From: Paenibacillus sp. FSL H7-0331
GTDB taxonomy: Bacteria > Bacillota > Bacilli > Paenibacillales > NBRC-103111
Assembly: GCF_001956045.1 (NCBI RefSeq)
Contig: NZ_MRTH01000008.1
Location: 62,001-126,000 of the forward strand
Direction of reading: 5' to 3'
Length of the DNA: 64,000 bases
Each line of letters begins with the position of its first letter. The first letter of the stretch is position 1. A model generated the notes under the pieces. That model made no database searches and had not been told where the DNA came from. It saw nothing but the letters and a program-made list of their open reading frames with translations. Shown in pieces: positions 1 through 64,000 of this stretch. Position numbers and translations under genes: made by a program.

Positions 1-2
1 GA

Positions 3-635
3 CATTATATTGTCTACTTCAACGGACATCCATTTTTCATTGATGCAGGCACGGAAAGCTACACAGCCAAAACCTTCAGCGAGCGGAGATACGAGATCTG
101 GACGATGCAATCAGGCTACCACAGCTTACCGACTGTGAATGGCGTGGAGCAGCAGGATGGTGAGGCCTACAGGGCGACCGACGTCGAATACGTGAACACA
201 GATTCAGCAGCCAACTTATCCTTGAATCTTACACCTGCATATCCTGAGTCGGCGGGGATCGAATTCTGGAAACGAAGCATCACTTTGCATCGGACACCAG
301 GAGACCAGGCTTATGCTGAGATCAAGGATAGTTTTGAATTGAAAGAGGCATCAGCTGATGTGGTGTTTAACGGCTTGCTGCTTCCAACGCCACAGCTGCT
401 AGAGGATGGACGCATTGAGCTAACGAATGAGCACGGCGAGCGGGTATGGATTCAGTATGCAGCCAATCGACTGCAAGCTGTGGTGGAGACGATCACGGTC
501 AGTGATGCCAGAATGCAGTCCATATGGGGAGACACGTTATATCGGCTGCAGCTTCGTTTGCTGGAGCCTGTGCGGGCCGGAGAAGTCGTTGTAACAATTT
601 CCGAGGCAATCACGGGTACAACTTCTGCTGTGTGA
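3..635 (+). CDS. Heparinase II/III-like protein, C-terminal part (5' truncated by window)
   Basis: The reading frame is open from base 3 and ends with TGA at 633-635, so the gene starts before the window and only about 210 residues are visible. The visible part is all-beta, with a HYIVYFNGHPFFIDAGTE segment followed by YHSLPTVNG and a DVEYV element. This matches the C-terminal beta-sandwich of heparinase II/III-family polysaccharide lyases, in which a self-contained His/Tyr-rich sheet packs against the alpha-toroid. The catalytic toroid lies outside the window, so substrate and localisation cannot be judged. The family call rests on the HPFFIDAG and HSLPTVNG motifs and is fairly secure; the exact lyase class is not. 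Confidence 0.72.
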   Translation, partial: HYIVYFNGHPFFIDAGTESYTAKTFSERRYEIWTMQSGYHSLPTVNGVEQQDGEAYRATDVEYVNTDSAANLSLNLTPAYPESAGIEFWKRSITLHRTPGDQAYAEIKDSFELKEASADVVFNGLLLPTPQLLEDGRIELTNEHGERVWIQYAANRLQAVVETITVSDARMQSIWGDTLYRLQLRLLEPVRAGEVVVTISEAITGTTSAV

Positions 636-685
636 ATAAGAAGAGCTTCCAACAGAAAAATATAACAAACGAGCTCATGAACTAG

Positions 686-717
686 CCAAATCATCTTGAG
701 TGATTAAGATGATTTGG
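686..717. repeat. Perfect 12-bp inverted repeat at a stop codon
   Basis: CCAAATCATCTT (686-697) and AAGATGATTTGG (706-717) form a perfect 12-bp stem with an 8-base loop. It contains the stop codon of the minus-strand serine hydrolase and lies 50 bases after the heparinase-like gene. Neither side has a clear U tract, so it is a weak terminator candidate, perhaps an mRNA-stabilising 3' hairpin shared by the two convergent genes. Confidence 0.6.
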
Positions 718-1717
718 AGTTGACTGCAGCGCCATACTGACATACGAGATTGCCAAAGGTTTGGATATCATGGATATAATCATAAGTCGGCGGGTTTGGT
801 TCTGTTTGATTCAGCATACGGACGGCGACTAGGTGATACGCAGGAATAACCAGCACGGCATTCCCATACAGCCCCAGGGATTGATAAGAACCTACAGGAA
901 GCTGACCCCCGAGCTCGGACGTCGGACGCGGTATATCCTGCACCCACCAAAAGAAGCCGTTTCTGGTTATTGTCTGATTAAGTGCTGCGGGGGTAGTAAT
1001 GGAACAGCAGGTATTGAATACGGTGCTTGGTATGATTTGTTTGCCTTTGTACATACCTTTCGTTAGGTGAAGATATCCCCAATAGGCTAATTCCCTCGTA
1101 CTGGCAAAGAGATTAGCTTCGCTGCCCTGATCGGATGAGTAAGCTTCATGAAGCCAAACCAAATGGTCTTGTTCTTCTTGTACCCACCCTGTCTCTGTGA
1201 ATCCATAAGGTACAAAAAAACGTTCCTGCATCACTTGAGCAAGCGGCTGGTCAAACACATTTCGTACCATTTGGATGAGCAGATTGACACCCTCATTATT
1301 GTATTTCCATTCGGTCCCTGGAGGGAACAGTCGTTGATTGTGTCCCCTAAGACTATGGGTATGCGTTAATAAATGCCGAAGGGTTGTATGGCTTAATAGT
1401 TCGGGGTCGTAATCCGCTATGTATTCCGTTACCGGGTCATCGATGCTTTTTATTTTTCCTTCATATATAGCAAGACTGATTGCCGCACCGAGGTAAGTTT
1501 TGCGAACGGAGGCCACATTAAAACGGGACCTGGCATCGACTGTTCGACTTTCGCTTGAGCTTCCATGGCTGCCGGAATACCATTCGTTAACAATCTGTCC
1601 ATGATGAATGACGACCATCGATGCAGCTGTAGCTGAGATTAAATGCTGGATGGTTAGCATATACTGATTAAGTTCACCTAAGCTGTAGTGTGTCAATGTA
1701 CTTTTTTTCAGTTGCAT
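704..1717 (-). CDS. Serine hydrolase, class C beta-lactamase/DD-peptidase fold
   Basis: The 337-residue protein has the active-site signature of the penicillin-binding-protein/class C beta-lactamase superfamily: SVRK (Ser70 and Lys73 by this start) after the RFNVAS strand, and a YNN (YxN) motif near residue 139. Such proteins are usually esterases, DD-peptidases or D-amino-acid amidases rather than true beta-lactamases. No signal peptide is visible, so a cytoplasmic role is likely. The ATG at 1717 was chosen because AGAAGGAG lies 9 bases upstream; a longer frame opening at 1783 lacks a good site and adds a Lys/Phe-rich tail. It is convergent with the heparinase-like gene. The substrate cannot be named. 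Confidence 0.8.
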   Translation of the reverse strand: MQLKKSTLTHYSLGELNQYMLTIQHLISATAASMVVIHHGQIVNEWYSGSHGSSSESRTVDARSRFNVASVRKTYLGAAISLAIYEGKIKSIDDPVTEYIADYDPELLSHTTLRHLLTHTHSLRGHNQRLFPPGTEWKYNNEGVNLLIQMVRNVFDQPLAQVMQERFFVPYGFTETGWVQEEQDHLVWLHEAYSSDQGSEANLFASTRELAYWGYLHLTKGMYKGKQIIPSTVFNTCCSITTPAALNQTITRNGFFWWVQDIPRPTSELGGQLPVGSYQSLGLYGNAVLVIPAYHLVAVRMLNQTEPNPPTYDYIHDIQTFGNLVCQYGAAVNSKSS

Positions 1718-1915
1718 GGCAGTGGGCTCCTTCTTTTTAAATGGGAAGGGTTTACATGAGTAATTCGAGAGCAGTTTGAACAATCCTCCATGTCGAATTA
1801 GGAATTTTTACAAAATAAGGTATTGCTGTTCACGATGATCTACGGGGAAACCTTTATAATCGGTTGTTTGGTTCCCATTGTCTTGTCGTAATGATGAGTA
1901 AAGGAGAGATGCTGC

Positions 1916-2794
1916 ATGGAGAGTACAGGTGTGCCGGATCATGGTGCAAAACCTCATCAAGATGCATGGAAACAAGCTTTGGATCGCTTATATGAACAGT
2001 TTTGCGAGTATGGCAGAAGGGCAAGCCGCGGCTTTGATAATGAGGATGTTCATCAAGCGCGGGTCAACAGCCGGAAGCTGCTGACACTGCTGCGTATCCT
2101 CGACAAGCATGATCATTCCGGATTGTATCCATTAATCAAGCAAGCGCAAAAACGCCTCGGTCAGGTCAGGGATGCAGATGTGCTGATCGAGTCTTTTCAA
2201 GCGAGACGGAAAAGGGCTAAGCGAAGCGGCAGACGCAAAGAGGCCGATTTGTTAAAGGCAGTCATCCAGATTCAGAGAAAACAGCGGAGACGCTGCAGAG
2301 CAAAGCTGGCCGATAAGCTGCCGGAACTGATTAATCCTGCACTGGACGAGAAATGGGAGGCGTTTCTGAAGGATTTGCCTGAGCTGGATTCGCAAAGTGC
2401 CGATATCAACGTAAATCAGGTGATGCGTGAGCTTGAAGTTTCCTATGAACAGCATAAACAAGCCTATCGTCAGCTTAGTAGGCACAACGGTGCTGAAACG
2501 AAGGAAGCGTTCGACGCTCTGCATGATTTGAGAATCGCAGCCAAGGAGCTGAGATATACAGCATCTGCTGCATCCTTTGCATTAGATCAGAAGTTTCATT
2601 CGCATGAACAGCTATATAAAGACATTCAGGACCAGCTGGGTCAAATCAATGATCGGCGAATATGGCTGGAAACCGTCCAAGCGATCGGTCAGGACAAGCT
2701 GGATGTTAGCAAGAAAACATGGAAAGCGTTCAAAGACAGCCTTATGGGGGAAATACGTCAGGCGCTGCGTGCCAATCAGCTTGTAGGAGAGTGA
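1916..2794 (+). CDS. CHAD domain protein
   Basis: This 292-residue, highly charged, all-helical protein has the conserved-histidine alpha-helical domain (CHAD) pattern: an early VHQARVNSRKLLTLLRIL helix (His46) and a later repeat ALHDLRIAAKELRY. CHAD proteins bind inorganic polyphosphate through rows of Lys/Arg/His and are often found near polyphosphate or CYTH triphosphatase genes, but no ppk, ppx or CYTH gene is visible here. The start has an AAAGGAGA site 6-7 bases upstream, and a TATAAT box at 1855-1860 may be the -10 element. It is preceded by a divergent hydrolase and followed by an aldo/keto reductase about 150 bases away, so it is probably monocistronic. Confidence 0.85.
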   Translation: MESTGVPDHGAKPHQDAWKQALDRLYEQFCEYGRRASRGFDNEDVHQARVNSRKLLTLLRILDKHDHSGLYPLIKQAQKRLGQVRDADVLIESFQARRKRAKRSGRRKEADLLKAVIQIQRKQRRRCRAKLADKLPELINPALDEKWEAFLKDLPELDSQSADINVNQVMRELEVSYEQHKQAYRQLSRHNGAETKEAFDALHDLRIAAKELRYTASAASFALDQKFHSHEQLYKDIQDQLGQINDRRIWLETVQAIGQDKLDVSKKTWKAFKDSLMGEIRQALRANQLVGE

Positions 2795-2950
2795 TCGACA
2801 TAGCAGCAGGATGGGATGAATCCAATCCGCTACACCAGATAAAGGTGCACGCAGCTGATTTTAACACGCACTTCTATGTACGGTCCTCCTTTTGGTTTAT
2901 AATGGTTAGGACAAGCTGATGGTTATTAACAAAGGAGGATGACAGCAATC

Positions 2951-3928
2951 ATGGGTAATAAGTTGGCATTACATAAACATGGCTTCCAGGCCAGTCGTCT
3001 CGTTATGGGCTGTATGGGTTTAGGCGGAGGGTGGACGCGGGATGCTATCACGGCTGATGATATGAAAAAGGCGCATGCGGCTGTAGATGCAGCGCTTTCC
3101 GTGTCAATCAATATGTTCGACCATGCCAATATTTATGCCTACGGCAAGGCGGAGTCTGCATTCGGACAAGTACTGAAGGAGCGTCCGGAGCTGCGGGAGC
3201 AGATGATCATCCAATCCAAATGCGGCATTCGGATGGAGGAGGGTCCAGGGCTTCCAGCGCGGTATGATTTTTCCGAGGAACATATTATTTCCAGCGTAGA
3301 CGGCATTTTGGAACGGCTTGGTTTGGAGTCTATCGATATTTTATTGCTGCATAGGCCGGATCCGTTAATGGAGCCCGAAGAGGTAGCAAGCGCTTTTGAC
3401 AAGATAAAGAAGCAGGGGAAGGTCAAAAGCTTTGGCGTTTCCAATATGAGTCCCACGCAAATCCGGTGGCTCCAATCTTGTTTGGACGAGCAGTTGATCG
3501 TCAATCAGCTCGAATTGAATCTTGCCAAGCTGGATTGGATTGATGCAGGGATATCGGTCAATCAAAAAGCAGGAACACAGCTGTCATTTCCCGAAGGGCT
3601 GCTTGAATTTTGCCAGATGGAGCATATTCAGGTTCAATCGTGGGGGCCGCTTTCCAAGGGGCTGTTTAGTGGTAAGGATTTGACGGACAAGCCAGAGACA
3701 GTGCGCAAAACTGCTGAACTCGTTCGGCAATTGGCGGAGCAGAAGGGCGCATCACTGGAAGCTATAGTACTTGCTTGGCTCATGCGCCATCCATCAGGGA
3801 TTCAGCCTGTATTAGGCACAACAAGCCCGGATCGGATACGTGCTTGCGCGGAAGCAACCGGAATCGTGATCTCGCGCGAAGAATGGTACGATCTGTACGT
3901 GACATCCAGAGGTGTCAAAGTTCCATAG
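2951..3928 (+). CDS. Aldo/keto reductase (YdhF-like)
   Basis: NAD(P)H-dependent reductase of the aldo/keto reductase superfamily, 325 residues, (beta/alpha)8 barrel. The tetrad is visible: Asp57 and Tyr62 in FDHANIYAYG, Lys90 in IQSKCG and His134 in LLHRPDP. The C-terminal GTTSPDRIRAC segment is the cofactor phosphate-binding region. The QSWGPLSKGL stretch resembles E. coli YdhF-type oxidoreductases, whose natural substrates are unclear. An AAAGGAGG site lies 12 bases before the ATG at 2951; the upstream ATG at 2939 overlaps that site and is less likely. A TATAAT box is at 2898-2903. The gene ends in a strong terminator, so it is a single-gene unit. Confidence 0.9.
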   Translation: MGNKLALHKHGFQASRLVMGCMGLGGGWTRDAITADDMKKAHAAVDAALSVSINMFDHANIYAYGKAESAFGQVLKERPELREQMIIQSKCGIRMEEGPGLPARYDFSEEHIISSVDGILERLGLESIDILLLHRPDPLMEPEEVASAFDKIKKQGKVKSFGVSNMSPTQIRWLQSCLDEQLIVNQLELNLAKLDWIDAGISVNQKAGTQLSFPEGLLEFCQMEHIQVQSWGPLSKGLFSGKDLTDKPETVRKTAELVRQLAEQKGASLEAIVLAWLMRHPSGIQPVLGTTSPDRIRACAEATGIVISREEWYDLYVTSRGVKVP

Positions 3929-3938
3929 GAATTGCGTA

Positions 3939-3967
3939 ACATCTTGAGCCAATCAAGATGTTTTTTT
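3939..3967 (+). terminator. Rho-independent terminator after the aldo/keto reductase gene
   Basis: ACATCTTGA (3939-3947) pairs perfectly with TCAAGATGT (3953-3961) across a 5-base loop, followed directly by a T tract to 3967. Confidence 0.9.
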
Positions 3968-4105
3968 GTGGGGATTAGTAGACAATTAAGTCGCGGTAAG
4001 TGTTCTATAAATAAAGTAAGTGTGGTACTCTGTTATTAAAGCGCTCTCATTCATTGGAGGGCGATCAAGATCTAAAATAAAATCATACAGAAGCTGGATG
4101 AACCC

Positions 4106-5470
4106 ATGACCAACACTAACAAGCTGGCTTTATTTACGATTACATGGCCGTTATTTATTGAATCCTCTCTGCAAATGGCGATGCGGGCTGCAGACACCTT
4201 TATGGTCAGTAACGTATCGGATGGCGCGGTAGCTGCAGTAGGAGTGTCCAATCAACTCATTATTTTTACGTTTTTATTGCTGCAGGTGATCTCTGCGGGA
4301 TCAGCTATCGTCATTTCGCAATATTTGGGAGCCAATAAATTAGAAGCAGTACGCAGATTTGCGGCCGGTGCGATTTTGCTGAATTTTATATCGGGCGTGG
4401 TCATTAGTGTCGTGATGGTCATCTTCAGCAGGCCGCTGCTCGGACTGTTCGGGCTGCAGCAGGACTTGCTCGGAACGGCACAAACCTTTCTGTCTATTGT
4501 CGGAGGGGCTTTATTCATTCAGGCGCTCAATCTGACGATTTCGGCGATTGTTCAGGTCCATGGATTCACCCGATATACGATGATGGTAGCCATTGGCATG
4601 AATCTGATTAATTTAACCGGCAATTATTTGTTCATTTTTGGTCCGTGGGGATTTCCGAAGCTGGGTGTTCCGGGTGTGGCCATCTCGGCGGTCATCAGCC
4701 AATGCCTCGGGCTTGGCGTTTATATTCTGATATTACGTAAGGTTGTTAAGCTGGATCTGGGCTTGAAGGAGCTCGTGAGATGCAAGCTGGAGGATATGAA
4801 AAAGATTTTGTCGATTGGCATCCCCACGGCGGGCAATCAACTGTCGTATGCAGCTAGTCAAATCGTCACTACGTATTTCATTACGTCGCTCGGTGCCGAA
4901 ATGCTGTCGACTCGCATCTATACGCAAAATATTATGTATTTCATAATGGTGCTCTCCATTTCACTAGGCCGTGGCACGCAAATTATTATTGGCCGTCTCA
5001 TCGGGGGCGGGGAAAAGGAAGAAGCCTATCGACAGCTATTCCGCAGCCTTGCCTTAAGTCTGATGCTGTCGATGGGGGCTGTCATTGTAATCGCCATATT
5101 TAGAAAGCCGCTGCTTGGCTTATTTACGAGTGACCCTCAAATTATTACATTGGGTGCCGCGCTGCTGCTGTTGGGCTTTGTGCTGGAGCCTGGTAGATGC
5201 TTGAATATTGTGATTGGCGAAGCGCTGCGAGCGTCAGGTGATGCGAGATTTTTGGTTATAACCGGTATTACGGTTGTATGGGGAATGTGTATTCCTTTAA
5301 CCTATCTTCTGGGTATTCATCTCGCTTATGGACTGATGGGAATTTGGATCGTGTTTATCCTTGACGAATGGGTGCGGGGAATTATTATTTTGCACCGATG
5401 GCGCAGCCGAGCCTGGGAGAAAAAGGTGCTGGTTCAGGCGGACGCGAAGGAAGCTCAAGCTACTGTATAA
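4106..5470 (+). CDS. MATE family efflux transporter
   Basis: A 454-residue polytopic membrane protein with about 12 hydrophobic segments and the two-fold layout of MATE (multi-antimicrobial extrusion) Na+ or H+ antiporters. Typical features are LFTITWPLFIE at the N-terminus, GxxNxxNxxGNYLFIFG in the first half, and MGIWIVFILDEWVRG near the end. It probably exports cationic drugs or metabolites across the cell membrane, but the substrate is unknown. The ATG at 4106 has only a weak ribosome-binding site (a CTGGATG stretch), and a GGAGGG 50 bases upstream is too far to serve. It is convergent with the mannose cluster and separated from it by a bidirectional terminator. Confidence 0.9.
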   Translation: MTNTNKLALFTITWPLFIESSLQMAMRAADTFMVSNVSDGAVAAVGVSNQLIIFTFLLLQVISAGSAIVISQYLGANKLEAVRRFAAGAILLNFISGVVISVVMVIFSRPLLGLFGLQQDLLGTAQTFLSIVGGALFIQALNLTISAIVQVHGFTRYTMMVAIGMNLINLTGNYLFIFGPWGFPKLGVPGVAISAVISQCLGLGVYILILRKVVKLDLGLKELVRCKLEDMKKILSIGIPTAGNQLSYAASQIVTTYFITSLGAEMLSTRIYTQNIMYFIMVLSISLGRGTQIIIGRLIGGGEKEEAYRQLFRSLALSLMLSMGAVIVIAIFRKPLLGLFTSDPQIITLGAALLLLGFVLEPGRCLNIVIGEALRASGDARFLVITGITVVWGMCIPLTYLLGIHLAYGLMGIWIVFILDEWVRGIIILHRWRSRAWEKKVLVQADAKEAQATV

Positions 5471-5525
5471 ATTTGTATGATCAAGCCTGTTCGTCGATGA
5501 TACATCTGCGTCTGAGCGGCAGCAC

Positions 5526-5572
5526 AAAAACCGGATTCACGCAGCTAAACCTCTGCTGGTGATCCGGTTTTT
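5526..5572. terminator. Bidirectional terminator between MATE gene and manC
   Basis: AAAAACCGGAT (5526-5536) pairs with ATCCGGTTTTT (5562-5572). Inner GCAGC/GCTGC-like bases extend the stem. A/T runs on both sides suit both converging transcripts. Confidence 0.85.
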
Positions 5573-5588
5573 AGTGTAATCCCTATCC

Positions 5589-6668
5589 CTAAATATATTC
5601 AGTCATTCCATTTTCCTTCAGCAACTCGACGATTTCTTTGACAGACTGTGCTTTGTCCTTGGGACAGATTAATAGGGCATCACCGGTGTCAGCAATGATA
5701 AATCCATCTACGCCGATAGTCGCGATGAGTCTGCCATTTCCATAGATAATCGAATTACGCGTATCGATGCCCAAGTGATTCGCTTTGATTATGTTGCCTG
5801 ATTCATCGGGTGGGAAGATCGAACCAAGTGCATCCCAGCTGCCGATATCATTCCAGCCGAATTGACCAGACAGCACCACGACATCATCGGATCGCTCAAG
5901 AATGCCATAATCAATCGAAATATTTTGAAGTGTCGGATAAACCTGATTAATGATGTCTTCTTCCTGCTCCGTACCGAGAAATTCCCTGATTGGCAGCATC
6001 GTCTTATACAACCGAGGAAGGTAACGCTTGAAATTATCAATAATTACGGATGTTTTCCAAATGAATATACCGCTATTCCATAAATAATTACCTGAGGACA
6101 GATAGCCTTGGGCTTTCTGGAAATTCGGTTTTTCAACAAATTCGGCTACTTCATATACAGCTACAGGTTTGGAGGAAATCGGATTCTTATTAAAAGCGAT
6201 ATAGCCATAGCCGGTAGAAGGGAATGTCGGTTTTATTCCGATAGTTACGATTTTGTCTGATTCCATCGCGACCGTGCAGGCTTCGTCGAGCGTAAGCCGG
6301 AATTGGTCCTCGTCGGTTATATAATGATCGGATGGTAATACGACCATTAATGAATCGCCGTGGTTTTTTTCAATAGATAACGCTGCAAACAAAATGCTGG
6401 CAGCTGTGTTTCGCGCCACGGGCTCAATCAAAATATTACTTTTAGACACACTGCTATGCATAATGCTCTCCATCAACACAGCTTGGGAACGATTCGTCAC
6501 GATAACTGTATTTACCTGAGGGATAATTCCTTTGAATCGTTCGATGGTATCGTTTAACATAATATCGTTTCCGCTAATATTGAGTAGCTGCTTCGGAATC
6601 TCCTGCCTGGACAGCGGCCAAAACCGTGTTCCGCCACCGCCTGCAAGGATAGTTGCAAATTTATTCAT
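5589..6668 (-). CDS. manC: Mannose-1-phosphate guanylyltransferase
   Basis: Makes GDP-mannose from mannose-1-phosphate and GTP. The N-terminus has the nucleotidyltransferase signature GGGGTRFWPLSR (from about residue 10) followed by PKQLL, and a later FVEKPN sugar-binding motif. At 359 residues it has the catalytic and left-handed-helix parts but lacks the C-terminal phosphomannose isomerase cupin of the larger bifunctional AlgA/ManC enzymes. It is the last gene of a three-gene minus-strand operon. Its ATG overlaps the end of the previous gene by 8 bases, which suggests translational coupling and supply of GDP-mannose to the GT4 enzyme encoded upstream. No phosphomannomutase gene is seen nearby. 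Confidence 0.9.
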   Translation of the reverse strand: MNKFATILAGGGGTRFWPLSRQEIPKQLLNISGNDIMLNDTIERFKGIIPQVNTVIVTNRSQAVLMESIMHSSVSKSNILIEPVARNTAASILFAALSIEKNHGDSLMVVLPSDHYITDEDQFRLTLDEACTVAMESDKIVTIGIKPTFPSTGYGYIAFNKNPISSKPVAVYEVAEFVEKPNFQKAQGYLSSGNYLWNSGIFIWKTSVIIDNFKRYLPRLYKTMLPIREFLGTEQEEDIINQVYPTLQNISIDYGILERSDDVVVLSGQFGWNDIGSWDALGSIFPPDESGNIIKANHLGIDTRNSIIYGNGRLIATIGVDGFIIADTGDALLICPKDKAQSVKEIVELLKENGMTEYI

Positions 6669-7767
6669 GATGCATCACCAAACGTGCAATGGAGAAGGAA
6701 ATGATACTTTCGGAGCCTTGATTAAGATTCAACCCTGTTGAATGGATACCGTCGTAACAAGCACCGGTTTGGGGGTCGATCAGAGACGTTTTAATTGAAT
6801 TATGACCAACATACCATTCATAACATAAATCTGCTTGCTTCAGATAAGCGGGGTCTTGCAGTACGACCGCAGCTTCCTTGCAAGCAAGCAGCATCTCACA
6901 CGCTTCAATCGGCTGTTCGTCGTAGGGAGCGGCATGTCCGTCGCGCAGCAGCCAGCCGTGACTGCCAATGGGCTTATAATAGCCTTCTTTGGAGAAGGTT
7001 TTCGAAGCTAGAAAATCCAGGCTCTCCTTGGCTGTATCCTTCAAACACACATTACCTGAAATACGGAATGCTTTTAGAAGTGCCCAGGGCAGCATCGAGT
7101 TTCCGTAGGTAAGGCTGTCTTCAAACCAATTCCAACCGTTTCCCTTATTGCGCATATATTGATTGTGCAGCCGGACAGCCATATTTTCGATCAAATTAAG
7201 AATAAAGGCTTTGGGTAAAAATGCTTTATCTTCCGCGGTATTTGCCTTATGGAGATAAGGGAAGGAGTAGGTTAAGGCATCAGGGGTTTCTATTAGATAG
7301 CTGAGACCGATCATGGCATAGGCCCCGGCACGGGGTGAACCAAGCGCATGAATATGCGGTAATGCTTGATTGATTAAATAACGGCACGTGTTTAATAAAT
7401 TATCGGGTAGGGAGGAAGAATGAGAGAGTGCGAATCCAAGTGCCCATAACGTACGTCCTTGACAATCTTCAGAGCCGCTATCCTCTATAAATGAACGATT
7501 ATAATCCATAAAATTTCTAAAGTTTCCCTCTGCATTTTGTGCGTGATGAATGAAGGAAATATAAGTATGGATGAGGTCCAGCGTGACTGAATCTTTGCTG
7601 CTGCTGTATGATAAAACGGCTGCGATTAATGCCCGTGCGTTATCATCGGTTGTATAGCCCTTCGCACGATCGGGAACACCAAACTTCGTATGCTGAAAAA
7701 TTCCCGTATCATCCGTGATCCTGCGCATATAATCGGTCTTAAACTTTATGATCGTCTGTACCTCCAT
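6661..7767 (-). CDS. Predicted (alpha/alpha)6-toroid glycan-active protein (DDNAR motif)
   Basis: This 368-residue protein contains GYTTDDNARAL near residue 37, then regularly spaced amphipathic helices with GNFRNFMDYNR, GNGWNWFEDSLTYGNSMLPWAL and DEQPIEACEML. This is the look of a six-hairpin glycosidase-like toroid that I recall as a companion domain of GT4 glycosyltransferases, sometimes fused to them. Asp, Glu and Trp clusters suggest carbohydrate binding or hydrolysis, but I cannot name a reaction. No signal peptide is present, so it is cytoplasmic. It overlaps the GT4 gene by 1 base (TAATG) and manC by 8 bases, so all three should be cotranslated. An AGGAG site lies 9 bases before the ATG. 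Confidence 0.65.
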   Translation of the reverse strand: MEVQTIIKFKTDYMRRITDDTGIFQHTKFGVPDRAKGYTTDDNARALIAAVLSYSSSKDSVTLDLIHTYISFIHHAQNAEGNFRNFMDYNRSFIEDSGSEDCQGRTLWALGFALSHSSSLPDNLLNTCRYLINQALPHIHALGSPRAGAYAMIGLSYLIETPDALTYSFPYLHKANTAEDKAFLPKAFILNLIENMAVRLHNQYMRNKGNGWNWFEDSLTYGNSMLPWALLKAFRISGNVCLKDTAKESLDFLASKTFSKEGYYKPIGSHGWLLRDGHAAPYDEQPIEACEMLLACKEAAVVLQDPAYLKQADLCYEWYVGHNSIKTSLIDPQTGACYDGIHSTGLNLNQGSESIISFSIARLVMHHE

Positions 7768-8948
7768 TAAATCACACTCCTGTTCGTTAACTGCGAAATC
7801 GTTATTTTTTCTTGAAAAAGTGCTGCATAGGTTTTGGCGACTTCGCTCCAGAGCATGGTTTTGCCTAGTTCAAGTGTGCGATTTTCCATTTCTTTTACTT
7901 CAGCAGGGTTGTTCAGCAGTTGGAGGATGCAAGCTTCCAGAGAGGCCGAATCACGGAAGTTTGCCAGTAAACCTCTGCCCTCTGCGAGCATTTCCTCAGC
8001 GTATCGGTAAGGTGTTGAAATAATGACTCTTCCATAGCCGACTCCGTATGCCAAAGTACCGCTAACGGCCTGATCCTTGCCCAAATAAGGGGTCATGTAA
8101 ATATCGGATATAACAAGCGATTGTATAATTTCCTTCTGAGTCAATAGTTTGTCGATGAAGAGAACGTTATGATTTAAATCATATTCCTTCACAAGATCGA
8201 GCAGCCTATGTCTGTAAACCTCGCCTGTTTCTTGTTTGACTACCGGATGTGTTTTCCCCGAAATGATGTAGAGACACTCCGGATGCTGCTTAACGACACC
8301 GCGCATGGCCTCTATGCTGTACTCAATTCCTTTGCCAGGGCTTAAGAAGCCAAAGGTAGACAAAATTTTGCGGTCTGCATAACCATATTGTTCTTTGAGC
8401 TCTGCCCTTGTATCTGTTGTGACATCGGGTACGCCATGGTGAATGAAGGTGACCTTGGTGGCATCAATCCCATAAATAGAGATCAAATCCTTGACGGTAG
8501 ATTGCGCCATCGTTACGACTTTAACGCTCAGCTTCGCGATACGATTCATAATGTGTCGCTGTTTGGCGGAAGGCTTCGTTAACACGGTATGAAAAATGAC
8601 GATATAAGGAATCCTTAGTCTCTCGACAAATGGAATCAAATATTCCCCGCTTTCTCCGCCATAAATACCGAATTCATGCTGAATAACGAGAAGATCAACA
8701 TCTGACGAGTTCAGAAAATCAGCCGTATCGATATATGCCGACAGATTATGCTGGTCAATTTCCCTCATGACCTGTTCCTGATACGAGTAAGTCTCGTTGT
8801 TGTTGATGGCAATAATCCGAGGTTTATTGAAGCCTTGTATATGTTCAAATTGATCCAGTAAATCTTGTGTAAAGGTAGCAATGCCGCATTCTCTTGGCAG
8901 ACTGGTACCAAGAAAAACGATATTCCGATTACTGCTTGTATTTCTCAT
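7767..8948 (-). CDS. GT4-family glycosyltransferase, probably GDP-mannose dependent
   Basis: A 393-residue GT-B fold glycosyltransferase. The N-terminal domain starts with FLGTSLPRECGIATFTQDL, the acceptor-side signature of a GT4 subgroup. The C-terminal nucleotide-sugar domain has FLSPGKGIEYSIEAM, then DQAVSGTLAYGVGYGRVIIST where most GT4 enzymes have an EX7E segment. Adjacent manC suggests GDP-mannose as donor (inference). The ATG at 8948 is chosen because GGAGG lies 8 bases before it; the upstream ATG at 8963 overlaps that site. First gene of the operon with the toroid protein and manC. The 208-base gap to the divergent regulator gene must hold promoters in both directions. Confidence 0.85.
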   Translation of the reverse strand: MRNTSSNRNIVFLGTSLPRECGIATFTQDLLDQFEHIQGFNKPRIIAINNNETYSYQEQVMREIDQHNLSAYIDTADFLNSSDVDLLVIQHEFGIYGGESGEYLIPFVERLRIPYIVIFHTVLTKPSAKQRHIMNRIAKLSVKVVTMAQSTVKDLISIYGIDATKVTFIHHGVPDVTTDTRAELKEQYGYADRKILSTFGFLSPGKGIEYSIEAMRGVVKQHPECLYIISGKTHPVVKQETGEVYRHRLLDLVKEYDLNHNVLFIDKLLTQKEIIQSLVISDIYMTPYLGKDQAVSGTLAYGVGYGRVIISTPYRYAEEMLAEGRGLLANFRDSASLEACILQLLNNPAEVKEMENRTLELGKTMLWSEVAKTYAALFQEKITISQLTNRSVI

Positions 8949-9156
8949 ATCAATAGCCTCCATATGCGTTCATGATTTTTGGGTAAAAAAAAAGAAGATA
9001 AAGAGATCTTTATTTCTAATTAGGGGGAAGTGGTATTAAATTTTCTGAAAATTCCAAATTATTTCCTGTTTAACCACTATAACATGACCATTTTTTCTTG
9101 TCAATTTTATTGACTCTCCACCCTTCTCCATATATATTAATGTTGGAGGTGTAAGT

Positions 9157-9456
9157 ATGTCAGTCATACGTAGTAATTTAAAAGCGGTCATGGAAAATCA
9201 CGATCCCAAATTATCGATACGTAAGCTTGCCAAAGATATAGATTACCACTTTGATTCGGTACGTCGTATGTATAAGGATGAGATGGTACAGTATCCGAGG
9301 GATTTGCTGTTAAAGCTTTGTTTGTATTTTAAAGTTCAGCCTGGGCAGCTCATAATAATGGAAGAGAATGTGGAAAGCGATTGGCCGATAGATGAATCGA
9401 TTGAACATCAGGAGGACGGCAATGACAAGGAAAGCGGCACAAGTGGAAACCTGTAA
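9157..9456 (+). CDS. Small Cro/C1-type HTH regulator
   Basis: A 99-residue protein whose first about 70 residues form a helix-turn-helix of the Cro/C1 type: LSIRKLAKDIDYHFDSVRRMYKDE, then LLLKLCLYFKVQPGQLI, which is the usual end of YozG-like single-domain regulators. The C-terminus is short and acidic. TTGGAGGTG sits just before the ATG. It is transcribed divergently from the GT4 operon and overlaps the DUF1861-like gene by 35 bases, so it is well placed to control both. Ligand and operator are unknown. Confidence 0.8.
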   Translation: MSVIRSNLKAVMENHDPKLSIRKLAKDIDYHFDSVRRMYKDEMVQYPRDLLLKLCLYFKVQPGQLIIMEENVESDWPIDESIEHQEDGNDKESGTSGNL

Positions 9457-10366
9457 ACAGCTTTTGGATACATTTTATGCGAATCCTCGCATAACGAAGG
9501 TAGAGAAGCTAACGTTCTCTGGGGTTGGAAACCGAGATGTATATAATATAACGGCTCCGTTTCAATATGACGGGGAGGAAGTACTCTTGGGAAGAGTTGA
9601 GGAACGGGACAGCGAGTTCTCTCAAGTCTTCTTTTTTACATGCGACAATCAGGTGTGGAGCCCTCGTATGCATACCCATACTTATAATTTGCAGGACCCC
9701 TGTACAACGATTATTAAGGGTGAATTGATTGTTGGCGGAGTTGAAGTCTTCACTGCAGCGGATAATCCGGGTAAAATCGTGTCGTGGGTCACTCAATTTT
9801 ATCGCGGCTTTCAAATAGATTCGTTATGCCACTTTTCATCCGGCCCTGGTACGATGAAGGATATTCGTCTGATTGAGCTTATGGATGGCAGGATAGGCAT
9901 ATTCACAAGACCGCAAGGAGCAAAAGGCGGAAGAGGTCAAATCGGATTTACCATTATCGATTCGCTGGATGAGCTTGATGAGCAAACGTTTATTGATGCA
10001 GAGATGCTTGGAAATCAATTTGTCCCCGAGGAATGGGGAGGGGCAAACGAAGCACATTTATTGAGCAATGGGCATGTGGGCGTGCTGGGGCATATCGCCT
10101 GCTTTGATCTATCAGGCAACAAGCACTATTATTCAATGGTATTTTCGATAGACCCCGAAACTTGTGAGAAAACGCCTTTAAAAATTATTGCGGCAAGAAG
10201 TGATTTTCCAATAGGTCCTGGTAAACGGCCAGACCTGGAGGATGTTATTTTTAGCGGTGGACTTATACGGTCAGGCCACGGTCGAGCCGTACTCTCCGTT
10301 GGTGTGAGTGATGCTGAAGCCTATCAGATTGAAATCCCGGATCCTTTTGTCGAATATGAATCTTGA
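9422..10366 (+). CDS. DUF1861-like protein, probable GH130-type beta-propeller
   Basis: This 314-residue protein resembles the DUF1861 family. I recognise VEKLTFSGVGNRDVYNITAPF, ERDSEFSQVFFF, FSSGPGTMKDIRLIEL and a GHVGVLGHIACFD segment. The strand-rich repeat pattern fits a five-bladed propeller related to GH130 mannoside phosphorylases and hydrolases. Activity is unproven; action on a mannoside is inferred from manC and GT4 next door. There is no signal peptide, so it is cytoplasmic. The ATG at 9422 has AGGAGG 6 bases upstream and lies inside the end of the HTH gene, indicating translational coupling. An in-frame start at 9392 has no such site. Confidence 0.65.
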   Translation: MTRKAAQVETCKQLLDTFYANPRITKVEKLTFSGVGNRDVYNITAPFQYDGEEVLLGRVEERDSEFSQVFFFTCDNQVWSPRMHTHTYNLQDPCTTIIKGELIVGGVEVFTAADNPGKIVSWVTQFYRGFQIDSLCHFSSGPGTMKDIRLIELMDGRIGIFTRPQGAKGGRGQIGFTIIDSLDELDEQTFIDAEMLGNQFVPEEWGGANEAHLLSNGHVGVLGHIACFDLSGNKHYYSMVFSIDPETCEKTPLKIIAARSDFPIGPGKRPDLEDVIFSGGLIRSGHGRAVLSVGVSDAEAYQIEIPDPFVEYES

Positions 10367-10378
10367 AAATCGATGAAT

Positions 10379-10430
10379 TTGACTAGATTCTATGGTCATG
10401 TTATAATGAATTGACAAGAATTTATGGTCA
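10379..10430 (+). promoter_or_regulatory. Sigma-A promoter with 20-bp direct repeat upstream of rplY/ctc
   Basis: TTGACT (10379-10384) and TATAAT (10402-10407) are 17 bases apart. Two imperfect 20-base direct repeats, TTGACTAGATTCTATGGTCA (10379-10398) and TTGACAAGAATTTATGGTCA (10411-10430), match at 17 of 20 positions. One covers the -35 box and spacer; the other covers the expected start site. The spacing is 32 bases, about three helical turns. Confidence 0.8.
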
Positions 10431-10451
10431 AAAGAGAGCAGGAACCAACAA

Positions 10452-11021
10452 ATGAGTAAATTTATTCAATTAAACAAGCGCACCGGTGAAACAAAGTCCC
10501 ACATCAATCAAGCAAGAAAACAGGGACGCATCCCCGCTGTGTTGTATGGGATTGGTAAAGATACTTTGTCATTAGAAGTGAATGAAAAAGAAATGCTGAA
10601 CATTTTGAAAAAAAATCCGCGTGCTATTTTGCAGGGGAAAACCTCCGATGAAAAAGTACTGCCGATCGTTGTTCAGAACATCCAAAGGGAAACCTTGTCA
10701 GGCAAGCTGCTACACATTGACTTTCATCATGTGAACATGACGGAAAGCATGGATAGTAAAGTTACGATCCATTTTCTAGGTGAAGCAATCGGTTTGAAAT
10801 CTGGCGGCGTCCTGCAGGTGGAAAAGTATGAAGTAGAGGTTCGCTGTATGCCTGGTGATTTGCCGACTTCCATGGAAGTGGATATTAGCGGCCTTGATGC
10901 TGGCGATCAGCTTCTCGTTTCTGACCTGATTTTCCAGGATGGAATTGAAGTGTTGACGGATCCGAGTACTGTCATGATTCAGATCAAAACGGTGCACGAG
11001 GAAGTTGAAGAAACCGCATAG
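10452..11021 (+). CDS. rplY: 50S ribosomal protein L25 / general stress protein Ctc
   Basis: A 189-residue L25 of the long Ctc type. The N-terminal 5S-rRNA-binding beta-barrel (about residues 5-90) shows RKQGRIPAVLYGIGKD and LLHIDFHHVNM. The C-terminal TL5-like domain follows (LGEAIGLKSGGVLQVEKYEVEVRCMPGDLPTSMEVDISGL). It binds 5S rRNA in the 50S subunit; in Bacillus ctc is a sigma-B stress gene. Here the promoter reads as a good sigma-A site rather than a sigma-B site. The usual pth neighbour is absent, and the gene stands alone between the mannose cluster and capA. AGGA precedes the ATG by about 8 bases. Confidence 0.95.
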   Translation: MSKFIQLNKRTGETKSHINQARKQGRIPAVLYGIGKDTLSLEVNEKEMLNILKKNPRAILQGKTSDEKVLPIVVQNIQRETLSGKLLHIDFHHVNMTESMDSKVTIHFLGEAIGLKSGGVLQVEKYEVEVRCMPGDLPTSMEVDISGLDAGDQLLVSDLIFQDGIEVLTDPSTVMIQIKTVHEEVEETA

Positions 11022-11059
11022 TAGATCCCGACTAAACATAAATAGTGAGTATAGGGTAC

Positions 11060-11131
11060 ATCCCCTTCTAACAGGAAGTGTGAAATTCATGATTTCATGA
11101 ATATGGACACGGCTGCTTGGAAGGGGATTTT
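11060..11131. terminator. Branched terminator between rplY and capA
   Basis: ATCCCCTTC (11060-11068) pairs with GAAGGGGAT (11120-11128), followed by a short T run. The 51-base loop contains a perfect inverted repeat, ATTCATGA/TCATGAAT (11085-11102), giving a two-hairpin structure. It lies at the end of convergent rplY and capA. Confidence 0.6.
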
Positions 11132-11178
11132 TGGTTTTTATGAATATCCGGTGAAATCATCTTTGCCAATAGGGTTCA

Positions 11179-12216
11179 CTATGGCTTATGTTCGCGAGAT
11201 CTCAGTAAGTTTGAGGTGTAAATCCGCATTTGTTCCATTAGTTTTCTTTGCTTCAGAGAGATGCCGGTTTCTCTGCTTTGTATACTGGCTTTTGCTGTGT
11301 TGGGGACGATACGGTAGATGGGCCGCTTTCCCCGAAAATTACGATAAGTCCACGTAGATACCCAGTCCACGCTGCTGATTGTAGTACGGGATTCATCCTT
11401 GCGTATGGTCAATTGAAGTATCAATCCATTATTGGTATAAGGGTTATCGTTTAAGCGAATCGATACAAAATTACCAAGCGAGTATATGGCCAGTTGGTTG
11501 GAACGCGTCCTGAGGATCGGCTGCAGCACGTGGGGGTGTGAGCCAAGAATAACGTCTGCTCCATGGTGTAAAAGCTTGCGAACGAGCGCGCGCTGCTCCA
11601 AGGTCGGTGCAGCCTGGTACTCCTGTCCTACATGGAGACAAACAATATTCAGATCGGTTTTTGGCTTAATTTTGCGTAAATCTCTTATTATTTGAGCTTC
11701 GTTGATCAGATTGACTGACCCTCTCATGGCGGTAGGAAGGGGGATCTGGTTGGTCGTTTTGGTATAGGCGAGAATCCCGACCTTGATCCCTTTAACGTTC
11801 ATGATCAGTGGCTGCCGAGTCTGCTCGGGAGCGGCATAAGTACCGGTATGGGCTAGTTGATTGGCATCAAGCACCTGCAGGGTACGCCGCAGTCCTTCGA
11901 TCCCATTATCAAGACAATGGTTGTTGGCCGTTACCAATACATCAAAACCGTTTCGTTTTAACGCCGCGGCAAGTTGCTCGGGTCCATTGAACATAGGAAA
12001 CCCTGTTCGCGGGTTCTTTTTTTTAATAAAAGGCATATCCCCTTTTAAAGGAACCTCTAAATTGCCGATAGTCAGGTCAGCGTCCCGTAAAATAGGTGCA
12101 ATGTCTTCAAAAATGCAATCAAAATCATACAGGTTGGCATCACGCTGCTTGACTGACATCGAAATAGCCCCATTGATTAAAATATCACCAACTGCAGCGA
12201 TCGTTATTTCTTGCAT
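11179..12216 (-). CDS. CapA family metallophosphoesterase-like protein
   Basis: A 345-residue protein of the CapA/PgsA (poly-gamma-glutamate capsule) calcineurin-like fold. Motifs in order: AAVGDILINGAI, IGNLEVPL, TANNHCLDNG, CLHVGQEYQAAPT, GSHPHVLQPI and YSLGNFV. No signal peptide or N-terminal membrane anchor is seen with this start, unlike Bacillus CapA/PgsA, so a cytoplasmic phosphoesterase is possible. No capBC ligase genes are nearby, so capsule synthesis should not be assumed. The ATG at 12216 has an AGAGGTGA site; longer in-frame starts up to 12357 add an unrelated tail and overlap the divergent promoter. Confidence 0.85.
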   Translation of the reverse strand: MQEITIAAVGDILINGAISMSVKQRDANLYDFDCIFEDIAPILRDADLTIGNLEVPLKGDMPFIKKKNPRTGFPMFNGPEQLAAALKRNGFDVLVTANNHCLDNGIEGLRRTLQVLDANQLAHTGTYAAPEQTRQPLIMNVKGIKVGILAYTKTTNQIPLPTAMRGSVNLINEAQIIRDLRKIKPKTDLNIVCLHVGQEYQAAPTLEQRALVRKLLHHGADVILGSHPHVLQPILRTRSNQLAIYSLGNFVSIRLNDNPYTNNGLILQLTIRKDESRTTISSVDWVSTWTYRNFRGKRPIYRIVPNTAKASIQSRETGISLKQRKLMEQMRIYTSNLLRSREHKP

Positions 12217-12346
12217 CGGATCACCTCTTGCTACCAATATATTCGTAATCATACTAGAGAGTGCGGGCAAGTGTCCGATAGGCTTCCGTTTATGTATTTG
12301 AGGAAGTATAATGATAAGATGCAGAAGATTTGGAAAGGATGATACC

Positions 12347-12646
12347 ATGTTAACCATTACTGGTTATAGTGTGGAATTGATCAAGGATCCGTTCGGGATT
12401 TTGACTGGTAAGCGTTATGAGCTGCTGCTGGATATAGAGGTGGCGGAGGATGACGAACTATACTCGGAGAATGGATTGTATGTACGGGTCATTTATGTGG
12501 TGGAGGAAAGTCGCTCCGGCATGGCGAAATATGCCATTCATGAGAAAACCAATGATAATTACGTGGATTTTGAGCTTGAAGATGATGAATTGGCAGTCAT
12601 TGAAGCTTTTTGTAAAGAGCATTTGGTAGATGCTGAGGAGTCGTAG
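12347..12646 (+). CDS. Small conserved protein (DUF6509-like)
   Basis: A 99-residue acidic protein beginning MLTITGYSVELIKDPFGIL, with GKRYELLLDIEV, LYSENGLYVRVIYVVEE and an acidic C-terminus. I recall it as a DUF6509-type protein of Paenibacillus and Bacillus; there is no known function and no catalytic motif is visible. No signal peptide or membrane segment is present. The ATG at 12347 follows AAAGGA by 7-8 bases; an earlier in-frame ATG at 12311 lies within a TATAAT box (12307-12312) that may be this gene's -10 element. It is divergent from capA. Confidence 0.7.
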   Translation: MLTITGYSVELIKDPFGILTGKRYELLLDIEVAEDDELYSENGLYVRVIYVVEESRSGMAKYAIHEKTNDNYVDFELEDDELAVIEAFCKEHLVDAEES

Positions 12647-12683
12647 AGATATCGACTGCACATAACGAAAGTCATTAACGACA

Positions 12684-13250
12684 TTAAACTTCCAGCAACG
12701 CTAGCATAATCACATCGAAAAATACTTTGGTCACATCGTGCATCAAATATTGCTTCAACAAACCTTCCTGTTTAAAGCCAAACTTCTCCAGGAGTCTTAA
12801 TGAGTTTTTGTTTTGGGGGACAACCTCCGCTTGCATGCGATGAACGCCAATATGGTTAAAGCCATATTGGATCACGGCCCCCAAGGCCTCAGACATAAAC
12901 CCTTTATGCCAATGGGCATCTGTGAGCTCGAAGCCTACGGAAACAGGAGATAGCGGATGATAATCGAACGTGCCGCGAACGGGCATGCACATAATGGTTC
13001 CGATTAATTTATTGTCTGTATGCTGGGTTATCCCCCAAGGCAGGAGCCTATTTTCTTGAAACTGCTTATTCCAGGCGACGATCAGTTCACGGGCTTGCTC
13101 CATGGAGGAAGGTCCATGCCAATCGAGATACTTGATAATAGGAGATCCTTCAGCATAGAAGCTATAAAGCTCATCGGCATCGTCCTGCGTCATTTGTCTT
13201 AATAACAAACGTTCTGTGGACAAGCTGGGAAAATCTGAATTATTATACAT
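12684..13250 (-). CDS. GNAT N-acetyltransferase (RimJ/RimL type)
   Basis: An acetyl-CoA-dependent acetyltransferase of 188 residues. Features are TERLLLRQMTQDDADELYSF at the start, the central VGFELTDAHWHKGFMSEALGAVIQYGF segment with the acetyl-CoA pyrophosphate loop, and the RMQAEVVPQNKNSLRLLEKFGFKQEGLL C-terminal motif typical of ribosomal-protein or small-molecule N-acetyltransferases. The acceptor cannot be named. The ribosome-binding site is weak. It sits convergent to the DUF6509-like gene and divergent from the response-regulator gene. Confidence 0.88.
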   Translation of the reverse strand: MYNNSDFPSLSTERLLLRQMTQDDADELYSFYAEGSPIIKYLDWHGPSSMEQARELIVAWNKQFQENRLLPWGITQHTDNKLIGTIMCMPVRGTFDYHPLSPVSVGFELTDAHWHKGFMSEALGAVIQYGFNHIGVHRMQAEVVPQNKNSLRLLEKFGFKQEGLLKQYLMHDVTKVFFDVIMLALLEV

Positions 13251-13354
13251 ATATATGAATCCACACTTTCGTTAGAAGGTTAACATATACAAATTATAGC
13301 CTATCTTTATGAAATTAGTATGAAAACAATTTCAGGTGGAGGGTGACCAATACG

Positions 13355-14542
13355 TTGAAGGCTCTATTGGTTGATGACGAACGACTTGCACTCATGCAGC
13401 TGGAAAAAATGTTAAAAGAGCTCACCGACATCCAAATTGTAGGTACAAGTATGAATCCGCTGCAAGCTATAGAGATGGCCAGGAATTTAATGCCGGACGT
13501 TATTTTCATGGATATCCAGATGCCGGAATTATCAGGGCTGCAGGCAGCTGAGCTGCTGCAAGAGATTTGCCCATCAGCTGAGATCGTTTTTGTCACTGCA
13601 TTCGATGAGTACGCGATCCAGGCGTTTGAACTTCAAGCTCTTGATTATGTGCTCAAACCGCTGCAGCGAAAACGTTTAATAAAGACACTTCAGCGGTTAA
13701 AGCAGCCGAATGTTAACCCTCCTAAAACCCCACTCCTTGGAGAGCCTGTATCGATTCGCTGCTTCCCATCGCTTCAAATCGAATATAAAGAAAATCAAGC
13801 TGAGGAACTCATCAAATGGAGAACCACCAAGGGGCAGGAGCTATTCGCCTACTTGCTTCATCATCGAGGACAATTAGTACGTAAAAGTGAGCTGCTTGAT
13901 TTATTATGGCCAGACATAGACCCCAAAAAAGCGATCACTTTGCTATATACGACCATTTATCAAATTCGTCAGAACCTCAAGCGCAATGCGATTGATATCC
14001 CCATTCAAAGCTTGAGTGCGGAGGAAGGCTATATGCTGGATGCCGGGCGGGTGCGGTTGGAGTCGGATGAATGGGAGCACAACCTGCGTACACTGGAGCA
14101 TGTGAACGTGAATAATTTAGCTGCGCATCAACGGGTGTTAGACATGTACAGAGGCGAATATTTGGGCAAACATGATTATTTATGGGCAGAGGGAGATCGT
14201 CAACGAATGGCAATGCGCTGGCTGCACCATGCTCAACAGGTTGCAGAGTGCTACTCGCAGAACGGAATGTGGAACGAGGCTGCGGGGGTATATCATCGAA
14301 TCCAACAGGAGCAGCCTTTGTCGGAGGACAGTTTCTTTGCATTAATGAAATTGTATGATCTTATGGGCCAGCGCGCGTCTGTAGAAGAGCAGTATCAACT
14401 GCTGTTGAAGATGCTGGAACAGGAGCTGAACCTCGAGCCTAAGGGGGAAATTACCCATTGGTTTGAGTGCTGGAAGCAGCAGATCAGTGACACGAGGACA
14501 CATGTACCTCTATGGATAGTCAGCAAACGAAAATTATTGTAG
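13355..14542 (+). CDS. Response regulator with winged helix and BTAD domain (SARP type)
   Basis: About 395 residues. The N-terminal receiver domain has LVDDERLAL, phosphoacceptor Asp in FMDIQMPELSG and Lys in YVLKPL. A winged helix follows (KGQELFAYLLHHRGQLVRKSELLDLLWP), then a bacterial transcriptional activation domain of TPR-like helices to the end. Such regulators are DNA-binding activators phosphorylated by a sensor kinase; none is adjacent. The 7TM-DISM hybrid kinase 15 kb away is a plausible partner because such pairs are common in Paenibacillus (recalled, not checked). The TTG at 13355, about 12 bases after GGAGG, gives the normal LKALLVDDE start. A GTG at 13343 lies directly against the site and is less likely. 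Confidence 0.88.
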   Translation: MKALLVDDERLALMQLEKMLKELTDIQIVGTSMNPLQAIEMARNLMPDVIFMDIQMPELSGLQAAELLQEICPSAEIVFVTAFDEYAIQAFELQALDYVLKPLQRKRLIKTLQRLKQPNVNPPKTPLLGEPVSIRCFPSLQIEYKENQAEELIKWRTTKGQELFAYLLHHRGQLVRKSELLDLLWPDIDPKKAITLLYTTIYQIRQNLKRNAIDIPIQSLSAEEGYMLDAGRVRLESDEWEHNLRTLEHVNVNNLAAHQRVLDMYRGEYLGKHDYLWAEGDRQRMAMRWLHHAQQVAECYSQNGMWNEAAGVYHRIQQEQPLSEDSFFALMKLYDLMGQRASVEEQYQLLLKMLEQELNLEPKGEITHWFECWKQQISDTRTHVPLWIVSKRKLL

Positions 14543-14629
14543 CTTGAAAAAACCTGACAATAACCGTTCACAGTGTTGGCTGCATATGCAGTAGAGGTAA
14601 GGGTCAGCTCATACGAATAATAATACAAA

Positions 14630-14677
14630 AGACAGTAGTGTTCGGACAAAGTTCGATGCTTGATGCTGTCTTTTTTT
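14630..14677 (+). terminator. Terminator after the SARP-type regulator gene
   Basis: AGACAG (14630-14635) pairs with CTGTCT (14666-14671), with weaker G-U-containing pairing inside the loop. A run of seven Ts ends the element. Confidence 0.65.
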
Positions 14678-14819
14678 GTCGTACACGCAATCACGTTATA
14701 AATTTGGTGGACTTGGGACAAGTATTTTGGCGAATTGCTGAATGATTTATCAAAATTCATATATTTGTTCAGAAGTTTTTCAGTTCTTATTGATATAAGT
14801 AAATGGATTCATCTTTTGT

Positions 14820-14842
14820 ACATAATCGATTATTGGTTATGT
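14820..14842. repeat. Palindrome, possible operator, upstream of the adhesin gene
   Basis: ATAATCGATTAT (14822-14833) is a perfect 12-bp palindrome. ACATAA (14820-14825) and TTATGT (14837-14842) form a second, overlapping inverted repeat. It lies 310 bases before the adhesin start codon. A role as regulator site is inference only. Confidence 0.4.
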
Positions 14843-15151
14843 GTGGTTAATTGCTTATTCTGAAAATCTTTTATTGCAGGAGGTGGAAATAGGTACGGGG
14901 ACTCTAGGATCATTCAAGCTGCCTCCTAACGGGCTTGATCAACAGTCATAGGACATACATAGAGGATACATACACCTGATTGTAGGGTTACTCGTCTTGA
15001 AATTAATCTGCAATTCGGAAGTACGGTATATCTTAAACCCGTGGCAAGAATGGAAATTAGAAATTGAAAGATGTTTGAGGAACATGTAGTTGGAATATTA
15101 CTCAATACAATACATTGCCAGCTCATGTTAACCGATTTGGGGGAGCGATGT

Positions 15152-18100
15152 ATGGGGAATTTGAAACAATTATCAAAAAGAAGCCGATCCCTTTTGGAGT
15201 TTCCCAAAAGAGTGCTTTTCTTATTTATGGCGTTGTCGCTGGCCATATTGCCTTATTACAACTTTGCTGTATGGGCGGATGTTTCTTTATCTTTAGAAAA
15301 AACGGTAGACAAGACGTCAGCATTTCCAGGGGAAACCATCACGTATACGATTAAATACGCGAACCCAAGCACGACTGAAGCAGCTCAGAATATGATTATC
15401 ACCGACGTCTTGCCAAGTACTCTGGATTATGTGGGAGTCGACACCTCGACTGATGTCAGTGCGGTCGATACTTCGGTCCCTGGTACAGTGAAGTTTAACA
15501 TGGTTAGTCCTTTAGCAGCAGGTAAAACCGGCATCATAAAGGTTAAAGCCAAGTTCAAGGAAGGGGTAACCCTGAATGGCGCCACTGCACTAAATAGTGT
15601 GACAGCCAAAGCTGATAACAGCCCTGTAATTACGGCATCAGCACCGGTGGTCACCGCAAATGTTAATGCTCCCGATTGGTCGATATCCAAAGCAAAAATC
15701 CTCCCTGCGGTTGATCCAGCTTTGAACAGCAATGTGACCTATCAGATCAAGCTGAAGGGGAATAGTGCTCCAGGCGGCACCAATATCCAAAACGTTGGAG
15801 TTATGGATACTCTCCCAGTAGGGTCTACTTTTGTATCCGCCACTGGGGGCGGTGTGTATGATGCCGTGTATGGAAAGGTTTCTTGGCCTTCATCAGCTTT
15901 AAATGTCGGGCAGGAAAAAACCTATGAAGTTGTACTGAGTTATCCAAGTCCAACCTTTCATGTAGGCGATTCAGTTACGAATTCCGTCTATGCGGTCGGT
16001 ACCAGTCTGACTGGAGCTGCTCTTAGGACGAATACGGCTAATGCTACACATCTGCTAGCAGCTCCTGACCCAGGAATTTATGACATTAAAAAGGAAGCAC
16101 GTCAAGCGAGCGATGAGTATTCCATTGGACAGACTGTCAAGTATAAGATTAATGGCTTTGGAAACAAAGGTAATGTACCCTTGGATAACTTTGTAGTTGA
16201 GGATGCTATACCGAAAGAAATTAATCTGACTCAGATTTCTACAGGCTCCTATAGTAATAATACGGGTGTTACCGTAAATGTGTATTACCAGAAAACTGGA
16301 GTTAATACCTGGCTGAGTTGGACTGGAGGCGTTAATCTCAGCAGTGGCAGCAGCCAGACCTTAAATGTAGCTTCTTTAGGACTCGTGGCTGGGGAATATG
16401 TTTCCAAAGTGAAGTTGGATTATGGCACAGTGCCAAGCAGTTTCCGTGTTGCCTCCGATATCCAGCTGCAGGGGACCCTGCTTAGTACGGATCATAACTC
16501 ACTACCGGTTGTTGATAATCAACTAATTAACAACACGGCTGTGCTTACGGCTAATTATGGAGCTACACCTTTTAACAGCAGCAGCTTAGTAACTATTAAG
16601 GTTGTACAACCTATACCTTGGGTTGTTGCGAATAAATCGGTTGTAGGCAGTGCATCGGTGAAAGAGAACGATACGCTCACCTATAAGCTGCGGGTGCAGA
16701 ATCATGAGTTTGCTACGGGGGATATGACGCACCCGGAAATAGTGGAATTCTTTCCGAATGAGTTGGAAAATTTCACAGTGGTGGGTATAACAAATAACTC
16801 TAGCACACCTATTGGAGCCCCTGTTTTTAACAGCTATAATAAGACCGTAGGTTCAGTAACGTATTCGGTCTATAGTTGGGAGTTTCTTAGTGCCGTTCTG
16901 AAGCCAAACGAGTATATCGATGTTACCATTAGCGGTACTGTCAAGCATGCTACACCTAATGGGAATTTTGGCAATACGATGTACGCAACGACTACAGCTA
17001 CAAATACCTATAAAGGTACAGTAGTGAGCGATGTACCGGAAGACCGAGATAATAATCCGGCTACGACACAATTCGTAAAGGCCTCGGTTAACGCTTATGT
17101 GAAATTCACAGGCTCTCTGGAATCCATCAAATGGGTAAAAGGAGAAGTCGATAATGCCTTCACAAAGTACCCGGCTAACGGAGAGACGCTGCCTGGTGGT
17201 AAAGCGATGTATCAATTGGTCGTAAGTAATGTTACTTCCAATGGTCCTATTTCCAATATCGTTATTGTAGACAAGCTGCCTCGTATTACAGACACAGGTG
17301 TAGTTGATACAAATGCTCGTTTATCTGACTGGAGGCCTTATCTGGTAAATAGCGTTACGGGACCAGGCGGAGCACCACTGGATCCACGAATTAAGGTATA
17401 TTATTCGACAGATGTAAGTCCGAATGTCAGTGATATATCCAATCCGTTGAATCCGACTCACACAGGTTGGAGTCTAACGCCTCCTGATGACATTACGACC
17501 GTCACCGCGTTGGAATTCGACTTCGGCACTATTACCCTTAACCAAGGAGAATCAGTCACCTTGGAATGGGATATGCGTGCACCAGTAAATGCACCGAGAA
17601 ACGAGATCGCCTGGAACTCATTTGGTTATGGAGCAACTTATCCCGATGAGGGCGGACCGCAGTCTTTCTTACCCTCAGAGCCTATCAAGGTAGGTTTTCT
17701 GATTAAAGACACCGATCCTGCAGGTACCGGCAATATAGGTGACTTTATCTGGATGGATTCGAATGCGAATGGCATTCAGGAAGCAGGCGAGAAAGGAATC
17801 AATGGGATTCTTGTGAATTTATACAAAACCAACGATCTCACTAATCGTATAGGCTACACAAGAACCGGAGATCGACATGGGTCGAATGAGCCAGGTTATT
17901 ATGAGTTTCCTAATCTTCAAGCTGATGATTATACGGTAGAATTCGTAATGCCGACTGGCTATTACTTATCACCTCATAATCAGGGCTCAGATCGTGCCAA
18001 AGATAGCGATTTTACTTTAAATCCATCAACATTAACATACCAAGTAAGCAAAAATCTTGGTTATGAAGAAACCGATATGACTCTGGATGCGGGTATCTAT

Positions 18101-21100
18101 ACCAAAGGCTCAATTGGAGATTTTGTGTGGGTGGATAAGAACGCCAATGGTATTCAGGATGCAGGTGAACCTAGTCTTGATGGGGGAACGGTAGAACTGT
18201 ATGATGATGCTGATATTACAACTCCTTTGAAAAGCACGACGACTAGCGGAGGCGGTAAATACATATTCACTGACCTGGATCCAGGAAGCTATCGCGTGAA
18301 GTTCATTAAGCCTATTGGGTATAAATCGACGCTTCAGGATCAGGGGAATGATGATAAAATCGATTCTGACCGCGATGATACGAATGGTTTAAGCCATATC
18401 GTGGTATTAAGCTCTGGCCAAAACGACATGACCGTGGATGCAGGATTTTATCTCGGTGAAATCGGTGATCTGGTCTGGCATGACCTGAATGCCAACGGTG
18501 TTCAGGATGCAGGAGAACCAGGTATACATGGTGTATCGGTTAAGCTCCATAAGGCAGCTGACCTTACAACTCCTATAGCAACTACTACGACTGACGCAAG
18601 CGGGATTTACAAATTCTCTGATTTGCTTCCAGGAGATTATGTAGTCAAGTTTACTCGTCCAGCGGCTTACAATTATTTCTCTCCTTCGAATCGGGGATCC
18701 AATGATGCATTGGATAGCGACGCGACCTATACAGCTCGGACTGATGCAGAAGCTGTTGTCAATGGTATTACGCTGCTCGAAGGCGGACGCAACTATACCT
18801 TCGATGCGGGTGTATTCAAGCCAGCCAGCCTTGGGGATAGAGTCTTTCTCGATGCCAACAAAAATGGCATTCAAGACACTGGCGAAGTGGGAATTTCGGG
18901 TGTAACGGTTAAGCTGTATAAGACTTCCGCACCTAATACCGCAGTGGCTACAACGTTTACGGATCTAACAGGTTTGTACCAGTTTACGAATCTGGATCCA
19001 GACAGCTATTTCGTTGAATTCATCAAACCAACAGGGTATGCTATCACTTCCAAAAATCAAGGCGGTTCTGCAGCATTAGATTCGGATGCAGACCCGACTA
19101 CTGGAAAAACAGCCAGTGTCCCTCTATCGTCAGGGGAAGCTAATATGACGGTAGATGCCGGGATGTATATTCCTACCAATGGTTCCATTGGGGACTTGGT
19201 CTGGCATGATTTGAATGCGAACGGCATACAGGATCCAGGAGAGCCAGGCATTCCGGGTGTAACCGTTGAGCTGTATAATGCCGATACAAATGCACTGCTG
19301 GATACCAAAACCACAGATGCTGGCGGGAACTATCTCTTCACTAATCTTCTGCTTACAAGTAACTACAAGGTGAAATTCCTTAAACCAAGTGGTTACAAGG
19401 AAAGCCCGGCAAATGTAGGGGCGGATGACAGCAAGGATTCGGATAGAGATATTATAACGGGTTTCAGCCATACTCTTACATTAAGTACAACTATTAATGA
19501 TTTAACTGTCGATGCTGGTTTTTATAAGCTGGCCAAGCTCGGCGACAAAGTGTTTAAAGATGTGAATGTTAACGGCATACAAGATGCTAGTGAAGCTGGC
19601 GTAGCTAATGTTACAGTTAATCTGTATCGTTCCGACGCCCCAACAGTAATTGTCGCAACAACCGTTACGGATACCAATGGCAACTATCTGTTTGATAATT
19701 TGGAGCCAGATTCCTATGTGGTAGGGTTTGTGCCTGTTAGCGGTCACAGCTTTACGTATAAGCACGTAGGGATCGACAATACAATTGATTCCGACGTTAA
19801 TAGTTTAGGTTTTACAGATCCCATTGTATTGCGTTCCGGAGATGATAATAGAACGGTGGATGCCGGGATTTACGTTCCTAATGCAGGCGGCGGTGGTTCT
19901 ATTGGAGACTTGGTCTGGCATGACTTGAATGCAAATGGCATACAGGATCCAGGAGAGCCCGGCATACCGGGAGTAACGGTGGAGCTCTATAATGCGGATA
20001 CGAATGCGCTGCTGGGTACTAGAACTACAGATGCCTTAGGACATTATTACTTCAATGACCTTCTGCTTACAGGTAACTATAAAGTGAAGTTCCTTAAACC
20101 AAGCGGGTACAAGGAAAGTCCGGCAAATGTAGGAACGGATGACAGCAAGGATTCGGATAGAGACGTTACAACCGGCTTCAGCCATACTCTTACATTAACT
20201 ACAAGTATTAATGATTTAACGGTTGATGCTGGTTTCTACAAGCTAGCTAAACTCGGCGACAAAGTATTTAAAGATGTTAATGAAAATGGTATTCAGGATG
20301 TAAAAGAAGAAGGCGTTGCGAATGTAACGGTTAGCCTGTATCTTTCTGATGCGCTGGCGGTACCTGTCAAGACAACTGTCACGGATGCTAATGGCAACTA
20401 TCTGTTTGACGATCTGGAGCCAGGTTCCTATGTAGTAGGGTTTACGGCTGTTAACGGCTATAGCTTTACTTTAAAGAATGAAGGGACAGATCGTACCATG
20501 GATTCGGATGTCAATAACTTAGGTTTTACGGATCCTGTTGTATTGCTTTCTGGAGACGATAACAGAACCGTGGATGCTGGAATTTATAATTCTACCAAGG
20601 GTTCTATCGGAGACATTGTCTGGCATGATTTGAACGCAAACGGCATACAGGATGCAGGAGAGCCAGGCATTCAGGGAGTAACCGTTGAGTTGTATGATGC
20701 AGATACGAATGTGCTGCTGGGTACCCGAACTACAGATGCAGGTGGACGCTATCTGTTTACAGACCTTATTCTCGTAGGTAACTATAAGGTGAAATTCCTT
20801 AAACCAGATGGGTACAAGGAAAGTCCGGCAAATGCAGGAACGGATGATAGCAAAGATTCGGATAGAGACGTTACAACAGGCTTCAGTCATACTCTTACAT
20901 TAAGCACAAGTATTAATGATTTAACAGTGGACGCTGGTTTCTACAAGCTAGCTAAACTCGGCGACAAAGTGTTTAGAGATTTCAATGTGAACGGTATACA
21001 GGATGTGAACGATGAAGGTGTTGCGAATGTTACAGTTAACTTGTATCGTTCCGATGCGCCAGCCGTAATTATGGCAACAACCGTCACGGATGCTAACGGC

Positions 21101-21952
21101 AATTATCTGTTTGACAATCTGGAGCCAGGTTCTTATGTAGTAGGTTTCGTGGCCGGTAACGGTTATATATATACACCTAAGAACATGGGGACGGACAAAA
21201 CTATCGATTCAGATGTCAATAATTTAGGTTTTACGGATCCTATTATATTGCTTTCTGGAGACGATAACAGAACGATAGATGCCGGGGTTTATATTCTTTA
21301 CTCAGGTGGCGGAGGAGGAGGCGGTGGCGGTGGCGGTTCATCACCAGAGCCAACAACACCAGAACCGACTCCAGGGACAACTCCAGTACCAACACCAGAA
21401 CCGACTCCAGGAACGATTCCAGTGCCAACACCAGAACCGACTCCAGGAACGATTCCAGTGCCAACACCAGAACCGACTCCAGGAACGATTCCAGTGCCAA
21501 CACCAGAACCGACTCCAGTAACAGTTCCAGTGCCAACTCCAGCACAACCTGTAACTACGGATCAGGATACCCCCGTAGCAGGAGCAGTGCCGTCGATAGT
21601 GGACACGGGAAATATAACGGTTCCGAAGACGTATACGCTTGAAGTTGAGCCTCAAAATGGAATTGTTGAATTAACGGATGATGGAAAATGGGTATATAAA
21701 CCGAAGGAAGGCTTTAACGGCAAAGATACCTTTACCATCGGTATCAAGGATGAGAATGGAGATATTAATTTCCATGATGTTACGGTCAATGTACTTCCAA
21801 ATAGCAATAAAAAGGTTACTGAACCTGTAGTTTCCCTAGTACCAAAAACAGGCCAAGAGGCTTATAGCAGCTTTTATCTGACAGGACTAGCTTTGGTACT
21901 TGCTGGACTTGGGGTATTTGGAGCTACACGTTGGCAGCAACGTAGAAAATAA
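15152..21952 (+). CDS. Giant LPXTG-type cell-wall adhesin with DUF11-like and SdrD-B-like repeats
   Basis: A 2266-residue secreted surface protein. Residues 1-42 are a signal peptide (KRVLFLFMALSLAILPYY, cleavage likely after VWA). About 45-850 hold several DUF11-like beta-sandwich domains (SLEKTVDKTSAFPGETITYTI and relatives). About 860-2050 hold ten SdrD-B/Cna-B-like domains, each with GDxVWxDxNxNGIQDxGE and ending DAGxY; their Asp/Asn-rich loops suggest Ca2+ binding. A poly-Gly run, a Pro/Glu/Thr stalk and a cadherin-like domain (YKPKEGFNGKDTFTI) follow. The C-terminus has VPKTG, a hydrophobic helix and RRK, a sortase sorting signal. It should stand off the wall as an adhesin or matrix protein. 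The ATG at 15152 follows GGGGGAG by 6 bases. A class B sortase gene lies 91 bases downstream. Confidence 0.92.
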   Translation: MGNLKQLSKRSRSLLEFPKRVLFLFMALSLAILPYYNFAVWADVSLSLEKTVDKTSAFPGETITYTIKYANPSTTEAAQNMIITDVLPSTLDYVGVDTSTDVSAVDTSVPGTVKFNMVSPLAAGKTGIIKVKAKFKEGVTLNGATALNSVTAKADNSPVITASAPVVTANVNAPDWSISKAKILPAVDPALNSNVTYQIKLKGNSAPGGTNIQNVGVMDTLPVGSTFVSATGGGVYDAVYGKVSWPSSALNVGQEKTYEVVLSYPSPTFHVGDSVTNSVYAVGTSLTGAALRTNTANATHLLAAPDPGIYDIKKEARQASDEYSIGQTVKYKINGFGNKGNVPLDNFVVEDAIPKEINLTQISTGSYSNNTGVTVNVYYQKTGVNTWLSWTGGVNLSSGSSQTLNVASLGLVAGEYVSKVKLDYGTVPSSFRVASDIQLQGTLLSTDHNSLPVVDNQLINNTAVLTANYGATPFNSSSLVTIKVVQPIPWVVANKSVVGSASVKENDTLTYKLRVQNHEFATGDMTHPEIVEFFPNELENFTVVGITNNSSTPIGAPVFNSYNKTVGSVTYSVYSWEFLSAVLKPNEYIDVTISGTVKHATPNGNFGNTMYATTTATNTYKGTVVSDVPEDRDNNPATTQFVKASVNAYVKFTGSLESIKWVKGEVDNAFTKYPANGETLPGGKAMYQLVVSNVTSNGPISNIVIVDKLPRITDTGVVDTNARLSDWRPYLVNSVTGPGGAPLDPRIKVYYSTDVSPNVSDISNPLNPTHTGWSLTPPDDITTVTALEFDFGTITLNQGESVTLEWDMRAPVNAPRNEIAWNSFGYGATYPDEGGPQSFLPSEPIKVGFLIKDTDPAGTGNIGDFIWMDSNANGIQEAGEKGINGILVNLYKTNDLTNRIGYTRTGDRHGSNEPGYYEFPNLQADDYTVEFVMPTGYYLSPHNQGSDRAKDSDFTLNPSTLTYQVSKNLGYEETDMTLDAGIYTKGSIGDFVWVDKNANGIQDAGEPSLDGGTVELYDDADITTPLKSTTTSGGGKYIFTDLDPGSYRVKFIKPIGYKSTLQDQGNDDKIDSDRDDTNGLSHIVVLSSGQNDMTVDAGFYLGEIGDLVWHDLNANGVQDAGEPGIHGVSVKLHKAADLTTPIATTTTDASGIYKFSDLLPGDYVVKFTRPAAYNYFSPSNRGSNDALDSDATYTARTDAEAVVNGITLLEGGRNYTFDAGVFKPASLGDRVFLDANKNGIQDTGEVGISGVTVKLYKTSAPNTAVATTFTDLTGLYQFTNLDPDSYFVEFIKPTGYAITSKNQGGSAALDSDADPTTGKTASVPLSSGEANMTVDAGMYIPTNGSIGDLVWHDLNANGIQDPGEPGIPGVTVELYNADTNALLDTKTTDAGGNYLFTNLLLTSNYKVKFLKPSGYKESPANVGADDSKDSDRDIITGFSHTLTLSTTINDLTVDAGFYKLAKLGDKVFKDVNVNGIQDASEAGVANVTVNLYRSDAPTVIVATTVTDTNGNYLFDNLEPDSYVVGFVPVSGHSFTYKHVGIDNTIDSDVNSLGFTDPIVLRSGDDNRTVDAGIYVPNAGGGGSIGDLVWHDLNANGIQDPGEPGIPGVTVELYNADTNALLGTRTTDALGHYYFNDLLLTGNYKVKFLKPSGYKESPANVGTDDSKDSDRDVTTGFSHTLTLTTSINDLTVDAGFYKLAKLGDKVFKDVNENGIQDVKEEGVANVTVSLYLSDALAVPVKTTVTDANGNYLFDDLEPGSYVVGFTAVNGYSFTLKNEGTDRTMDSDVNNLGFTDPVVLLSGDDNRTVDAGIYNSTKGSIGDIVWHDLNANGIQDAGEPGIQGVTVELYDADTNVLLGTRTTDAGGRYLFTDLILVGNYKVKFLKPDGYKESPANAGTDDSKDSDRDVTTGFSHTLTLSTSINDLTVDAGFYKLAKLGDKVFRDFNVNGIQDVNDEGVANVTVNLYRSDAPAVIMATTVTDANGNYLFDNLEPGSYVVGFVAGNGYIYTPKNMGTDKTIDSDVNNLGFTDPIILLSGDDNRTIDAGVYILYSGGGGGGGGGGGSSPEPTTPEPTPGTTPVPTPEPTPGTIPVPTPEPTPGTIPVPTPEPTPGTIPVPTPEPTPVTVPVPTPAQPVTTDQDTPVAGAVPSIVDTGNITVPKTYTLEVEPQNGIVELTDDGKWVYKPKEGFNGKDTFTIGIKDENGDINFHDVTVNVLPNSNKKVTEPVVSLVPKTGQEAYSSFYLTGLALVLAGLGVFGATRWQQRRK
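17731..21300 (+). repeat. Ten SdrD-B-like domain repeats, last six as three two-domain modules
   Basis: Ten copies of a roughly 110-125 residue domain. The last six alternate between type X (GDLVWHDLNANGIQD, ends DAGFYKL) and type Y (AKLGDKVFKDVNVNGIQD, ends DAGIY). The X-Y pair recurs near 19180, 19895 and 20600, about 710 bases apart. Copies are very similar at DNA level, consistent with recent tandem duplication. Confidence 0.85.
21353..21532 (+). repeat. 36-bp tandem repeat coding for a Pro-rich wall-spanning stalk
   Basis: Five 36-base units encode PTPEPTPGTIPV-like 12-mers. Units at 21389-21424, 21425-21460 and 21461-21496 are identical; the first and last are diverged. A run of Gly codons precedes them at 21306-21336. 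The array keeps frame at any copy number. Confidence 0.95.
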
Positions 21953-21962
21953 AATCCTACAA

Positions 21963-21987
21963 GCAGGGGCACATCATGTGCCTCTGT
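21963..21987 (+). terminator. Hairpin between adhesin and sortase genes
   Basis: GCAGGGGCACAT (21963-21974) faces ATGTGCCTCTGT (21976-21987), a nearly perfect inverted repeat, followed only by TTCACTT. It is probably a partial terminator or mRNA processing hairpin that lowers sortase relative to adhesin expression. Confidence 0.5.
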
Positions 21988-22043
21988 TTCACTTCAATCG
22001 TATAAACAAGCTATTTCGAGTTCATAGGAGAGAGGAGAATCTT

Positions 22044-22871
22044 ATGACAAAGCAACTTCCCCAACCTGCCGCTAGAAGTTATAGATTTTTTTATTGGGCA
22101 GCTTCCATATTGGTATGTGCTGGAGTTGTGTTTATAAGTATGGATGCTTATATACAACATACCGAAAGAAACAATTCACTTCAGTTAAAAAATCAGATGT
22201 TAAGTCTATACCATACAAAAGCACAACCCAATACAGAACAGGCAAATGAGTCCACTGAACTAACCAAAGAAGCAAGCGCTGTAGCCAAAGGCCCAACGGA
22301 AAATGAGAGATTCCAAAGTTTATTGGCTATTAATAAAGAAATCATTGGATGGCTCCATGTTGACGGCACTAGTGTCGATTATCCGGTCCTACAGCATAAA
22401 GACAATGATTATTACTTAAACAGAGACGCATCAGGTAAAAAGTCCATTTATGGCAGTGTGTTTATGGATTACCGTCTGGACACGAATCAAGAACAACGTA
22501 ATCTTGTCATTTATGGACATAATATGATAGATGGCTCCATGTTCGGAAGCCTTGGTAATTATAAAAACAAAGATTTTTTTGCGGAACACCGCAATATTAA
22601 TTGGGGAATACAAGGAAAAATGAGCGATTGGGAAATATTTTCCGTTTATACCATTGACGCCAGTAAAGATACTGTCGATATTTCATATGAAAACGACGAT
22701 GCGTTTCTTCTTGCTTTAGACCAATATCGAAAAAAATCTATGTATCAGGCGGCTGTGACTCTGCAAAAGGATGATCAAATTCTTACACTGGTAACATGCA
22801 GTAATGAGACAGATGATACTCGTTTAGTCATACATGCAGTAAAAAAGGGGCCGAGGGCCCCTTTTTCTTAA
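22044..22871 (+). CDS. Class B sortase
   Basis: A membrane-anchored cysteine transpeptidase that joins LPXTG-type surface proteins to peptidoglycan. The 275-residue protein has an N-terminal signal anchor (about residues 15-36), a charged linker, then the sortase barrel. The catalytic triad is visible: His159 in VIYGHNM, Cys252 in TLVTCS and Arg260 in DDTRLVIHA. WLHVDGTSVDYPVLQ and YGSVFMDYR are class B features. The ATG at 22044 follows AGAGGAG by 6 bases. It lies directly after the giant adhesin, so the VPKTG signal there is its likely substrate. The last codons overlap a terminator hairpin. Confidence 0.93.
   Translation: MTKQLPQPAARSYRFFYWAASILVCAGVVFISMDAYIQHTERNNSLQLKNQMLSLYHTKAQPNTEQANESTELTKEASAVAKGPTENERFQSLLAINKEIIGWLHVDGTSVDYPVLQHKDNDYYLNRDASGKKSIYGSVFMDYRLDTNQEQRNLVIYGHNMIDGSMFGSLGNYKNKDFFAEHRNINWGIQGKMSDWEIFSVYTIDASKDTVDISYENDDAFLLALDQYRKKSMYQAAVTLQKDDQILTLVTCSNETDDTRLVIHAVKKGPRAPFS
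22842..22866. terminator. Bidirectional terminator inside the sortase 3' end
   Basis: AAAAAGGGGCC (22842-22852), loop GAG, then GGCCCCTTTTT (22856-22866). The stem is perfect and codes for the last residues (KKGPRAPFS) of the sortase. It also serves the convergent transglutaminase-like gene, which ends at 22882. Confidence 0.9.
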
Positions 22872-22881
22872 CAATCCTATT

Positions 22882-23703
22882 TTATTTTGCAATCGGATAA
22901 TCGCTTTCCACCCAAGTATGACCCATTTTCAGAAGTTCTTCATTTGTTACATTAAAATATTTAGTAGATTGAACACCTGGATGATCAGGTGTAGGGTCGT
23001 CAAAGACGGTATCAAGCATATACCAGTTGTTATCTATGCTCACTGCATTCCACATGTGCGTTTGCGCAGGATCATCATTTATGTAACCAACCACGAGCCG
23101 ACTTGTGATTCCTGCTTTATTGAGAAGCTTATTCGTTAGGATCGCATAGCCTTGGCACACGGCCTTTTTGTTAAAGACTGCTGAGTAAGCTGTATGTCCA
23201 ATGTCGTCTAAATTTTCATAAGAGGTATTGGAGACGACATAGTCGTGAATGGCAGCTTCTTTTTCAAGATTGTTCATGTTTGGTGTCAGAATTTCCTTCA
23301 GAATACGGTCAACCTCATTGTCTACGTATTGGTCTTGTTCTACTGACGTAAGATATTGCGGCGTTAGAGTAATCGTAATATTACCGATGCTTCCCTTCAT
23401 ATTCATAGACAGGTCCTTCATGTTCCAGTAAAGTTCTTCATCAAGATTCCGTTGTGCAAGGTCTATAGTATTTTTAATTGCTTGAACGTAACTTTTCGAA
23501 TCTTCTGTATCTTTAGCTGTGTAGGTGATTGTAATGGAATCTGATTTTTTAGCAAGCTCAGCTTGAATTGTTAATTCCAGCTCTGTTAAATTACTAGCTT
23601 GCAGTGGCGCGCTGGCGCTTGCAGTCTCTGCTTGTACCAACGAAGAGAGAAGAAAAAGCATAACGGTGAGTAAGGTAACGAAAATCTTTAATTTGGAATA
23701 CAT
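22882..23703 (-). CDS. Secreted transglutaminase-like cysteine enzyme under c-di-GMP riboswitch
   Basis: A 273-residue exported protein. Residues 1-29 are a signal peptide ending QAETASA. The C-terminal half is a transglutaminase-like papain-fold domain with the triad Cys183 (AVCQGYA), His216 (THMWNAV) and Asp231 (YMLDTVFDD). The family includes proteases and crosslinking enzymes acting on cell-surface proteins or peptidoglycan. The N-terminal region (about 40-125) matches nothing I know. The start is certain: AAGGGAGG sits 9 bases before the ATG. The leader contains a c-di-GMP-I riboswitch, so expression answers to the motile/sessile switch. The gene converges on the sortase/adhesin pair, suggesting a substrate among surface proteins (inference). 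Confidence 0.88.
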   Translation of the reverse strand: MYSKLKIFVTLLTVMLFLLSSLVQAETASASAPLQASNLTELELTIQAELAKKSDSITITYTAKDTEDSKSYVQAIKNTIDLAQRNLDEELYWNMKDLSMNMKGSIGNITITLTPQYLTSVEQDQYVDNEVDRILKEILTPNMNNLEKEAAIHDYVVSNTSYENLDDIGHTAYSAVFNKKAVCQGYAILTNKLLNKAGITSRLVVGYINDDPAQTHMWNAVSIDNNWYMLDTVFDDPTPDHPGVQSTKYFNVTNEELLKMGHTWVESDYPIAK

Positions 23704-23712
23704 AGCAAAAAA

Positions 23713-23763
23713 CCTCCCTTGTCATTAAGCCAAAAGAGGGTACAATGTACTGTTGCCTCTTGG
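23713..23763 (-). promoter_or_regulatory. Riboswitch expression platform with anti-Shine-Dalgarno
   Basis: On the minus strand CCTCTTTT (23739-23732) can pair over all 8 positions, two of them G-U, with the Shine-Dalgarno AAGGGAGG (23720-23713). The same segment can instead pair with CCAAGAGG (23763-23756), which directly follows the aptamer. The two hairpins exclude each other, giving a translational switch. The direction of control is inferred, not shown. Confidence 0.6.
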
Positions 23764-23838
23764 CGACCCGACGATCATAGCAAAATGCTTTAGACTCGTG
23801 GCTTTGCGTCCCTGCCTTTCGACAGGTTTGCCTTTTTC
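23756..23838 (-). promoter_or_regulatory. c-di-GMP-I (GEMM-I) riboswitch aptamer
   Basis: Read on the minus strand: AAAGGCAAACC, the P1b hairpin CCTGTC-GAAA-GGCAGG with its GNRA tetraloop, the hallmark GGGACGCAAAGCC, then the P2 arm starting CACGAGTCTAAAGC and closing TCGTCGGGTCGCC. All conserved pieces of the GEMM-I consensus are present and in order. It lies 53 bases before the start codon of the transglutaminase-like gene and just downstream of a promoter. Confidence 0.95.
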
Positions 23839-23860
23839 AAAAGTTATTAGATTTGAGCCT

Positions 23861-23889
23861 ATCATACCACAGGGTACTATGAAGTTCAA
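23861..23889 (-). promoter_or_regulatory. Sigma-A promoter for riboswitch transcript
   Basis: On the minus strand TTGAAC (23889-23884) and TATGAT (23866-23861) are 17 bases apart. Transcription would start about 15 bases before the aptamer. Confidence 0.65.
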
Positions 23890-23983
23890 CCTGTATTAGC
23901 CATGAAGGTTACACGGTATGAATCGAAAGACTCGATTGAGTAAACCCGTGCAGGTATGCTACTATTTGATCATTATGAGCAGT

Positions 23984-24011
23984 GCTTCTTCTTCAGGAGA
24001 AGCGTCTTTTT
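23984..24011 (+). terminator. Terminator-like hairpin in the ylmB leader
   Basis: GCTTCTTC (23984-23991) pairs with GGAGAAGC (23996-24003) around a TTCA loop, followed by GTCTTTTT. It ends 25 bases before the GTG start, so it may act as an attenuator. No TPP aptamer was seen upstream. Confidence 0.5.
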
Positions 24012-24035
24012 ATGTAACGGAAGGGAGCTATAAGA

Positions 24036-25310
24036 GTGAAGATAAATCTGAAAGCATTGCTTCAACAAGTAGATCAGCGACAGGTGGAGCTCATCGATCT
24101 GGTCGAGCGTTTGATCCGGTTTCAAACACCGGCGCCACCCGCTCGCAATACGGAGGAGGCACAGCAGTTTGTCGCTGCATTTTTGCAGGATAAGGGCTTT
24201 GTTATTGACAAATGGGACGTATACCCTGGAGATCCGAATGTCGTTGGTGTGTTAAAAGGCAGTGCATCAGATACGTATAAAAGCTTGATTATTAATGGTC
24301 ATATGGACGTGGCTGAGGTGAGTCCAGACGAAGCTTGGGAAACGACACCCTTCACACCGATTGTCAGGGACGGTGCGATCATTGGCCGAGGTGCCGCGGA
24401 TATGAAGGCGGGGCTTGCCGGGGCGTTGTTTGCTACTCAGCTGCTACATGAAGCAGGTATTCGGCTGCCCGGTGACCTTACGTTCCAATCCGTGATTGGA
24501 GAAGAAGTAGGCGAAGCGGGAACGCTGGAATGCTGCAAACGCGGGTACAGCGCGGATTTTGCCGTTGTTGTCGATACGAGTGATTTGCATATTCAAGGGC
24601 AGGGCGGCGTCATTACAGGCTGGATCACGGTGAAGAGCAAGCAAACCTTTCACGATGCGACGAGAAGGAGCATGATCCATGCCGGAGGCAAGCTGTTCGG
24701 CGCAAGCGCTATTGAGAAAATGGTGAAGTTGATTCAAGGGCTGCAGGATTTGGAGCGTCACTGGTCCGTAATCAAAAGTTATCCGGATTGTCCACCAGGA
24801 GCAAGTACGATCAATCCTGCCGTCATTGAAGGCGGTCGACATGCCGCGTTCATTGCCGATGAATGCCGATTATGGATCACCGTACATTTTTATCCGAATG
24901 AGACCCATGAACAAGTGGCCCAAGAAATCGAGGAGCATATCAGACTGGTGGCTGCTGGAGATGTATGGCTTAGAGACAATCCCCCTGAGTTTACATGGGG
25001 CGGATCGTCGATGATTGAAGATCGCGGCGAAATCTTCCCTTCATTGGAGGTGGACCCGCAGCATGCCGCTGTTCGTGCGTTAATGGGGGCTCACGAGCGT
25101 ATTTTGAACAGCCAGCCTATTGTTGATGTATCACCGACTGTCACCGATGGGGGCTGGTTTGGGGATGCTGGCATTCCCGCAGCTATTTATGGACCAGGCG
25201 ATTTGGGCAATGCCCATGCCGTCAACGAGCAGGTATCGATCCAGCAGGTAGTAGATTTCACCAAAGTGATGCTTCAATTTATATACGAATGGGGACATAC
25301 AAAGAAATAA
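24036..25310 (+). CDS. ylmB: M20/ArgE-DapE family deacylase, probable formylaminopyrimidine deformylase
   Basis: A 424-residue zinc metallohydrolase of the M20 family. Metal ligands lie in NGHMDVAEV, IGRGAADMKAG and IGEEVGEAG, with the family's dimerisation insert between. General family members are acetylornithine deacetylases or succinyl-diaminopimelate desuccinylases. The next gene is tenA, so the YlmB role is preferred: removal of formyl from N-formyl-4-amino-5-aminomethyl-2-methylpyrimidine in salvage of base-degraded thiamin (as in Bacillus). The start is GTG at 24036 with AAGGGAG 8 bases upstream. A terminator-like hairpin in the leader may regulate the pair. Confidence 0.72.
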   Translation: MKINLKALLQQVDQRQVELIDLVERLIRFQTPAPPARNTEEAQQFVAAFLQDKGFVIDKWDVYPGDPNVVGVLKGSASDTYKSLIINGHMDVAEVSPDEAWETTPFTPIVRDGAIIGRGAADMKAGLAGALFATQLLHEAGIRLPGDLTFQSVIGEEVGEAGTLECCKRGYSADFAVVVDTSDLHIQGQGGVITGWITVKSKQTFHDATRRSMIHAGGKLFGASAIEKMVKLIQGLQDLERHWSVIKSYPDCPPGASTINPAVIEGGRHAAFIADECRLWITVHFYPNETHEQVAQEIEEHIRLVAAGDVWLRDNPPEFTWGGSSMIEDRGEIFPSLEVDPQHAAVRALMGAHERILNSQPIVDVSPTVTDGGWFGDAGIPAAIYGPGDLGNAHAVNEQVSIQQVVDFTKVMLQFIYEWGHTKK

Positions 25311-25337
25311 CCCTTTAAAGAAAAGAGGAAGCTGTCG

Positions 25338-26009
25338 ATGACATTTTCAACCTACTTATATGAAAAGCTCCAGCATGTCTGGCGCCAAAATCATACTCAT
25401 CCTTTTGTACAGGAGCTTGGGCAGGGAACGCTCCCCATCGAGAAGTTTCGCTTCTATATGGTTCAGGACTATTTGTATTTAATTGATTATGCGAAGCTGT
25501 TTGCTCTGGGCGCTGTAAAAGCGAATGATATCGGGACGATGGGCAAGTTTGCCGCGCTGCTGAACTCCACGATGAATGAGGAGATGTCCCTGCATCGCGA
25601 CTACGCGGCTCGTTTTGGGATTTCGCTAGACGAGCTGGAGCAAGCCGAACCCTCTCCCATCACGCTGGCTTACACACACTATATGCTGCACGCTGCGAAC
25701 AATGGGTCATTGGCTGATCTGGTTGCGGCGCTGCTTCCATGTATGTGGAGTTATTGGGAGATCGGGGTGGAGCTGAATCAAATACCAGGAGCGTCCGAGC
25801 ATGAATGGTATGGAGAGTGGGTGCGGATGTACAGCTCAGAGGAATTTGGCGATTTGGCTCGCTGGTGCCTGGATCTGTTCGATCAATTGACAGAGGGTAA
25901 GCCGCAAGCGGAGCTGGATCGGCTGGAAATGATTTTCTTGAATACGACCCGCTATGAAACGCTGTTCTGGGATATGGCTTATCATCAGGAAACATGGCCA
26001 ATTCGTTAA
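25338..26009 (+). CDS. tenA: Aminopyrimidine aminohydrolase / thiaminase II TenA
   Basis: A 223-residue all-helical haem-oxygenase-like protein. It hydrolyses aminomethyl-pyrimidine to HMP for thiamin synthesis, and can cleave thiamin. Catalytic Cys135 lies in LLPCMWSYWEIG, Asp44 in MVQDYLYLIDYAK, and a C-terminal Glu in FWDMAYHQETW; all are diagnostic and at the positions known for Bacillus TenA. It starts 27 bases after ylmB with AGAGGAAG upstream, so the two form an operon carrying out successive steps of salvage. Confidence 0.93.
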   Translation: MTFSTYLYEKLQHVWRQNHTHPFVQELGQGTLPIEKFRFYMVQDYLYLIDYAKLFALGAVKANDIGTMGKFAALLNSTMNEEMSLHRDYAARFGISLDELEQAEPSPITLAYTHYMLHAANNGSLADLVAALLPCMWSYWEIGVELNQIPGASEHEWYGEWVRMYSSEEFGDLARWCLDLFDQLTEGKPQAELDRLEMIFLNTTRYETLFWDMAYHQETWPIR

Positions 26010-26051
26010 AATGAAGTAATGAACTGTAATTTGCTTGACCACCATATAGAA

Positions 26052-26096
26052 AAACAAGCCGGAAGAGGATGAACATACATGCTCTCTGGCTTGTTT
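26052..26096. terminator. Bidirectional terminator between tenA and the MFS gene
   Basis: AAACAAGCC (26052-26060) pairs with GGCTTGTTT (26088-26096); inner AGAG/CTCT bases extend the stem. Confidence 0.75.
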
Positions 26097-26103
26097 GACG
26101 TTC

Positions 26104-27531
26104 TTATTTTACACGAGAAGATTTAATAAAGAGTGACACGAGAAGACCCATGATGGCAAGAATGAGACCGAAAATGAAGGAATCTTGAACGCCTGCGGTT
26201 AATGCGGCGCTAATTGCTGCTGGATCAGCTGGATTTGTTACATGTTTCATATAACTGCTTTGGGACGCTGACATAATGGTAATGGCAACAGCCGTACCGA
26301 TAGCTCCCGACACCTGCTGTAGTGTATTCATTGTAGCTGTCCCATCGGGATACAGCTCTTTGGGTAATTGATTCAGGCCATTGGTCTGAGCAGGCATCAT
26401 CACCATGGACACACCGATAAAAAGAAAGGAGTGCAGCAAGATCACTGTTAGTATAGAAGTTTCAGTATTGACGGTTGAAAGAATCCATAACATGACAATC
26501 ATGATAGCAAAACCAGGAACAACCAGTCCCCGAGGTCCATATTTGTCAAAAATACGACCTGTTAATGGCGACATCAAACCATTCAATACGCCTCCTGGTA
26601 ACAGCACAAGCCCAGCTGAGAATGCCGCTAATGCCAGCCCCGTTTGCAAGTATAAGGGTAGCAGAATCATGGAAGATAAGATGATCATAAAAGTAATAAA
26701 TACAGCTAATAAACCCAAAGTAAACATGGGATATTTAAAAACGCGCAAATCTATCATCGGCTTGCTCATTTTAAGCTGTCTCAACGAAAACAGGAGTAGT
26801 GCGGCGAGGCCTACAACGATAGTAGAAATCACGATACTGCTGCCCCAACTACTTTCACCTGCACTGCTAAAGCCGTACACAATGCCGCCAAAACCAATAG
26901 TAGATAAAATAATCGAAAGAACATCGATTTTGGGATTGGTGATGGTCGATACATTTTGCATGTAGGTGATGCCAGATAATAACGCTATGACAAGAAACGG
27001 TAACGATACCCAGAAGATCCAATGCCAATTCAGATTCTCAATAATTAAACCGGAAACCGATGGACCAATAGCGGGTGCAAACATGATGACTAATCCCATC
27101 AGCCCCATGGTCGCTCCTCTTTTATGAATCGGAAAAATCAATAAGATCGTATTGAACATAAGAGGTAACAATAAACCGGTGCCGATGGCTTGAATAACAC
27201 GGGCTAGCATGAGCATGCCAAAGCCTGGTGCTACTGCCGCGACGAGCGTTCCGATAATGGAGAAGACCAATGACGCTGTAAATAATTGACGAGTGCTGAA
27301 CCATTGAAGCAAGAGGCCAGAGACGGGAACCAGAATCCCCAAGGTCAGCAGATAACCTGTTGTCAGCCATTGTACCGTGGAAGAGCTAACCTGAAATACG
27401 TTGATTAAATCACCAAGTGCCATATTTAAAGCTGTCTCACTAAATAATCCTATGAACCCTGCAATTAAAAAGGAAATTAAAATAGGGGTTGTTCTAATGA
27501 CTTGCTGCTGCTGTGATGCAAGTGTTGACAT
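26104..27531 (-). CDS. DHA2-family MFS multidrug exporter
   Basis: A 475-residue, 14-helix drug:H+ antiporter of the EmrB/QacA type. It shows WLTTGYLLTLGILVPVSGLL, the motif C-like GPSVSGLIIENLNWHWIFWVSLP and SGAIGTAVAITIM. It exports drugs or toxic amphiphiles across the cell membrane. The ATG at 27531 follows GGAGG by 8 bases; the ATG at 27546 overlaps this site. A TetR gene lies 73 bases upstream on the same strand, so repressor and exporter probably share a transcript induced by the exported compound. Confidence 0.92.
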   Translation of the reverse strand: MSTLASQQQQVIRTTPILISFLIAGFIGLFSETALNMALGDLINVFQVSSSTVQWLTTGYLLTLGILVPVSGLLLQWFSTRQLFTASLVFSIIGTLVAAVAPGFGMLMLARVIQAIGTGLLLPLMFNTILLIFPIHKRGATMGLMGLVIMFAPAIGPSVSGLIIENLNWHWIFWVSLPFLVIALLSGITYMQNVSTITNPKIDVLSIILSTIGFGGIVYGFSSAGESSWGSSIVISTIVVGLAALLLFSLRQLKMSKPMIDLRVFKYPMFTLGLLAVFITFMIILSSMILLPLYLQTGLALAAFSAGLVLLPGGVLNGLMSPLTGRIFDKYGPRGLVVPGFAIMIVMLWILSTVNTETSILTVILLHSFLFIGVSMVMMPAQTNGLNQLPKELYPDGTATMNTLQQVSGAIGTAVAITIMSASQSSYMKHVTNPADPAAISAALTAGVQDSFIFGLILAIMGLLVSLFIKSSRVK

Positions 27532-27604
27532 GCGATATTCCTCCAATAAAAGCTTTGATTGACCTGTGTTGATAGTATTTTCTGAAGCCGTATGCGGTAT
27601 GAAA

Positions 27605-28180
27605 TTATTTTATAGATAATAATAACGGGATTTGTTCAGCAATGGCCCGGAGAGGGGCACCGTTTGTGGCAGTTAATGAATAAACAATTCCGCCTTCTAT
27701 TAAAGCGTTGATGACAATACTTAAATCCTTGGACTGCTTATCGCTATAGCCTGCTTCTAATAATTTCTTAGTGTACATAGATTGCCACTCCTCAAAAGCA
27801 GAATGACAGGCTATTCGTATAGGCTCACTTGTTGAATGTTTTTCACCTGCTATCGTTCCGATGGACAAACCGGGAAATGCATTTGTTTTATCAAAAATCC
27901 CCTCGGACAATTGGTAAATATGAGTCTGAATCGCTTGTACAGGATCTTCAATGCTTGTAAATACTTCATGAATTTCTCCAATAACGATCTCTTTCGTATA
28001 ATGAATCGCCGCTATAGCTAATTCTTCCTTGCCTTTGGGAAAATAATGATACAGCGAACCCTTAGGAATACCACTTTCCTCAATAATGTCATTAAGTCCT
28101 ACACCATAGTAGCCATGTATTCGGAAAAGCCGAGAAGCGACTTCAATCAGAATGTCTCTGGAATTTTTTTTGTCTGCCAC
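27605..28180 (-). CDS. TetR/AcrR family repressor (LmrA/YxaF-like)
   Basis: A 191-residue repressor. The N-terminal TetR helix-turn-helix is clear: DILIEVASRLFRIHGYYGVGLNDIIEESGIPKGSLYHYFPKGKEEL. The C-terminal ligand domain has the GLSIGTIAGE pattern of LmrA/YxaF-type repressors, which in Bacillus sense flavonoids and antibiotics. GTG start with AAGGTGA upstream. A TTGACA/TATCCT promoter and an ACCGGT-centred operator lie just upstream. It should repress itself and the DHA2 exporter. Confidence 0.9.
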   Translation of the reverse strand: MADKKNSRDILIEVASRLFRIHGYYGVGLNDIIEESGIPKGSLYHYFPKGKEELAIAAIHYTKEIVIGEIHEVFTSIEDPVQAIQTHIYQLSEGIFDKTNAFPGLSIGTIAGEKHSTSEPIRIACHSAFEEWQSMYTKKLLEAGYSDKQSKDLSIVINALIEGGIVYSLTATNGAPLRAIAEQIPLLLSIK

Positions 28181-28203
28181 AGCTGAATCACCTTCCTGAA
28201 ATT

Positions 28204-28222
28204 ATAACAACCGGTCTATTAG
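28204..28222 (-). promoter_or_regulatory. Probable TetR operator
   Basis: The minus strand reads TAATAGACCGGTTGTTATA, an imperfect palindrome centred on ACCGGT just after the -10 box. It resembles the AGACCGGTCT-type sites bound by LmrA/YxaF repressors. Confidence 0.5.
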
Positions 28223-28223
28223 T

Positions 28224-28252
28224 AGGATAGGGGTATATCCCGGATTTGTCAA
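28224..28252 (-). promoter_or_regulatory. Promoter of tetR-exporter unit
   Basis: TTGACA (28252-28247) and TATCCT (28229-28224), 17 bases apart, on the minus strand. The ACCGGT operator follows at the expected start site. Confidence 0.7.
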
Positions 28253-28264
28253 CGTTCATTCACA

Positions 28265-28307
28265 AAACAAAGCGACCACTCCCGGTACAATACCGTAAAG
28301 TGATCGC
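28265..28307 (-). terminator. Terminator after the DUF2935 gene
   Basis: GCGATCACT (28307-28299) pairs with AGTGGTCGC (28280-28272), with an inner CGGTA/TACCG stem, then TTTGTTTT on the minus strand. Confidence 0.8.
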
Positions 28308-28345
28308 CGTTGAACATGCCCTTATCGTACAGTCTAATCTTGAGG

Positions 28346-29212
28346 TCATTCCCTTTTCTTGCCTGAGGCGGTCAATACCCCTTCAAACATATCGATAATT
28401 TCCAAAAACCGCTCCGCTTCCCGGAAAACGTGATCCGCCAATAAGGGGTGGATGATACTTTTAATTTTACAAGCATAGATTAAATCTCTCGCCGTTTGTT
28501 TAAAATCGCGTAATGATTTCACGGAGACTCGATTCTGATCCAGAAATTGGGTTAAAAGAGGCTGCGTTTGCGATTGTGGCCGCATAGAGCTCAAATCCTG
28601 GGCCTGGAACAGCAATTGATCAAAATCCTGGCTGAACTCGCGGGCCTGATCTACCAGTTTACGTTCGGAAGGGTCAAGAAGATGTCCTATGAATTTGGCG
28701 TGATCTGCCATGATTTTCAGGAAAAATACATTTTCATCAAGAATCGCATCCTGCAGCGGCTCCAGCTTGCCTTGATTCAGTTCTTCCAGACGATTTCTAA
28801 AATAATTCGCTTCCCGACTAACATGATCGACCAATAGGGGGAAGTTGTTTTGCCCAGGAAGCTGACAGGTCAATATCAGACCTAATATTTTTCTTTTGAA
28901 CACCCATATATGCGAAACGGCTGTATGTACTTCCGTGTTGAATTGTCGTATAGAGGAAGGATCCGTATCCAAACCAAAAGCATGCGATTTGTGTTCAATG
29001 CCTTCAAACAGTTTGTAAAAGTAATTCGCTTCATTAATAAGTTGAGTATCTTCGCAGCGAAAGCCCAGTCTCAAGAAAAATGAATGTTCTTTCATGATGC
29101 GGGACCAAAATCGAATTTCATCAATAGAACGTACGACAAAAGCATCCGGCACACGAATAACCTCCCTAGGTATATTTGTAATACCATATGCGAGGCGTTC
29201 ATGATTATACAT
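28346..29212 (-). CDS. DUF2935 family helical-bundle protein
   Basis: A 288-residue all-helical protein with two tandem four-helix units. Repeated features are FWSRIMKEHSFFLRLGF with NEANYFYKLFE, and KIMADHAKFIGHLLDPSE with QAREFSQDFDQL. This is the DUF2935 pattern, a ferritin-like fold with His/Glu residues that could hold a metal pair. Function is unknown. No signal peptide. It lies 54 bases downstream of the hybrid kinase gene on the same strand and may be cotranscribed with it. Confidence 0.8.
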   Translation of the reverse strand: MYNHERLAYGITNIPREVIRVPDAFVVRSIDEIRFWSRIMKEHSFFLRLGFRCEDTQLINEANYFYKLFEGIEHKSHAFGLDTDPSSIRQFNTEVHTAVSHIWVFKRKILGLILTCQLPGQNNFPLLVDHVSREANYFRNRLEELNQGKLEPLQDAILDENVFFLKIMADHAKFIGHLLDPSERKLVDQAREFSQDFDQLLFQAQDLSSMRPQSQTQPLLTQFLDQNRVSVKSLRDFKQTARDLIYACKIKSIIHPLLADHVFREAERFLEIIDMFEGVLTASGKKRE

Positions 29213-29266
29213 TATTTGGACGAAATGAAATGTCAGTATGTAGGAAGAAATTTGTTTGCCCGCCGT

Positions 29267-32200
29267 TTATTTAGGTATTTTGAAGCTGACGGTCGTACCT
29301 TGATCAACTGCGCTTTGAATTTGAAGTCCTGCACCATAAAGCTGCTTCAAGCGTTGATCGGTGTTGAACAAACCAATGCCGCTCTTTTTGTCGTGGCGGC
29401 CGTCAAGTAATCCCTGCAGCTTCTGCTCATCCATACCGACGCCATTATCTATGATCGATATTTCAATATGGTCTGCGGCAGGATGAATCCGAATTTGTAC
29501 TGTTCCTCCACTAGCACGTTTGAGAATGCCGTGATTTAACGCATTTTCTACTAACGTCTGGATGGATAACGGAGGCAGCTTGGCATGAAGGTGTTGCTGA
29601 AGTTCCCAGACAACCTGCAGCCGTTCATCGAACCTTTCTTTTTCTATATATAAATAGGAACGGACAAGTTCAATCTCGTTATCCAGGGTAACCTCCCGTT
29701 CCAGGTTTTGCAGGCTGAAGCTGGAACGCATATAGGTCCCGAATACCTCGAGGAGAAGCCTCATTCTTTCCATGTCCAGATCACCAAGAGCAGAAATCGA
29801 ATTTAACGTGTTGAACAAAAAATGCGGCTTGATCTGGGCGTGCAGCCATGCTGCTTCCACTCGAAGCTGTTCACCAATCGATTTTTTTAAATCCGTCAGG
29901 GCACGCACACGGGATTTTAATTCCAGTGCATCCATCGGTTTGATTACATAATCATTGGCCCCTGCATGGAAACCTGTATAAATATCCTCTGAACGGCTGC
30001 GTGCGGTCAATAGCAGAATCGGCAGCTCTGATAAGGAGAAGCGCTCACGAATGAGACGTGACAATTCATAGCCAGACATATGCGGCATCATAATGTCGGT
30101 GATGACCAGATCCCAATGCTCACTTACAACACGTGCTATCGCTTCCTTGCCGCTAGTCACCGTGACGATATCGTAATTTTCGATTTCCAGCATACTTTGA
30201 AGAATTTTGAGATTAAGTGGATCATCGTCCACAGCCAGGATGCGTTGTCTTATACCCGTGCCCACAGCTATCGGTTCAGGAGAATGCTGCGAAATCTCGC
30301 TCGCGACAGCTGTTTCTGAAATAACTTCTGAAGCTTCATAGACGGAGGTGGAGGCAGGGTGCTCTCTTAGAATTGCTTCCAGATGCTCTACTGGGTCGAA
30401 CAGCGGCAGGGTAAAGGTGAATATGGAGCCTTGGGATGATGTCGTGCTGACGTGGATATTACCTCCGTGTAATTCTACCAGCTGCTTGCAAATATTGAGT
30501 CCAAGTCCGAGACCACCGCCTACAGCTGTGATGCTGGAATCACCTTGCTCATATCGCTGAAAGATCCGCAGCCGTACTTCTTCATCCATACCAGTTCCTG
30601 TATCGGCAATATGAATGCTGGCCATTCCAGCCTCGACGTGAGCGGTAATGGTGACATAGCCTTCGTTTGTATATTTGATAGCATTGTGAACCAGATTAAA
30701 TAAAATTTGGATAAGCCGATTCTCGTCGGCATAGACACTCGGGAACGGTTCCTGGATATTCAGAATGAGCTGAATCGGCTTACCCTCGGTCATAAATTGC
30801 AGCATGTCGACAACACCCGAGGCCACGGAATGCAGGTCAATTCGGGTTCGCTGCAGATGAATCTTGTTCTCCTCAAGCCGATTCAAATCGAGCAGATCGT
30901 TCAGCAGGAAGGTCATACGACGACCTACATTGATCAGCAGCTTCATATTTCGCGTATTCGTGTCATTCATAGCTTTTCCATCGCTGTCAAGGACCGTTTG
31001 GGCGATATTAATGATGCCATGAAGCGGGTTGCGTAATTCATGAGACGTATTCGCCAGAAAATCATCCTTCAGCTTGTCGACTTTTTTGAGCTTGTCCGCA
31101 AGCTTCACAATTTCAATAGAATTCCGGAAAGACCGTTTGAACCAGTAAATCGCAAACCCGAGGAAGTTAAAAATCAGATCGAAGGGATAGTAGGTCATCT
31201 CGATCGAACCGGCATTTCGGGTAATTCCCCATACGATATTGGCAGTGATGCCTACGGCCCCCAGCAGTAAAAAGATGGCATCATTGTCCCCCTTAATTAC
31301 TGCACGAAGCAGAATTCCTGGAACAATCAGATTAGAGAGTAATAAAATAATTGCGAGCAAAAACAACGTCTTAGTGATAGCTTCGGTATTAGCGCAAACA
31401 ATAAATAAGCTGTAAAGACTGCAAAAATAGGGAAACCAGACAAAAACCTTCATTTTCGTATAATCAGGAAACAAATACTTCATAAATTGCACAAAAAATG
31501 CGGTAAGACCAATATAAGCTATAAAAAAAATTTTTAAAGACCAATCCTGTTGAATAGGCATCCAGATCAGCAGCAATCGGTCGTCATCAATAACAACACT
31601 AAGGATCGTAAACAGGTTTAATAGAGCAAAGTAGATCAATGCCTTTTGACGAGAGCCTATGAAATACAACAAGATGGCATATACCGCGTGCAGTAATAGA
31701 AAGACACACAGCAGAAGCTGCATGCTCATTGTAAATAGGGTTTCATGGTTGATGGCAGGCTGGAATCCAAATCGAATAGGCTGAACGATGCCTCCGGGAC
31801 CAAAGCGGCTGGCATTGGATACTTGAATAACAACCTCGATCTCAGGCGTATCCGGTGTGAAAAATACGGAGTAAGGGATGTCAACAGCCATATACGCATC
31901 AGGGTTTTCTGCAGGATGACCAGCGCTTCCGAGCAGTCGACCGTTCACGAACAGCTGAGAAGCTGTTTGGATTTTGGGGATTCGAATGCCATAGGATTGA
32001 TCCATTGTGTGATTAGTCAAAATTCGCAGCCGATAAGTCCCGTAGTTAAATGCAGTATCCAGATCAAACTGAGGATTGTTATCCCAACTGGATGGCACTT
32101 GAATAAAGCCTCTTTCCTTAGAGGAAGGCTGCGCTTGAATTGAATTTGGATGTAAAAGCAGATTCGGATAAAATTCCCACTGACCGTTTAATGAAATAGT

Positions 32201-32356
32201 GTGCTCGGATGGCAGATCCCAATCTCGTAAGTCCAGCACCCCTGCTGTCACTTGAGGATGTTCGGGGGTCATATGGTAAACAAACCAAGTTAAGCGTAAC
32301 CCGGTTAATACAATCAGGAAGATACCTATAAGGATGAGGATTTTTGTTTTTGACAT
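29267..32356 (-). CDS. 7TM-DISM hybrid histidine kinase with second LytS-type kinase module
   Basis: A 1029-residue membrane sensor. Order of parts: a TM helix (about 5-25); an extracellular jelly-roll sensor (about 45-190, with SLNGQWEFYPNLLL); a 7TM-DISM block (about 205-405); HisKA with His in NTSHELRNPLHG; HATPase_c (GGGLGLGLNICKQLV); a receiver domain with Asp in LVITDIMMPHMSG; a second kinase core of LytS type (KPHFLFNTLNS); and a second HATPase_c (LVENALNHGI, GIGLFNT). Two kinase modules around one receiver imply an internal relay. No response regulator is adjacent; the SARP-type regulator at 13.4 kb is the nearest candidate. The start codon has no obvious Shine-Dalgarno. Confidence 0.93.
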   Translation of the reverse strand: MSKTKILILIGIFLIVLTGLRLTWFVYHMTPEHPQVTAGVLDLRDWDLPSEHTISLNGQWEFYPNLLLHPNSIQAQPSSKERGFIQVPSSWDNNPQFDLDTAFNYGTYRLRILTNHTMDQSYGIRIPKIQTASQLFVNGRLLGSAGHPAENPDAYMAVDIPYSVFFTPDTPEIEVVIQVSNASRFGPGGIVQPIRFGFQPAINHETLFTMSMQLLLCVFLLLHAVYAILLYFIGSRQKALIYFALLNLFTILSVVIDDDRLLLIWMPIQQDWSLKIFFIAYIGLTAFFVQFMKYLFPDYTKMKVFVWFPYFCSLYSLFIVCANTEAITKTLFLLAIILLLSNLIVPGILLRAVIKGDNDAIFLLLGAVGITANIVWGITRNAGSIEMTYYPFDLIFNFLGFAIYWFKRSFRNSIEIVKLADKLKKVDKLKDDFLANTSHELRNPLHGIINIAQTVLDSDGKAMNDTNTRNMKLLINVGRRMTFLLNDLLDLNRLEENKIHLQRTRIDLHSVASGVVDMLQFMTEGKPIQLILNIQEPFPSVYADENRLIQILFNLVHNAIKYTNEGYVTITAHVEAGMASIHIADTGTGMDEEVRLRIFQRYEQGDSSITAVGGGLGLGLNICKQLVELHGGNIHVSTTSSQGSIFTFTLPLFDPVEHLEAILREHPASTSVYEASEVISETAVASEISQHSPEPIAVGTGIRQRILAVDDDPLNLKILQSMLEIENYDIVTVTSGKEAIARVVSEHWDLVITDIMMPHMSGYELSRLIRERFSLSELPILLLTARSRSEDIYTGFHAGANDYVIKPMDALELKSRVRALTDLKKSIGEQLRVEAAWLHAQIKPHFLFNTLNSISALGDLDMERMRLLLEVFGTYMRSSFSLQNLEREVTLDNEIELVRSYLYIEKERFDERLQVVWELQQHLHAKLPPLSIQTLVENALNHGILKRASGGTVQIRIHPAADHIEISIIDNGVGMDEQKLQGLLDGRHDKKSGIGLFNTDQRLKQLYGAGLQIQSAVDQGTTVSFKIPK

Positions 32357-32519
32357 AGTAATAAATATTTCGACACGGGTCTTATAAATCCTTCCTGGCC
32401 AGTAGCCAACCGAAAGCCCCTAGTTCTCCAAATTTCTGAAAGATTTGTATTCAGGAGGGAGTATATTGGAAGTGCTACCGACTGATTGTATGCTAATTGT
32501 ATCCAATAGAAAAAATAGG

Positions 32520-32548
32520 TTGACTCACCGTAGGTTGAATGATAAGAT
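32520..32548 (+). promoter_or_regulatory. Promoter of the IMPDH-like gene
   Basis: TTGACT (32520-32525) and TAAGAT (32543-32548) are 17 bases apart, about 55 bases before the GTG start. No purine riboswitch was seen in the leader. Confidence 0.6.
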
Positions 32549-32602
32549 TGTAAAAATTTATCTGAAAATATGTGATCAAAACTTTAAGAGGAGTGAGAAA
32601 AA

Positions 32603-34102
32603 GTGGCCAAGTACTACACGGAGCCTTCGCGTACGTTTACCGAGTATCTACTCATACCGAACTTGTCGACCAAGGATTGTACACCTGCAAATGTAAGCTT
32701 ACAAACACCGCTCGTCAAATTCAAAAAGGGGGAGAAACCGGCAATCTCGCTGAATATCCCGTTTTCATCAGCAGTCATGCAGGCAGTATCGGATCATCAT
32801 ATGGCGGTTGCGTTGGCTCGGAGCGGCGGTATTTCGTTCATTTTTGGATCTCAGCCGATTGAAGAAGAAGCGGAAATGGTGCGTAAAGTCAAAGGCTATA
32901 AGGCTGGCTTTGTCGTCAGCCGTTCGAACCTGACTCCCGAGCATACACTTGCCGATGTGCTCGATTTAAAAGAAAAAACAGGCCATTCAACTCTGGCTGT
33001 TACCGATGACGGAACTGCGAAGGGCAAGCTCTTGGGTATTGTGAAGGGCAGCGACTACCGGATTAGCCGCGACTCTTTGGACAAGCCGATCAGCCAATTC
33101 ATGACGCCGTATTCTTCATTAATTTATGGCCGGCTGGGAATTACGCTGTCGGAAGCAAATGATCTGATCTGGGAGCATAAAATCAACTGTTTGCCGATTG
33201 TTGGCGATGACCAGCGTCTGGAATATTTGGTTTTCCGCAAAGACTATGAGGCGCATAAAGACCATCCGAATGAGCTTTTGGATTCCAATAAAAGCTACAT
33301 TGTAGGTGCGGGCATTAACACTAGGGATTACAAGGAAAGAGTTCCGGCGCTTGTCGATGCTGGAGCTGACGTATTGGTCATTGATTCCTCCGATGGATAC
33401 AGCGAATGGCAGCGGGATACGATTCAATATGTGAAAGCCAACTTTGATGTGAAAATCGGAGCCGGCAATGTTGTCGATCGTGAAGGCTTTCTTTATCTGG
33501 TCGAGTCGGGCGCCGACTTCGTGAAGATCGGAATTGGTGGCGGATCGATTTGTATTACACGGGAACAAAAAGGAATCGGGCGCGGTCAGGCATCATCATT
33601 AATTGAGGTTACTGAAGCGCGGAACCAGTATTATGAAGAAACCGGTATTTATATCCCGATATGTTCTGATGGCGGAATTGTCCACGATTACCATATCACT
33701 TTGGCTTTGGCGATGGGCGCGGATTTTGTGATGATGGGCCGATATTTTGCGAGATTCGATGAAAGTCCAACCCGCAAGCTGAAAGTGAACAACAATTTCG
33801 TTAAGGAATTCTGGGGAGAAGGCTCCAATCGGGCACGCAACTGGGAACGGTATGATTCTGGCGGCAAGAGCGGCCTGATGTTTGAAGAGGGTGTAGACTC
33901 GTACGTACCGTATGCGGGCAGTCTGCAGGAAAACCTGGAGAAAACAACCAGCAAAATCAAATCCACCATGTGTAATTGTGGCTCCAAGTCGATTGCAGAG
34001 CTGCAGCGGGAAGCCAGAATTACGGTTGTATCGGCAACCAGCCTTGTTGAAGGCGGAGCGCATGATGTGATACTGAAGGAAAGCGGCTTATCTGGAGAAT
34101 AA
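32603..34102 (+). CDS. IMP dehydrogenase, divergent type
   Basis: Oxidises IMP to XMP with NAD+, the committed step to GMP. The 499-residue protein has the (beta/alpha)8 barrel interrupted by a CBS-like region (about 110-215). The catalytic loop reads [18 protein letters not shown], where standard bacterial GuaB has GPGSICTTR; the Cys is kept. The flap includes [15 protein letters not shown]. The IMP phosphate site is seen in [12 protein letters not shown] and [13 protein letters not shown]. These differences mark a second subfamily, so this may be a paralogue of a housekeeping guaB elsewhere. A GTG start follows AAGAGGAG by 9 bases. Single-gene unit with its own promoter and terminator. Confidence 0.88.
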
Positions 34103-34116
34103 TGGATTCCATACAG

Positions 34117-34155
34117 GGACGTGTCTTCTGCGATTGTGGCAGGGCACGTCCTTTT
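34117..34155 (+). terminator. Terminator after the IMPDH-like gene
   Basis: GGACGTG (34117-34123) pairs with CACGTCC (34145-34151), then TTTT and CATTTTATT. Confidence 0.75.
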
Positions 34156-34200
34156 CATTTTATTAAAATAGAAATGCAGCTTTTGAAAACCATAAGTGCT

Positions 34201-34644
34201 TTATATTCCGCGTAAGCGTGTTCCTTCGAAAGCATAAAAAGCCGGGGATGGATAAGCAGTATCAATCTGTAGATTTTCAAATAGTTCTGGCATGAGCTGC
34301 TTGGCTGTTTGGAGGTCAACCCAGCGCACTTCAGTAATGTCATTATCAGGATCCTGAATAAGCATGTCCCCACCCGTAATCTTGGCAAAGAAGCTAACGA
34401 TCAGAACGTGGTGCCCTGCATCCGTGAACCATATTTCTCTGATGGAGCTTAAGCCTGCAATGGCAATGTCATATCCGGTTTCCTCTTTGACCTCACGTAT
34501 CACCGCTTGCTCCAAGGTTTCCCCTTGTTCAACCGCCCCACCCGGAGGACTCCAATAGGTAGCGTTCCCTTTCATATTGTTAACCACCAGCAACTGACCT
34601 TGTTCATTGTAGATTAAAGCAGAAGCGACATCGACTCTTTTCAC
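34201..34644 (-). CDS. NUDIX hydrolase
   Basis: A 147-residue pyrophosphohydrolase. The Nudix box is complete: Gly36, Glu42, Arg50-Glu51, Glu54-Glu55 and Gly57 in GGAVEQGETLEQAV then IREVKEETGYD. The family cleaves nucleoside diphosphates linked to another group; the substrate here is unknown. There is no signal peptide. It is convergent with the IMPDH-like gene and precedes a 99-base gap to the end of the pentapeptide-repeat gene. Confidence 0.92.
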   Translation of the reverse strand: MKRVDVASALIYNEQGQLLVVNNMKGNATYWSPPGGAVEQGETLEQAVIREVKEETGYDIAIAGLSSIREIWFTDAGHHVLIVSFFAKITGGDMLIQDPDNDITEVRWVDLQTAKQLMPELFENLQIDTAYPSPAFYAFEGTRLRGI

Positions 34645-34743
34645 CCAAGCACCACCTGTACGAATTCAATTGATTTGATACATATATTACCACAAAAAAA
34701 TAATAAACTGCAAACATATGTTCTTGTTTGTGTATTAGTCTGT

Positions 34744-35406
34744 TTAATCTTTTACAACCAGCCCCATCAGATTGGCAAATACGGCTGCTTGCTCACGAGA
34801 AATGATACAGCCTGGTAAATCCTCCAAGCCTACGCCTAATGAGCTGAATTGACAATTGCTAAGATCAATGCCGTCGAGCTTGGTGCCGGAATATTGTGCC
34901 AGATCGATAAGGCAGCTCTGAAACATCGTCTTGTGTAACGTGGAATTGTAAAAATCCGCACTGCGTAAGGAGCAGTCATCGAACAGCACCTGCTTGAAAT
35001 TGGCAAAACGAAACGTTGCATAATCACCGAGACATTGATGGAATCGCACATTTCGAAGTGTAGCGCCAGTCAGATCCAGGCCGATGAGCTTACAGTTCCT
35101 AAACTCCGTTCTATGGATGGTCGCATCCTGAAAATTGACATTGGATAGATCGCAGCGTTCAAAAACAATATCAGTAAGCTCAAGTTCGGTCAGTGAAGTC
35201 TCGGTGAAAGTGACGTTATTCAAAATCATTTTATCAAAAGACATTTTGCGAGCGGTACAATTATCGATAAAGCTATCTTGGACCCTTCCCAGCTCGATAT
35301 TATCATAGGATTGCATATTAACAAGCGTAAGCTCCGGCAGGTGGGTCGGCAGCTTGGGTGCCTCGAGTGGTGCAGGTGTTTTTTTCTTGTTCACAGGTTT
35401 ATTCAT
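34744..35406 (-). CDS. Pentapeptide-repeat protein
   Basis: A 220-residue protein built from A(D/N)LXX-like pentapeptides: NVNFQDATIHRTEFRNCKL, LDLTGATLRNVRFHQC, ADFYNSTLHKTMFQS and similar. These form a right-handed quadrilateral beta-helix. Some members (Qnr, MfpA) mimic DNA and protect gyrase, but most have no known role. Neither the N-terminal Lys/Pro tail nor the C-terminus has a recognisable extra domain. AAGGAG lies before the ATG. It follows the AraC gene by 21 bases, so the two are probably cotranscribed. Confidence 0.85.
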   Translation of the reverse strand: MNKPVNKKKTPAPLEAPKLPTHLPELTLVNMQSYDNIELGRVQDSFIDNCTARKMSFDKMILNNVTFTETSLTELELTDIVFERCDLSNVNFQDATIHRTEFRNCKLIGLDLTGATLRNVRFHQCLGDYATFRFANFKQVLFDDCSLRSADFYNSTLHKTMFQSCLIDLAQYSGTKLDGIDLSNCQFSSLGVGLEDLPGCIISREQAAVFANLMGLVVKD

Positions 35407-35427
35407 AGGATCTCCTTAAATATCATA

Positions 35428-36318
35428 TTATCGCAGCTCGGCTTGTCTCTTTTTGCGGTAGTGGGATGGGGTATGACCGATATGCTGTTTAAAAACACGA
35501 ACAAAATAACTGATATTATCGAAGCCTGTATCGAGAGCGATAGCGGCTATTTGGTGGTCGCTCTGCTCCAGCTGTATGGCTGCTTGCCGGGTTCGGAAAC
35601 GATTGACGTAATCAATAGCGCTTGTACGCATCATTTCACGAAAAAATCGGCAGAAGTGTCCTTCGCTCATATTGGCTTGAACAGCAAGTTCCTTAAGTCG
35701 GATCGGCTCTTGGTAATGCTCGTGGATGTAATGGAGTACGGTTTTCAAGCGCTCCGTTTTCTCGCGGTTCATGTAGGCTTCTGTATCCTGAGCACGCTCG
35801 GCAGCATGTGAGAACATCTCCGCAATAATAAGATACAGCCGCGCTTTGGTCGTTAGCTCGCGTAAGGGCTCTGCCTCCACATTGGAACGGATCATGTCCT
35901 GCAGCAGTGCCAGCACGTGATTTTCCCAATCCAGCTCGCCTTTTAACTGAATCGGTGGCGTATATGGACGATTAAGCAGGGGAGCGATGAACTTCTCCTG
36001 AATGGAATCATAGGTGGAACTGGCTACAAAATCGCTGTGGAACACAAAAGCGTCAAAGCTGCAAGGACTCCCTTCTAGCGGAAATCCGGCATGAATCTCG
36101 CCACTCGGAATGAACACAGCTTGCCCTGAGCTCACCTCCATCATCTCGGTACCTACCTGAAAGAGCGCTCGGCCGGAGGTCACGATGAGAAACTCTAATT
36201 CCTCATGCCAGTGGCAATCCAGAATCGGCTCTCCAGCCGCGTATTGCAGCTTATAGACACTGACGGGATACATGGGGTGTCCGTGAATACGATTTTCTTT
36301 CAACGTATCGCGGTTCAT
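35428..36318 (-). CDS. AraC-family regulator of the alpha-xylosidase gene
   Basis: A 296-residue regulator. The N-terminal cupin (about 15-150) has HWHEELEFLIVTSGRALFQVG and SGQAVFIPSGEIHAG. The C-terminal double helix-turn-helix has PIRLKELAVQANMSEGHFCRFFREM and AIALDTGFDNISYFVRVFKQHIG. It is transcribed away from the GH31 gene, with a 135-base shared promoter region, so it probably senses a xyloside or related sugar and activates that gene. The ATG at 36318 follows GGAGG by 8 bases; the ATG at 36333 overlaps that site. Confidence 0.9.
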   Translation of the reverse strand: MNRDTLKENRIHGHPMYPVSVYKLQYAAGEPILDCHWHEELEFLIVTSGRALFQVGTEMMEVSSGQAVFIPSGEIHAGFPLEGSPCSFDAFVFHSDFVASSTYDSIQEKFIAPLLNRPYTPPIQLKGELDWENHVLALLQDMIRSNVEAEPLRELTTKARLYLIIAEMFSHAAERAQDTEAYMNREKTERLKTVLHYIHEHYQEPIRLKELAVQANMSEGHFCRFFREMMRTSAIDYVNRFRTRQAAIQLEQSDHQIAAIALDTGFDNISYFVRVFKQHIGHTPSHYRKKRQAELR

Positions 36319-36453
36319 CTCGGCGACCTCCATTGAATATCAGGATACTGTTAGTATTCGTCATAATAGTAGAAGAATTCCTTCAATCATATCAATATTA
36401 TAGAAGTATAGGAAGCTCGATAAATTAGAGTTCAATGTCTGGAGGGTACAATA

Positions 36454-38781
36454 ATGAAGTTTACGGATGGTTATTGGCAAATCAGAGAAGGCGTAGAAGC
36501 GCATTATGCGGTAGAGGTGCGCGATATTCGTACAGATGCAGATTCAATTACGGTATATGCGGCAGATAAAAAGGTTCAGCGCAAGGGGGACACCCTGAAT
36601 AGTCCATTATTGACGCTGCGTTACAGCTCACCTATCCCTGATGTTATTCGTGTACAGATCGTGCACCATAAAGGCAAGGCAGTGAAGGGGCCAGCGTTTG
36701 AGCTCAATATCGGGGAAACACATGTTCAACTTGTGAATAACGAGCAAGGAGCCAGTCTGTCCAGCGGCAAGCTCAAGGTCGATATTTCCCGAACCGATAC
36801 GTGGAAAATCGATTACCATTATGCCGGGAAACGCCTAACGGGAAATGGAAACCGCACTTCTGCTTATATGCGGACGCCGGGGAACCGCGCTTATGTGCGC
36901 GAGCAGCTTGAGCTGGGAATCGGTGAATATATTTATGGTTTGGGCGAAAGATTCACTCCATTTGTGAAAAATGGCCAGACGGTCGATATCTGGAACGAGG
37001 ATGGAGGCACAAGCAGCGAGCAGGCTTATAAAAATATCCCTTTTTATTTGTCCAACTACGGCTACGGTGTATTCGTCAACCATCCCGAAAAAGTATCGTT
37101 CGAGGTTGCATCGGAAAATGTATCGAAGGTGCAGTTCAGTGTGGAGGGAGAATCGCTTGACTATTTTATTATCGGTGGCGATACGCTCAAGGATGTATTG
37201 AACAACTATACGACCTTGACGGGTAAACCTGCATTACCACCAGCGTGGACATTTGGGCTCTGGCTGACGACTTCTTTCACGACCAGCTATGACGAGGAGA
37301 CGGTCAATCATTTTATCGATGGGATGATCGAGCGTGAGGTGCCCTTACATGTGTTCCATTTTGACTGCTTCTGGATGAAGGAATACCAATGGTGCGATTT
37401 TGAGTGGGATAAGGACGTATTTCCTGATCCAGAGGGCATGTTGAAGCGACTGAAGAGCAAGGGTCTGAAAATTTGTGCATGGATTAATCCGTATATCGCG
37501 CAAAAATCAGCTCTGTTCGATGAAGGGGTGGAGCAAGGCTATCTGGTGAAGACCAAGGAAGGTGACGTCTGGCAGTGGGATAAGTGGCAGGCGGGCATGG
37601 GGCTTGTCGACTTCACCAATCCGGTTGCGGTCAAATGGTATCAGGGTAAGTTGAAACGGCTCGTCGATATGGGCGTGGACAGCTTCAAAACCGATTTCGG
37701 TGAGCGGATTCCAACGGATGTCGTTTATTATGACAGCTCTGATCCGATGAAAATGCACAATTATTATACGCAGCTTTATAATAAAGCGACTTTCGAGCTG
37801 CTGGAGCAATCACTGGGCAAGCATGAAGCAGCGGTATTTGCCCGTTCGGCGACAGCTGGCGGTCAGCAGTTCCCAGTTCATTGGGGCGGCGATTGCTCTG
37901 CCAATTATGCTTCGATGGCAGAGACACTGCGTGGTGGTCTGTCGCTAGGGCTGTGCGGTTTCGGTTTTTGGAGTCATGACATTAGCGGCTTTGAAAAAAC
38001 GGCTCCACCTGATGTATACAAACGCTGGGTCGCCTTTGGGCTGCTATCTTCACACAGTCGTTTGCACGGTAATGAATCGTATCGGGTGCCCTGGCTGTTC
38101 GGGGATGAAGCGGTGGATGTGCTGCGTCATTTTACCCAGCTCAAATGCAGCTTAATGCCGTATTTGTACAGTGCTTCGGTTGAAGCAACGGTCCGAGGCT
38201 TGCCAGTGATGCGTGCGATGGTGCTTGAATTTTCTGAGGACCGGGCAGCACATCCACTCGATCTGCAATATATGTTAGGTGAGTCCTTGCTGGTCGCGCC
38301 GATCTTCAATGAAACGGGAGATGCTTCCTATTATATACCGCAAGGAACCTGGACGAATTATTGGACCGGTGAAAGAAAAGAAGGCGGCAGCTGGATAACC
38401 GAGCGTCATGATTATTTCAGTTTACCATTATGGGTCAGACCGAACAGTATGATTGCCGTCGGCAGTAATCATTTGCGTCCGGATTATGATTATGCTGATC
38501 ATGTTGTTGTACATGCATTCGAGCTGCAGGATCAGGGCGCGGCAGAAGCAGCGATCTACAGCACGAAGGGTGAGCTGGAGCTGACTGTTAAGGCTGTACG
38601 AACGGGCTCAACGATTCGTGTGCAGGCGAGTGGTATTCATTCAACAAAACCTTGGAGTCTCATTCTGAGAGGGATTACAGAGGTTGACAATGTGTTGGGC
38701 GCGGATTGGAAAGCTACGGAGCAAGGCATTCTTGTGACACCAGGAGCAGGTACCTCATCAGCAATTACTATAGAGCTTTAG
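36454..38781 (+). CDS. yicI: GH31 alpha-xylosidase (YicI-like)
   Basis: A 775-residue glycoside hydrolase family 31 enzyme. The nucleophile is Asp414 in FKTDFGE and the acid/base is Asp480 in WGGDCSANY, within two residues of E. coli YicI (416 and 482). An N-terminal beta-sandwich, a (beta/alpha)8 barrel with FHFDCFWMKEYQWCDFEWD, and two C-terminal beta domains are in the usual order. It releases alpha-xylose from isoprimeverose-type xyloglucan fragments. No signal peptide, so it acts in the cytoplasm on imported oligosaccharides. No transporter gene is visible nearby. GGAGG lies before the ATG. The divergent AraC gene is the likely regulator. Confidence 0.92.
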   Translation: MKFTDGYWQIREGVEAHYAVEVRDIRTDADSITVYAADKKVQRKGDTLNSPLLTLRYSSPIPDVIRVQIVHHKGKAVKGPAFELNIGETHVQLVNNEQGASLSSGKLKVDISRTDTWKIDYHYAGKRLTGNGNRTSAYMRTPGNRAYVREQLELGIGEYIYGLGERFTPFVKNGQTVDIWNEDGGTSSEQAYKNIPFYLSNYGYGVFVNHPEKVSFEVASENVSKVQFSVEGESLDYFIIGGDTLKDVLNNYTTLTGKPALPPAWTFGLWLTTSFTTSYDEETVNHFIDGMIEREVPLHVFHFDCFWMKEYQWCDFEWDKDVFPDPEGMLKRLKSKGLKICAWINPYIAQKSALFDEGVEQGYLVKTKEGDVWQWDKWQAGMGLVDFTNPVAVKWYQGKLKRLVDMGVDSFKTDFGERIPTDVVYYDSSDPMKMHNYYTQLYNKATFELLEQSLGKHEAAVFARSATAGGQQFPVHWGGDCSANYASMAETLRGGLSLGLCGFGFWSHDISGFEKTAPPDVYKRWVAFGLLSSHSRLHGNESYRVPWLFGDEAVDVLRHFTQLKCSLMPYLYSASVEATVRGLPVMRAMVLEFSEDRAAHPLDLQYMLGESLLVAPIFNETGDASYYIPQGTWTNYWTGERKEGGSWITERHDYFSLPLWVRPNSMIAVGSNHLRPDYDYADHVVVHAFELQDQGAAEAAIYSTKGELELTVKAVRTGSTIRVQASGIHSTKPWSLILRGITEVDNVLGADWKATEQGILVTPGAGTSSAITIEL

Positions 38782-38827
38782 GTATAAATAAGCAGCTTGT
38801 CGAATAGGTATTGCGTATGGAAAGCAG

Positions 38828-38869
38828 CAGCGCCGTTAACCAGGAATGAATTCCTGACTAACGGCGCTG
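38828..38869. terminator. Bidirectional terminator after yicI
   Basis: CAGCGCCGTTA (38828-38838) pairs with TAACGGCGCTG (38859-38869), with an inner AGGAAT/ATTCCT stem. Little U tract follows. It separates yicI from the convergent small membrane-protein gene. Confidence 0.7.
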
Positions 38870-38916
38870 TTTGCTACGGTAATGCTTATGATATACGTAA
38901 CGGTTTCGCTTATGTT

Positions 38917-39174
38917 TTAGGTTCGGTTCTTACCCATTGAACGCATAATCAAGCTAACAATGAACACGAGCACGATCGCACCGATAAGCGCGGGTAGTAG
39001 AGCAAAACCGCCCATTACAGGTCCCCAGCTTCCGAGCAGCAAACCACCCAGCCATGCACCAACGAAACCTGCAATAATATTTCCAATGATACCACCTGGA
39101 ATATCTCTACCCATGATGAGACCCGCTAACCAACCGATAATACCACCAACAATTAATGACCATAAGAAACTCAT
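38917..39174 (-). CDS. GlsB/YeaQ/YmgE-family small membrane protein
   Basis: An 85-residue, glycine-rich protein with three hydrophobic segments and the family signature SLIVGGIIGWLAGLIMGRD, GGIIGNIIAGFVGAWLGGLLLG and ALIGAIVLVFIVSLI. Called transglycosylase-associated proteins, these are small stress-induced membrane proteins of unclear mechanism. AAAGGAGG is before the ATG. It is monocistronic. Confidence 0.92.
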   Translation of the reverse strand: MSFLWSLIVGGIIGWLAGLIMGRDIPGGIIGNIIAGFVGAWLGGLLLGSWGPVMGGFALLPALIGAIVLVFIVSLIMRSMGKNRT

Positions 39175-39434
39175 TGTGTATTCCTCCTTTAATGTATGTT
39201 GCTTGACTTACTTGTTTACTTGCTTGCTTTTTATTAACCTTTCCAGAATGGTCTGAAACTATAAGCAGCAAGGCAAATTTTGTCGAATAAAGCTCTAAAT
39301 CGGTTTGATCTCAAGGAATTGTGGGTAGTTTACACGACGATTTCAACAAATGTGATATGATCATGAATGTACGTATTTGCCTCTACAGTTGGAGAGAAAG
39401 ATACAGATTTATCAAACAAAGGGAGCGGAACGCG

Positions 39435-39749
39435 ATGATATTGGAGGTTGCTGTTTTACAAGTAAAACCAGGTTTAAGCAATGAATTCGAAAGCAATTTT
39501 AGAAAAGCATCCCGAATCATCTCCCAGATGAACGGCTACATCAGCCATGAATTGCAAAAATGTGTAGAAGTGGACAATAAATATATTTTGCAGGTCAAAT
39601 GGGAGCTGCTGAAGGATCATACGGTAGGCTTCCGAACCTCACCGGCCTACGAGGAATGGAAGGCTTTATTGCATCATTTTTACGATCCATTTCCAGTTGT
39701 TGAGCATTATATTAATATTCCGCTTGGTTTAAATGAAGAACCGAATTGA
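39435..39749 (+). CDS. Antibiotic biosynthesis monooxygenase (ABM)-like protein
   Basis: A 104-residue ferredoxin-like dimeric alpha/beta protein. [13 protein letters not shown] at the start, [14 protein letters not shown] and [26 protein letters not shown] are typical of the ABM/YgiN-like domain. Members are quinone or small-aromatic monooxygenases, haem-degrading enzymes or of unknown role; none of these can be chosen. The ATG at 39435 has GGGAG upstream; a longer frame opening at 39321 is less likely. It ends 22 bases before the nucleotidyltransferase-like gene. Confidence 0.82.
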
Positions 39750-39771
39750 CAATGAGGAACTGTGAAATAAC

Positions 39772-40350
39772 ATGAATGGAATGGAGCGAAGCTGGTTGTC
39801 GAAGTATGATGAGCTGTTTATTGAACTGATATCTGATAACGCTGAAATGATGAACGATCTGTCGGTCGTCCGATCGCTTGAGCTGCCTCATGGGTACATT
39901 GCCGCGGGATATGTCCGTAATTATATTTGGGATTATTTGCACGGATACCATACACGGACACCGCTGAATGATATCGATGTGATTTATTATAATAAAGAAG
40001 AGCTGGACGAAGAGGTCGAGAAAAAGCTGGAACAGCAGCTAAAACAAGCAACAGGAAACCCGCTCTGGTCCGTTAAAAACCAGGCCCGCATGCATATTCA
40101 GAACGGAAATAGGCCCTATCTATCCATACAGGATGCGATTAGCTATTGGCCTGAGACGGCAACGGCTGTTGCGATTACTTTGGAAGCAGATAACCGAATA
40201 TCCTATGTGTGTCCGCATGGTTTGGATGATATGTTTGAATGCAGGGTGAGGCAAAGCCCGTTGTTCAAGGATGAAGCCTATTATCAAAAGAGAGTGCGCG
40301 GCAAGCAGTGGGAAGCCATATGGCCGAAGCTTACGTTTATCGGACTATGA
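39772..40350 (+). CDS. Nucleotidyltransferase-fold protein (COG3575/DUF925 type)
   Basis: A 192-residue protein with an early AAGYVRNYIWDYLHGYHTRTPLNDIDVIYYN segment, in which the two aspartates of DIDV suit the metal site of a nucleotidyltransferase fold. The later MHIQNGNRPYLSIQDAISYWPETATAVAI stretch is typical of this uncharacterised family. Substrate unknown. It lies between the ABM-like gene and the Btr-like regulator with short gaps, so the three may be cotranscribed. A GAGGA is 12 bases before the ATG. Confidence 0.78.
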   Translation: MNGMERSWLSKYDELFIELISDNAEMMNDLSVVRSLELPHGYIAAGYVRNYIWDYLHGYHTRTPLNDIDVIYYNKEELDEEVEKKLEQQLKQATGNPLWSVKNQARMHIQNGNRPYLSIQDAISYWPETATAVAITLEADNRISYVCPHGLDDMFECRVRQSPLFKDEAYYQKRVRGKQWEAIWPKLTFIGL

Positions 40351-40375
40351 CGGAGAACTACAAAAGGAGGGCACG

Positions 40376-41986
40376 ATGATCGTACCGAATGATATTTTTT
40401 CCCAATTAAATGAGCTGGTCGTTCGTGTCTCCGATGTGGATCACATCCGTCGATCTGAGCCATGGAGCCTGCAGTCGGAGATCCTTTCCTCTTATCAGGT
40501 CGTTTTTATACATAGAGGATCTGCAATTTTCAATATGGATGGAATTTCCACTCGTGTGGGACCGGGACATTTGTTGTTTTTGGCAAAAGGACAAAAGGTT
40601 CAAGCCGCATCCGATTCCGCAGATCCATTGGCGATTTACAGGATCAGATTCAGTTATCAATCACCAATCCGCATAACAGAAAAGGGGAGCCTGTATCGGG
40701 AGGATGGTACGACCTTTCCTCTGGAAGGTGAATTTTATATACATAGCCAACCGCAACTGCTCCATCTGTGCGAGCAGCTTCACCATAGTATGAGCGAATT
40801 GGAGCAAGGCCGCAGACACTATCGCCAAACTTGTCTGATACAGGAACTGTTGTACCTGGCTGCTTCAGAAATCGAAACGGGAGAGGAACAGCAGCTGACG
40901 GCCGTAGAGCGGACAGTGGAGTACCTAAATCACAATTACATGCTGCCCATTCAGCTCGATGCCTTATCGCGTCTTGCAGGCTTCAGCTCCAGCTACTACT
41001 CCCGTTTATTCAAGAAGCTCAAGGGAATCAGTCCAACCGCTTATATGACCATGCTGCGGATGAAGCGCGCGAAGGAGCTTCTGATAATTTCCCAAAGCTC
41101 CCTAACCGAAATTTCCAAGCATTTGGGATACAATGATGAATCGTATTTTAGCCGTGTATTCAAGAAGGAAACCGGCTATTCACCTGCCTATTATGTAAAG
41201 CTGCACCGCCAAAAAATTGTGATCATGAAGGGTACCTTTAATGGTGATCTGGTCGCACTGGGCGTCATTCCTTATGCATCAGTGCGGGTAGGCAGCAAGG
41301 GAGGGCCTTCTTTTGAGGGGAAGCTGGATCATGTACCCCGAATATCTGCGGATGGCAAGGCGTGCAAGGATGCTTTGATTCAGCTGCAGCCAGATATGAT
41401 TGTATGTGACTCCCAGTGGGCCAAGTACAACAAAGATGCATTTCAGATCGCCCCGACAGCGGTTATACCTTACTGGGATATTCCTTGGCGAGAGAGGCTG
41501 AATCAAATTGCGGAGCTGGTAGGCAAGCGGAAGGAAGCGAAGGAATGGCTTCAGAATTACGACAGTCAGGCAGCACTGGCGAGTCGAACGCTCAAAAGCC
41601 TCATAGGGGAATCGACGGTCATCATTCTCAGAATCGTCTGCGGCAAGCTGAGAATATATGGAGTTGAGCGGAATATTGGCAGTGTGCTCTATCAGGATCT
41701 GAAATTAAATGCGCCAGCCGAGGTGAAGCAGATCAAATGGAGACGAACCATATCGCTAGAGCTGCTGAGTGAATTAAACGCTGACTATATGCTGCTGATG
41801 GTATCCTCGCATAAAGCCGATCAGAAGCTGCTGCGCAAGCTGCGAGCCAGTCAGGCGTGGAACAATTTGTCCGCGGTACGACGGGAGCAGTGCCTGGAGA
41901 TTGAGCTTTATCCGTGGATCGATTACTCGGCGATGAGTCATAAGATGATGATTGACGCAGCAATCGGTTTATTTGTGAAGCCTTGA
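40376..41986 (+). CDS. AraC regulator fused to siderophore-binding domain (Btr-like)
   Basis: A 536-residue fusion. About 1-160 is a cupin-like N-terminal domain. About 165-270 is the AraC double helix-turn-helix (LDALSRLAGFSSSYYSRLFKKLKG, EISKHLGYNDESYFSRVFKKETG). About 285-535 is a periplasmic-binding-like domain (GDLVALGVIPYASVRVG, LIQLQPDMIVCDSQWAKYN). Bacillus Btr has the same layout and activates feuABC when it binds ferric bacillibactin, so this protein likely senses an imported siderophore. It stands directly upstream of a matching uptake operon. AAAAGGAGG precedes the ATG at 40376. Confidence 0.92.
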   Translation: MIVPNDIFSQLNELVVRVSDVDHIRRSEPWSLQSEILSSYQVVFIHRGSAIFNMDGISTRVGPGHLLFLAKGQKVQAASDSADPLAIYRIRFSYQSPIRITEKGSLYREDGTTFPLEGEFYIHSQPQLLHLCEQLHHSMSELEQGRRHYRQTCLIQELLYLAASEIETGEEQQLTAVERTVEYLNHNYMLPIQLDALSRLAGFSSSYYSRLFKKLKGISPTAYMTMLRMKRAKELLIISQSSLTEISKHLGYNDESYFSRVFKKETGYSPAYYVKLHRQKIVIMKGTFNGDLVALGVIPYASVRVGSKGGPSFEGKLDHVPRISADGKACKDALIQLQPDMIVCDSQWAKYNKDAFQIAPTAVIPYWDIPWRERLNQIAELVGKRKEAKEWLQNYDSQAALASRTLKSLIGESTVIILRIVCGKLRIYGVERNIGSVLYQDLKLNAPAEVKQIKWRRTISLELLSELNADYMLLMVSSHKADQKLLRKLRASQAWNNLSAVRREQCLEIELYPWIDYSAMSHKMMIDAAIGLFVKP

Positions 41987-42046
41987 TGTCAGAATTGTCC
42001 AAGCTATTGAGCAAAAATGTTCATAGATTATTCGCAGCACCCCAGA

Positions 42047-42052
42047 TATAAT
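42047..42052 (+). promoter_or_regulatory. Possible -10 box of the siderophore operon
   Basis: TATAAT with no good -35 box (TAGATT at the right distance). This fits a promoter needing an activator such as the Btr-like protein. Confidence 0.45.
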
Positions 42053-42081
42053 TTTATAGCGAGCAAATGCACAGTCTCATT

Positions 42082-42100
42082 GATAATGATATTCATTATC
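42082..42100 (+). promoter_or_regulatory. Fur box
   Basis: GATAATGATATTCATTATC matches the 19-base Fur consensus at 18 positions. It lies just after the predicted start site and 51 bases before the binding-protein gene, suited to repression when iron is plentiful. Confidence 0.92.
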
Positions 42101-42150
42101 TGCATGAAGCCTTGTTAATCATGATGATATCGATATGGGGGAATACTACA

Positions 42151-43173
42151 TTGTTTACTTTAAGAAAGTCGATGCTGGTTATGAGTATGGTTGGATTAGT
42201 GAGTGCATTCGTTCTGTCGGGTTGTGGGTCCACTCCGGCTGCGGATACAAATAAAGAGAAAACGGGCGCAGCGGCATCTGTAGGCAGTTCAGCCAATACG
42301 AACACAGCACCAAATCCGGCAGCGAGTCCGTCTGCAACAGAAAAAACGATCAAGCATGTATGGGGAGAAACGAAATTCAAAGAGGTTCCTCAAAAAATAG
42401 TTGTTCTCGATTTTGCCTATGTGGATATGGTAACAGCGCTTGATGTGAAGCCTGTAGCTTCTGTCGGTATTGGCGATTCCGGTTTTCCTGAATATTTGAA
42501 TGGTAAGTTCAGTCCGCAAAATGTGGCGAATGCCGGTCAGGCCAAGCAGCCCAACCTGGAAATCATTAAGTCTGTGAAGCCCGATCTTATTATTGCGAGC
42601 CCGAACCGTCATGAAATGATCAAAAAACAGCTTGCCGAAATTGCTCCGACCGTAGCGTTGGATGATGGCAGTTATCAGTCGATTCTTGCTAACTTTACTT
42701 CACTGGCTGATGTACTTGGCAAGAAGGAGCAAGCGGACAAAGTCGTGAAAAGCATTGAAGGCAAGATCAAATCCGGTAAGGAAAAATTGACGAACAAGCC
42801 AAGCGTGCTCGTTGTTGGTGCGTTCGAGGATGATTCGACCGTATGGCTCAAAACCTCCTTCATTGGCTCATTGCTGAGCGAAGTAGGCACTAATTACTTG
42901 TTCGAAGGCAAAAAGGATTTGTCTGCTGCTGAAAGTAAAACAGACATTGCCAAGATCAATCTGGAGCGTTTGAACGAATACAACCCGGACTACCTGTTTC
43001 TATACGGAGAACCGAAAAAATGGGACAACAATCCACTCTATAAAAACTTAAAAGCGGTTAAAGAGAAAAAGGCACTTGAGGTTAGCCGTGATCTTTGGTC
43101 CAAAGGACGCGGGCCACTCGCTGCCGAGCTTATTCTGGATCAAGCTATACAAACCATGGCAGGCGGAAAATAA
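42151..43173 (+). CDS. Ferric siderophore ABC transporter substrate-binding lipoprotein
   Basis: A 340-residue lipoprotein of the FecB/FeuA/YfiY family. The signal peptide ends in lipobox LSGC, followed by a Thr/Ala/Asn linker. The mature part has the class III binding fold (KIVVLDFAYVDMVTALDVKPVASVG, PNLEIIKSVKPDLIIASPN, SRDLWSKGRGPLAAELILDQ). It catches a ferric siderophore outside the membrane. The TTG at 42151 is preferred: a G run precedes it by about 8 bases and it gives a normal signal peptide. The in-frame ATG at 42067 would put the Fur box inside the gene. First gene of the uptake operon. Confidence 0.9.
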   Translation: MFTLRKSMLVMSMVGLVSAFVLSGCGSTPAADTNKEKTGAAASVGSSANTNTAPNPAASPSATEKTIKHVWGETKFKEVPQKIVVLDFAYVDMVTALDVKPVASVGIGDSGFPEYLNGKFSPQNVANAGQAKQPNLEIIKSVKPDLIIASPNRHEMIKKQLAEIAPTVALDDGSYQSILANFTSLADVLGKKEQADKVVKSIEGKIKSGKEKLTNKPSVLVVGAFEDDSTVWLKTSFIGSLLSEVGTNYLFEGKKDLSAAESKTDIAKINLERLNEYNPDYLFLYGEPKKWDNNPLYKNLKAVKEKKALEVSRDLWSKGRGPLAAELILDQAIQTMAGGK

Positions 43174-43192
43174 GATCAGGGGGTAGTTCACT

Positions 43193-44212
43193 GTGAATCG
43201 GCTGCAATCGAGCAGGAAGGGGCGGACTATGTCTGTCCCTTTTCTGTGTATCGGATTAATGACCCTGATGCTGGTTGTTGGCATTATTGCCCTCACATCA
43301 GGTGTCAAAGGATTGGGTTGGCATAATCTCTCGGAATTGATGAGTCTGGAGCCATCCAATCTGCTCGTGTATAAGGTCTGGTATGTAAGACTGCCACGTG
43401 CCGTGCTGGCTGTTATTGTGGGAAGCGGTTTGGCCGTAGCCGGATGCCTGCTGCAGGGGATCACCAGGAATCCATTGTCAGATCCTGAAATTATGGGGAT
43501 TAATCAGGGTGCTGTGTTTTTTGTCGTGGCGTCCCTGGCCTGGTTTGGATTGAAGGATGTGACGGTTACCATTCTGATAGCGGCCTTCCTGGGTGCAGCA
43601 GTTGGAGGCAGCATCGTCTATGGCTTGTCTCAGGTTTCTGGCTACACGGCCATACGGCTGCTGCTGGCAGGGGTGTCGGTCTCATTGTTCATGGGCGCGT
43701 TAACGACAGGACTTATTATTTTACACGATGACCGCTTGTCGGAAATTTTGTATTGGATGGCAGGCAAGCTGTCCGGAACGAACTGGACTGATGTACAGTT
43801 AAGCTTGATCAGCATCGTTCCAGCTATGATTGCCAGTATGTTTCTGGCTAATCAATTTAACATATTCGTGCTTGGTGAGGATGCGGCCCGAGGACTTGGA
43901 CAGCACATTGTATGGGTGCGCCGCGCTGCTTTTATTCTGGTTATTGTGCTTGTGGGTGGTGCGGTTGCCTTGTGTGGGCCGATTGGATTCGTCGGTTTGA
44001 TGATCCCTCATATCGTTAGAGCATGGGTTGGAACGGATTATCGGATATTGATTCCGATCTCGGCGCTAACGGGTGCCTGCCTCCTGCTGGTGGCTGACAC
44101 AGCCGGACAGTGGATTCTGTACCCTACCGATACACCGGTCGGCATTATAACGGCGCTGCTCGGTACCCCGTTTTTTTTGTATTTGATGCGCCGCAAAAGG
44201 GAGGAGGGTTAA
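43193..44212 (+). CDS. FecCD-family siderophore permease, first subunit
   Basis: A 339-residue membrane protein with about nine to ten helices, typical of FecCD/BtuC permeases: RLPRAVLAVIVGSGLAVAGCLLQGITRNPLSDPEIMGINQGA, GLMIPHIVRAWVG and PVGIITALLGTPFFLYLMRR. It forms half of the membrane channel. GTG start at 43193 with a GGGGG run upstream; an internal ATG at 43229 is an alternative. It lies 19 bases after the binding-protein gene and abuts the next permease. Confidence 0.93.
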   Translation: MNRLQSSRKGRTMSVPFLCIGLMTLMLVVGIIALTSGVKGLGWHNLSELMSLEPSNLLVYKVWYVRLPRAVLAVIVGSGLAVAGCLLQGITRNPLSDPEIMGINQGAVFFVVASLAWFGLKDVTVTILIAAFLGAAVGGSIVYGLSQVSGYTAIRLLLAGVSVSLFMGALTTGLIILHDDRLSEILYWMAGKLSGTNWTDVQLSLISIVPAMIASMFLANQFNIFVLGEDAARGLGQHIVWVRRAAFILVIVLVGGAVALCGPIGFVGLMIPHIVRAWVGTDYRILIPISALTGACLLLVADTAGQWILYPTDTPVGIITALLGTPFFLYLMRRKREEG

Positions 44213-45199
44213 ATGCTGAAGCTGAATCCTCTGCGGAGATTTATCATTACCATGATCGCAGGATGCTTGCTGCTGCTGATCTTTGCTGTATTATCATTAC
44301 GTCTTGGTGCCGTAGAAATTCCCTTCGAGCAGTTAATGGAGGAGCTGATCGCGCATTCTGGTGTGGTATACGATTATCGGATGCCACGTTTGCTCATTGC
44401 GATGCTGATCGGCATCAATATGTCATTATCCGGGTCGATCCTGCAAGGAGTGGCACGGAATCCGTTAGCCGCACCCGATTTGATGGGAATTACAGCAGGT
44501 GGGGGTCTCGTTACCGTGCTGATGATTCTGGCTGTGCCGAATTATTCGGCTGCTTCACTGCCACTGTTCGCTTTTATCGGGGCTGTGTGCGCCAGTATGC
44601 TGGTGTACGGTTTGGCATATAAAAATGGGATTCGTCCGGAACGTCTCATCCTCTGTGGGGTAGCTGTTAGCGGCGGTCTGCATGCTTTGATTACACTGCT
44701 TGTTGTTAAATTTGCTCCGTCGGCGGCTCAGGCGCTGATTTGGCTAAAAGGAAGCCTGTATGCCCGTTCCTGGGAACATGTCGATATGATATGGCCGTGG
44801 ACAGTGATTGGCGTCCTATTGGCGCTGATGAGCAGCCGGTATTTGAATACGTTGCTGTTAAGTGAAGAGACCGTTCGTGGGCTCGGTATGCGTATCGAAA
44901 CGGCGCGGCTGTTCCTGATTGCCGTTGCTGTAGCTTTGGCGGCGAGTGTAGTTGCAGTCGCTGGTGCTATAGGCTTTATCGGCTTGATCATCCCGCATCT
45001 GGCCCGTCTGCTAGTAGGCTCGAATTTCCGATATGTCCTGCCGGTTTCCGCTTTGCTTGGTGCTGTACTGGTGAGCGCCGCCGATACGGTCGGGCGCATT
45101 ATTATGCCACCGGTAGAAATCCCCGTCGGGATTATGATATCTTTGATTGGAGCCCCGTATTTCCTGTATTTGCTGCTGCGCATAAAGAAAAGGGTTTAG
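44213..45199 (+). CDS. FecCD-family siderophore permease, second subunit
   Basis: A 328-residue FecCD permease, partner of the one before. It has RMPRLLIAMLIGINMSLSGSILQGVARNPLAAPDLMGITAGGG, GLIIPHLARLLVG and PVGIMISLIGAPYFLYLLLR. Its ATG follows the stop codon of the first permease with no gap (TAAATG), and GGAGG lies just upstream. No ATP-binding subunit gene follows. As in the Bacillus feu system, which borrows YusV, the ATPase is probably encoded elsewhere. Confidence 0.93.
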   Translation: MLKLNPLRRFIITMIAGCLLLLIFAVLSLRLGAVEIPFEQLMEELIAHSGVVYDYRMPRLLIAMLIGINMSLSGSILQGVARNPLAAPDLMGITAGGGLVTVLMILAVPNYSAASLPLFAFIGAVCASMLVYGLAYKNGIRPERLILCGVAVSGGLHALITLLVVKFAPSAAQALIWLKGSLYARSWEHVDMIWPWTVIGVLLALMSSRYLNTLLLSEETVRGLGMRIETARLFLIAVAVALAASVVAVAGAIGFIGLIIPHLARLLVGSNFRYVLPVSALLGAVLVSAADTVGRIIMPPVEIPVGIMISLIGAPYFLYLLLRIKKRV

Positions 45200-45254
45200 C
45201 GATAGGCGCTGCCTGCAGGGGCTACATTGACGGTCGGATGAGAGGAGCGAACCC

Positions 45255-45974
45255 ATGACGCAACGAACACTGGTGATCAGCGATATTCATGGCTGCTACG
45301 AGCCATTTAATCAGCTTTTGGATTTGATGAGCTACGAGCCCAAGGTGGACCAATTAATATTGCTTGGGGATTATGTCGATCGCGGTCCGCACAGCAAAGA
45401 GGTAGTCGAGCAGATTAGGAAGATGGTTCAGGATGATGACGTGATTGCGCTGCGTGGAAACCATGATCAGCGGTTCATCGATATCGTCCGGACTGAGGAT
45501 CATCTGGTCAGCTCCAAATTTGTTGACCATGGGGGTAAACAAACGATGATGAGTTATCTGAACATCGACACAATCGATTATACAATGATCCATGAAGAGC
45601 TGGAGACGTTCAAGCAGTTGGTTCGCACTGAGCATGCGGCACATGTAGCCTTTCTGGAGAGCTTGCCCTATTATTACGAGGGACCTGCTCATATCTTCGT
45701 TCATGCGGGACTGGACCCGAAATATGTGGATTGGAGGAATCAGCCAACCCGAGAATTTATGTATATTAAAGACCCCTTTTTCAAAAACAAAACGGTGGTC
45801 AATAAAATCGTGGTATTCGGACATACGAAAACGAAAGATATTCAAGGAACGCCGGACATTTGGTTTGGTGGCGACAAGATTGGTGTAGACGGTGGCTGTG
45901 CGTTTGGCATGCAGCTGAATGGCCTGGAGATCACAGATACCGACACGTATCGTACATTCAAGGTTCAAGCATAG
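45255..45974 (+). CDS. PPP-family metallophosphatase (serine/threonine phosphatase-like)
   Basis: A 239-residue dimetal phosphoesterase. The three PPP motifs are intact: ISDIHGC, GDYVDRGPHS and LRGNHDQRFI, with later metal ligands in FVHAGLDP and VFGHTKTKD. It resembles bacterial protein phosphatases of the PrpE/PP1-like type, but diadenosine tetraphosphatases share the motifs, so the substrate is open. AGAGGAG lies before the ATG. It lies 55 bases after the siderophore operon and may be read with it in part. Confidence 0.9.
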   Translation: MTQRTLVISDIHGCYEPFNQLLDLMSYEPKVDQLILLGDYVDRGPHSKEVVEQIRKMVQDDDVIALRGNHDQRFIDIVRTEDHLVSSKFVDHGGKQTMMSYLNIDTIDYTMIHEELETFKQLVRTEHAAHVAFLESLPYYYEGPAHIFVHAGLDPKYVDWRNQPTREFMYIKDPFFKNKTVVNKIVVFGHTKTKDIQGTPDIWFGGDKIGVDGGCAFGMQLNGLEITDTDTYRTFKVQA

Positions 45975-46035
45975 ACTATTAGCGCTGTTCTTGGCGTGCT
46001 TGTACGCGGTTCTGTAGCTTGCATGAATTGGTTGT

Positions 46036-46893
46036 CTATGAGTCCCCTTGTTCCTTTCTTCCGTGTGGCCTGGAGGCAACGCCTTTGAACTTGAAGTCGG
46101 AGGGGGGGCGGCCATACTGCTCCTTAAACTGTCGACTGAACAAATAAATATTGCCATAGCCAAGCGCCTCTGCAACCTGGGAAACATTCATAGAGGTCTC
46201 CTGCAAGAGATGGAGCGCCCGTTCCAGCCTTGCCTCAGTCATATAATGCTTCAAAGACATCCCCATATTTCGCTTGAACAGCTTGTTCAAATATTCAGGG
46301 GACATGCTGACTTGGTCAGCCAGCTCCTGATGACTGATCCGGTAACCCGGCACATCCTTGATAAGGGCAACGACACGCGAAAGCAGTTGTCCGTGCTTAT
46401 CCTCCCTCAGTCGGGTTTCCGGAACATTCGCCTGGCTGCGGAGCAGTTGAAACCACAGCTGCTTCATAATCAGATCAAACTCCAATTCTTTCCACACGAA
46501 TTTCCGCTCTTCCAGCTCCATTATCCGATTCAGCATCGTTTCAAAAGCATACGTTTCCGTGATAACGGTATGCCGCTCAGGTATATACGCACGGCTTGCA
46601 TCTTCTTCAAGGGGAGGGGCGTATTGAAAATGAATAAAAATGACCTGCAGCCGATCCTCGGACAGCTGTGTCGCCTGAGGACTGTCCCCAGGGCGAACGA
46701 GAAAGCAGCTGCCCTTACGGATCGGATAAGACTGTCCTTGAATACGCATTTCGCCTCTGCCTGAGAGTGCATACCACAGATCATAGTCATGCAAAGGCGG
46801 CGGATTCCAGTTCCAGCCTTCCTCACAGCGTGCTTTTCCACTATTACCAGATCGGATAAAAATAATTTGTTCTTGAAGCTTGTTGATATCCAT
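46036..46893 (-). CDS. AraC-family regulator
   Basis: About 285 residues. The N-terminal cupin has HDYDLWYALSGRGEMRIQG and KGSCFLVRPGDSPQA. The C-terminal AraC domain has RISHQELADQVSMSPEYLNKLFKRNMG and VSQVAEALGYGNIYLFSRQFKEQYG. The start is uncertain: ATG at 46893 (GGCGGAG 5 bases upstream) is chosen, with ATG 46923 (GGAG 12 bases upstream) and GTG 46941 as alternatives. A TATAAT lies near 46950. It is transcribed in the same direction as the PhyH gene upstream and may control it. Confidence 0.88.
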   Translation of the reverse strand: MDINKLQEQIIFIRSGNSGKARCEEGWNWNPPPLHDYDLWYALSGRGEMRIQGQSYPIRKGSCFLVRPGDSPQATQLSEDRLQVIFIHFQYAPPLEEDASRAYIPERHTVITETYAFETMLNRIMELEERKFVWKELEFDLIMKQLWFQLLRSQANVPETRLREDKHGQLLSRVVALIKDVPGYRISHQELADQVSMSPEYLNKLFKRNMGMSLKHYMTEARLERALHLLQETSMNVSQVAEALGYGNIYLFSRQFKEQYGRPPSDFKFKGVASRPHGRKEQGDS

Positions 46894-47050
46894 GGAATCT
46901 CCGCCATCCCGTCCAAGGTTCATTGTAGAATCGTTCTCCACTTATTATAGCAAAATGTAAGGCGACATGACTGATTATGACGCTAAGCCTGCAAGTCATT
47001 GACGACATCTAAGCAGATGAGTAACGCGAGCTCAGTTCTTCAGCAAAAAG

Positions 47051-47092
47051 AAGCCTCCCAAACCACGTTTACTCTGTGATTTAGGAGGCTTT
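47051..47092 (-). terminator. Terminator after the PhyH gene
   Basis: On the minus strand AAGCCTCC (47092-47085) pairs with GGAGGCTT (47058-47051), extended by TAAATCAC/GTGGTTTG-like bases, then CTTTTT. Confidence 0.85.
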
Positions 47093-47157
47093 GTGCTGTG
47101 TAGTTATTCAAATTATTCCATTGATATTGAATGTAACAGACTCAGACTATTGTCCAC

Positions 47158-48033
47158 TCAGCACTCGGCTTTGGTCATCTCATTCGTAAACCAGCGTTTG
47201 TATTCCTTCGGAGACATCTTGACAGCCGTTTCAGGTGCATAATGAAATTGCAGGGAGCGTCTGCGTTTCTCCGAGAAATTCGGTGGTGTACCATGAAGCG
47301 TCATCCCGTGAAATATAAGAACACCGCCGGGTGCAAGCGGAACGATGACATCCTGCTCAACCCTTACACTGGTGTCACACACCTGCCAATCGCGAACGGC
47401 ATAATGGGGAACCGGACCTTCCATATGTGAGCGCGGGATCACGTGCATACAGCCGTTATCGGCTCCTGCAGGGTCAAGTGCAATCCATACGCCAATGACC
47501 GGTTTCTCATAAGTCAGATTGCCGTAGGCCATATCCTGATGCCAAGGCTTCTCGGCGCCGCCATGCGGAGGCTTCAATATTCCCTGCTGCTGCACAAGCT
47601 TAGGGGTGTCAGTGAACAGGCTGCTCAGCAATTGCATCATACCCTCGTGGTAGGCAAGATGATGCAGACGCGGATCATGCTCGACAAAACGTTCGATTTT
47701 GCGAATCGCCAGCTCCTTCTCAAAGTCATTTTTCAGTTGATCGCGCGGCTTGACGAACTGCAGCTGGGGTCCCTTCACACGCTCCATAATAATGTCCATG
47801 ATCGCTTCGAGCGATGTGTTGACTTCTTCCTGATTGAAAACGTTATCAACAACCATATAACCCTGCTTCCAAAAATCGGCAATGTCAGTCTCGGTTACAT
47901 TTGCCAACGAATCGATATGATTGGTTGCGGGATTGTCATAACGATACATTGTGGCATTGATACGTTCAGCAAGTGCGACTTCTTCTTCTGTTGCATAATT
48001 ATAAAGCGATGGTACGGTTTCCATGTCGCTCAC
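47158..48033 (-). CDS. Phytanoyl-CoA dioxygenase (PhyH) family protein
   Basis: A 291-residue Fe(II)/2-oxoglutarate oxygenase with the double-stranded beta-helix. The iron triad is seen as HQDMAYGN (His and Asp) and the distal His of MTLHGTPPN, and RRSLQFHYAP gives the 2-oxoglutarate Arg. Substrates in the family range from fatty acyl-CoA to ectoine and small natural products. No acyl-CoA genes are nearby, so a small metabolite is more likely (inference). AGAGGTGAG precedes the ATG. It is isolated by a terminator. Confidence 0.88.
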   Translation of the reverse strand: MSDMETVPSLYNYATEEEVALAERINATMYRYDNPATNHIDSLANVTETDIADFWKQGYMVVDNVFNQEEVNTSLEAIMDIIMERVKGPQLQFVKPRDQLKNDFEKELAIRKIERFVEHDPRLHHLAYHEGMMQLLSSLFTDTPKLVQQQGILKPPHGGAEKPWHQDMAYGNLTYEKPVIGVWIALDPAGADNGCMHVIPRSHMEGPVPHYAVRDWQVCDTSVRVEQDVIVPLAPGGVLIFHGMTLHGTPPNFSEKRRRSLQFHYAPETAVKMSPKEYKRWFTNEMTKAEC

Positions 48034-48431
48034 CTCTTATTTGTATTTGATAGTTGTATCTTAGCACCTGCGCATGTCCGCTTTGAATGCATTGAAACTG
48101 ATAATCTTTATACTGAAACGGACAAATGAAATAAACTCAAAAATTTGCAAGGTGATTTGTACCGATTTGCAAGATTTTTTTAATGCATTCAAGAAACTGC
48201 GGGGCTATAGTAAGCACGACAAGAGATTTACGATCCCAATCATTAGCCATCTAAATCATAAATATCCGACAACCTTTTGTTCATTCCCTTTGAGGAATGC
48301 AAAAGGTTATTTGGTGTGAAAAGAGTGCAAACGGTACGGGATATGTATATTTCCGGGCGGTTTGAATGATCATAAGCAAAGCCGATTGGCCCTATCGGAA
48401 CTCTGAGATCACTCGAAAAGGCGGAATTCAC
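48034..48431. other. Intergenic region between PhyH and MFS genes
   Basis: These 398 bases carry the divergent promoters of the PhyH and MFS genes. The main visible structure is the long hairpin at 48271-48308. A frame open over 48074-48319 lacks a convincing ribosome-binding site and is not called as a gene. Confidence 0.5.
48271..48308. repeat. Long imperfect hairpin before the MFS gene
   Basis: AACCTTTTG (48271-48279) pairs with CAAAAGGTT (48300-48308), and CATTCC (48282-48287) with GGAATG (48294-48299): 15 base pairs with one 2-base bulge and a 6-base loop. No U tract follows on either strand, so it is not a standard terminator. It could be an operator or a leader structure. Confidence 0.6.
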
Positions 48432-49646
48432 TTGAATCATACGAAGAAACTCGAACTCGCGGCTGTCGCATCGATTCCGATTATTATGACATTGGCCAAT
48501 TCCATGCTGATCCCTTTGCTGCCGATTATGGAGAAAAAGCTGGGGATTTCCTCCGTCCAATCGAGTTTAATTATTACCGTTTATGCGGCAATTGCGATTA
48601 TATGCATTCCTATAGCCGGTTATTTGTCTGATCGCTTCGGACGAAAAAAAATTATTATACCGAGTCTGATTCTCGCTGCGATTGGAGGGGGCATATCGGG
48701 TTCGGGTGCTTGGTTAATGGATGGTATGGCTGCCTATTGGGTCATACTGGCGGGTAGATTCGTACAGGGGATTGGAGCCGCCGGTGCCTTTCCTATCGTG
48801 ATACCGCTCGTGGGGGACATGTTCCAAAGCGAGGAGGAGGTTACAAGCGGATTGGGCATCGTAGAGACCTCGAATACATTCGGGAAGGTGCTCAGTCCTA
48901 TACTGGGTTCTGCGTTGGCTCTGCTGGTCTGGTTTCTGCCTTTTCTTATTATTCCCTTCTTCTGTCTGATCTCGATTCTGGCGGTAGCTTTTCTGATCAA
49001 GGTCCCCGGCAATAAGCAGGGGGAAAAGGTGACGCTAAAAGCCTTTATTACTTCAATCAAACAAATTCTGCAGCAAAAGGGACGTTGGCTATATGCCATA
49101 TTTGGCATTGGCGGAATTGGTATGTATATTTTGTTCGGATTTTTATTTTACCTGTCTACCATGCTGGAAGAGCAATACCACATTGAAGGGATACGGAAAG
49201 GCCTTCTGCTGGCGATTCCGCTGACAGCCGTCTGCCTATTTTCCTATGTGACGGGCAAGCTGGTAGGGGAGAACAAGCAGCGGATGAAATGGTTTACCTT
49301 CATAGGGCTCATTATTGTGACTGCAGCTATGCTGGTATGTGGATGGATTCCTACCAAGGGATTGCTGCTGCTGCTAACCCTGCTATTCGCCGCCGGGCTT
49401 GGTATTGGGGCGGCCTTGCCTTGTCTGGATGCGCTGATTACGGAAGGCATCGATAAAAAGCAGCGCGGCACGATTACTTCACTTTACAGCAGTATGCGAT
49501 TTATAGGCGTTGCGGCTGGTCCACCGGTCACTTCCCTGCTCCTGGGTAAAGAGCCCTTATTATTCTATACGTTCGCCGCTATTGCAGGGGTGGGCGGGTT
49601 ATGTGCATTACTTGCGATTAAACCCAAATCGTCATCGACGGGTTAA
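48432..49646 (+). CDS. MFS transporter, 12-helix drug exporter type
   Basis: A 404-residue DHA1-like major facilitator protein. Motif A is clear (GYLSDRFGRKKI), followed by GRFVQGIGAAGAFPIVIPLVGDMF and RGTITSLYSSMRFIGVAAGPP. It probably exports a drug or metabolite. The TTG at 48432 is chosen because AAGGCGGA lies 7-8 bases upstream and the protein then begins close to the first helix. An ATG at 48366 would add an unlikely polar tail. Neighbouring AraC genes do not indicate a substrate. Confidence 0.88.
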   Translation: MNHTKKLELAAVASIPIIMTLANSMLIPLLPIMEKKLGISSVQSSLIITVYAAIAIICIPIAGYLSDRFGRKKIIIPSLILAAIGGGISGSGAWLMDGMAAYWVILAGRFVQGIGAAGAFPIVIPLVGDMFQSEEEVTSGLGIVETSNTFGKVLSPILGSALALLVWFLPFLIIPFFCLISILAVAFLIKVPGNKQGEKVTLKAFITSIKQILQQKGRWLYAIFGIGGIGMYILFGFLFYLSTMLEEQYHIEGIRKGLLLAIPLTAVCLFSYVTGKLVGENKQRMKWFTFIGLIIVTAAMLVCGWIPTKGLLLLLTLLFAAGLGIGAALPCLDALITEGIDKKQRGTITSLYSSMRFIGVAAGPPVTSLLLGKEPLLFYTFAAIAGVGGLCALLAIKPKSSSTG

Positions 49647-49680
49647 AGAGTAACTGATGGATAACTCAGTTACTCTTATT
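49646..49680. terminator. Bidirectional terminator at MFS/AraC junction
   Basis: AAGAGTAACTGA (49646-49657) pairs perfectly with TCAGTTACTCTT (49666-49677), followed by ATTTT. The right arm contains the last codons and stop of the minus-strand AraC gene. Confidence 0.88.
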
Positions 49681-50577
49681 TTGGATTCCGGTTGATGCAT
49701 CTGTGCTCATTTTGAGCAAAAATTGCTTTGGCGTACAGCCATTAAATCGCTTGAACATTTCATAGAAATGAGCCATGTTCTCGATTCCGATTGATTCAGC
49801 AATTTCCGTAATCGTCATGGAGCTGGTGAGAAGCAGCTGTTCAGCACGAGAAATCCGTTTTCGGTTAACATATTCGGTAAATGTAAGGCTCATTGTCTTT
49901 TTGAAAAACTTGGAAAAATAGGAGTAGCTCATATTCGCCAGCTTGCTCACTTCCTCCATATCGATCTTTTCGCATAAATGCTGGTCCACATGCTCAAGTA
50001 TGGGCCGCAATAAGAGGGTGCCGTCCGCGATATTACCTTTCAGCAAATTTCTGTGGTCTCCCCGCAGCATCGTCAGCAATATGTGGCGGATATAAATGCT
50101 GGTTGCGATCTCATAGCCTTTGTCGCGTCCCATCATTTCTTCATGAATGCGGAGAATGAAGCCGGCTACTTCTTCTCTAAGATGCTGGTCTTCACGAAAC
50201 ATCTCGTTTAGCGTTTCAAGAGGCTGGTGGATTTCAGAGAAATGCGGATAATACATCATCATCGTAGGATCAAAATAAGGCTGCAAATCTACATGAAGCA
50301 CGATATAGACGAGATCTTCATCACTGAGCTTGTTACCCCAGTGCAGCTGGGAGGAGCCAATGACCATAATATCGCCTGGATTCAGGATATATCGATTAGT
50401 AAGCGTATGCATACCATGAATACCTGAACGTACATAAATAAATTCGACTTCTGGATGATGGTGCCAGGTTAAGTTAATAGGAGGGGTGACGGCAACGCTG
50501 CCGCTCGAAGTAAACTCCCAGACTTTGATATGTAGAAGAGGATTCTGGTAATGAATCGGTTCTTTATAAATGTTCAT
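49666..50577 (-). CDS. AraC-family regulator of the Gfo/Idh/MocA operon
   Basis: A 303-residue regulator. The N-terminal cupin has WHHHPEVEFIYVRSGIHGMHTL and GDIMVIGSSQLHWG. The C-terminal AraC domain has MEEVSKLANMSYSYFSKFFKKTMS and ITEIAESIGIENMAHFYEMFKRFNG. It is transcribed away from the two dehydrogenase genes across a 134-base gap and is their likely activator in response to a sugar or cyclitol (inference). AGGAGAG lies before the ATG. Confidence 0.92.
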   Translation of the reverse strand: MNIYKEPIHYQNPLLHIKVWEFTSSGSVAVTPPINLTWHHHPEVEFIYVRSGIHGMHTLTNRYILNPGDIMVIGSSQLHWGNKLSDEDLVYIVLHVDLQPYFDPTMMMYYPHFSEIHQPLETLNEMFREDQHLREEVAGFILRIHEEMMGRDKGYEIATSIYIRHILLTMLRGDHRNLLKGNIADGTLLLRPILEHVDQHLCEKIDMEEVSKLANMSYSYFSKFFKKTMSLTFTEYVNRKRISRAEQLLLTSSMTITEIAESIGIENMAHFYEMFKRFNGCTPKQFLLKMSTDASTGIQNKSN

Positions 50578-50711
50578 TAAATCTCTCCTGTATGGCTACC
50601 AGCCGACAAATTAGGATAGTAATTCAGCAAAAGCGGTCATACAAGTCACCTTCATCTAGTTGTATCTTGAATGTAGAACTATTATACAACAATCAGAGAA
50701 GAGGGATACAT

Positions 50712-51719
50712 ATGAAAGTCGCTGTAGTTGGCTGTGGAGGCATGGGAAACATACATGCTGAATGCTATGCGAACATATCCGGAGTCACGGTTACAGGTGT
50801 TTGCGACATGTTGGAAGAACGGGCACAGCAATTGGCTGCCAAGGTGGGTGCCAAAGCTTATGTGTCTCTTGCCGATATGTTGGCACACAGCGATTGTGAA
50901 ATCGTGAGTATTACGCTTCCGAGCTATTTGCATAAATCGGCTGTAATTGAGGCGGCTAAAGCTGGTAAGCATGTGATTTGTGAAAAACCGATTGCGCTCC
51001 ATCTGGAGGACGCTGCAGAAATGATTGAGGTCTGCAAACGTCATAACGTCAGGCTGTTCGTCGGACATGTTGTCCGCTTTTTTTCGGAATATGTTCAGAT
51101 GAAGCAGCAGATTGACGATGGCTCGATTGGTCGGCTTGGCGTTGCACATGCGAAGCGGATAGGCGTACATCCCGGTGACATTCGTCCTTGGTATCGGGAG
51201 GATGACAAAAGCGGTGGTGTGGTATTGGATTTAATGGTGCACGATATCGATTACATGCGCTGGGTTGCAGGTGAAGTCCGCTCGGTGTTCGCGCAGCACA
51301 AGCATAATGATCAAGTGGACTATGCAACGGCAACGCTTGTATTCGAAAGCGAGGCTGTCGCTAATCTGGAAGCATATTGGGGATATCCGGGAGCATTCAC
51401 AACAGCAGTTGAGTTTGCCGGAAGCGGCGGTGTCATCCGCACTGACAGATCGACCTCCAAATCGCTGCAAGTACGTAAACCGGCTGCTTCGTTAAGCAAG
51501 GGACCTTTCGTGGAGGTGCCGGAAAGCCCGGGATATGAAACTCCTTATGAGAAGGAGCTGCGTCATTTTATCGAATGCGTTCGCGACAACCGGGAATCGG
51601 TCGTTACTCCTGAGGATGCTTATAAAGCGCTGGAAATCGCTCTTGCTGTCGTTCAGTCTGTTCAAACCGGGAAGGTTATCACAATAGGTCAAGACAAACG
51701 GGAGGTATCGCCGACATGA
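50712..51719 (+). CDS. Gfo/Idh/MocA-family dehydrogenase 1
   Basis: A 335-residue NAD(P)-dependent oxidoreductase. The Rossmann domain begins VAVVGCGGMGNIHAECY, with the CEKPIAL motif near residue 95. The C-terminal alpha/beta domain contains GGVVLDLMVHDIDYMRWVAG. The family oxidises inositols, sugars and their derivatives. The ATG at 50712 follows GAGGG by 6 bases; a longer in-frame start at 50592 would cover the promoter region. Its stop overlaps the next start (ATGA), so the two enzymes are made together. Confidence 0.93.
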   Translation: MKVAVVGCGGMGNIHAECYANISGVTVTGVCDMLEERAQQLAAKVGAKAYVSLADMLAHSDCEIVSITLPSYLHKSAVIEAAKAGKHVICEKPIALHLEDAAEMIEVCKRHNVRLFVGHVVRFFSEYVQMKQQIDDGSIGRLGVAHAKRIGVHPGDIRPWYREDDKSGGVVLDLMVHDIDYMRWVAGEVRSVFAQHKHNDQVDYATATLVFESEAVANLEAYWGYPGAFTTAVEFAGSGGVIRTDRSTSKSLQVRKPAASLSKGPFVEVPESPGYETPYEKELRHFIECVRDNRESVVTPEDAYKALEIALAVVQSVQTGKVITIGQDKREVSPT

Positions 51720-52714
51720 CAAAATTAAAAGTAGGTATGATCAGCTTTGCTCACGGACATGCCCATTCATATCTGAAATCCCTTCTGGAGCTGCCTGAGG
51801 TCGAGATCGTCGGCATTGCCGATGAAAAGAGCAGCAGAGTGGAGTCTGTGGTAAGCAAGCATGGACTACGATATTTTGCGGATTATCAGGAATTGCTGAA
51901 GACGGATGCTGACGCTGTGGTCATCTGCTCGGAAAATGTGAACCATGCTGGGCAGGTTATCGCTGCCGCTGAAGCGGGTAAGCACGTTTTGTGTGAAAAA
52001 CCACTTGGCTTATCCGTTGCAGAAATGGAGCGTATGATCGAAGTCTGTGAAACGAACGGTGTTCAGCTGATGACGGCGTTCCCATGCCGCTATCTGGCAG
52101 CCGTAGCGAAGGCGAAGAAGGCAGTTGAGCAAGGTGAAATCGGCGAGATCCTGGCGATTAAAGGGACGAATCGCGGAACCGCACCCGGAGGCTGGTTCAC
52201 AGAGCCCGGCTTATCGGGCGGGGGTGCGCTGCTGGATCACACCGTCCACGTGATGGATCTTATGAACTGGTTCACCGGGTCCAAAGTGACAGATGTTTAC
52301 GCATATTGCAATACTCTGTTTCATGAGGGACTGGAGGTTGACGATGCGGGGATGATTCATGTCAAGTTTGCGAATGGTACGATTGGTGTGCTGGACACAA
52401 GCTGGTCAAGGCCTAAATCATTTCCAACATGGGGCGATGTGACGATGGAAATCATCGGATCGAAAGGACATCTATCTATCGATGCTTTTGCCCAGAGCAA
52501 CATGCTTTACAGCGACTCCTTGGGGAAAGGTGTAAGTATGTTCTATGGTGATCCGATGGACTTTTACATGGTAAAGGCATTCGTTCATGCGCTGCTTGCT
52601 GGCGAGTCGGTACCGATTACGGGATTGGATGGCCTGCGTTCGACCGAAGTTGCCCTTGCCGGTTATCGATCCGTGAAGCAGGGAGAGTCCGTGGCGATAT
52701 CATACGATCAGTAA
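51716..52714 (+). CDS. Gfo/Idh/MocA-family dehydrogenase 2
   Basis: A 332-residue paralogue. The N-terminus is VGMISFAHGHAHSYLKSLLELPEVEIVGIAD, so the usual GxGxxG loop is replaced by SFAHGHAH, as in one subgroup of the family. LCEKPLGL and GGGALLDHTVHVMDLMNWF are standard. It starts within the stop of the first dehydrogenase gene (4-base overlap). The two may act in turn on one sugar or as a heteromer; the substrate is unknown. The gene ends in a terminator. Confidence 0.92.
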   Translation: MTKLKVGMISFAHGHAHSYLKSLLELPEVEIVGIADEKSSRVESVVSKHGLRYFADYQELLKTDADAVVICSENVNHAGQVIAAAEAGKHVLCEKPLGLSVAEMERMIEVCETNGVQLMTAFPCRYLAAVAKAKKAVEQGEIGEILAIKGTNRGTAPGGWFTEPGLSGGGALLDHTVHVMDLMNWFTGSKVTDVYAYCNTLFHEGLEVDDAGMIHVKFANGTIGVLDTSWSRPKSFPTWGDVTMEIIGSKGHLSIDAFAQSNMLYSDSLGKGVSMFYGDPMDFYMVKAFVHALLAGESVPITGLDGLRSTEVALAGYRSVKQGESVAISYDQ

Positions 52715-52730
52715 ATCCACCCACAACGCA

Positions 52731-52769
52731 AAAAGCTTTGCCACTAAAGTACGATGGCGAAGCTTTTTT
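52731..52769. terminator. Bidirectional terminator after the dehydrogenase operon
   Basis: AAAAGCTTTGCCA (52731-52743) pairs with TGGCGAAGCTTTT (52755-52767), with one G-U pair, then further Ts to 52769. Confidence 0.88.
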
Positions 52770-52798
52770 GCACTTATCAAGGAAGGGTGGTTTGCCTC

Positions 52799-53803
52799 TT
52801 ATTTAGAAGCCTTCTCGACAGTATGGCGTAAAAGAATTTCATTATCAAGAATAAGATTATTCGTCCAGACGAAGGAGCCTTTTTTGAATTCATTGCTAAA
52901 ATTCGTATATTCCCGCTTATTATCGACTCCTACCGTTGCTGCTGAATAGGTGACAGCCTGCGGCCATGAAGAGTCATTGAAATCGGCAGCATACCAATTG
53001 TCAGGAATAGCAAAGTGGGCAGCATAACAATTTGCCGCACATGACGGAGCTTTAGAAGCATTGGGAGTGGATCGGACCGTCCTGCCATTCTTCTCCTCGA
53101 TTACCAGATCAGTTTTGTTCATTAGGGGGGCGATGTAGTAGCTTTGTGCCTTCCAGCGGTTATCCGTCACGGTACCATCGCTGAAGGTTGCAACTATACC
53201 GGCATCTCCGGGATGATATTTGTTGCCTTTGTTATCCTCGGTACCGAGGCCAAGATTTTCTTCCCAATCGACAACCTTAAACGCATAGGTCATCGGGTAT
53301 GCAGCTTTGAAACGGACGACATGAGAGTTGAATGGTGTGAAAGGAACAGCGTCCTTGACTGCGGGCTTGCCATTGACATATAGCTCGAAATAGTTATCTG
53401 CAAAAATGTAACCAGTGATGATCGTACCGTCTGGATCGATTTCAATGACAGGAACTTTGTTTAAGTCAACGGCTGCGAGATTTGGATGTAAGACATTTGT
53501 GCATGGATTAAGCAAGTCAGAAGCATCAGGAAGCTTATTGTTCACAATAGTGGGGACTGTCCAGGTTTTGCCGTCCTCTGACTTGATCTCTCCAACGGCA
53601 CTGACACGCCCTCCCTTGCAAGTAAGCAACCCGGGATTAATGGTGGTGGCCGCACCCTTCGTGAAGCTTGCCTGCTCGGATGCAGTTGGCACTGATAGTG
53701 GGGGAGCCGTTGTCGTCGTTGCGGGCAATATCGTTCCGTTCGTGTTGGTGCAAGCGCTGATGAGCAGCATGGCTGAAAGATAAAGTACATGAGCAAAATG
53801 CAT
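52799..53803 (-). CDS. Uncharacterised lipoprotein with beta-sandwich features
   Basis: A 334-residue exported protein. Lipobox ISAC at about residues 15-18 and a Thr/Ala/Pro linker precede the mature part. Visible segments are LLTCKGGRVSAVGEIKSEDGKTWTVP, GYIFADNYFELYVNGKPA, FKVVDWEENLGLGTEDNKGNKYHPGDAG and WYAADFNDSSWPQAVTYS. The last resembles the galactose-binding jelly-roll of glycosidases. Paired cysteines (LLTC, NPC, APSCAANC) may form disulphides. I recall relatives mainly from Proteobacteria, so lateral transfer is possible but unproven. Function unknown. Confidence 0.7.
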   Translation of the reverse strand: MHFAHVLYLSAMLLISACTNTNGTILPATTTTAPPLSVPTASEQASFTKGAATTINPGLLTCKGGRVSAVGEIKSEDGKTWTVPTIVNNKLPDASDLLNPCTNVLHPNLAAVDLNKVPVIEIDPDGTIITGYIFADNYFELYVNGKPAVKDAVPFTPFNSHVVRFKAAYPMTYAFKVVDWEENLGLGTEDNKGNKYHPGDAGIVATFSDGTVTDNRWKAQSYYIAPLMNKTDLVIEEKNGRTVRSTPNASKAPSCAANCYAAHFAIPDNWYAADFNDSSWPQAVTYSAATVGVDNKREYTNFSNEFKKGSFVWTNNLILDNEILLRHTVEKASK

Positions 53804-53984
53804 AAGATCATCTCCACAGATTTAATTTATATTTAGTGTACGATGGCAGTGTGTCAGGAGCATGTCAAAATAGTTGGATTTTATGAATATATCTTAGCTC
53901 TTTTCCATGCTGGTTTAGGTCAGGTCAATCGTGGTAATCATGAACAAAGAGAACCTAAACCGCAGAACGAAGGAGTGAAGTGAA

Positions 53985-55535
53985 ATGAATGCTGATCACC
54001 CATCCGCCGGGGGCAAAATCCCGGAATCCCCACAATCGTATTGGATCGAATCCGCTCCTCCGAGCTCGTTCCCGCCGCTTAACGAGAATATCGATGTCGA
54101 TTATGCAATTGTTGGCGCCGGGATCACGGGTATTACGCTTGCCTATCTGTTAGCCGAAAAAGGTCATCGGGTCGCACTATTCGAAGCTAATCAGATTATT
54201 CACGGAACCACAGGTAATACAACGGCCAAAATAACCGTGCAGCATGACCTTATCTACGATGAATTAATTAAAAATTTTGGCGTGGATCAGGCGCTGCTTT
54301 ATTATAAAGCTAACAACGAGGCGATGAAGTTTATTCAGCGTACGGCAGCCGATCTGCACATCGATAGTGAGTGGTCGGAGGAGGACGCTTATTTATACGC
54401 CCAGACCGCCGAATCAGCCAATAAACTGGAGCTGGAGTATAAAGCCTACGAGAAGCTGGGGATACCCGGGGAGTTGGTGCAAAATATTCCGTTACCTATC
54501 GAAGTCCGCGCGGCACTCAGGCTGTCTGGGCAGGCGCAATTTCACCCTGTGAAATTTATGAATGGGTTACTAGCCCATTTTGTTAAAGCAGGGGGCCGGG
54601 TATACGAGCATACAAGGATCGATGGAAAAGTGGAACAAGGAGATCGTCAGAAAATCTGGACGATGGATGGAAAGCAGATTACTTGCCGTCATGTGATTGC
54701 AAGCTCCCATTTTCCGTTCTATGACGGACTTGGTCTGTATTTTACCCGACTCCATGCGGAACGCTCCTATATTATTGCCGTGAAGCCGATCACCGACTAT
54801 CCAGGCGGGATGTATCTGAGTGTGGACGAGCCTAAGCGCTCGTTGAGATCGGTAACGATTAATGGTGAGCAGATGGTACTGATCGGTGGGGAGACGCATA
54901 AAACAGGACAGGGGGAGCCGACCTACGAGTATTATCAGAATCTTGAACGGTTCGGGGAGCAAACATTCGGTATTCAAGACATTCCATACCGCTGGTCTGC
55001 ACAGGATTTGCTGACGTTGGACAAGGTCCCTTATATTGGTCCCATAACGGCAAGTCATCCCAATGTTTGGGTGGCTACCGGATATAAAAAATGGGGCATG
55101 ACCACAGGGATAGCAGCTGCGCTGCTGCTGAAAGATCAGCTCATGGGACAAGAGAATCCTTATACCGAGTTGTTTACCCCTTCACGGTTTAAACCAGATC
55201 CTGGTATTAAAAATTTGATTGTTGAGAATTTTGATGTGGCCAAGCAACTGATCGGTGGCAAGCTGGAAGCTGTTTCGAGGAAGGCTGATTCGTTAGGATT
55301 GGATGAAGGTTCGGTGATCCAAATAAACGGAAAACGTGCGGGGGCGTATCGAGATACGGAAGGGAAGCTGCATCTTGTCGATACGACCTGTACCCATATG
55401 GGCTGCGAGGTCAAATGGAACAATGGGGATAGATCCTGGGATTGCCCATGTCACGGCTCACGCTTTAATTTTAAGGGTGAGGTGCTTGAAGGCCCAGCCT
55501 TACAACCATTGCCAACAATCGATTATGATGGATAA
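53985..55535 (+). CDS. FAD-dependent oxidoreductase with C-terminal Rieske domain
   Basis: A 516-residue fusion. The first about 400 residues are a DAO-type FAD enzyme with the dinucleotide motif DYAIVGAGITGITLAYLLAEKG and a FAD-contacting GYKKWGMTTGIAAALLL. The last about 90 residues form a Rieske [2Fe-2S] domain with CTHMGC and DCPCHGSRF. Similar fusions (Bacillus YhfW) are known; substrate and electron partner are not. Cytoplasmic. GAAGGAG precedes the ATG. The divergent lipoprotein gene shares the upstream gap. Confidence 0.93.
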   Translation: MNADHPSAGGKIPESPQSYWIESAPPSSFPPLNENIDVDYAIVGAGITGITLAYLLAEKGHRVALFEANQIIHGTTGNTTAKITVQHDLIYDELIKNFGVDQALLYYKANNEAMKFIQRTAADLHIDSEWSEEDAYLYAQTAESANKLELEYKAYEKLGIPGELVQNIPLPIEVRAALRLSGQAQFHPVKFMNGLLAHFVKAGGRVYEHTRIDGKVEQGDRQKIWTMDGKQITCRHVIASSHFPFYDGLGLYFTRLHAERSYIIAVKPITDYPGGMYLSVDEPKRSLRSVTINGEQMVLIGGETHKTGQGEPTYEYYQNLERFGEQTFGIQDIPYRWSAQDLLTLDKVPYIGPITASHPNVWVATGYKKWGMTTGIAAALLLKDQLMGQENPYTELFTPSRFKPDPGIKNLIVENFDVAKQLIGGKLEAVSRKADSLGLDEGSVIQINGKRAGAYRDTEGKLHLVDTTCTHMGCEVKWNNGDRSWDCPCHGSRFNFKGEVLEGPALQPLPTIDYDG

Positions 55536-55541
55536 GTAGTA

Positions 55542-55580
55542 AAAGGGAGAGCCCACGCTGAGTAGGTTCTCCCTTTGATT
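55542..55580 (+). terminator. Terminator after the FAD-Rieske gene
   Basis: AAAGGGAGA (55542-55550) pairs perfectly with TCTCCCTTT (55568-55576), then GATTTG. It also faces the convergent small gene. Confidence 0.75.
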
Positions 55581-55590
55581 TGTGATGATA

Positions 55591-55998
55591 CTATATGGCT
55601 CTGATCCGATTGTTCCTGGGATTGTGTTCAACCTCCGCAAGTCCCAGCTGTTCCATTAGAGGAGGTAGGTACATGCCCAATCGACCACGCAGCCCCTTTT
55701 TCAACCCGTACCATCCACCGACCGGATTTTCAGGTGAACGTCCCCAGGCTTCAACCGTGCCTTCTTTGACAGGCTTCTGCTCATCAGCACTGCCAAGCTC
55801 CATCCAGTCACCATGTTGTTTGAGCATGGCATATAAGTCGTCGACACAACGATAGTCATAATGTAATACCGTTTTGCCTACTGTGCAAACTAAAATGGCT
55901 TTTCCATCTTTTTCGTCCTTGTACATTTCGTAATCAGATGTCAGAGGAGGAGTTTTTAATTGCCAAGGATTTTCTTTGGTTCCTTGTACTGTCGACAT
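55591..55998 (-). CDS. Conserved hypothetical protein (DUF6855-like)
   Basis: A 135-residue protein with very conserved-looking segments: GTKENPWQLKTPPLTSDYEMYKD, TVLHYDYRCVDDLYAMLKQHGDWMELGSADEQKP and AWGRSPENPVGGWYGLKKGLRGR. I recall this family (DUF6855) as widespread, notably in Actinobacteria and Proteobacteria, with no known function. No signal peptide. AAAGGAG lies before the ATG. It follows the VanY-like gene by 20 bases and is probably cotranscribed with it. Confidence 0.75.
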   Translation of the reverse strand: MSTVQGTKENPWQLKTPPLTSDYEMYKDEKDGKAILVCTVGKTVLHYDYRCVDDLYAMLKQHGDWMELGSADEQKPVKEGTVEAWGRSPENPVGGWYGLKKGLRGRLGMYLPPLMEQLGLAEVEHNPRNNRIRAI

Positions 55999-56018
55999 AT
56001 CAGGGCTCCTTTAGTTTT

Positions 56019-56945
56019 CTATTTGCGTGACTGCACGGGAACGGCGTTGAAATATTCCTCTAAAGTTATGTTTTTTTGAGCCAGTTCTTTGGATAACTGT
56101 GTTCCTACATAACGCAAATGCCAAGGTTCATATTGATAGCCCGTAATGGATTCCTTGCCATCGGGATAACGAATGATGAATCCATATTCAGTGGCATGGC
56201 TATCCAGCCACTTCGCTTCTTTGGTAACGGCAAAGCAATTTTGTGCGGCGCATTTGCCGTTGCTGCCTGATACATCAATCGCAAGTCCGGTCTCATGCTC
56301 GCTGTGGCCAGGTAAGGCGCTGTAGGTTTTGGCCTTCTCTTCACCATCTTGTTTTACATAGTTGTTATATAACGTTTTTTGTGTGGCGTAGGATCTGTAA
56401 GCAGAAACTCCGGCCAAGCTGATCCCGTCTTTTTTGGCCCCTGCAAACAAGGTTTCCAGAGCTGTAGCGGCTTCCTTGCGCATTTTGCGTTTATCGATTT
56501 TTTCAGTGAATGTAAAAGGAACATTCGGATAGACCAAATCCTTCGGCTCATAGCTTTCAGGGAGGGCCTGCTGTTTATTGACGAGCACCGTAATGCTTTC
56601 CGGGCTGGTCACGACCTGAATCGCGCCTGGTTTGGACGGAGTGGAATCCGTAGCTTTTCCCACGGTGCCTGGGGTAGCGCCTGAATTGCCGGATTGAGAA
56701 CCGGTTTGGCTCACATTGGGAGCAGCGGTCTGATTGTTTGCTGGAGTGCCAGGCTGCGTAATGGGTTGGTTGGCATTATTAGCAGCAGGTTTCTTATCGG
56801 TTGCAGATGCTGATGTACCACTATTCGTTGATGAAGCAGCAGGTGGGGATTGAACAGTTGGGGTCTTGGGATCTCCGCCACATCCGCTGAATACAGATAA
56901 AGCTATTGTCAGGCATACAACAGTGAGCATAGGTTTGTTTGTCAT
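56019..56945 (-). CDS. VanY-type D-Ala-D-Ala carboxypeptidase lipoprotein
   Basis: A 308-residue exported peptidase. The lipobox FSGC (about residues 18-22) is followed by a long Ser/Thr/Asn/Gln/Pro linker to about residue 110. The M15B domain has SAYRSYATQKTLYNNY, the zinc motif HSEHETGLAIDVSG and EPWHLRYVG. It trims D-Ala from peptidoglycan stem peptides outside the membrane. No van resistance genes are near, so a housekeeping wall-remodelling role is likely. AAGGAGAT lies before the ATG. Confidence 0.92.
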   Translation of the reverse strand: MTNKPMLTVVCLTIALSVFSGCGGDPKTPTVQSPPAASSTNSGTSASATDKKPAANNANQPITQPGTPANNQTAAPNVSQTGSQSGNSGATPGTVGKATDSTPSKPGAIQVVTSPESITVLVNKQQALPESYEPKDLVYPNVPFTFTEKIDKRKMRKEAATALETLFAGAKKDGISLAGVSAYRSYATQKTLYNNYVKQDGEEKAKTYSALPGHSEHETGLAIDVSGSNGKCAAQNCFAVTKEAKWLDSHATEYGFIIRYPDGKESITGYQYEPWHLRYVGTQLSKELAQKNITLEEYFNAVPVQSRK

Positions 56946-57222
56946 GGTTATCTCCTTGCTGATTAAAATGAATAAGCATTTGTCCTTAATGATTTAAACT
57001 CCAAATAGACCGAAAAGGTTTCAATCTATTGTAGCTTAACTCATGGTAATAGTCTAAATATGTAACTAATCTGACACAGACAACAAATTTTACTGGAACA
57101 AAATGTAATCAGGCTTCGTCTATATGATATAAATGTCAGCTTCTGAAGCAAAATTCGTGTTGAAATCTGAATGATGCTAACGAAGTCAGCTCTCTGCTAA
57201 AGCTCATAGGAGGAAAAGAAAA

Positions 57223-57996
57223 GTGAAAAGAGGACTTGTTGGTTTGTATACGCTTTTATTTGTGTTTGCAACGTTTATCGCGGTGCCACAGCCTTCTCAG
57301 GCGTGCTCCTGTGCCAAGAAGCCATCCGTTCAGGAGGAGCTGCAGAGGAAGACGGCCATATTTGCAGGCAAGGTTGTGAAGCTCTCAGAACCACACACAG
57401 GTTTCTTTAGCTCATCTGCTGATCCTGTGACCGTAACATTCGCGGTGTCTAACGTCTGGAAAGGAGAGGTGCGAGCCGAGTTGAATGTGAACACGCCTAT
57501 AAGCGGTTCCAGCTGCGGCTACAGCTTTGAAATGAACCGGGAGTATCTGGTATATGCCAGCAGCGACGGCAGTGGTAAGCAAACCACAATGCTGTGTGAT
57601 GGCACGAAGCCGTTAAGCGGTTCTGCGGACGATCTGGCCGTGCTTGGTGCTGGAGATAAGCCGCCAGCCCTGACGCATTCTTTTGCACCTGTGGGGGGTA
57701 TCCCGCTCTTTATCTATGTGTCTGTGGTAGTTTCTTTTGTTGTTGCCTTATTGCTTTGCTTTTGGGGAATTCAGATTGGTTATGGTATATACCTCTCTAG
57801 AAAGTATATTCGTGAGCTGCCGGATATCAGAAAGTCGATGGATCAGGGTAAGCTGCCGTCTGAAGTGGAATTTGTTGTGAAGCTCAGTAGGGAGAAGATG
57901 GGAAAACGTATTGGGGTAGGCTTGATTAGTATCGCAGCAGCTGCCATAATCGCCGCAATTGTGTATGCACTGTTGATGAGTATGTATACGAGCTGA
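57223..57996 (+). CDS. TIMP/netrin-like secreted-membrane protein
   Basis: A 257-residue protein. The signal peptide ends SQA, so the mature N-terminus is CSCAKKPSVQEEL, the Cys-x-Cys start of the TIMP/NTR fold. IFAGKVVKL, SNVWKGEV, SGSSCGYSFEMNREYLVYAS and TTMLCDG complete the OB-fold with four cysteines. Two TM helices follow (about 160-190 and 225-250) with a basic cytoplasmic loop between. In animals the free N-terminal Cys of TIMP chelates metalloprotease zinc; the bacterial role is unknown. The GTG start has AGGAGG upstream. Confidence 0.82.
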   Translation: MKRGLVGLYTLLFVFATFIAVPQPSQACSCAKKPSVQEELQRKTAIFAGKVVKLSEPHTGFFSSSADPVTVTFAVSNVWKGEVRAELNVNTPISGSSCGYSFEMNREYLVYASSDGSGKQTTMLCDGTKPLSGSADDLAVLGAGDKPPALTHSFAPVGGIPLFIYVSVVVSFVVALLLCFWGIQIGYGIYLSRKYIRELPDIRKSMDQGKLPSEVEFVVKLSREKMGKRIGVGLISIAAAAIIAAIVYALLMSMYTS

Positions 57997-58346
57997 GGGG
58001 ATAGGTTCTCAAAATGAACGGGATCGCACCACGGGGTCCTGTTTTTTGTTTTTCAAGGGTCAGAGCCATTTGGTCAATGAGGACTGTTATTTCAGCGGGA
58101 GGAGCTTTATCCGCATCATTCTCCGCCATTGGAATCAATTGTCTGGAACACCATCATACGTTGGTCCTAATCCCTTCGCCCTGGCTAAAAGCTGAAAATG
58201 GTATTTAGTTAAATTTGTATAAATTTTAATATTTTCAAGCAGGCTTCACGTCACAGGATGTCGAATAAATGTATGAAATGTAGAAATATAGGGATCAAGC
58301 ACGATTAAGAAAGTTCAAATCATTTACAGCGGGGTGCTCATCGGAT
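57997..58346. other. Intergenic region before motA
   Basis: Holds the terminator at 58018-58046 and an AT-rich tract (58205-58320) that probably carries the motA promoter. No clear sigma-D (TAAA-N15-GCCGATAT) site could be made out, and frames in this stretch lack ribosome-binding sites. Confidence 0.5.
58018..58046 (+). terminator. Terminator after the TIMP-like gene
   Basis: ACGGGATC (58018-58025) pairs with GGTCCTGT (58035-58042), including two G-U pairs, followed by a T-rich tract. Confidence 0.65.
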
Positions 58347-59132
58347 ATGGAAAAGGCAACAGTTATTGGATTAGTATTGGCGGTTATCGCCGTCGGTGTC
58401 GGCATGACGCTGAAGGGTGCAAGTGTTATGTCGTTATTGAACCCGGCAGCACTTCTTATTATTTTCGTAGGTACAGCGGCGACCTTGTTCGTTGGCTTTC
58501 AAATGAGTGAGCTTAAGAAGTTTCCCAAATTGATGAAAATTTTGTTCAAGCAGCAGCAATTAATCGAAAAAAAAGAATTGGTTCGCCGCTTTATGGATTG
58601 GGTTTCCATTACACGTCGTGAAGGTTTGCTTGCTTTGGAAACTCAGGTAGATCAAATTGAAGATGCGTTTCTGCGCAATGGCATGCGGATGATTATTGAT
58701 GGTAACGATAGCGAATTTGTCAGGGATGTTCTATTGGAGGAAATCTCATCAACAGAGGAACGTCACCGTAACGGTGCCCTGATCTTTACACAAGCAGGAA
58801 CCTATGCGCCGACACTTGGGGTGCTTGGTGCGGTCGTTGGACTCATCGCAGCCTTGAGTAATCTGAACGATGTTGAGAACCTGGGTCACTTGATTTCCGC
58901 GGCTTTTGTCGCTACACTGCTTGGTATTTTTTCTGGTTACGTGCTCTATCACCCGATGGCCAACAAGCTGAAGCAAATTTCCAAGAAGGAAATCGAAATC
59001 AAGCTTATTATGGTAGAGGGTCTGCTGTCCATTCAATCCGGTATTTCCACGATAGCTATGAAGCAAAAGCTGTCCGTCTATATTCCGCCAAATGAACGTC
59101 ATTTACTTGATGAGGGAAGTGGCGCTGAATGA
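58347..59132 (+). CDS. motA: Flagellar motor stator protein MotA
   Basis: A 261-residue stator subunit with four TM helices. TM1-2 are at the N-terminus (IGLVLAVIAVGVGMTLKG, LLIIFVGTAATLFVGF). A cytoplasmic charged loop precedes TM3-4 (APTLGVLGAVVGLIAALSNL, ISAAFVATLLGIFSGYVLYHPMANKLK), the MotA/PomA signature. With MotB it forms the ion channel that drives flagellar rotation. Whether H+ or Na+ is used cannot be told. The ATG follows GGGGTG by about 10 bases. Overlaps motB by 4 bases (ATGA). Confidence 0.95.
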   Translation: MEKATVIGLVLAVIAVGVGMTLKGASVMSLLNPAALLIIFVGTAATLFVGFQMSELKKFPKLMKILFKQQQLIEKKELVRRFMDWVSITRREGLLALETQVDQIEDAFLRNGMRMIIDGNDSEFVRDVLLEEISSTEERHRNGALIFTQAGTYAPTLGVLGAVVGLIAALSNLNDVENLGHLISAAFVATLLGIFSGYVLYHPMANKLKQISKKEIEIKLIMVEGLLSIQSGISTIAMKQKLSVYIPPNERHLLDEGSGAE

Positions 59133-59935
59133 AAAAAAAGCGACATGAGCATCATGAGGAGCACATCGATGAAACGTGGCTTATCCCCTATGCCGATTTG
59201 CTGACTCTTTTGTTGGCTTTGTTTATCATATTGTTCGCTTCAAGTCAGATTGATTCCAAAAAGTTCGAGCAAATCATGAAGGGTCTGAATTCGGGCTTTA
59301 ACGGCGGAACAGGAATGTTTGAGCAATCGAATATTGTACCTTTGACTGTTTCACCTAACATTGAGAAGAAAAAAGAAGATGAAAAGAAAAAAAATGAGCA
59401 GGAAAGTCAGCAAGAGCAGCAAATGAAGGCTCTGCATGATAAGGAAATGCAGGATCTCAAGGAGCTTCAACAGAAGCTGGACGGATACATCAAGGATAAC
59501 GGTCTCCTTTCCCAGCTGGAAACCAAATTGAATGAGGATATGTTAAAAATTACGATTCGCGACAATGCCTTATTTCAATCCGGCTCGGCGGAGATAAAGC
59601 AGGAATCGCAGGTGCTGGCACAAAGCATTACGAGTATGCTGAGCGGCTATAATCAATATAATGTGGAAGTGGCGGGCTTCACGGATAACGTGCCGATCAA
59701 TACGAGAGAGTTCCAGAGCAACTGGGATCTGAGCGCCAAGCGGTCCTTGAATTTTATGAAGCTGCTCATGCAAAATGGCAAAATTGATCCGGCCCATTAC
59801 CGTTCTATCGGCTATGGTGAATATCAACCGATTGATACGAATGATACTGCCGAGGGGCGCGCCAAAAACCGCCGAGTGGAAGTGAACATTATTCGTCAGA
59901 TTAATTCTGCTGGCGCCAAATCGTTTATACCCTAA
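59129..59935 (+). CDS. motB: Flagellar motor stator protein MotB
   Basis: A 268-residue stator subunit. A basic N-terminus precedes the single TM helix WLIPYADLLTLLLALFIILFA, in which Asp23 is the ion-carrying residue. A Lys/Glu/Gln-rich linker (about 75-130) leads to the OmpA-like peptidoglycan-binding domain (FTDNVPINTREFQSNWDLSAKR, YQPIDTNDTAEGRAKNRRVEV). It starts within the motA stop, so the subunits are coupled. No other flagellar genes are in the window. Confidence 0.95.
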   Translation: MKKKRHEHHEEHIDETWLIPYADLLTLLLALFIILFASSQIDSKKFEQIMKGLNSGFNGGTGMFEQSNIVPLTVSPNIEKKKEDEKKKNEQESQQEQQMKALHDKEMQDLKELQQKLDGYIKDNGLLSQLETKLNEDMLKITIRDNALFQSGSAEIKQESQVLAQSITSMLSGYNQYNVEVAGFTDNVPINTREFQSNWDLSAKRSLNFMKLLMQNGKIDPAHYRSIGYGEYQPIDTNDTAEGRAKNRRVEVNIIRQINSAGAKSFIP

Positions 59936-59993
59936 GTTATTTTCAGGATGATCAGTGTAACCGTCAACTGAAGTATAAGAACAACCGTCTTGT

Positions 59994-60025
59994 GAACAGC
60001 CCTCCGGCTTGCCGGGGGGTTCTTT
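59994..60025 (+). terminator. Terminator after motB
   Basis: GAAC plus CCTCCGGC (59995-60008) pair with GCCGGGGGGTTC (60011-60022) around a TT loop, then TTTG. Confidence 0.75.
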
Positions 60026-60157
60026 GTATATCGCCCACAAGTAGGGTGAGTTCACTTGAGCATTATTGAATGTTTGTAGCATTTATGTGATACTATAGCT
60101 TCAATGTAAAGGGGCTATGGGTGTACTGAAATCAGTCCCGATGGAGGCATATGCAGT

Positions 60158-62107
60158 ATGGATCTGTATCCGTTTCATTATGATCGCACCCAGCCCTTCG
60201 TGAAGCAGGCATGCGAATGGATTGTGGATGTGTTATACGATATATTGCCGGAATCCGGCTTCGAGGTTCGTGATGAGCAGATTTTTATGGCGTTTCAGCT
60301 GGAACGAGCCTTTAGTGGAAAAGAAACGATATTTGCGGAGGCTGGGGTCGGAACGGGCAAGACACTGGTGTACTTGCTGTATGCGATTTGTTACGCACGT
60401 TATACCCGCAAGCCCGCCATCATCGCTTGTGCGGATGAATCCTTGATTGAGCAGTTGGTCAAGCCTGAGGGAGATATCGCTAAGCTTACCCGACATTTGA
60501 ATCTTGCGATAGACGCCAGATTAGCCAAATCTCCTGATCAATATGTGTGTCTGACGAAGCTGGACGAAGCCAGATTAGGTCATGAGGATGCGGGGCTGTA
60601 CAGGGAGTTGTACGAGCATTTGCCGGAGTTTGTCCGTTATCGTGAAACGCTGCAGTCGTTTCATGCTTATGGAGACCGCAAGCATTATCCGGATATGAAC
60701 GATGAACAATGGGGAAAAATCAGCTGGGATGCTTTTCAGGATTGTTTTGTCTGCGAGCAGCGGCATCGGTGTGGACAAACGCTTTCCCGCGATCACTTTC
60801 GGCGCTCGGCGGATTTGATCATTTGCTCTCACGATTATTATATGGAGCATGTATGGACTTATGAAGGAAGAAAACGTGGAGGACAGCTGCCGCTGCTGCC
60901 GGAACACTGCACCGTCGTGTTCGACGAAGGCCACCTGCTGGAGTCCGCGGCGCAGAAAGCCTTGACCTACAAAATCAAGCATATTGTGTTTGAGGAATTA
61001 ATTGTTCGGCTGCTGAAGGGTCAGATTCGTCATTCACTAGCAGTATTAATCGACGAAGCGATCGACCGCAGTGAGGCCATGTTCGATCTGTTGGAGCGGC
61101 AGAACAGGGCGATACCCGGCTCGGATCGTAGACAGATTCTATTGAATGAGCAGCTGCTGCAAGAGATCAGCCTGTTCCGAGAGTCGCTTGCAATCATCGA
61201 GGAGGAACTGGTGCTGGAGAGTGAGCTGTACTCATTGAATCCGTATCATTCGCGAATTGTCGAAGAGCATTTGGAAATGATGCAAAAGGCGCTGAGCCTT
61301 TTCCTGCAATCAGAAAGCTTTGTATGCTGGGTAACGGAGAGTATCACGGGCTTGACCTTGGTCATCATGCCAAGGGCCGTGAAGGAAGTGCTGAAGAGAC
61401 GGGTATTCAGTGCGAATATGCCGATTGTATTTACTTCATCGACGCTGTCGGTTAACGGTTCCTTCGATTATGTGACGAAAAGTCTCGGAATTGAACATTA
61501 CTTGTCGTTCAGTGTGGACTCTTCATATGATTATGCACATCAGATGGAGGTTATCGCGCCGCGGTGGTCATACCGAGGCACCTTTTCAGAAAAAATGAAA
61601 ACGGCCATCCGTCTGTTGGTGCGAACGGAGGGAAGGGCTTTGATTTTGTTCCCGACCAAAGATACACTGCAGCGGTTCAAACGAGACATCATCCATTATC
61701 CGGAAGTTGCGGGGATGCGGTTCCGTTTTGAAGGAGACCGTGAAATCAGCGATTTGATCGCGGCTTTTCAGCGTGAGGAAACAAGCATATTATGTGCGGT
61801 TACTTTATGGGAGGGGCTTGATGTGCCTGGGCCATCTCTATCCAATGTCATCATTTGGGCGCTGCCTTTTCCACCGCAGGATCCGGTTTTTATGGCCAAG
61901 CGCCAATCTGCGATTATGCCTTACGAGGAGGTTGACCTGCCTTACATGCTGCTGCGGCTTAAGCAGGGTATGGGGCGACTGATCCGTACTCGTGAGGATC
62001 ATGGTCTTATAGCGATTCTCAGTGAGGAGCTGTATGGGGAGCCAGCCTTGAAAGCGCATGTTGAGGGGCTGCTGCCGTCAGGTGTTCATTTACACGATTC
62101 GTTGTAA
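60158..62107 (+). CDS. DinG/XPD-family ATP-dependent DNA helicase
   Basis: A 649-residue superfamily 2 helicase. Walker A is AGVGTGKT; the DEAH-type box is VFDEGHLLE. Four cysteines of the [4Fe-4S] domain are seen in YVCLTK and DCFVCEQRHRC, as in DinG, YoaA and XPD. Later motifs are FTSSTLS, LILFPTKDTL and QGMGRLIRTREDHG. It unwinds 5' to 3' forked DNA or R-loops in repair. It lacks the N-terminal exonuclease of Bacillus-type DinG. The ATG at 60158 has only a weak site (GGAGG about 12 bases upstream). Confidence 0.92.
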   Translation: MDLYPFHYDRTQPFVKQACEWIVDVLYDILPESGFEVRDEQIFMAFQLERAFSGKETIFAEAGVGTGKTLVYLLYAICYARYTRKPAIIACADESLIEQLVKPEGDIAKLTRHLNLAIDARLAKSPDQYVCLTKLDEARLGHEDAGLYRELYEHLPEFVRYRETLQSFHAYGDRKHYPDMNDEQWGKISWDAFQDCFVCEQRHRCGQTLSRDHFRRSADLIICSHDYYMEHVWTYEGRKRGGQLPLLPEHCTVVFDEGHLLESAAQKALTYKIKHIVFEELIVRLLKGQIRHSLAVLIDEAIDRSEAMFDLLERQNRAIPGSDRRQILLNEQLLQEISLFRESLAIIEEELVLESELYSLNPYHSRIVEEHLEMMQKALSLFLQSESFVCWVTESITGLTLVIMPRAVKEVLKRRVFSANMPIVFTSSTLSVNGSFDYVTKSLGIEHYLSFSVDSSYDYAHQMEVIAPRWSYRGTFSEKMKTAIRLLVRTEGRALILFPTKDTLQRFKRDIIHYPEVAGMRFRFEGDREISDLIAAFQREETSILCAVTLWEGLDVPGPSLSNVIIWALPFPPQDPVFMAKRQSAIMPYEEVDLPYMLLRLKQGMGRLIRTREDHGLIAILSEELYGEPALKAHVEGLLPSGVHLHDSL

Positions 62108-62134
62108 ACAAGCGAAGGGTACTATTTTAACATT

Positions 62135-62175
62135 AAAAAGCGGCTTATCGGATAAAACTGATAAGCCGCTTTTTT
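62135..62175. terminator. Bidirectional terminator between helicase and Ig-repeat genes
   Basis: AAAAAGCGGCTTATC (62135-62149) pairs perfectly with GATAAGCCGCTTTTT (62160-62174), flanked by A and T runs. Confidence 0.95.
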
Positions 62176-62196
62176 GGTATTATTTTACTAAAAATT

Positions 62197-64000
62197 TTAA
62201 GGAGACGGCAGAAGCGTAATGTGTACGATGTCGCTTGTTGCTTTTCCAATTGATGTAGCATTGAGAGATAGTTGATCTCCAGGTTTAAATGAATTATATG
62301 GCCAATAGATAGTAAAGTTGCCCTCAGCTGAAGCGGTAGCTGTGTATTTGTTTACACTCGAGTCTTTCATCAGAGTGACAATCGCACCGGGCTCTGAGCT
62401 TCCGTTTAAAAAATTTGTATTTAATATGTCATCAAGAATAGTGGGTACGGCTGTTTGGCCAACAGTTGCTTGAACAATAATTTTAAAAGGATCACTTCTT
62501 TTCTTGTCTTTAGCTTGAGCCGTTACTAGCAGCTCTTCCCCCGCAATTAGTGTTACGTAAGATGATTGGATAAGCTGACTTGATGAGAAAGTACCATCCG
62601 ACGATGAACCAAATGATCCAACATACGAACCATCTTTCTTATTCAAGGTGATATAGGCATATGTTGAACCGGAATCTATGGTTCCAGTTAGCATAAATCC
62701 ATTTGTATATAAATTTCCTCTAACCATAGGAACGCCGGTTTTGGGCGCTGCTTGCACGATAACATTGACAACATCGCTAGTTGCTTTTCCAAGTGTAATT
62801 GCTGTAATTGTCACTTGCTCTCCTGCATTAAATATACCATCCTGGAGCATTTCCAAACTAAAGGAGCCGTCATATGTTGACGCACGAGTAGACATACTGA
62901 TTCCCTTCAAGCTGGTTTTTATGCTGAGGAATGCACCGGGCTCTGCATATCCACTGATGGTGGCTTCCGAGGCAGATGTAATCGTAGGTATTGCCGTTTG
63001 TCCGGTAACTGCCCGTACGATGATTTTTGCAGGATCACTCATCTTCTTGCCATAGGCTTGAGATGTCATTAGCAGCTCTTCACCCGCAATAATATTAACG
63101 TAGGAATTGTTAAATAAATCAGAATATGAAAAACGACCATCCATATTAACACTGAGCGAGATAATATAAGTACCATCTTGTTTAGACAAAATCAGGTCAG
63201 TCGATTTTTGCTCAAATCCAGGAACTGTTGTTCCCTCTATAGCGAATGCATTGGGATAGACATATCCTGAAATAGTTGGTTTTTCTGTTTTCGGAGCTGC
63301 CTCAACAATAACATTGATCGGATTGCTAGTAGCTTTTCCGATGAAGGCGGCAGTTATTGTCAGCCGGTCACCTATCTGGAAAGTTCCAGTCTGTATCTTT
63401 ATATTAAAAAAGCCATCTATGGATGATGCGTAAGCTATCATGTTATTGCGATTCAAATCATCCTTTACGGAAATAACCGAGCCAAATGGCGCCCAACCAC
63501 TAATAGTGGTTTCATTGATTATATCGGTCATGACAGAGTCTGTTCGACCTGTAGTTGCCTGTACGAAAATGGATACGGGATCACTTTTCTTTTTGCCCTC
63601 GATTTGTGCGGTAAGAAAAAGCTCCTCACCCACAGTAAGCATCAGATCTGGAATGTATGGGTTTGATTGAATGGTAAATGTGCCATCTAATCTTACTCCG
63701 CCTCCGGCAACATAGGAGCCGTCTTTTTTAGTTAAAGAAACTGATCCCCAGTTATTTGCAAACCCAGGTTCTGCTGTTCCGTTGAGTATAAATCCGTTGG
63801 TATATGCATTGCCGTTTACGGTAGGCATCTCAGTTTTCAAGGATGCTTTTACGGTCATACTAACAGGATTACTAGTAGCTTTACCGGGTACAGTGGCTGT
63901 AAACTGTAGCTGATCACCTACTCCAAATTGTCCATTAACATATATCTTATAGATGCCACTATTTGGTTCCGGCGCGAAGATCAAATTGTAGCCTTTGGTA
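62197..64000 (-). CDS. Ig-like repeat surface protein, C-terminal part (5' truncated by window)
   Basis: The frame stays open through base 64000, so the N-terminus and any signal peptide lie outside; about 600 residues are visible. They form seven tandem bacterial Ig-like domains of about 85-90 residues in two alternating types. Type A ends in GKATS(N/D)PV or a close variant and follows the pattern GEFxxGDQLxxTA. Type B contains KKDGSYV, GEELLxTAQ and GKKxSDP. The order is A(partial)-B-A-B-A-B-A, and the last domain ends at the stop codon. No sorting signal or TM helix is at the C-terminus, so attachment, if any, is by an N-terminal module. Probable extracellular or biofilm protein. Confidence 0.85.
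   Translation of the reverse strand, partial: TKGYNLIFAPEPNSGIYKIYVNGQFGVGDQLQFTATVPGKATSNPVSMTVKASLKTEMPTVNGNAYTNGFILNGTAEPGFANNWGSVSLTKKDGSYVAGGGVRLDGTFTIQSNPYIPDLMLTVGEELFLTAQIEGKKKSDPVSIFVQATTGRTDSVMTDIINETTISGWAPFGSVISVKDDLNRNNMIAYASSIDGFFNIKIQTGTFQIGDRLTITAAFIGKATSNPINVIVEAAPKTEKPTISGYVYPNAFAIEGTTVPGFEQKSTDLILSKQDGTYIISLSVNMDGRFSYSDLFNNSYVNIIAGEELLMTSQAYGKKMSDPAKIIVRAVTGQTAIPTITSASEATISGYAEPGAFLSIKTSLKGISMSTRASTYDGSFSLEMLQDGIFNAGEQVTITAITLGKATSDVVNVIVQAAPKTGVPMVRGNLYTNGFMLTGTIDSGSTYAYITLNKKDGSYVGSFGSSSDGTFSSSQLIQSSYVTLIAGEELLVTAQAKDKKRSDPFKIIVQATVGQTAVPTILDDILNTNFLNGSSEPGAIVTLMKDSSVNKYTATASAEGNFTIYWPYNSFKPGDQLSLNATSIGKATSDIVHITLLPSP

What the first reader, a model, noticed from the sequence alone, without database searches (positions are those of the whole stretch)
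22882..23889. c-di-GMP-I riboswitch controls a secreted transglutaminase-like enzyme facing an adhesin/sortase pair
The minus-strand leader at 23756-23838 contains every conserved GEMM-I piece, including GGGACGCAAAGCC and the GAAA tetraloop. It precedes a secreted protein with a Cys183/His216/Asp231 transglutaminase-like triad, which converges on a giant wall-anchored adhesin and its sortase. In Proteobacteria the transglutaminase-like protease LapG releases adhesin LapA when c-di-GMP is low, and in Clostridioides difficile c-di-GMP riboswitches control a surface-protein protease and adhesins. A non-homologous Gram-positive version, with the protease level set by riboswitch, would be new to me.
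Basis: partly seen in the sequence, partly recalled or inferred. Interest (0 to 1): 0.8.

Follow-up and report, generated by a model that had tools for sequence, protein, structure and literature searches.

The report
Riboswitch-controlled enzyme beside a giant adhesin
An RNA switch for the signal molecule c-di-GMP sits in front of a secreted protease-like enzyme next to a giant surface adhesin and its anchoring enzyme, and comparison with relatives suggests, without yet proving, that the enzyme frees the adhesin when the signal is low.

Summary
Rfam finds a c-di-GMP-I aptamer (RF03167, 73.6 bits) at 23841-23758 (-), before a secreted transglutaminase-like protein (TG1) that converges on a sortase and a 2,293-aa SdrD-B adhesin. 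The five other TG1 units whose DNA I saw keep aptamer, enzyme, sortase and adhesin although flanking genes differ. A separate enzyme clade (TG2) repeats the plan: an aptamer precedes 43 of 45 TG2 genes in the same family and 25 of 30 fetched across the phylum; a sortase or LPXTG protein lies within 8 kb in 38 of 42 and 14 of 20 loci, against 2 of 71 TG loci without an aptamer before the TG. Predicted polarity is OFF; in TG2 an extended P1 pairs with the Shine-Dalgarno region and covaries (0 of 20,000 permutations as strong, in two sets). LPXTG proteins near TG2 carry a juxta-anchor [VI]P[LRKA]G motif (38 of 51); TG2-free genomes rarely do (1 of 41 proteins). I favour a c-di-GMP-repressed protease that sheds sortase-anchored adhesins: LapG logic, wired as in Clostridioides difficile PPEP-1. 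Ligand binding, cleavage and TG1's own cut site are untested. The link of tandem riboswitches to transglutaminase-like genes is already one table row (PMC12452182).

The parts
23758..23841 (-). c-di-GMP-I-GGC riboswitch aptamer (RF03167)
   Evidence: cmscan 73.6 bits, gathering 59, full-length; own model R1 90.1 bits (the window aptamer is one of the 28 rows R1 was built from)
23838..23843 (-). 5' strand of extended P1 (CUUUUG), pairs with 23757-23762 (CAAGAG)
   Evidence: helix forced as the bound state in the constrained fold; letters checked
23756..23764 (-). GCCAAGAGG: contains the P1 3' strand and is also the 5' arm of the alternative anti-sequester helix
   Evidence: same string in window and L036-L039; GCCAGGAGG in L142
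23729..23737 (-). UCUUUUGGC: 3' arm of the anti-sequester helix
23731..23739 (-). CCUCUUUUG: anti-Shine-Dalgarno arm; overlaps the previous part, so the two helices exclude each other
23713..23721 (-). Shine-Dalgarno arm CAAGGGAGG, followed by six U (the hairpin could also act as a terminator)
22882..23703 (-). TG1: secreted transglutaminase-like enzyme, 273 aa, C183/H216/D231
21900..22871 (+). sortase (ORF as listed; likely start ATG at 22044)
   Evidence: PF04203 55.6 bits; 52-92% identity in L036-L039; ATG checked
15071..21952 (+). giant wall-anchored adhesin, SdrD_B x10, DUF11 x3, Pro-rich linker, Big_9, SLVPKTG anchor (likely start ATG at 15152)
13343..14542 (+). response regulator with BTAD domain; a homologue is next to the unit in L037-L039 and L142 but in another position

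Best explanation
The locus is an adhesin-retention switch. SHOWN (computed): a c-di-GMP-I aptamer precedes a secreted enzyme with a Cys-His-Asp triad and the transglutaminase/papain-like fold, conserved as neighbour of a sortase and its large wall-anchored adhesin. INFERRED with good support: c-di-GMP binding closes P1, the strand GCCAAGAGG is then not free to hold the anti-Shine-Dalgarno strand, CCUCUUUU pairs with AAGGGAGG, and translation (perhaps also transcription) of the enzyme stops; at low c-di-GMP the alternative helix can form and the enzyme is made and secreted. INFERRED, weaker: the enzyme is a protease that cuts the sortase-anchored adhesin near the wall and releases it, so high c-di-GMP keeps the cell sticky and low c-di-GMP sheds the adhesin. 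The TG2 sister system, with its own sortases and collagen-binding or fibre-type LPXTG proteins, works the same way, and its candidate recognition site is the [VI]P[LRKA]G motif just before the anchor.
For: Aptamer, also in the five other TG1 units seen. Module kept while flanks change: M20 peptidase and TenA beside TG in window and L036; another site with the response regulator moved in L037-L039 and L142. Constrained folds: with P1 closed the SD core is unpaired with probability 0.0 in 5 of 5 parsed leaders; with the anti-helix 0.33-0.69 (the sixth, L142, was not parsed). TG2: aptamer in front in 30 of 30, 13 of 15 and 25 of 30 loci. SD region paired by extended P1 with covariation: family set -6.7 against permuted -5.2 kcal/mol, phylum set -9.1 against -5.8; 0 of 20,000 permutations each. 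Neighbours: 6 of 6 TG1, 38 of 42 and 14 of 20 TG2 loci with a sortase or LPXTG protein within 8 kb, against 2 of 71 TG loci without an aptamer before the TG. Motif [VI]P[LRKA]G: 38 of 51 linked; 0 of 24 in TG2-free Bacilli, 1 of 17 in TG2-free family genomes; 3 of 3 in TG2+ Bacilli; 5 of 10 in unlinked LPXTG proteins of TG2+ family genomes. In L215 the adhesin has its own aptamer whose terminator overlaps the aptamer's 3' end, read as ON, beside a TG2 read as OFF. Fold shared with LapG.
Against: No binding or cleavage data. For TG1 the free minimum-energy fold has the SD paired in 5 of 5 leaders; the anti-helix state is 0.6-6.3 kcal/mol worse, so the ON state would have to be kinetic (only the longer L038 segment folded shows the anti-helix as minimum). 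TG1's adhesins (6 of 6) lack the TG2 motif, so TG1's site is unknown. Four clostridial TG genes with aptamers (L053, L070, L092, L101) have no sortase or LPXTG protein within 8 kb. 2 of 45 family and 5 of 30 phylum TG2 loci gave no aptamer hit; 6 of 20 phylum and 4 of 42 family TG2 loci gave neither sortase nor LPXTG protein. The motif was first seen on the linked set, where 13 of 51 lack its strict form, as do 5 of 10 unlinked proteins. The fold also holds transamidases and amide synthases. Permutations and Fisher tests ignore relatedness; control TG loci are not matched by genome; the sortase HMM was built from four sortases of these same loci; one LPXTG protein per genome (the best PF00746 matches) was looked at in the Bacilli control.
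Confidence: 0.58

Rival explanations
1. The enzyme is a true transglutaminase or transpeptidase that crosslinks or matures the adhesin or fibre on the wall rather than releasing it.
Against: The OFF polarity read here would make a crosslinker when cells leave the sessile state. A short juxta-anchor motif tracking TG2 fits site-specific cutting better, but it could also be a modification site.
Confidence: 0.18
2. The enzyme is a protease acting on the sortase, on peptidoglycan-linked peptides or on other surface proteins; the adhesin is only a co-regulated neighbour.
For: A sortase is the commonest neighbour in the phylum set (14 of 20 against 7 of 20 for LPXTG proteins); fold relatives include pseudomurein endoisopeptidases; aptamer-TG genes exist without a nearby adhesin.
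Against: The motif follows TG2 presence in LPXTG proteins not linked to TG2, which points to LPXTG proteins as substrates.
Confidence: 0.18
3. The riboswitch is real but the gene cluster is a coincidental grouping of c-di-GMP-regulated surface genes with no biochemical link.
For: c-di-GMP-I-GGC aptamers are common in relatives (54 of 59 genomes of the genus, family and order), and surface genes often cluster (recalled).
Against: Module kept across changed flanks; enrichment against TG loci without an aptamer before the TG; two separate enzyme clades with the same plan.
Confidence: 0.06

Closest known systems
C. difficile ZmpI/PPEP-1 (CD2830) with CD2831/CD3246 and SrtB
   Same: Secreted protease under a c-di-GMP-I riboswitch, repressed by c-di-GMP, next to a sortase-anchored adhesin that it sheds (PMC4591827, abstract, outline and discussion; PMC6447587, passages).
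   Different: PPEP-1 is a zinc metalloprotease; here a Cys-His-Asp enzyme. In C. difficile the adhesin has a c-di-GMP-II ON riboswitch; here an adhesin aptamer was seen in one of the 44 loci (L215), and it is class I.
Pseudomonas LapG/LapD/LapA
   Different: LapG is controlled by protein sequestration (LapD), not by RNA. The Pfam scan of TG1 listed no LapG-type family. The adhesin here is sortase-anchored.
Tandem c-di-GMP-I riboswitches before COG1305 transglutaminase-like genes (PMC12452182, table row)
   Same: The same association of riboswitch class and enzyme family in Bacillota; probably the TG2 group described here (inference).
   Different: The passages seen give no adhesin, sortase, polarity or substrate: 'adhes' and 'sortase' occur 0 times in the main text.
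Bacillus thuringiensis tandem c-di-GMP-I riboswitch Bc3-5 on cspABCDE
   Same: c-di-GMP-I control of wall-anchored surface proteins (PMC4759541, passages).
   Different: ON switch on the surface proteins themselves; 'transglutaminase' occurs 0 times in the main text.
Streptococcus pyogenes TglA (PDB 9crn)
   Different: No paper on it turned up in the library; function unknown to me.

Membership tests
c-di-GMP-I riboswitch (Rfam RF03167) | Covariance model match above gathering score, full aptamer | tested here: met
   73.6 bits, gathering 59, 1-80/80
c-di-GMP-I riboswitch (Rfam RF03167) | G at the base-recognition position (Vc2 G20), not the A of c-AMP-GMP variants | tested here: inconclusive
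   Window reads AAAGGCAAACC and GACGCAAAGCC, a G by my recalled numbering; no call assigns the position, and the meaning of '-GGC' was not checked
c-di-GMP-I riboswitch (Rfam RF03167) | Binding of c-di-GMP | not testable with these tools
   needs in-line probing
Transglutaminase-like superfamily PF01841 | Model above curated cut-off and Cys-His-Asp triad | tested here: met
   59.9 bits against 23; C183, H216, D231 invariant in 18 sequences
LapG family (bacterial transglutaminase-like cysteine proteinase) | LapG-type Pfam profile match (family name recalled) | tested here: not met
   Only PF01841 and PF04473 reported for P0001 at E <= 0.001
LapG family (bacterial transglutaminase-like cysteine proteinase) | Control by a LapD-type c-di-GMP receptor | not tested
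   no search for LapD was run
PPEP-1-type adhesin release system (as a way of working) | c-di-GMP-I riboswitch with OFF polarity on the protease | tested here: inconclusive
   OFF predicted by folds and covariation, not measured; TG1's free fold is already sequestered
PPEP-1-type adhesin release system (as a way of working) | Metalloprotease of the PPEP family | tested here: not met
   The Pfam scan of TG1 listed only the transglutaminase-like PF01841 and PF04473
PPEP-1-type adhesin release system (as a way of working) | Adjacent sortase-anchored adhesin | tested here: met
   sortase and LPXTG-type adhesin in 6 of 6 TG1 units (the narrower LPXTG rule keeps 3 of 6 adhesins, all 6 sortases)
Sortase | PF04203 above cut-off | tested here: met
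   55.6 bits against 26.6; class B and class D labels are by eye

The most novel reading that the evidence does not exclude
Bacillota hold a widespread adhesin-release system that I found described nowhere in the papers searched: two separate transglutaminase-like protease clades (TG1, TG2), both repressed by c-di-GMP-I riboswitches through different expression platforms, that shed sortase-anchored adhesins and fibre proteins. For TG2 the cut site would be the juxta-anchor [VI]P[LRKA]G motif, which is present where the enzyme is present, even in LPXTG proteins encoded elsewhere in the genome.
Probability: 0.48. Interest if true: 0.87.

Novelty: new variant of a known kind. Interest (0 to 1): 0.75.

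Why it matters
If true, c-di-GMP-controlled shedding of adhesins, known from LapG and from C. difficile PPEP-1, would have arisen again in Bacillota with a cysteine enzyme of LapG's fold but wired by RNA. It would give a function to a large class of riboswitch-controlled 'transglutaminase-like' genes and to a short conserved motif before LPXTG anchors, both testable quickly with purified enzyme and peptides.

Tried and rejected
Adhesin under its own aptamer in the window: rejected, R1 at E <= 10 finds the TG1 aptamer plus two matches of 14.2 and 12.7 bits; only class I was sought with R1, while Rfam at gathering covers class II too. TG1's cut site by the TG2 motif: absent in 6 of 6 adhesins; their aligned C-termini show a conserved stretch at the Big_9 start and SLVPKTG, but I could not separate domain conservation from a cut site. 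First motif definition [VIT]P[LRKAQEGS]G (47 of 51, shuffles mean 5.3, maximum 13; 3 of 17 and 3 of 27 in the controls; 7 of 10 unlinked) was too loose: it picked up TPGG and TPSG in unlinked proteins, so I quote the strict form. Viral contigs: 19 pattern matches, none encoding a relative. First aptamer alignment had eight rows on the wrong strand and was redone. Papers: nothing on S. pyogenes TglA; Pro-Pro endopeptidase + Paenibacillus + c-di-GMP gave 0 papers; Weinberg 2017 not held.

Rows dropped before counts: control TG set, 71 of the 80 loci (4 TG1 orthologues, 4 aptamer-bearing clostridial loci and L041, whose TG lies at a contig end, left out; L064 in it has an aptamer, but 6 kb from the TG and not in front of it); TG2 family neighbours, 42 of 45 members fetched at about 20 kb, from 39 genomes; phylum, 20 of the 30 loci, some on contigs of 4-14 kb, 43 leaders reduced to 29 distinct arm pairs, 2 of 25 leaders (L245, L255) with long gaps, 2 of 19 and 3 of 30 loci without a clear anchor, 1 of 11 unlinked loci (L340) likewise. 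The linked/unlinked split was made by me from coordinates. L218 counts as without neighbour although one search shows an LPXTG adhesin split over two ORFs there.

Full report
OBSERVATION. cmscan of the 64-kb window gives one Rfam match above gathering: RF03167 c-di-GMP-I-GGC, 23841-23758 (-), 73.6 bits. It ends 54 bases before the ATG (23703) of a 273-aa ORF with a visible signal peptide and a Transglut_core domain. On the other strand lie a 2,293-aa adhesin (10 SdrD_B stretches, SLVPKTG anchor) and a sortase, both reading towards the enzyme gene.

CONSERVATION OF THE UNIT. Four are close orthologues (64-92% identity): P. periandrae L036, P. alba L037, P. ferrarius L038, P. pectinilyticus L039. 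In all four tblastn finds adhesin and sortase in the same convergent order, and Rfam finds RF03167 at 73.6-74.9 bits before the enzyme. The neighbourhood of P0008 (P. qinlingensis, 58%) was not seen. Among 104 genomes of the family of the nearest held genome, 5 hold such an orthologue at E below 1e-100. The flanks differ: in window and L036 the enzyme side is an M20 peptidase and a TenA gene and a BTAD response regulator lies before the adhesin; in L037-L039 a 39-40% identical response regulator lies before the aptamer and enzyme, and the surrounding genes (spoIIE among them in L037) have no counterpart in the window; L142 is like L037-L039. So the unit is kept as a module. Of 24 sources given to the aptamer model R1, the 4 orthologues L122-L125 matched and the other 20, with more distant TGs and about 1.5 kb of flank, did not.

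A SISTER SYSTEM. L037 and L038 carry a second aptamer (RF01051, 72.3 bits) in front of a second transglutaminase-like gene, TG2 (268 aa, 28% identical to TG1 over 111 residues), between a sortase and, in P. alba, a 1,134-aa LPXTG protein 54% identical to a collagen-binding protein of L039. A search of 104 family genomes with TG2 listed 45 close members at E below 1e-45. R1, built from 28 aptamers, finds an aptamer just before TG2 in 30 of 30 (one tandem) and 13 of 15 (11 tandem). In a sample of 398 genomes of the phylum 39 had TG2 at E <= 1e-30; 25 of the 30 loci fetched have an aptamer in front, some two or three. TG2's C189, H222 and D239 are invariant in 27 sequences. On a tree of 37 rows TG1 and TG2 are each one clade (100/100); four clostridial aptamer-bearing TGs need three changes of label on the tree drawn, of which well-supported branches force two. 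The midpoint root is for drawing only, so the link of aptamer and enzyme was gained, or lost, more than once.

NEIGHBOURS. With one script for all groups, a sortase (four-sequence HMM) or a secreted-looking LPXTG-type protein lies within 8 kb in 6 of 6 TG1, 38 of 42 TG2 (family) and 14 of 20 TG2 (phylum) loci, against 2 of 71 TG loci without an aptamer before the TG (Fisher 1.2e-7, 4.6e-23, 3.7e-10) and 0 of 4 aptamer-bearing clostridial TGs (an earlier rule gave 1 of 71). The 42 loci come from 39 genomes, and relatedness is not corrected. Some clostridial TG2 operons hold TasA/CalY-like proteins, a signal-peptidase-like protein and an MPKTG-type protein before the sortase (read by eye).

POLARITY. 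In the window the P1 3' strand lies inside GCCAAGAGG, which can instead pair with UCUUUUGGC; the overlapping CCUCUUUUG can pair with the Shine-Dalgarno strand CAAGGGAGG (letters checked). With P1 forced, the SD core is unpaired with probability 0.0 in 5 of 5 parsed leaders; with the alternative helix forced, 0.33-0.69. Against this: the free minimum-energy fold is already the sequestered one in those 5, by 0.6-6.3 kcal/mol over the alternative, so an ON state without ligand would depend on folding order; and the whole leader is not unusually stable (z -1.67, 8 of 200 shuffles as good). In TG2 the 12 bases at the 5' edge of the aptamer pair with the SD directly behind it: family set -6.7 kcal/mol against -5.2 (sd 0.31) for permuted partners, 0 of 20,000 (29 distinct pairs); phylum set, not used to find the pattern, 13 bases against the stretch between aptamer and start codon, -9.1 against -5.8 (sd 0.44), 0 of 20,000 (23 of 25 leaders). 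Both platforms predict OFF. In L215 the LPXTG adhesin has its own RF01051 aptamer with a 13-bp terminator-like hairpin whose 5' arm lies in the aptamer's last 15 bases, which I read as ON: the reciprocal wiring of C. difficile. R1 found no other adhesin aptamer in the 44 loci searched (all other hits lie by the TG genes).

SUBSTRATE HINT. LPXTG proteins in TG2 loci share a short motif in an otherwise variable linker before the anchor (D-x-x-x-VPLG, DEDVPRG, EDEPIPAG). The strict form [VI]P[LRKA]G within 70 residues is present in 38 of 51 linked proteins, 1 of 17 LPXTG proteins of TG2-free family genomes and 0 of 24 of TG2-free Bacilli (p 1.5e-13). Ten of those 17 are about 1,100-aa LPVTG proteins that look like the TG2-linked adhesin by size and anchor. 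Three of 27 Bacilli proteins (one per genome) carried the motif, and a later TG2 search showed that exactly those three of the 30 genomes have TG2 at E below 1e-50, the next best being 1e-15. In TG2+ family genomes 5 of 10 unlinked LPXTG proteins carry it, 7 of 12 with L314 and L325 (p 3.7e-5). The motif was found by looking at the linked set, so only the other sets are tests. The window's own adhesin and its five relatives lack it.

LITERATURE. C. difficile: c-di-GMP represses zmpI (riboswitch Cdi1_12) and raises CD2831 (Cdi2_3); ZmpI sheds CD2831 (PMC4591827: abstract, outline and discussion; PMC6447587: passages). Tandem c-di-GMP-I before COG1305 in Bacillota, p 1.08e-34: one table row in PMC12452182 (passages). 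347 doublet and 12 triplet c-di-GMP-I arrangements (PMC9481103, passages). No listing showed a paper on this adhesin-sortase-transglutaminase system; the longer ones were capped (20 of 62, 12 of 32, 10 of 45 shown), and only open-licence papers are held.

VERDICT. The aptamer match and the conserved unit are solid; OFF control is likely; adhesin release is the best explanation, not shown.

Noticed in passing
L101 9477-9668 and 8298-8474; L092 213-416: In Desulfosporosinus small conserved membrane-peptide-like ORFs (63, 58 and 67 codons as listed, ending in THG-x-(V/I)) follow the upstream aptamers; T-runs follow the aptamers, so the first aptamer of the pair may control the small peptide and the second the TG.
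   Followed up: partly
L215 15389-15476 (-): A c-di-GMP-I aptamer before an LPXTG adhesin with a 13-bp hairpin and T-run overlapping the aptamer's 3' end; predicted ON, next to a tandem-aptamer TG2.
   Followed up: partly
window 22841-22866: A strong GC hairpin with an A-run and a T-run on either side lies at the 3' end of the sortase ORF and may terminate both convergent genes.
   Followed up: no
window 13343-14542; L037 8637-9779; L142 10452-11603: A response regulator with a BTAD domain lies by the unit but changes place (before the adhesin or before the aptamer); a possible second regulator.
   Followed up: no
L070 6760-10001: In Pseudobacteroides cellulosolvens the aptamer and transglutaminase-like gene follow genes that look like the flagellar cap and its chaperone (by eye).
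   Followed up: no
L211 5004-13356 and L229: TG2 lies between two LPXTG collagen-type adhesins, both with the VPLG motif.
   Followed up: no
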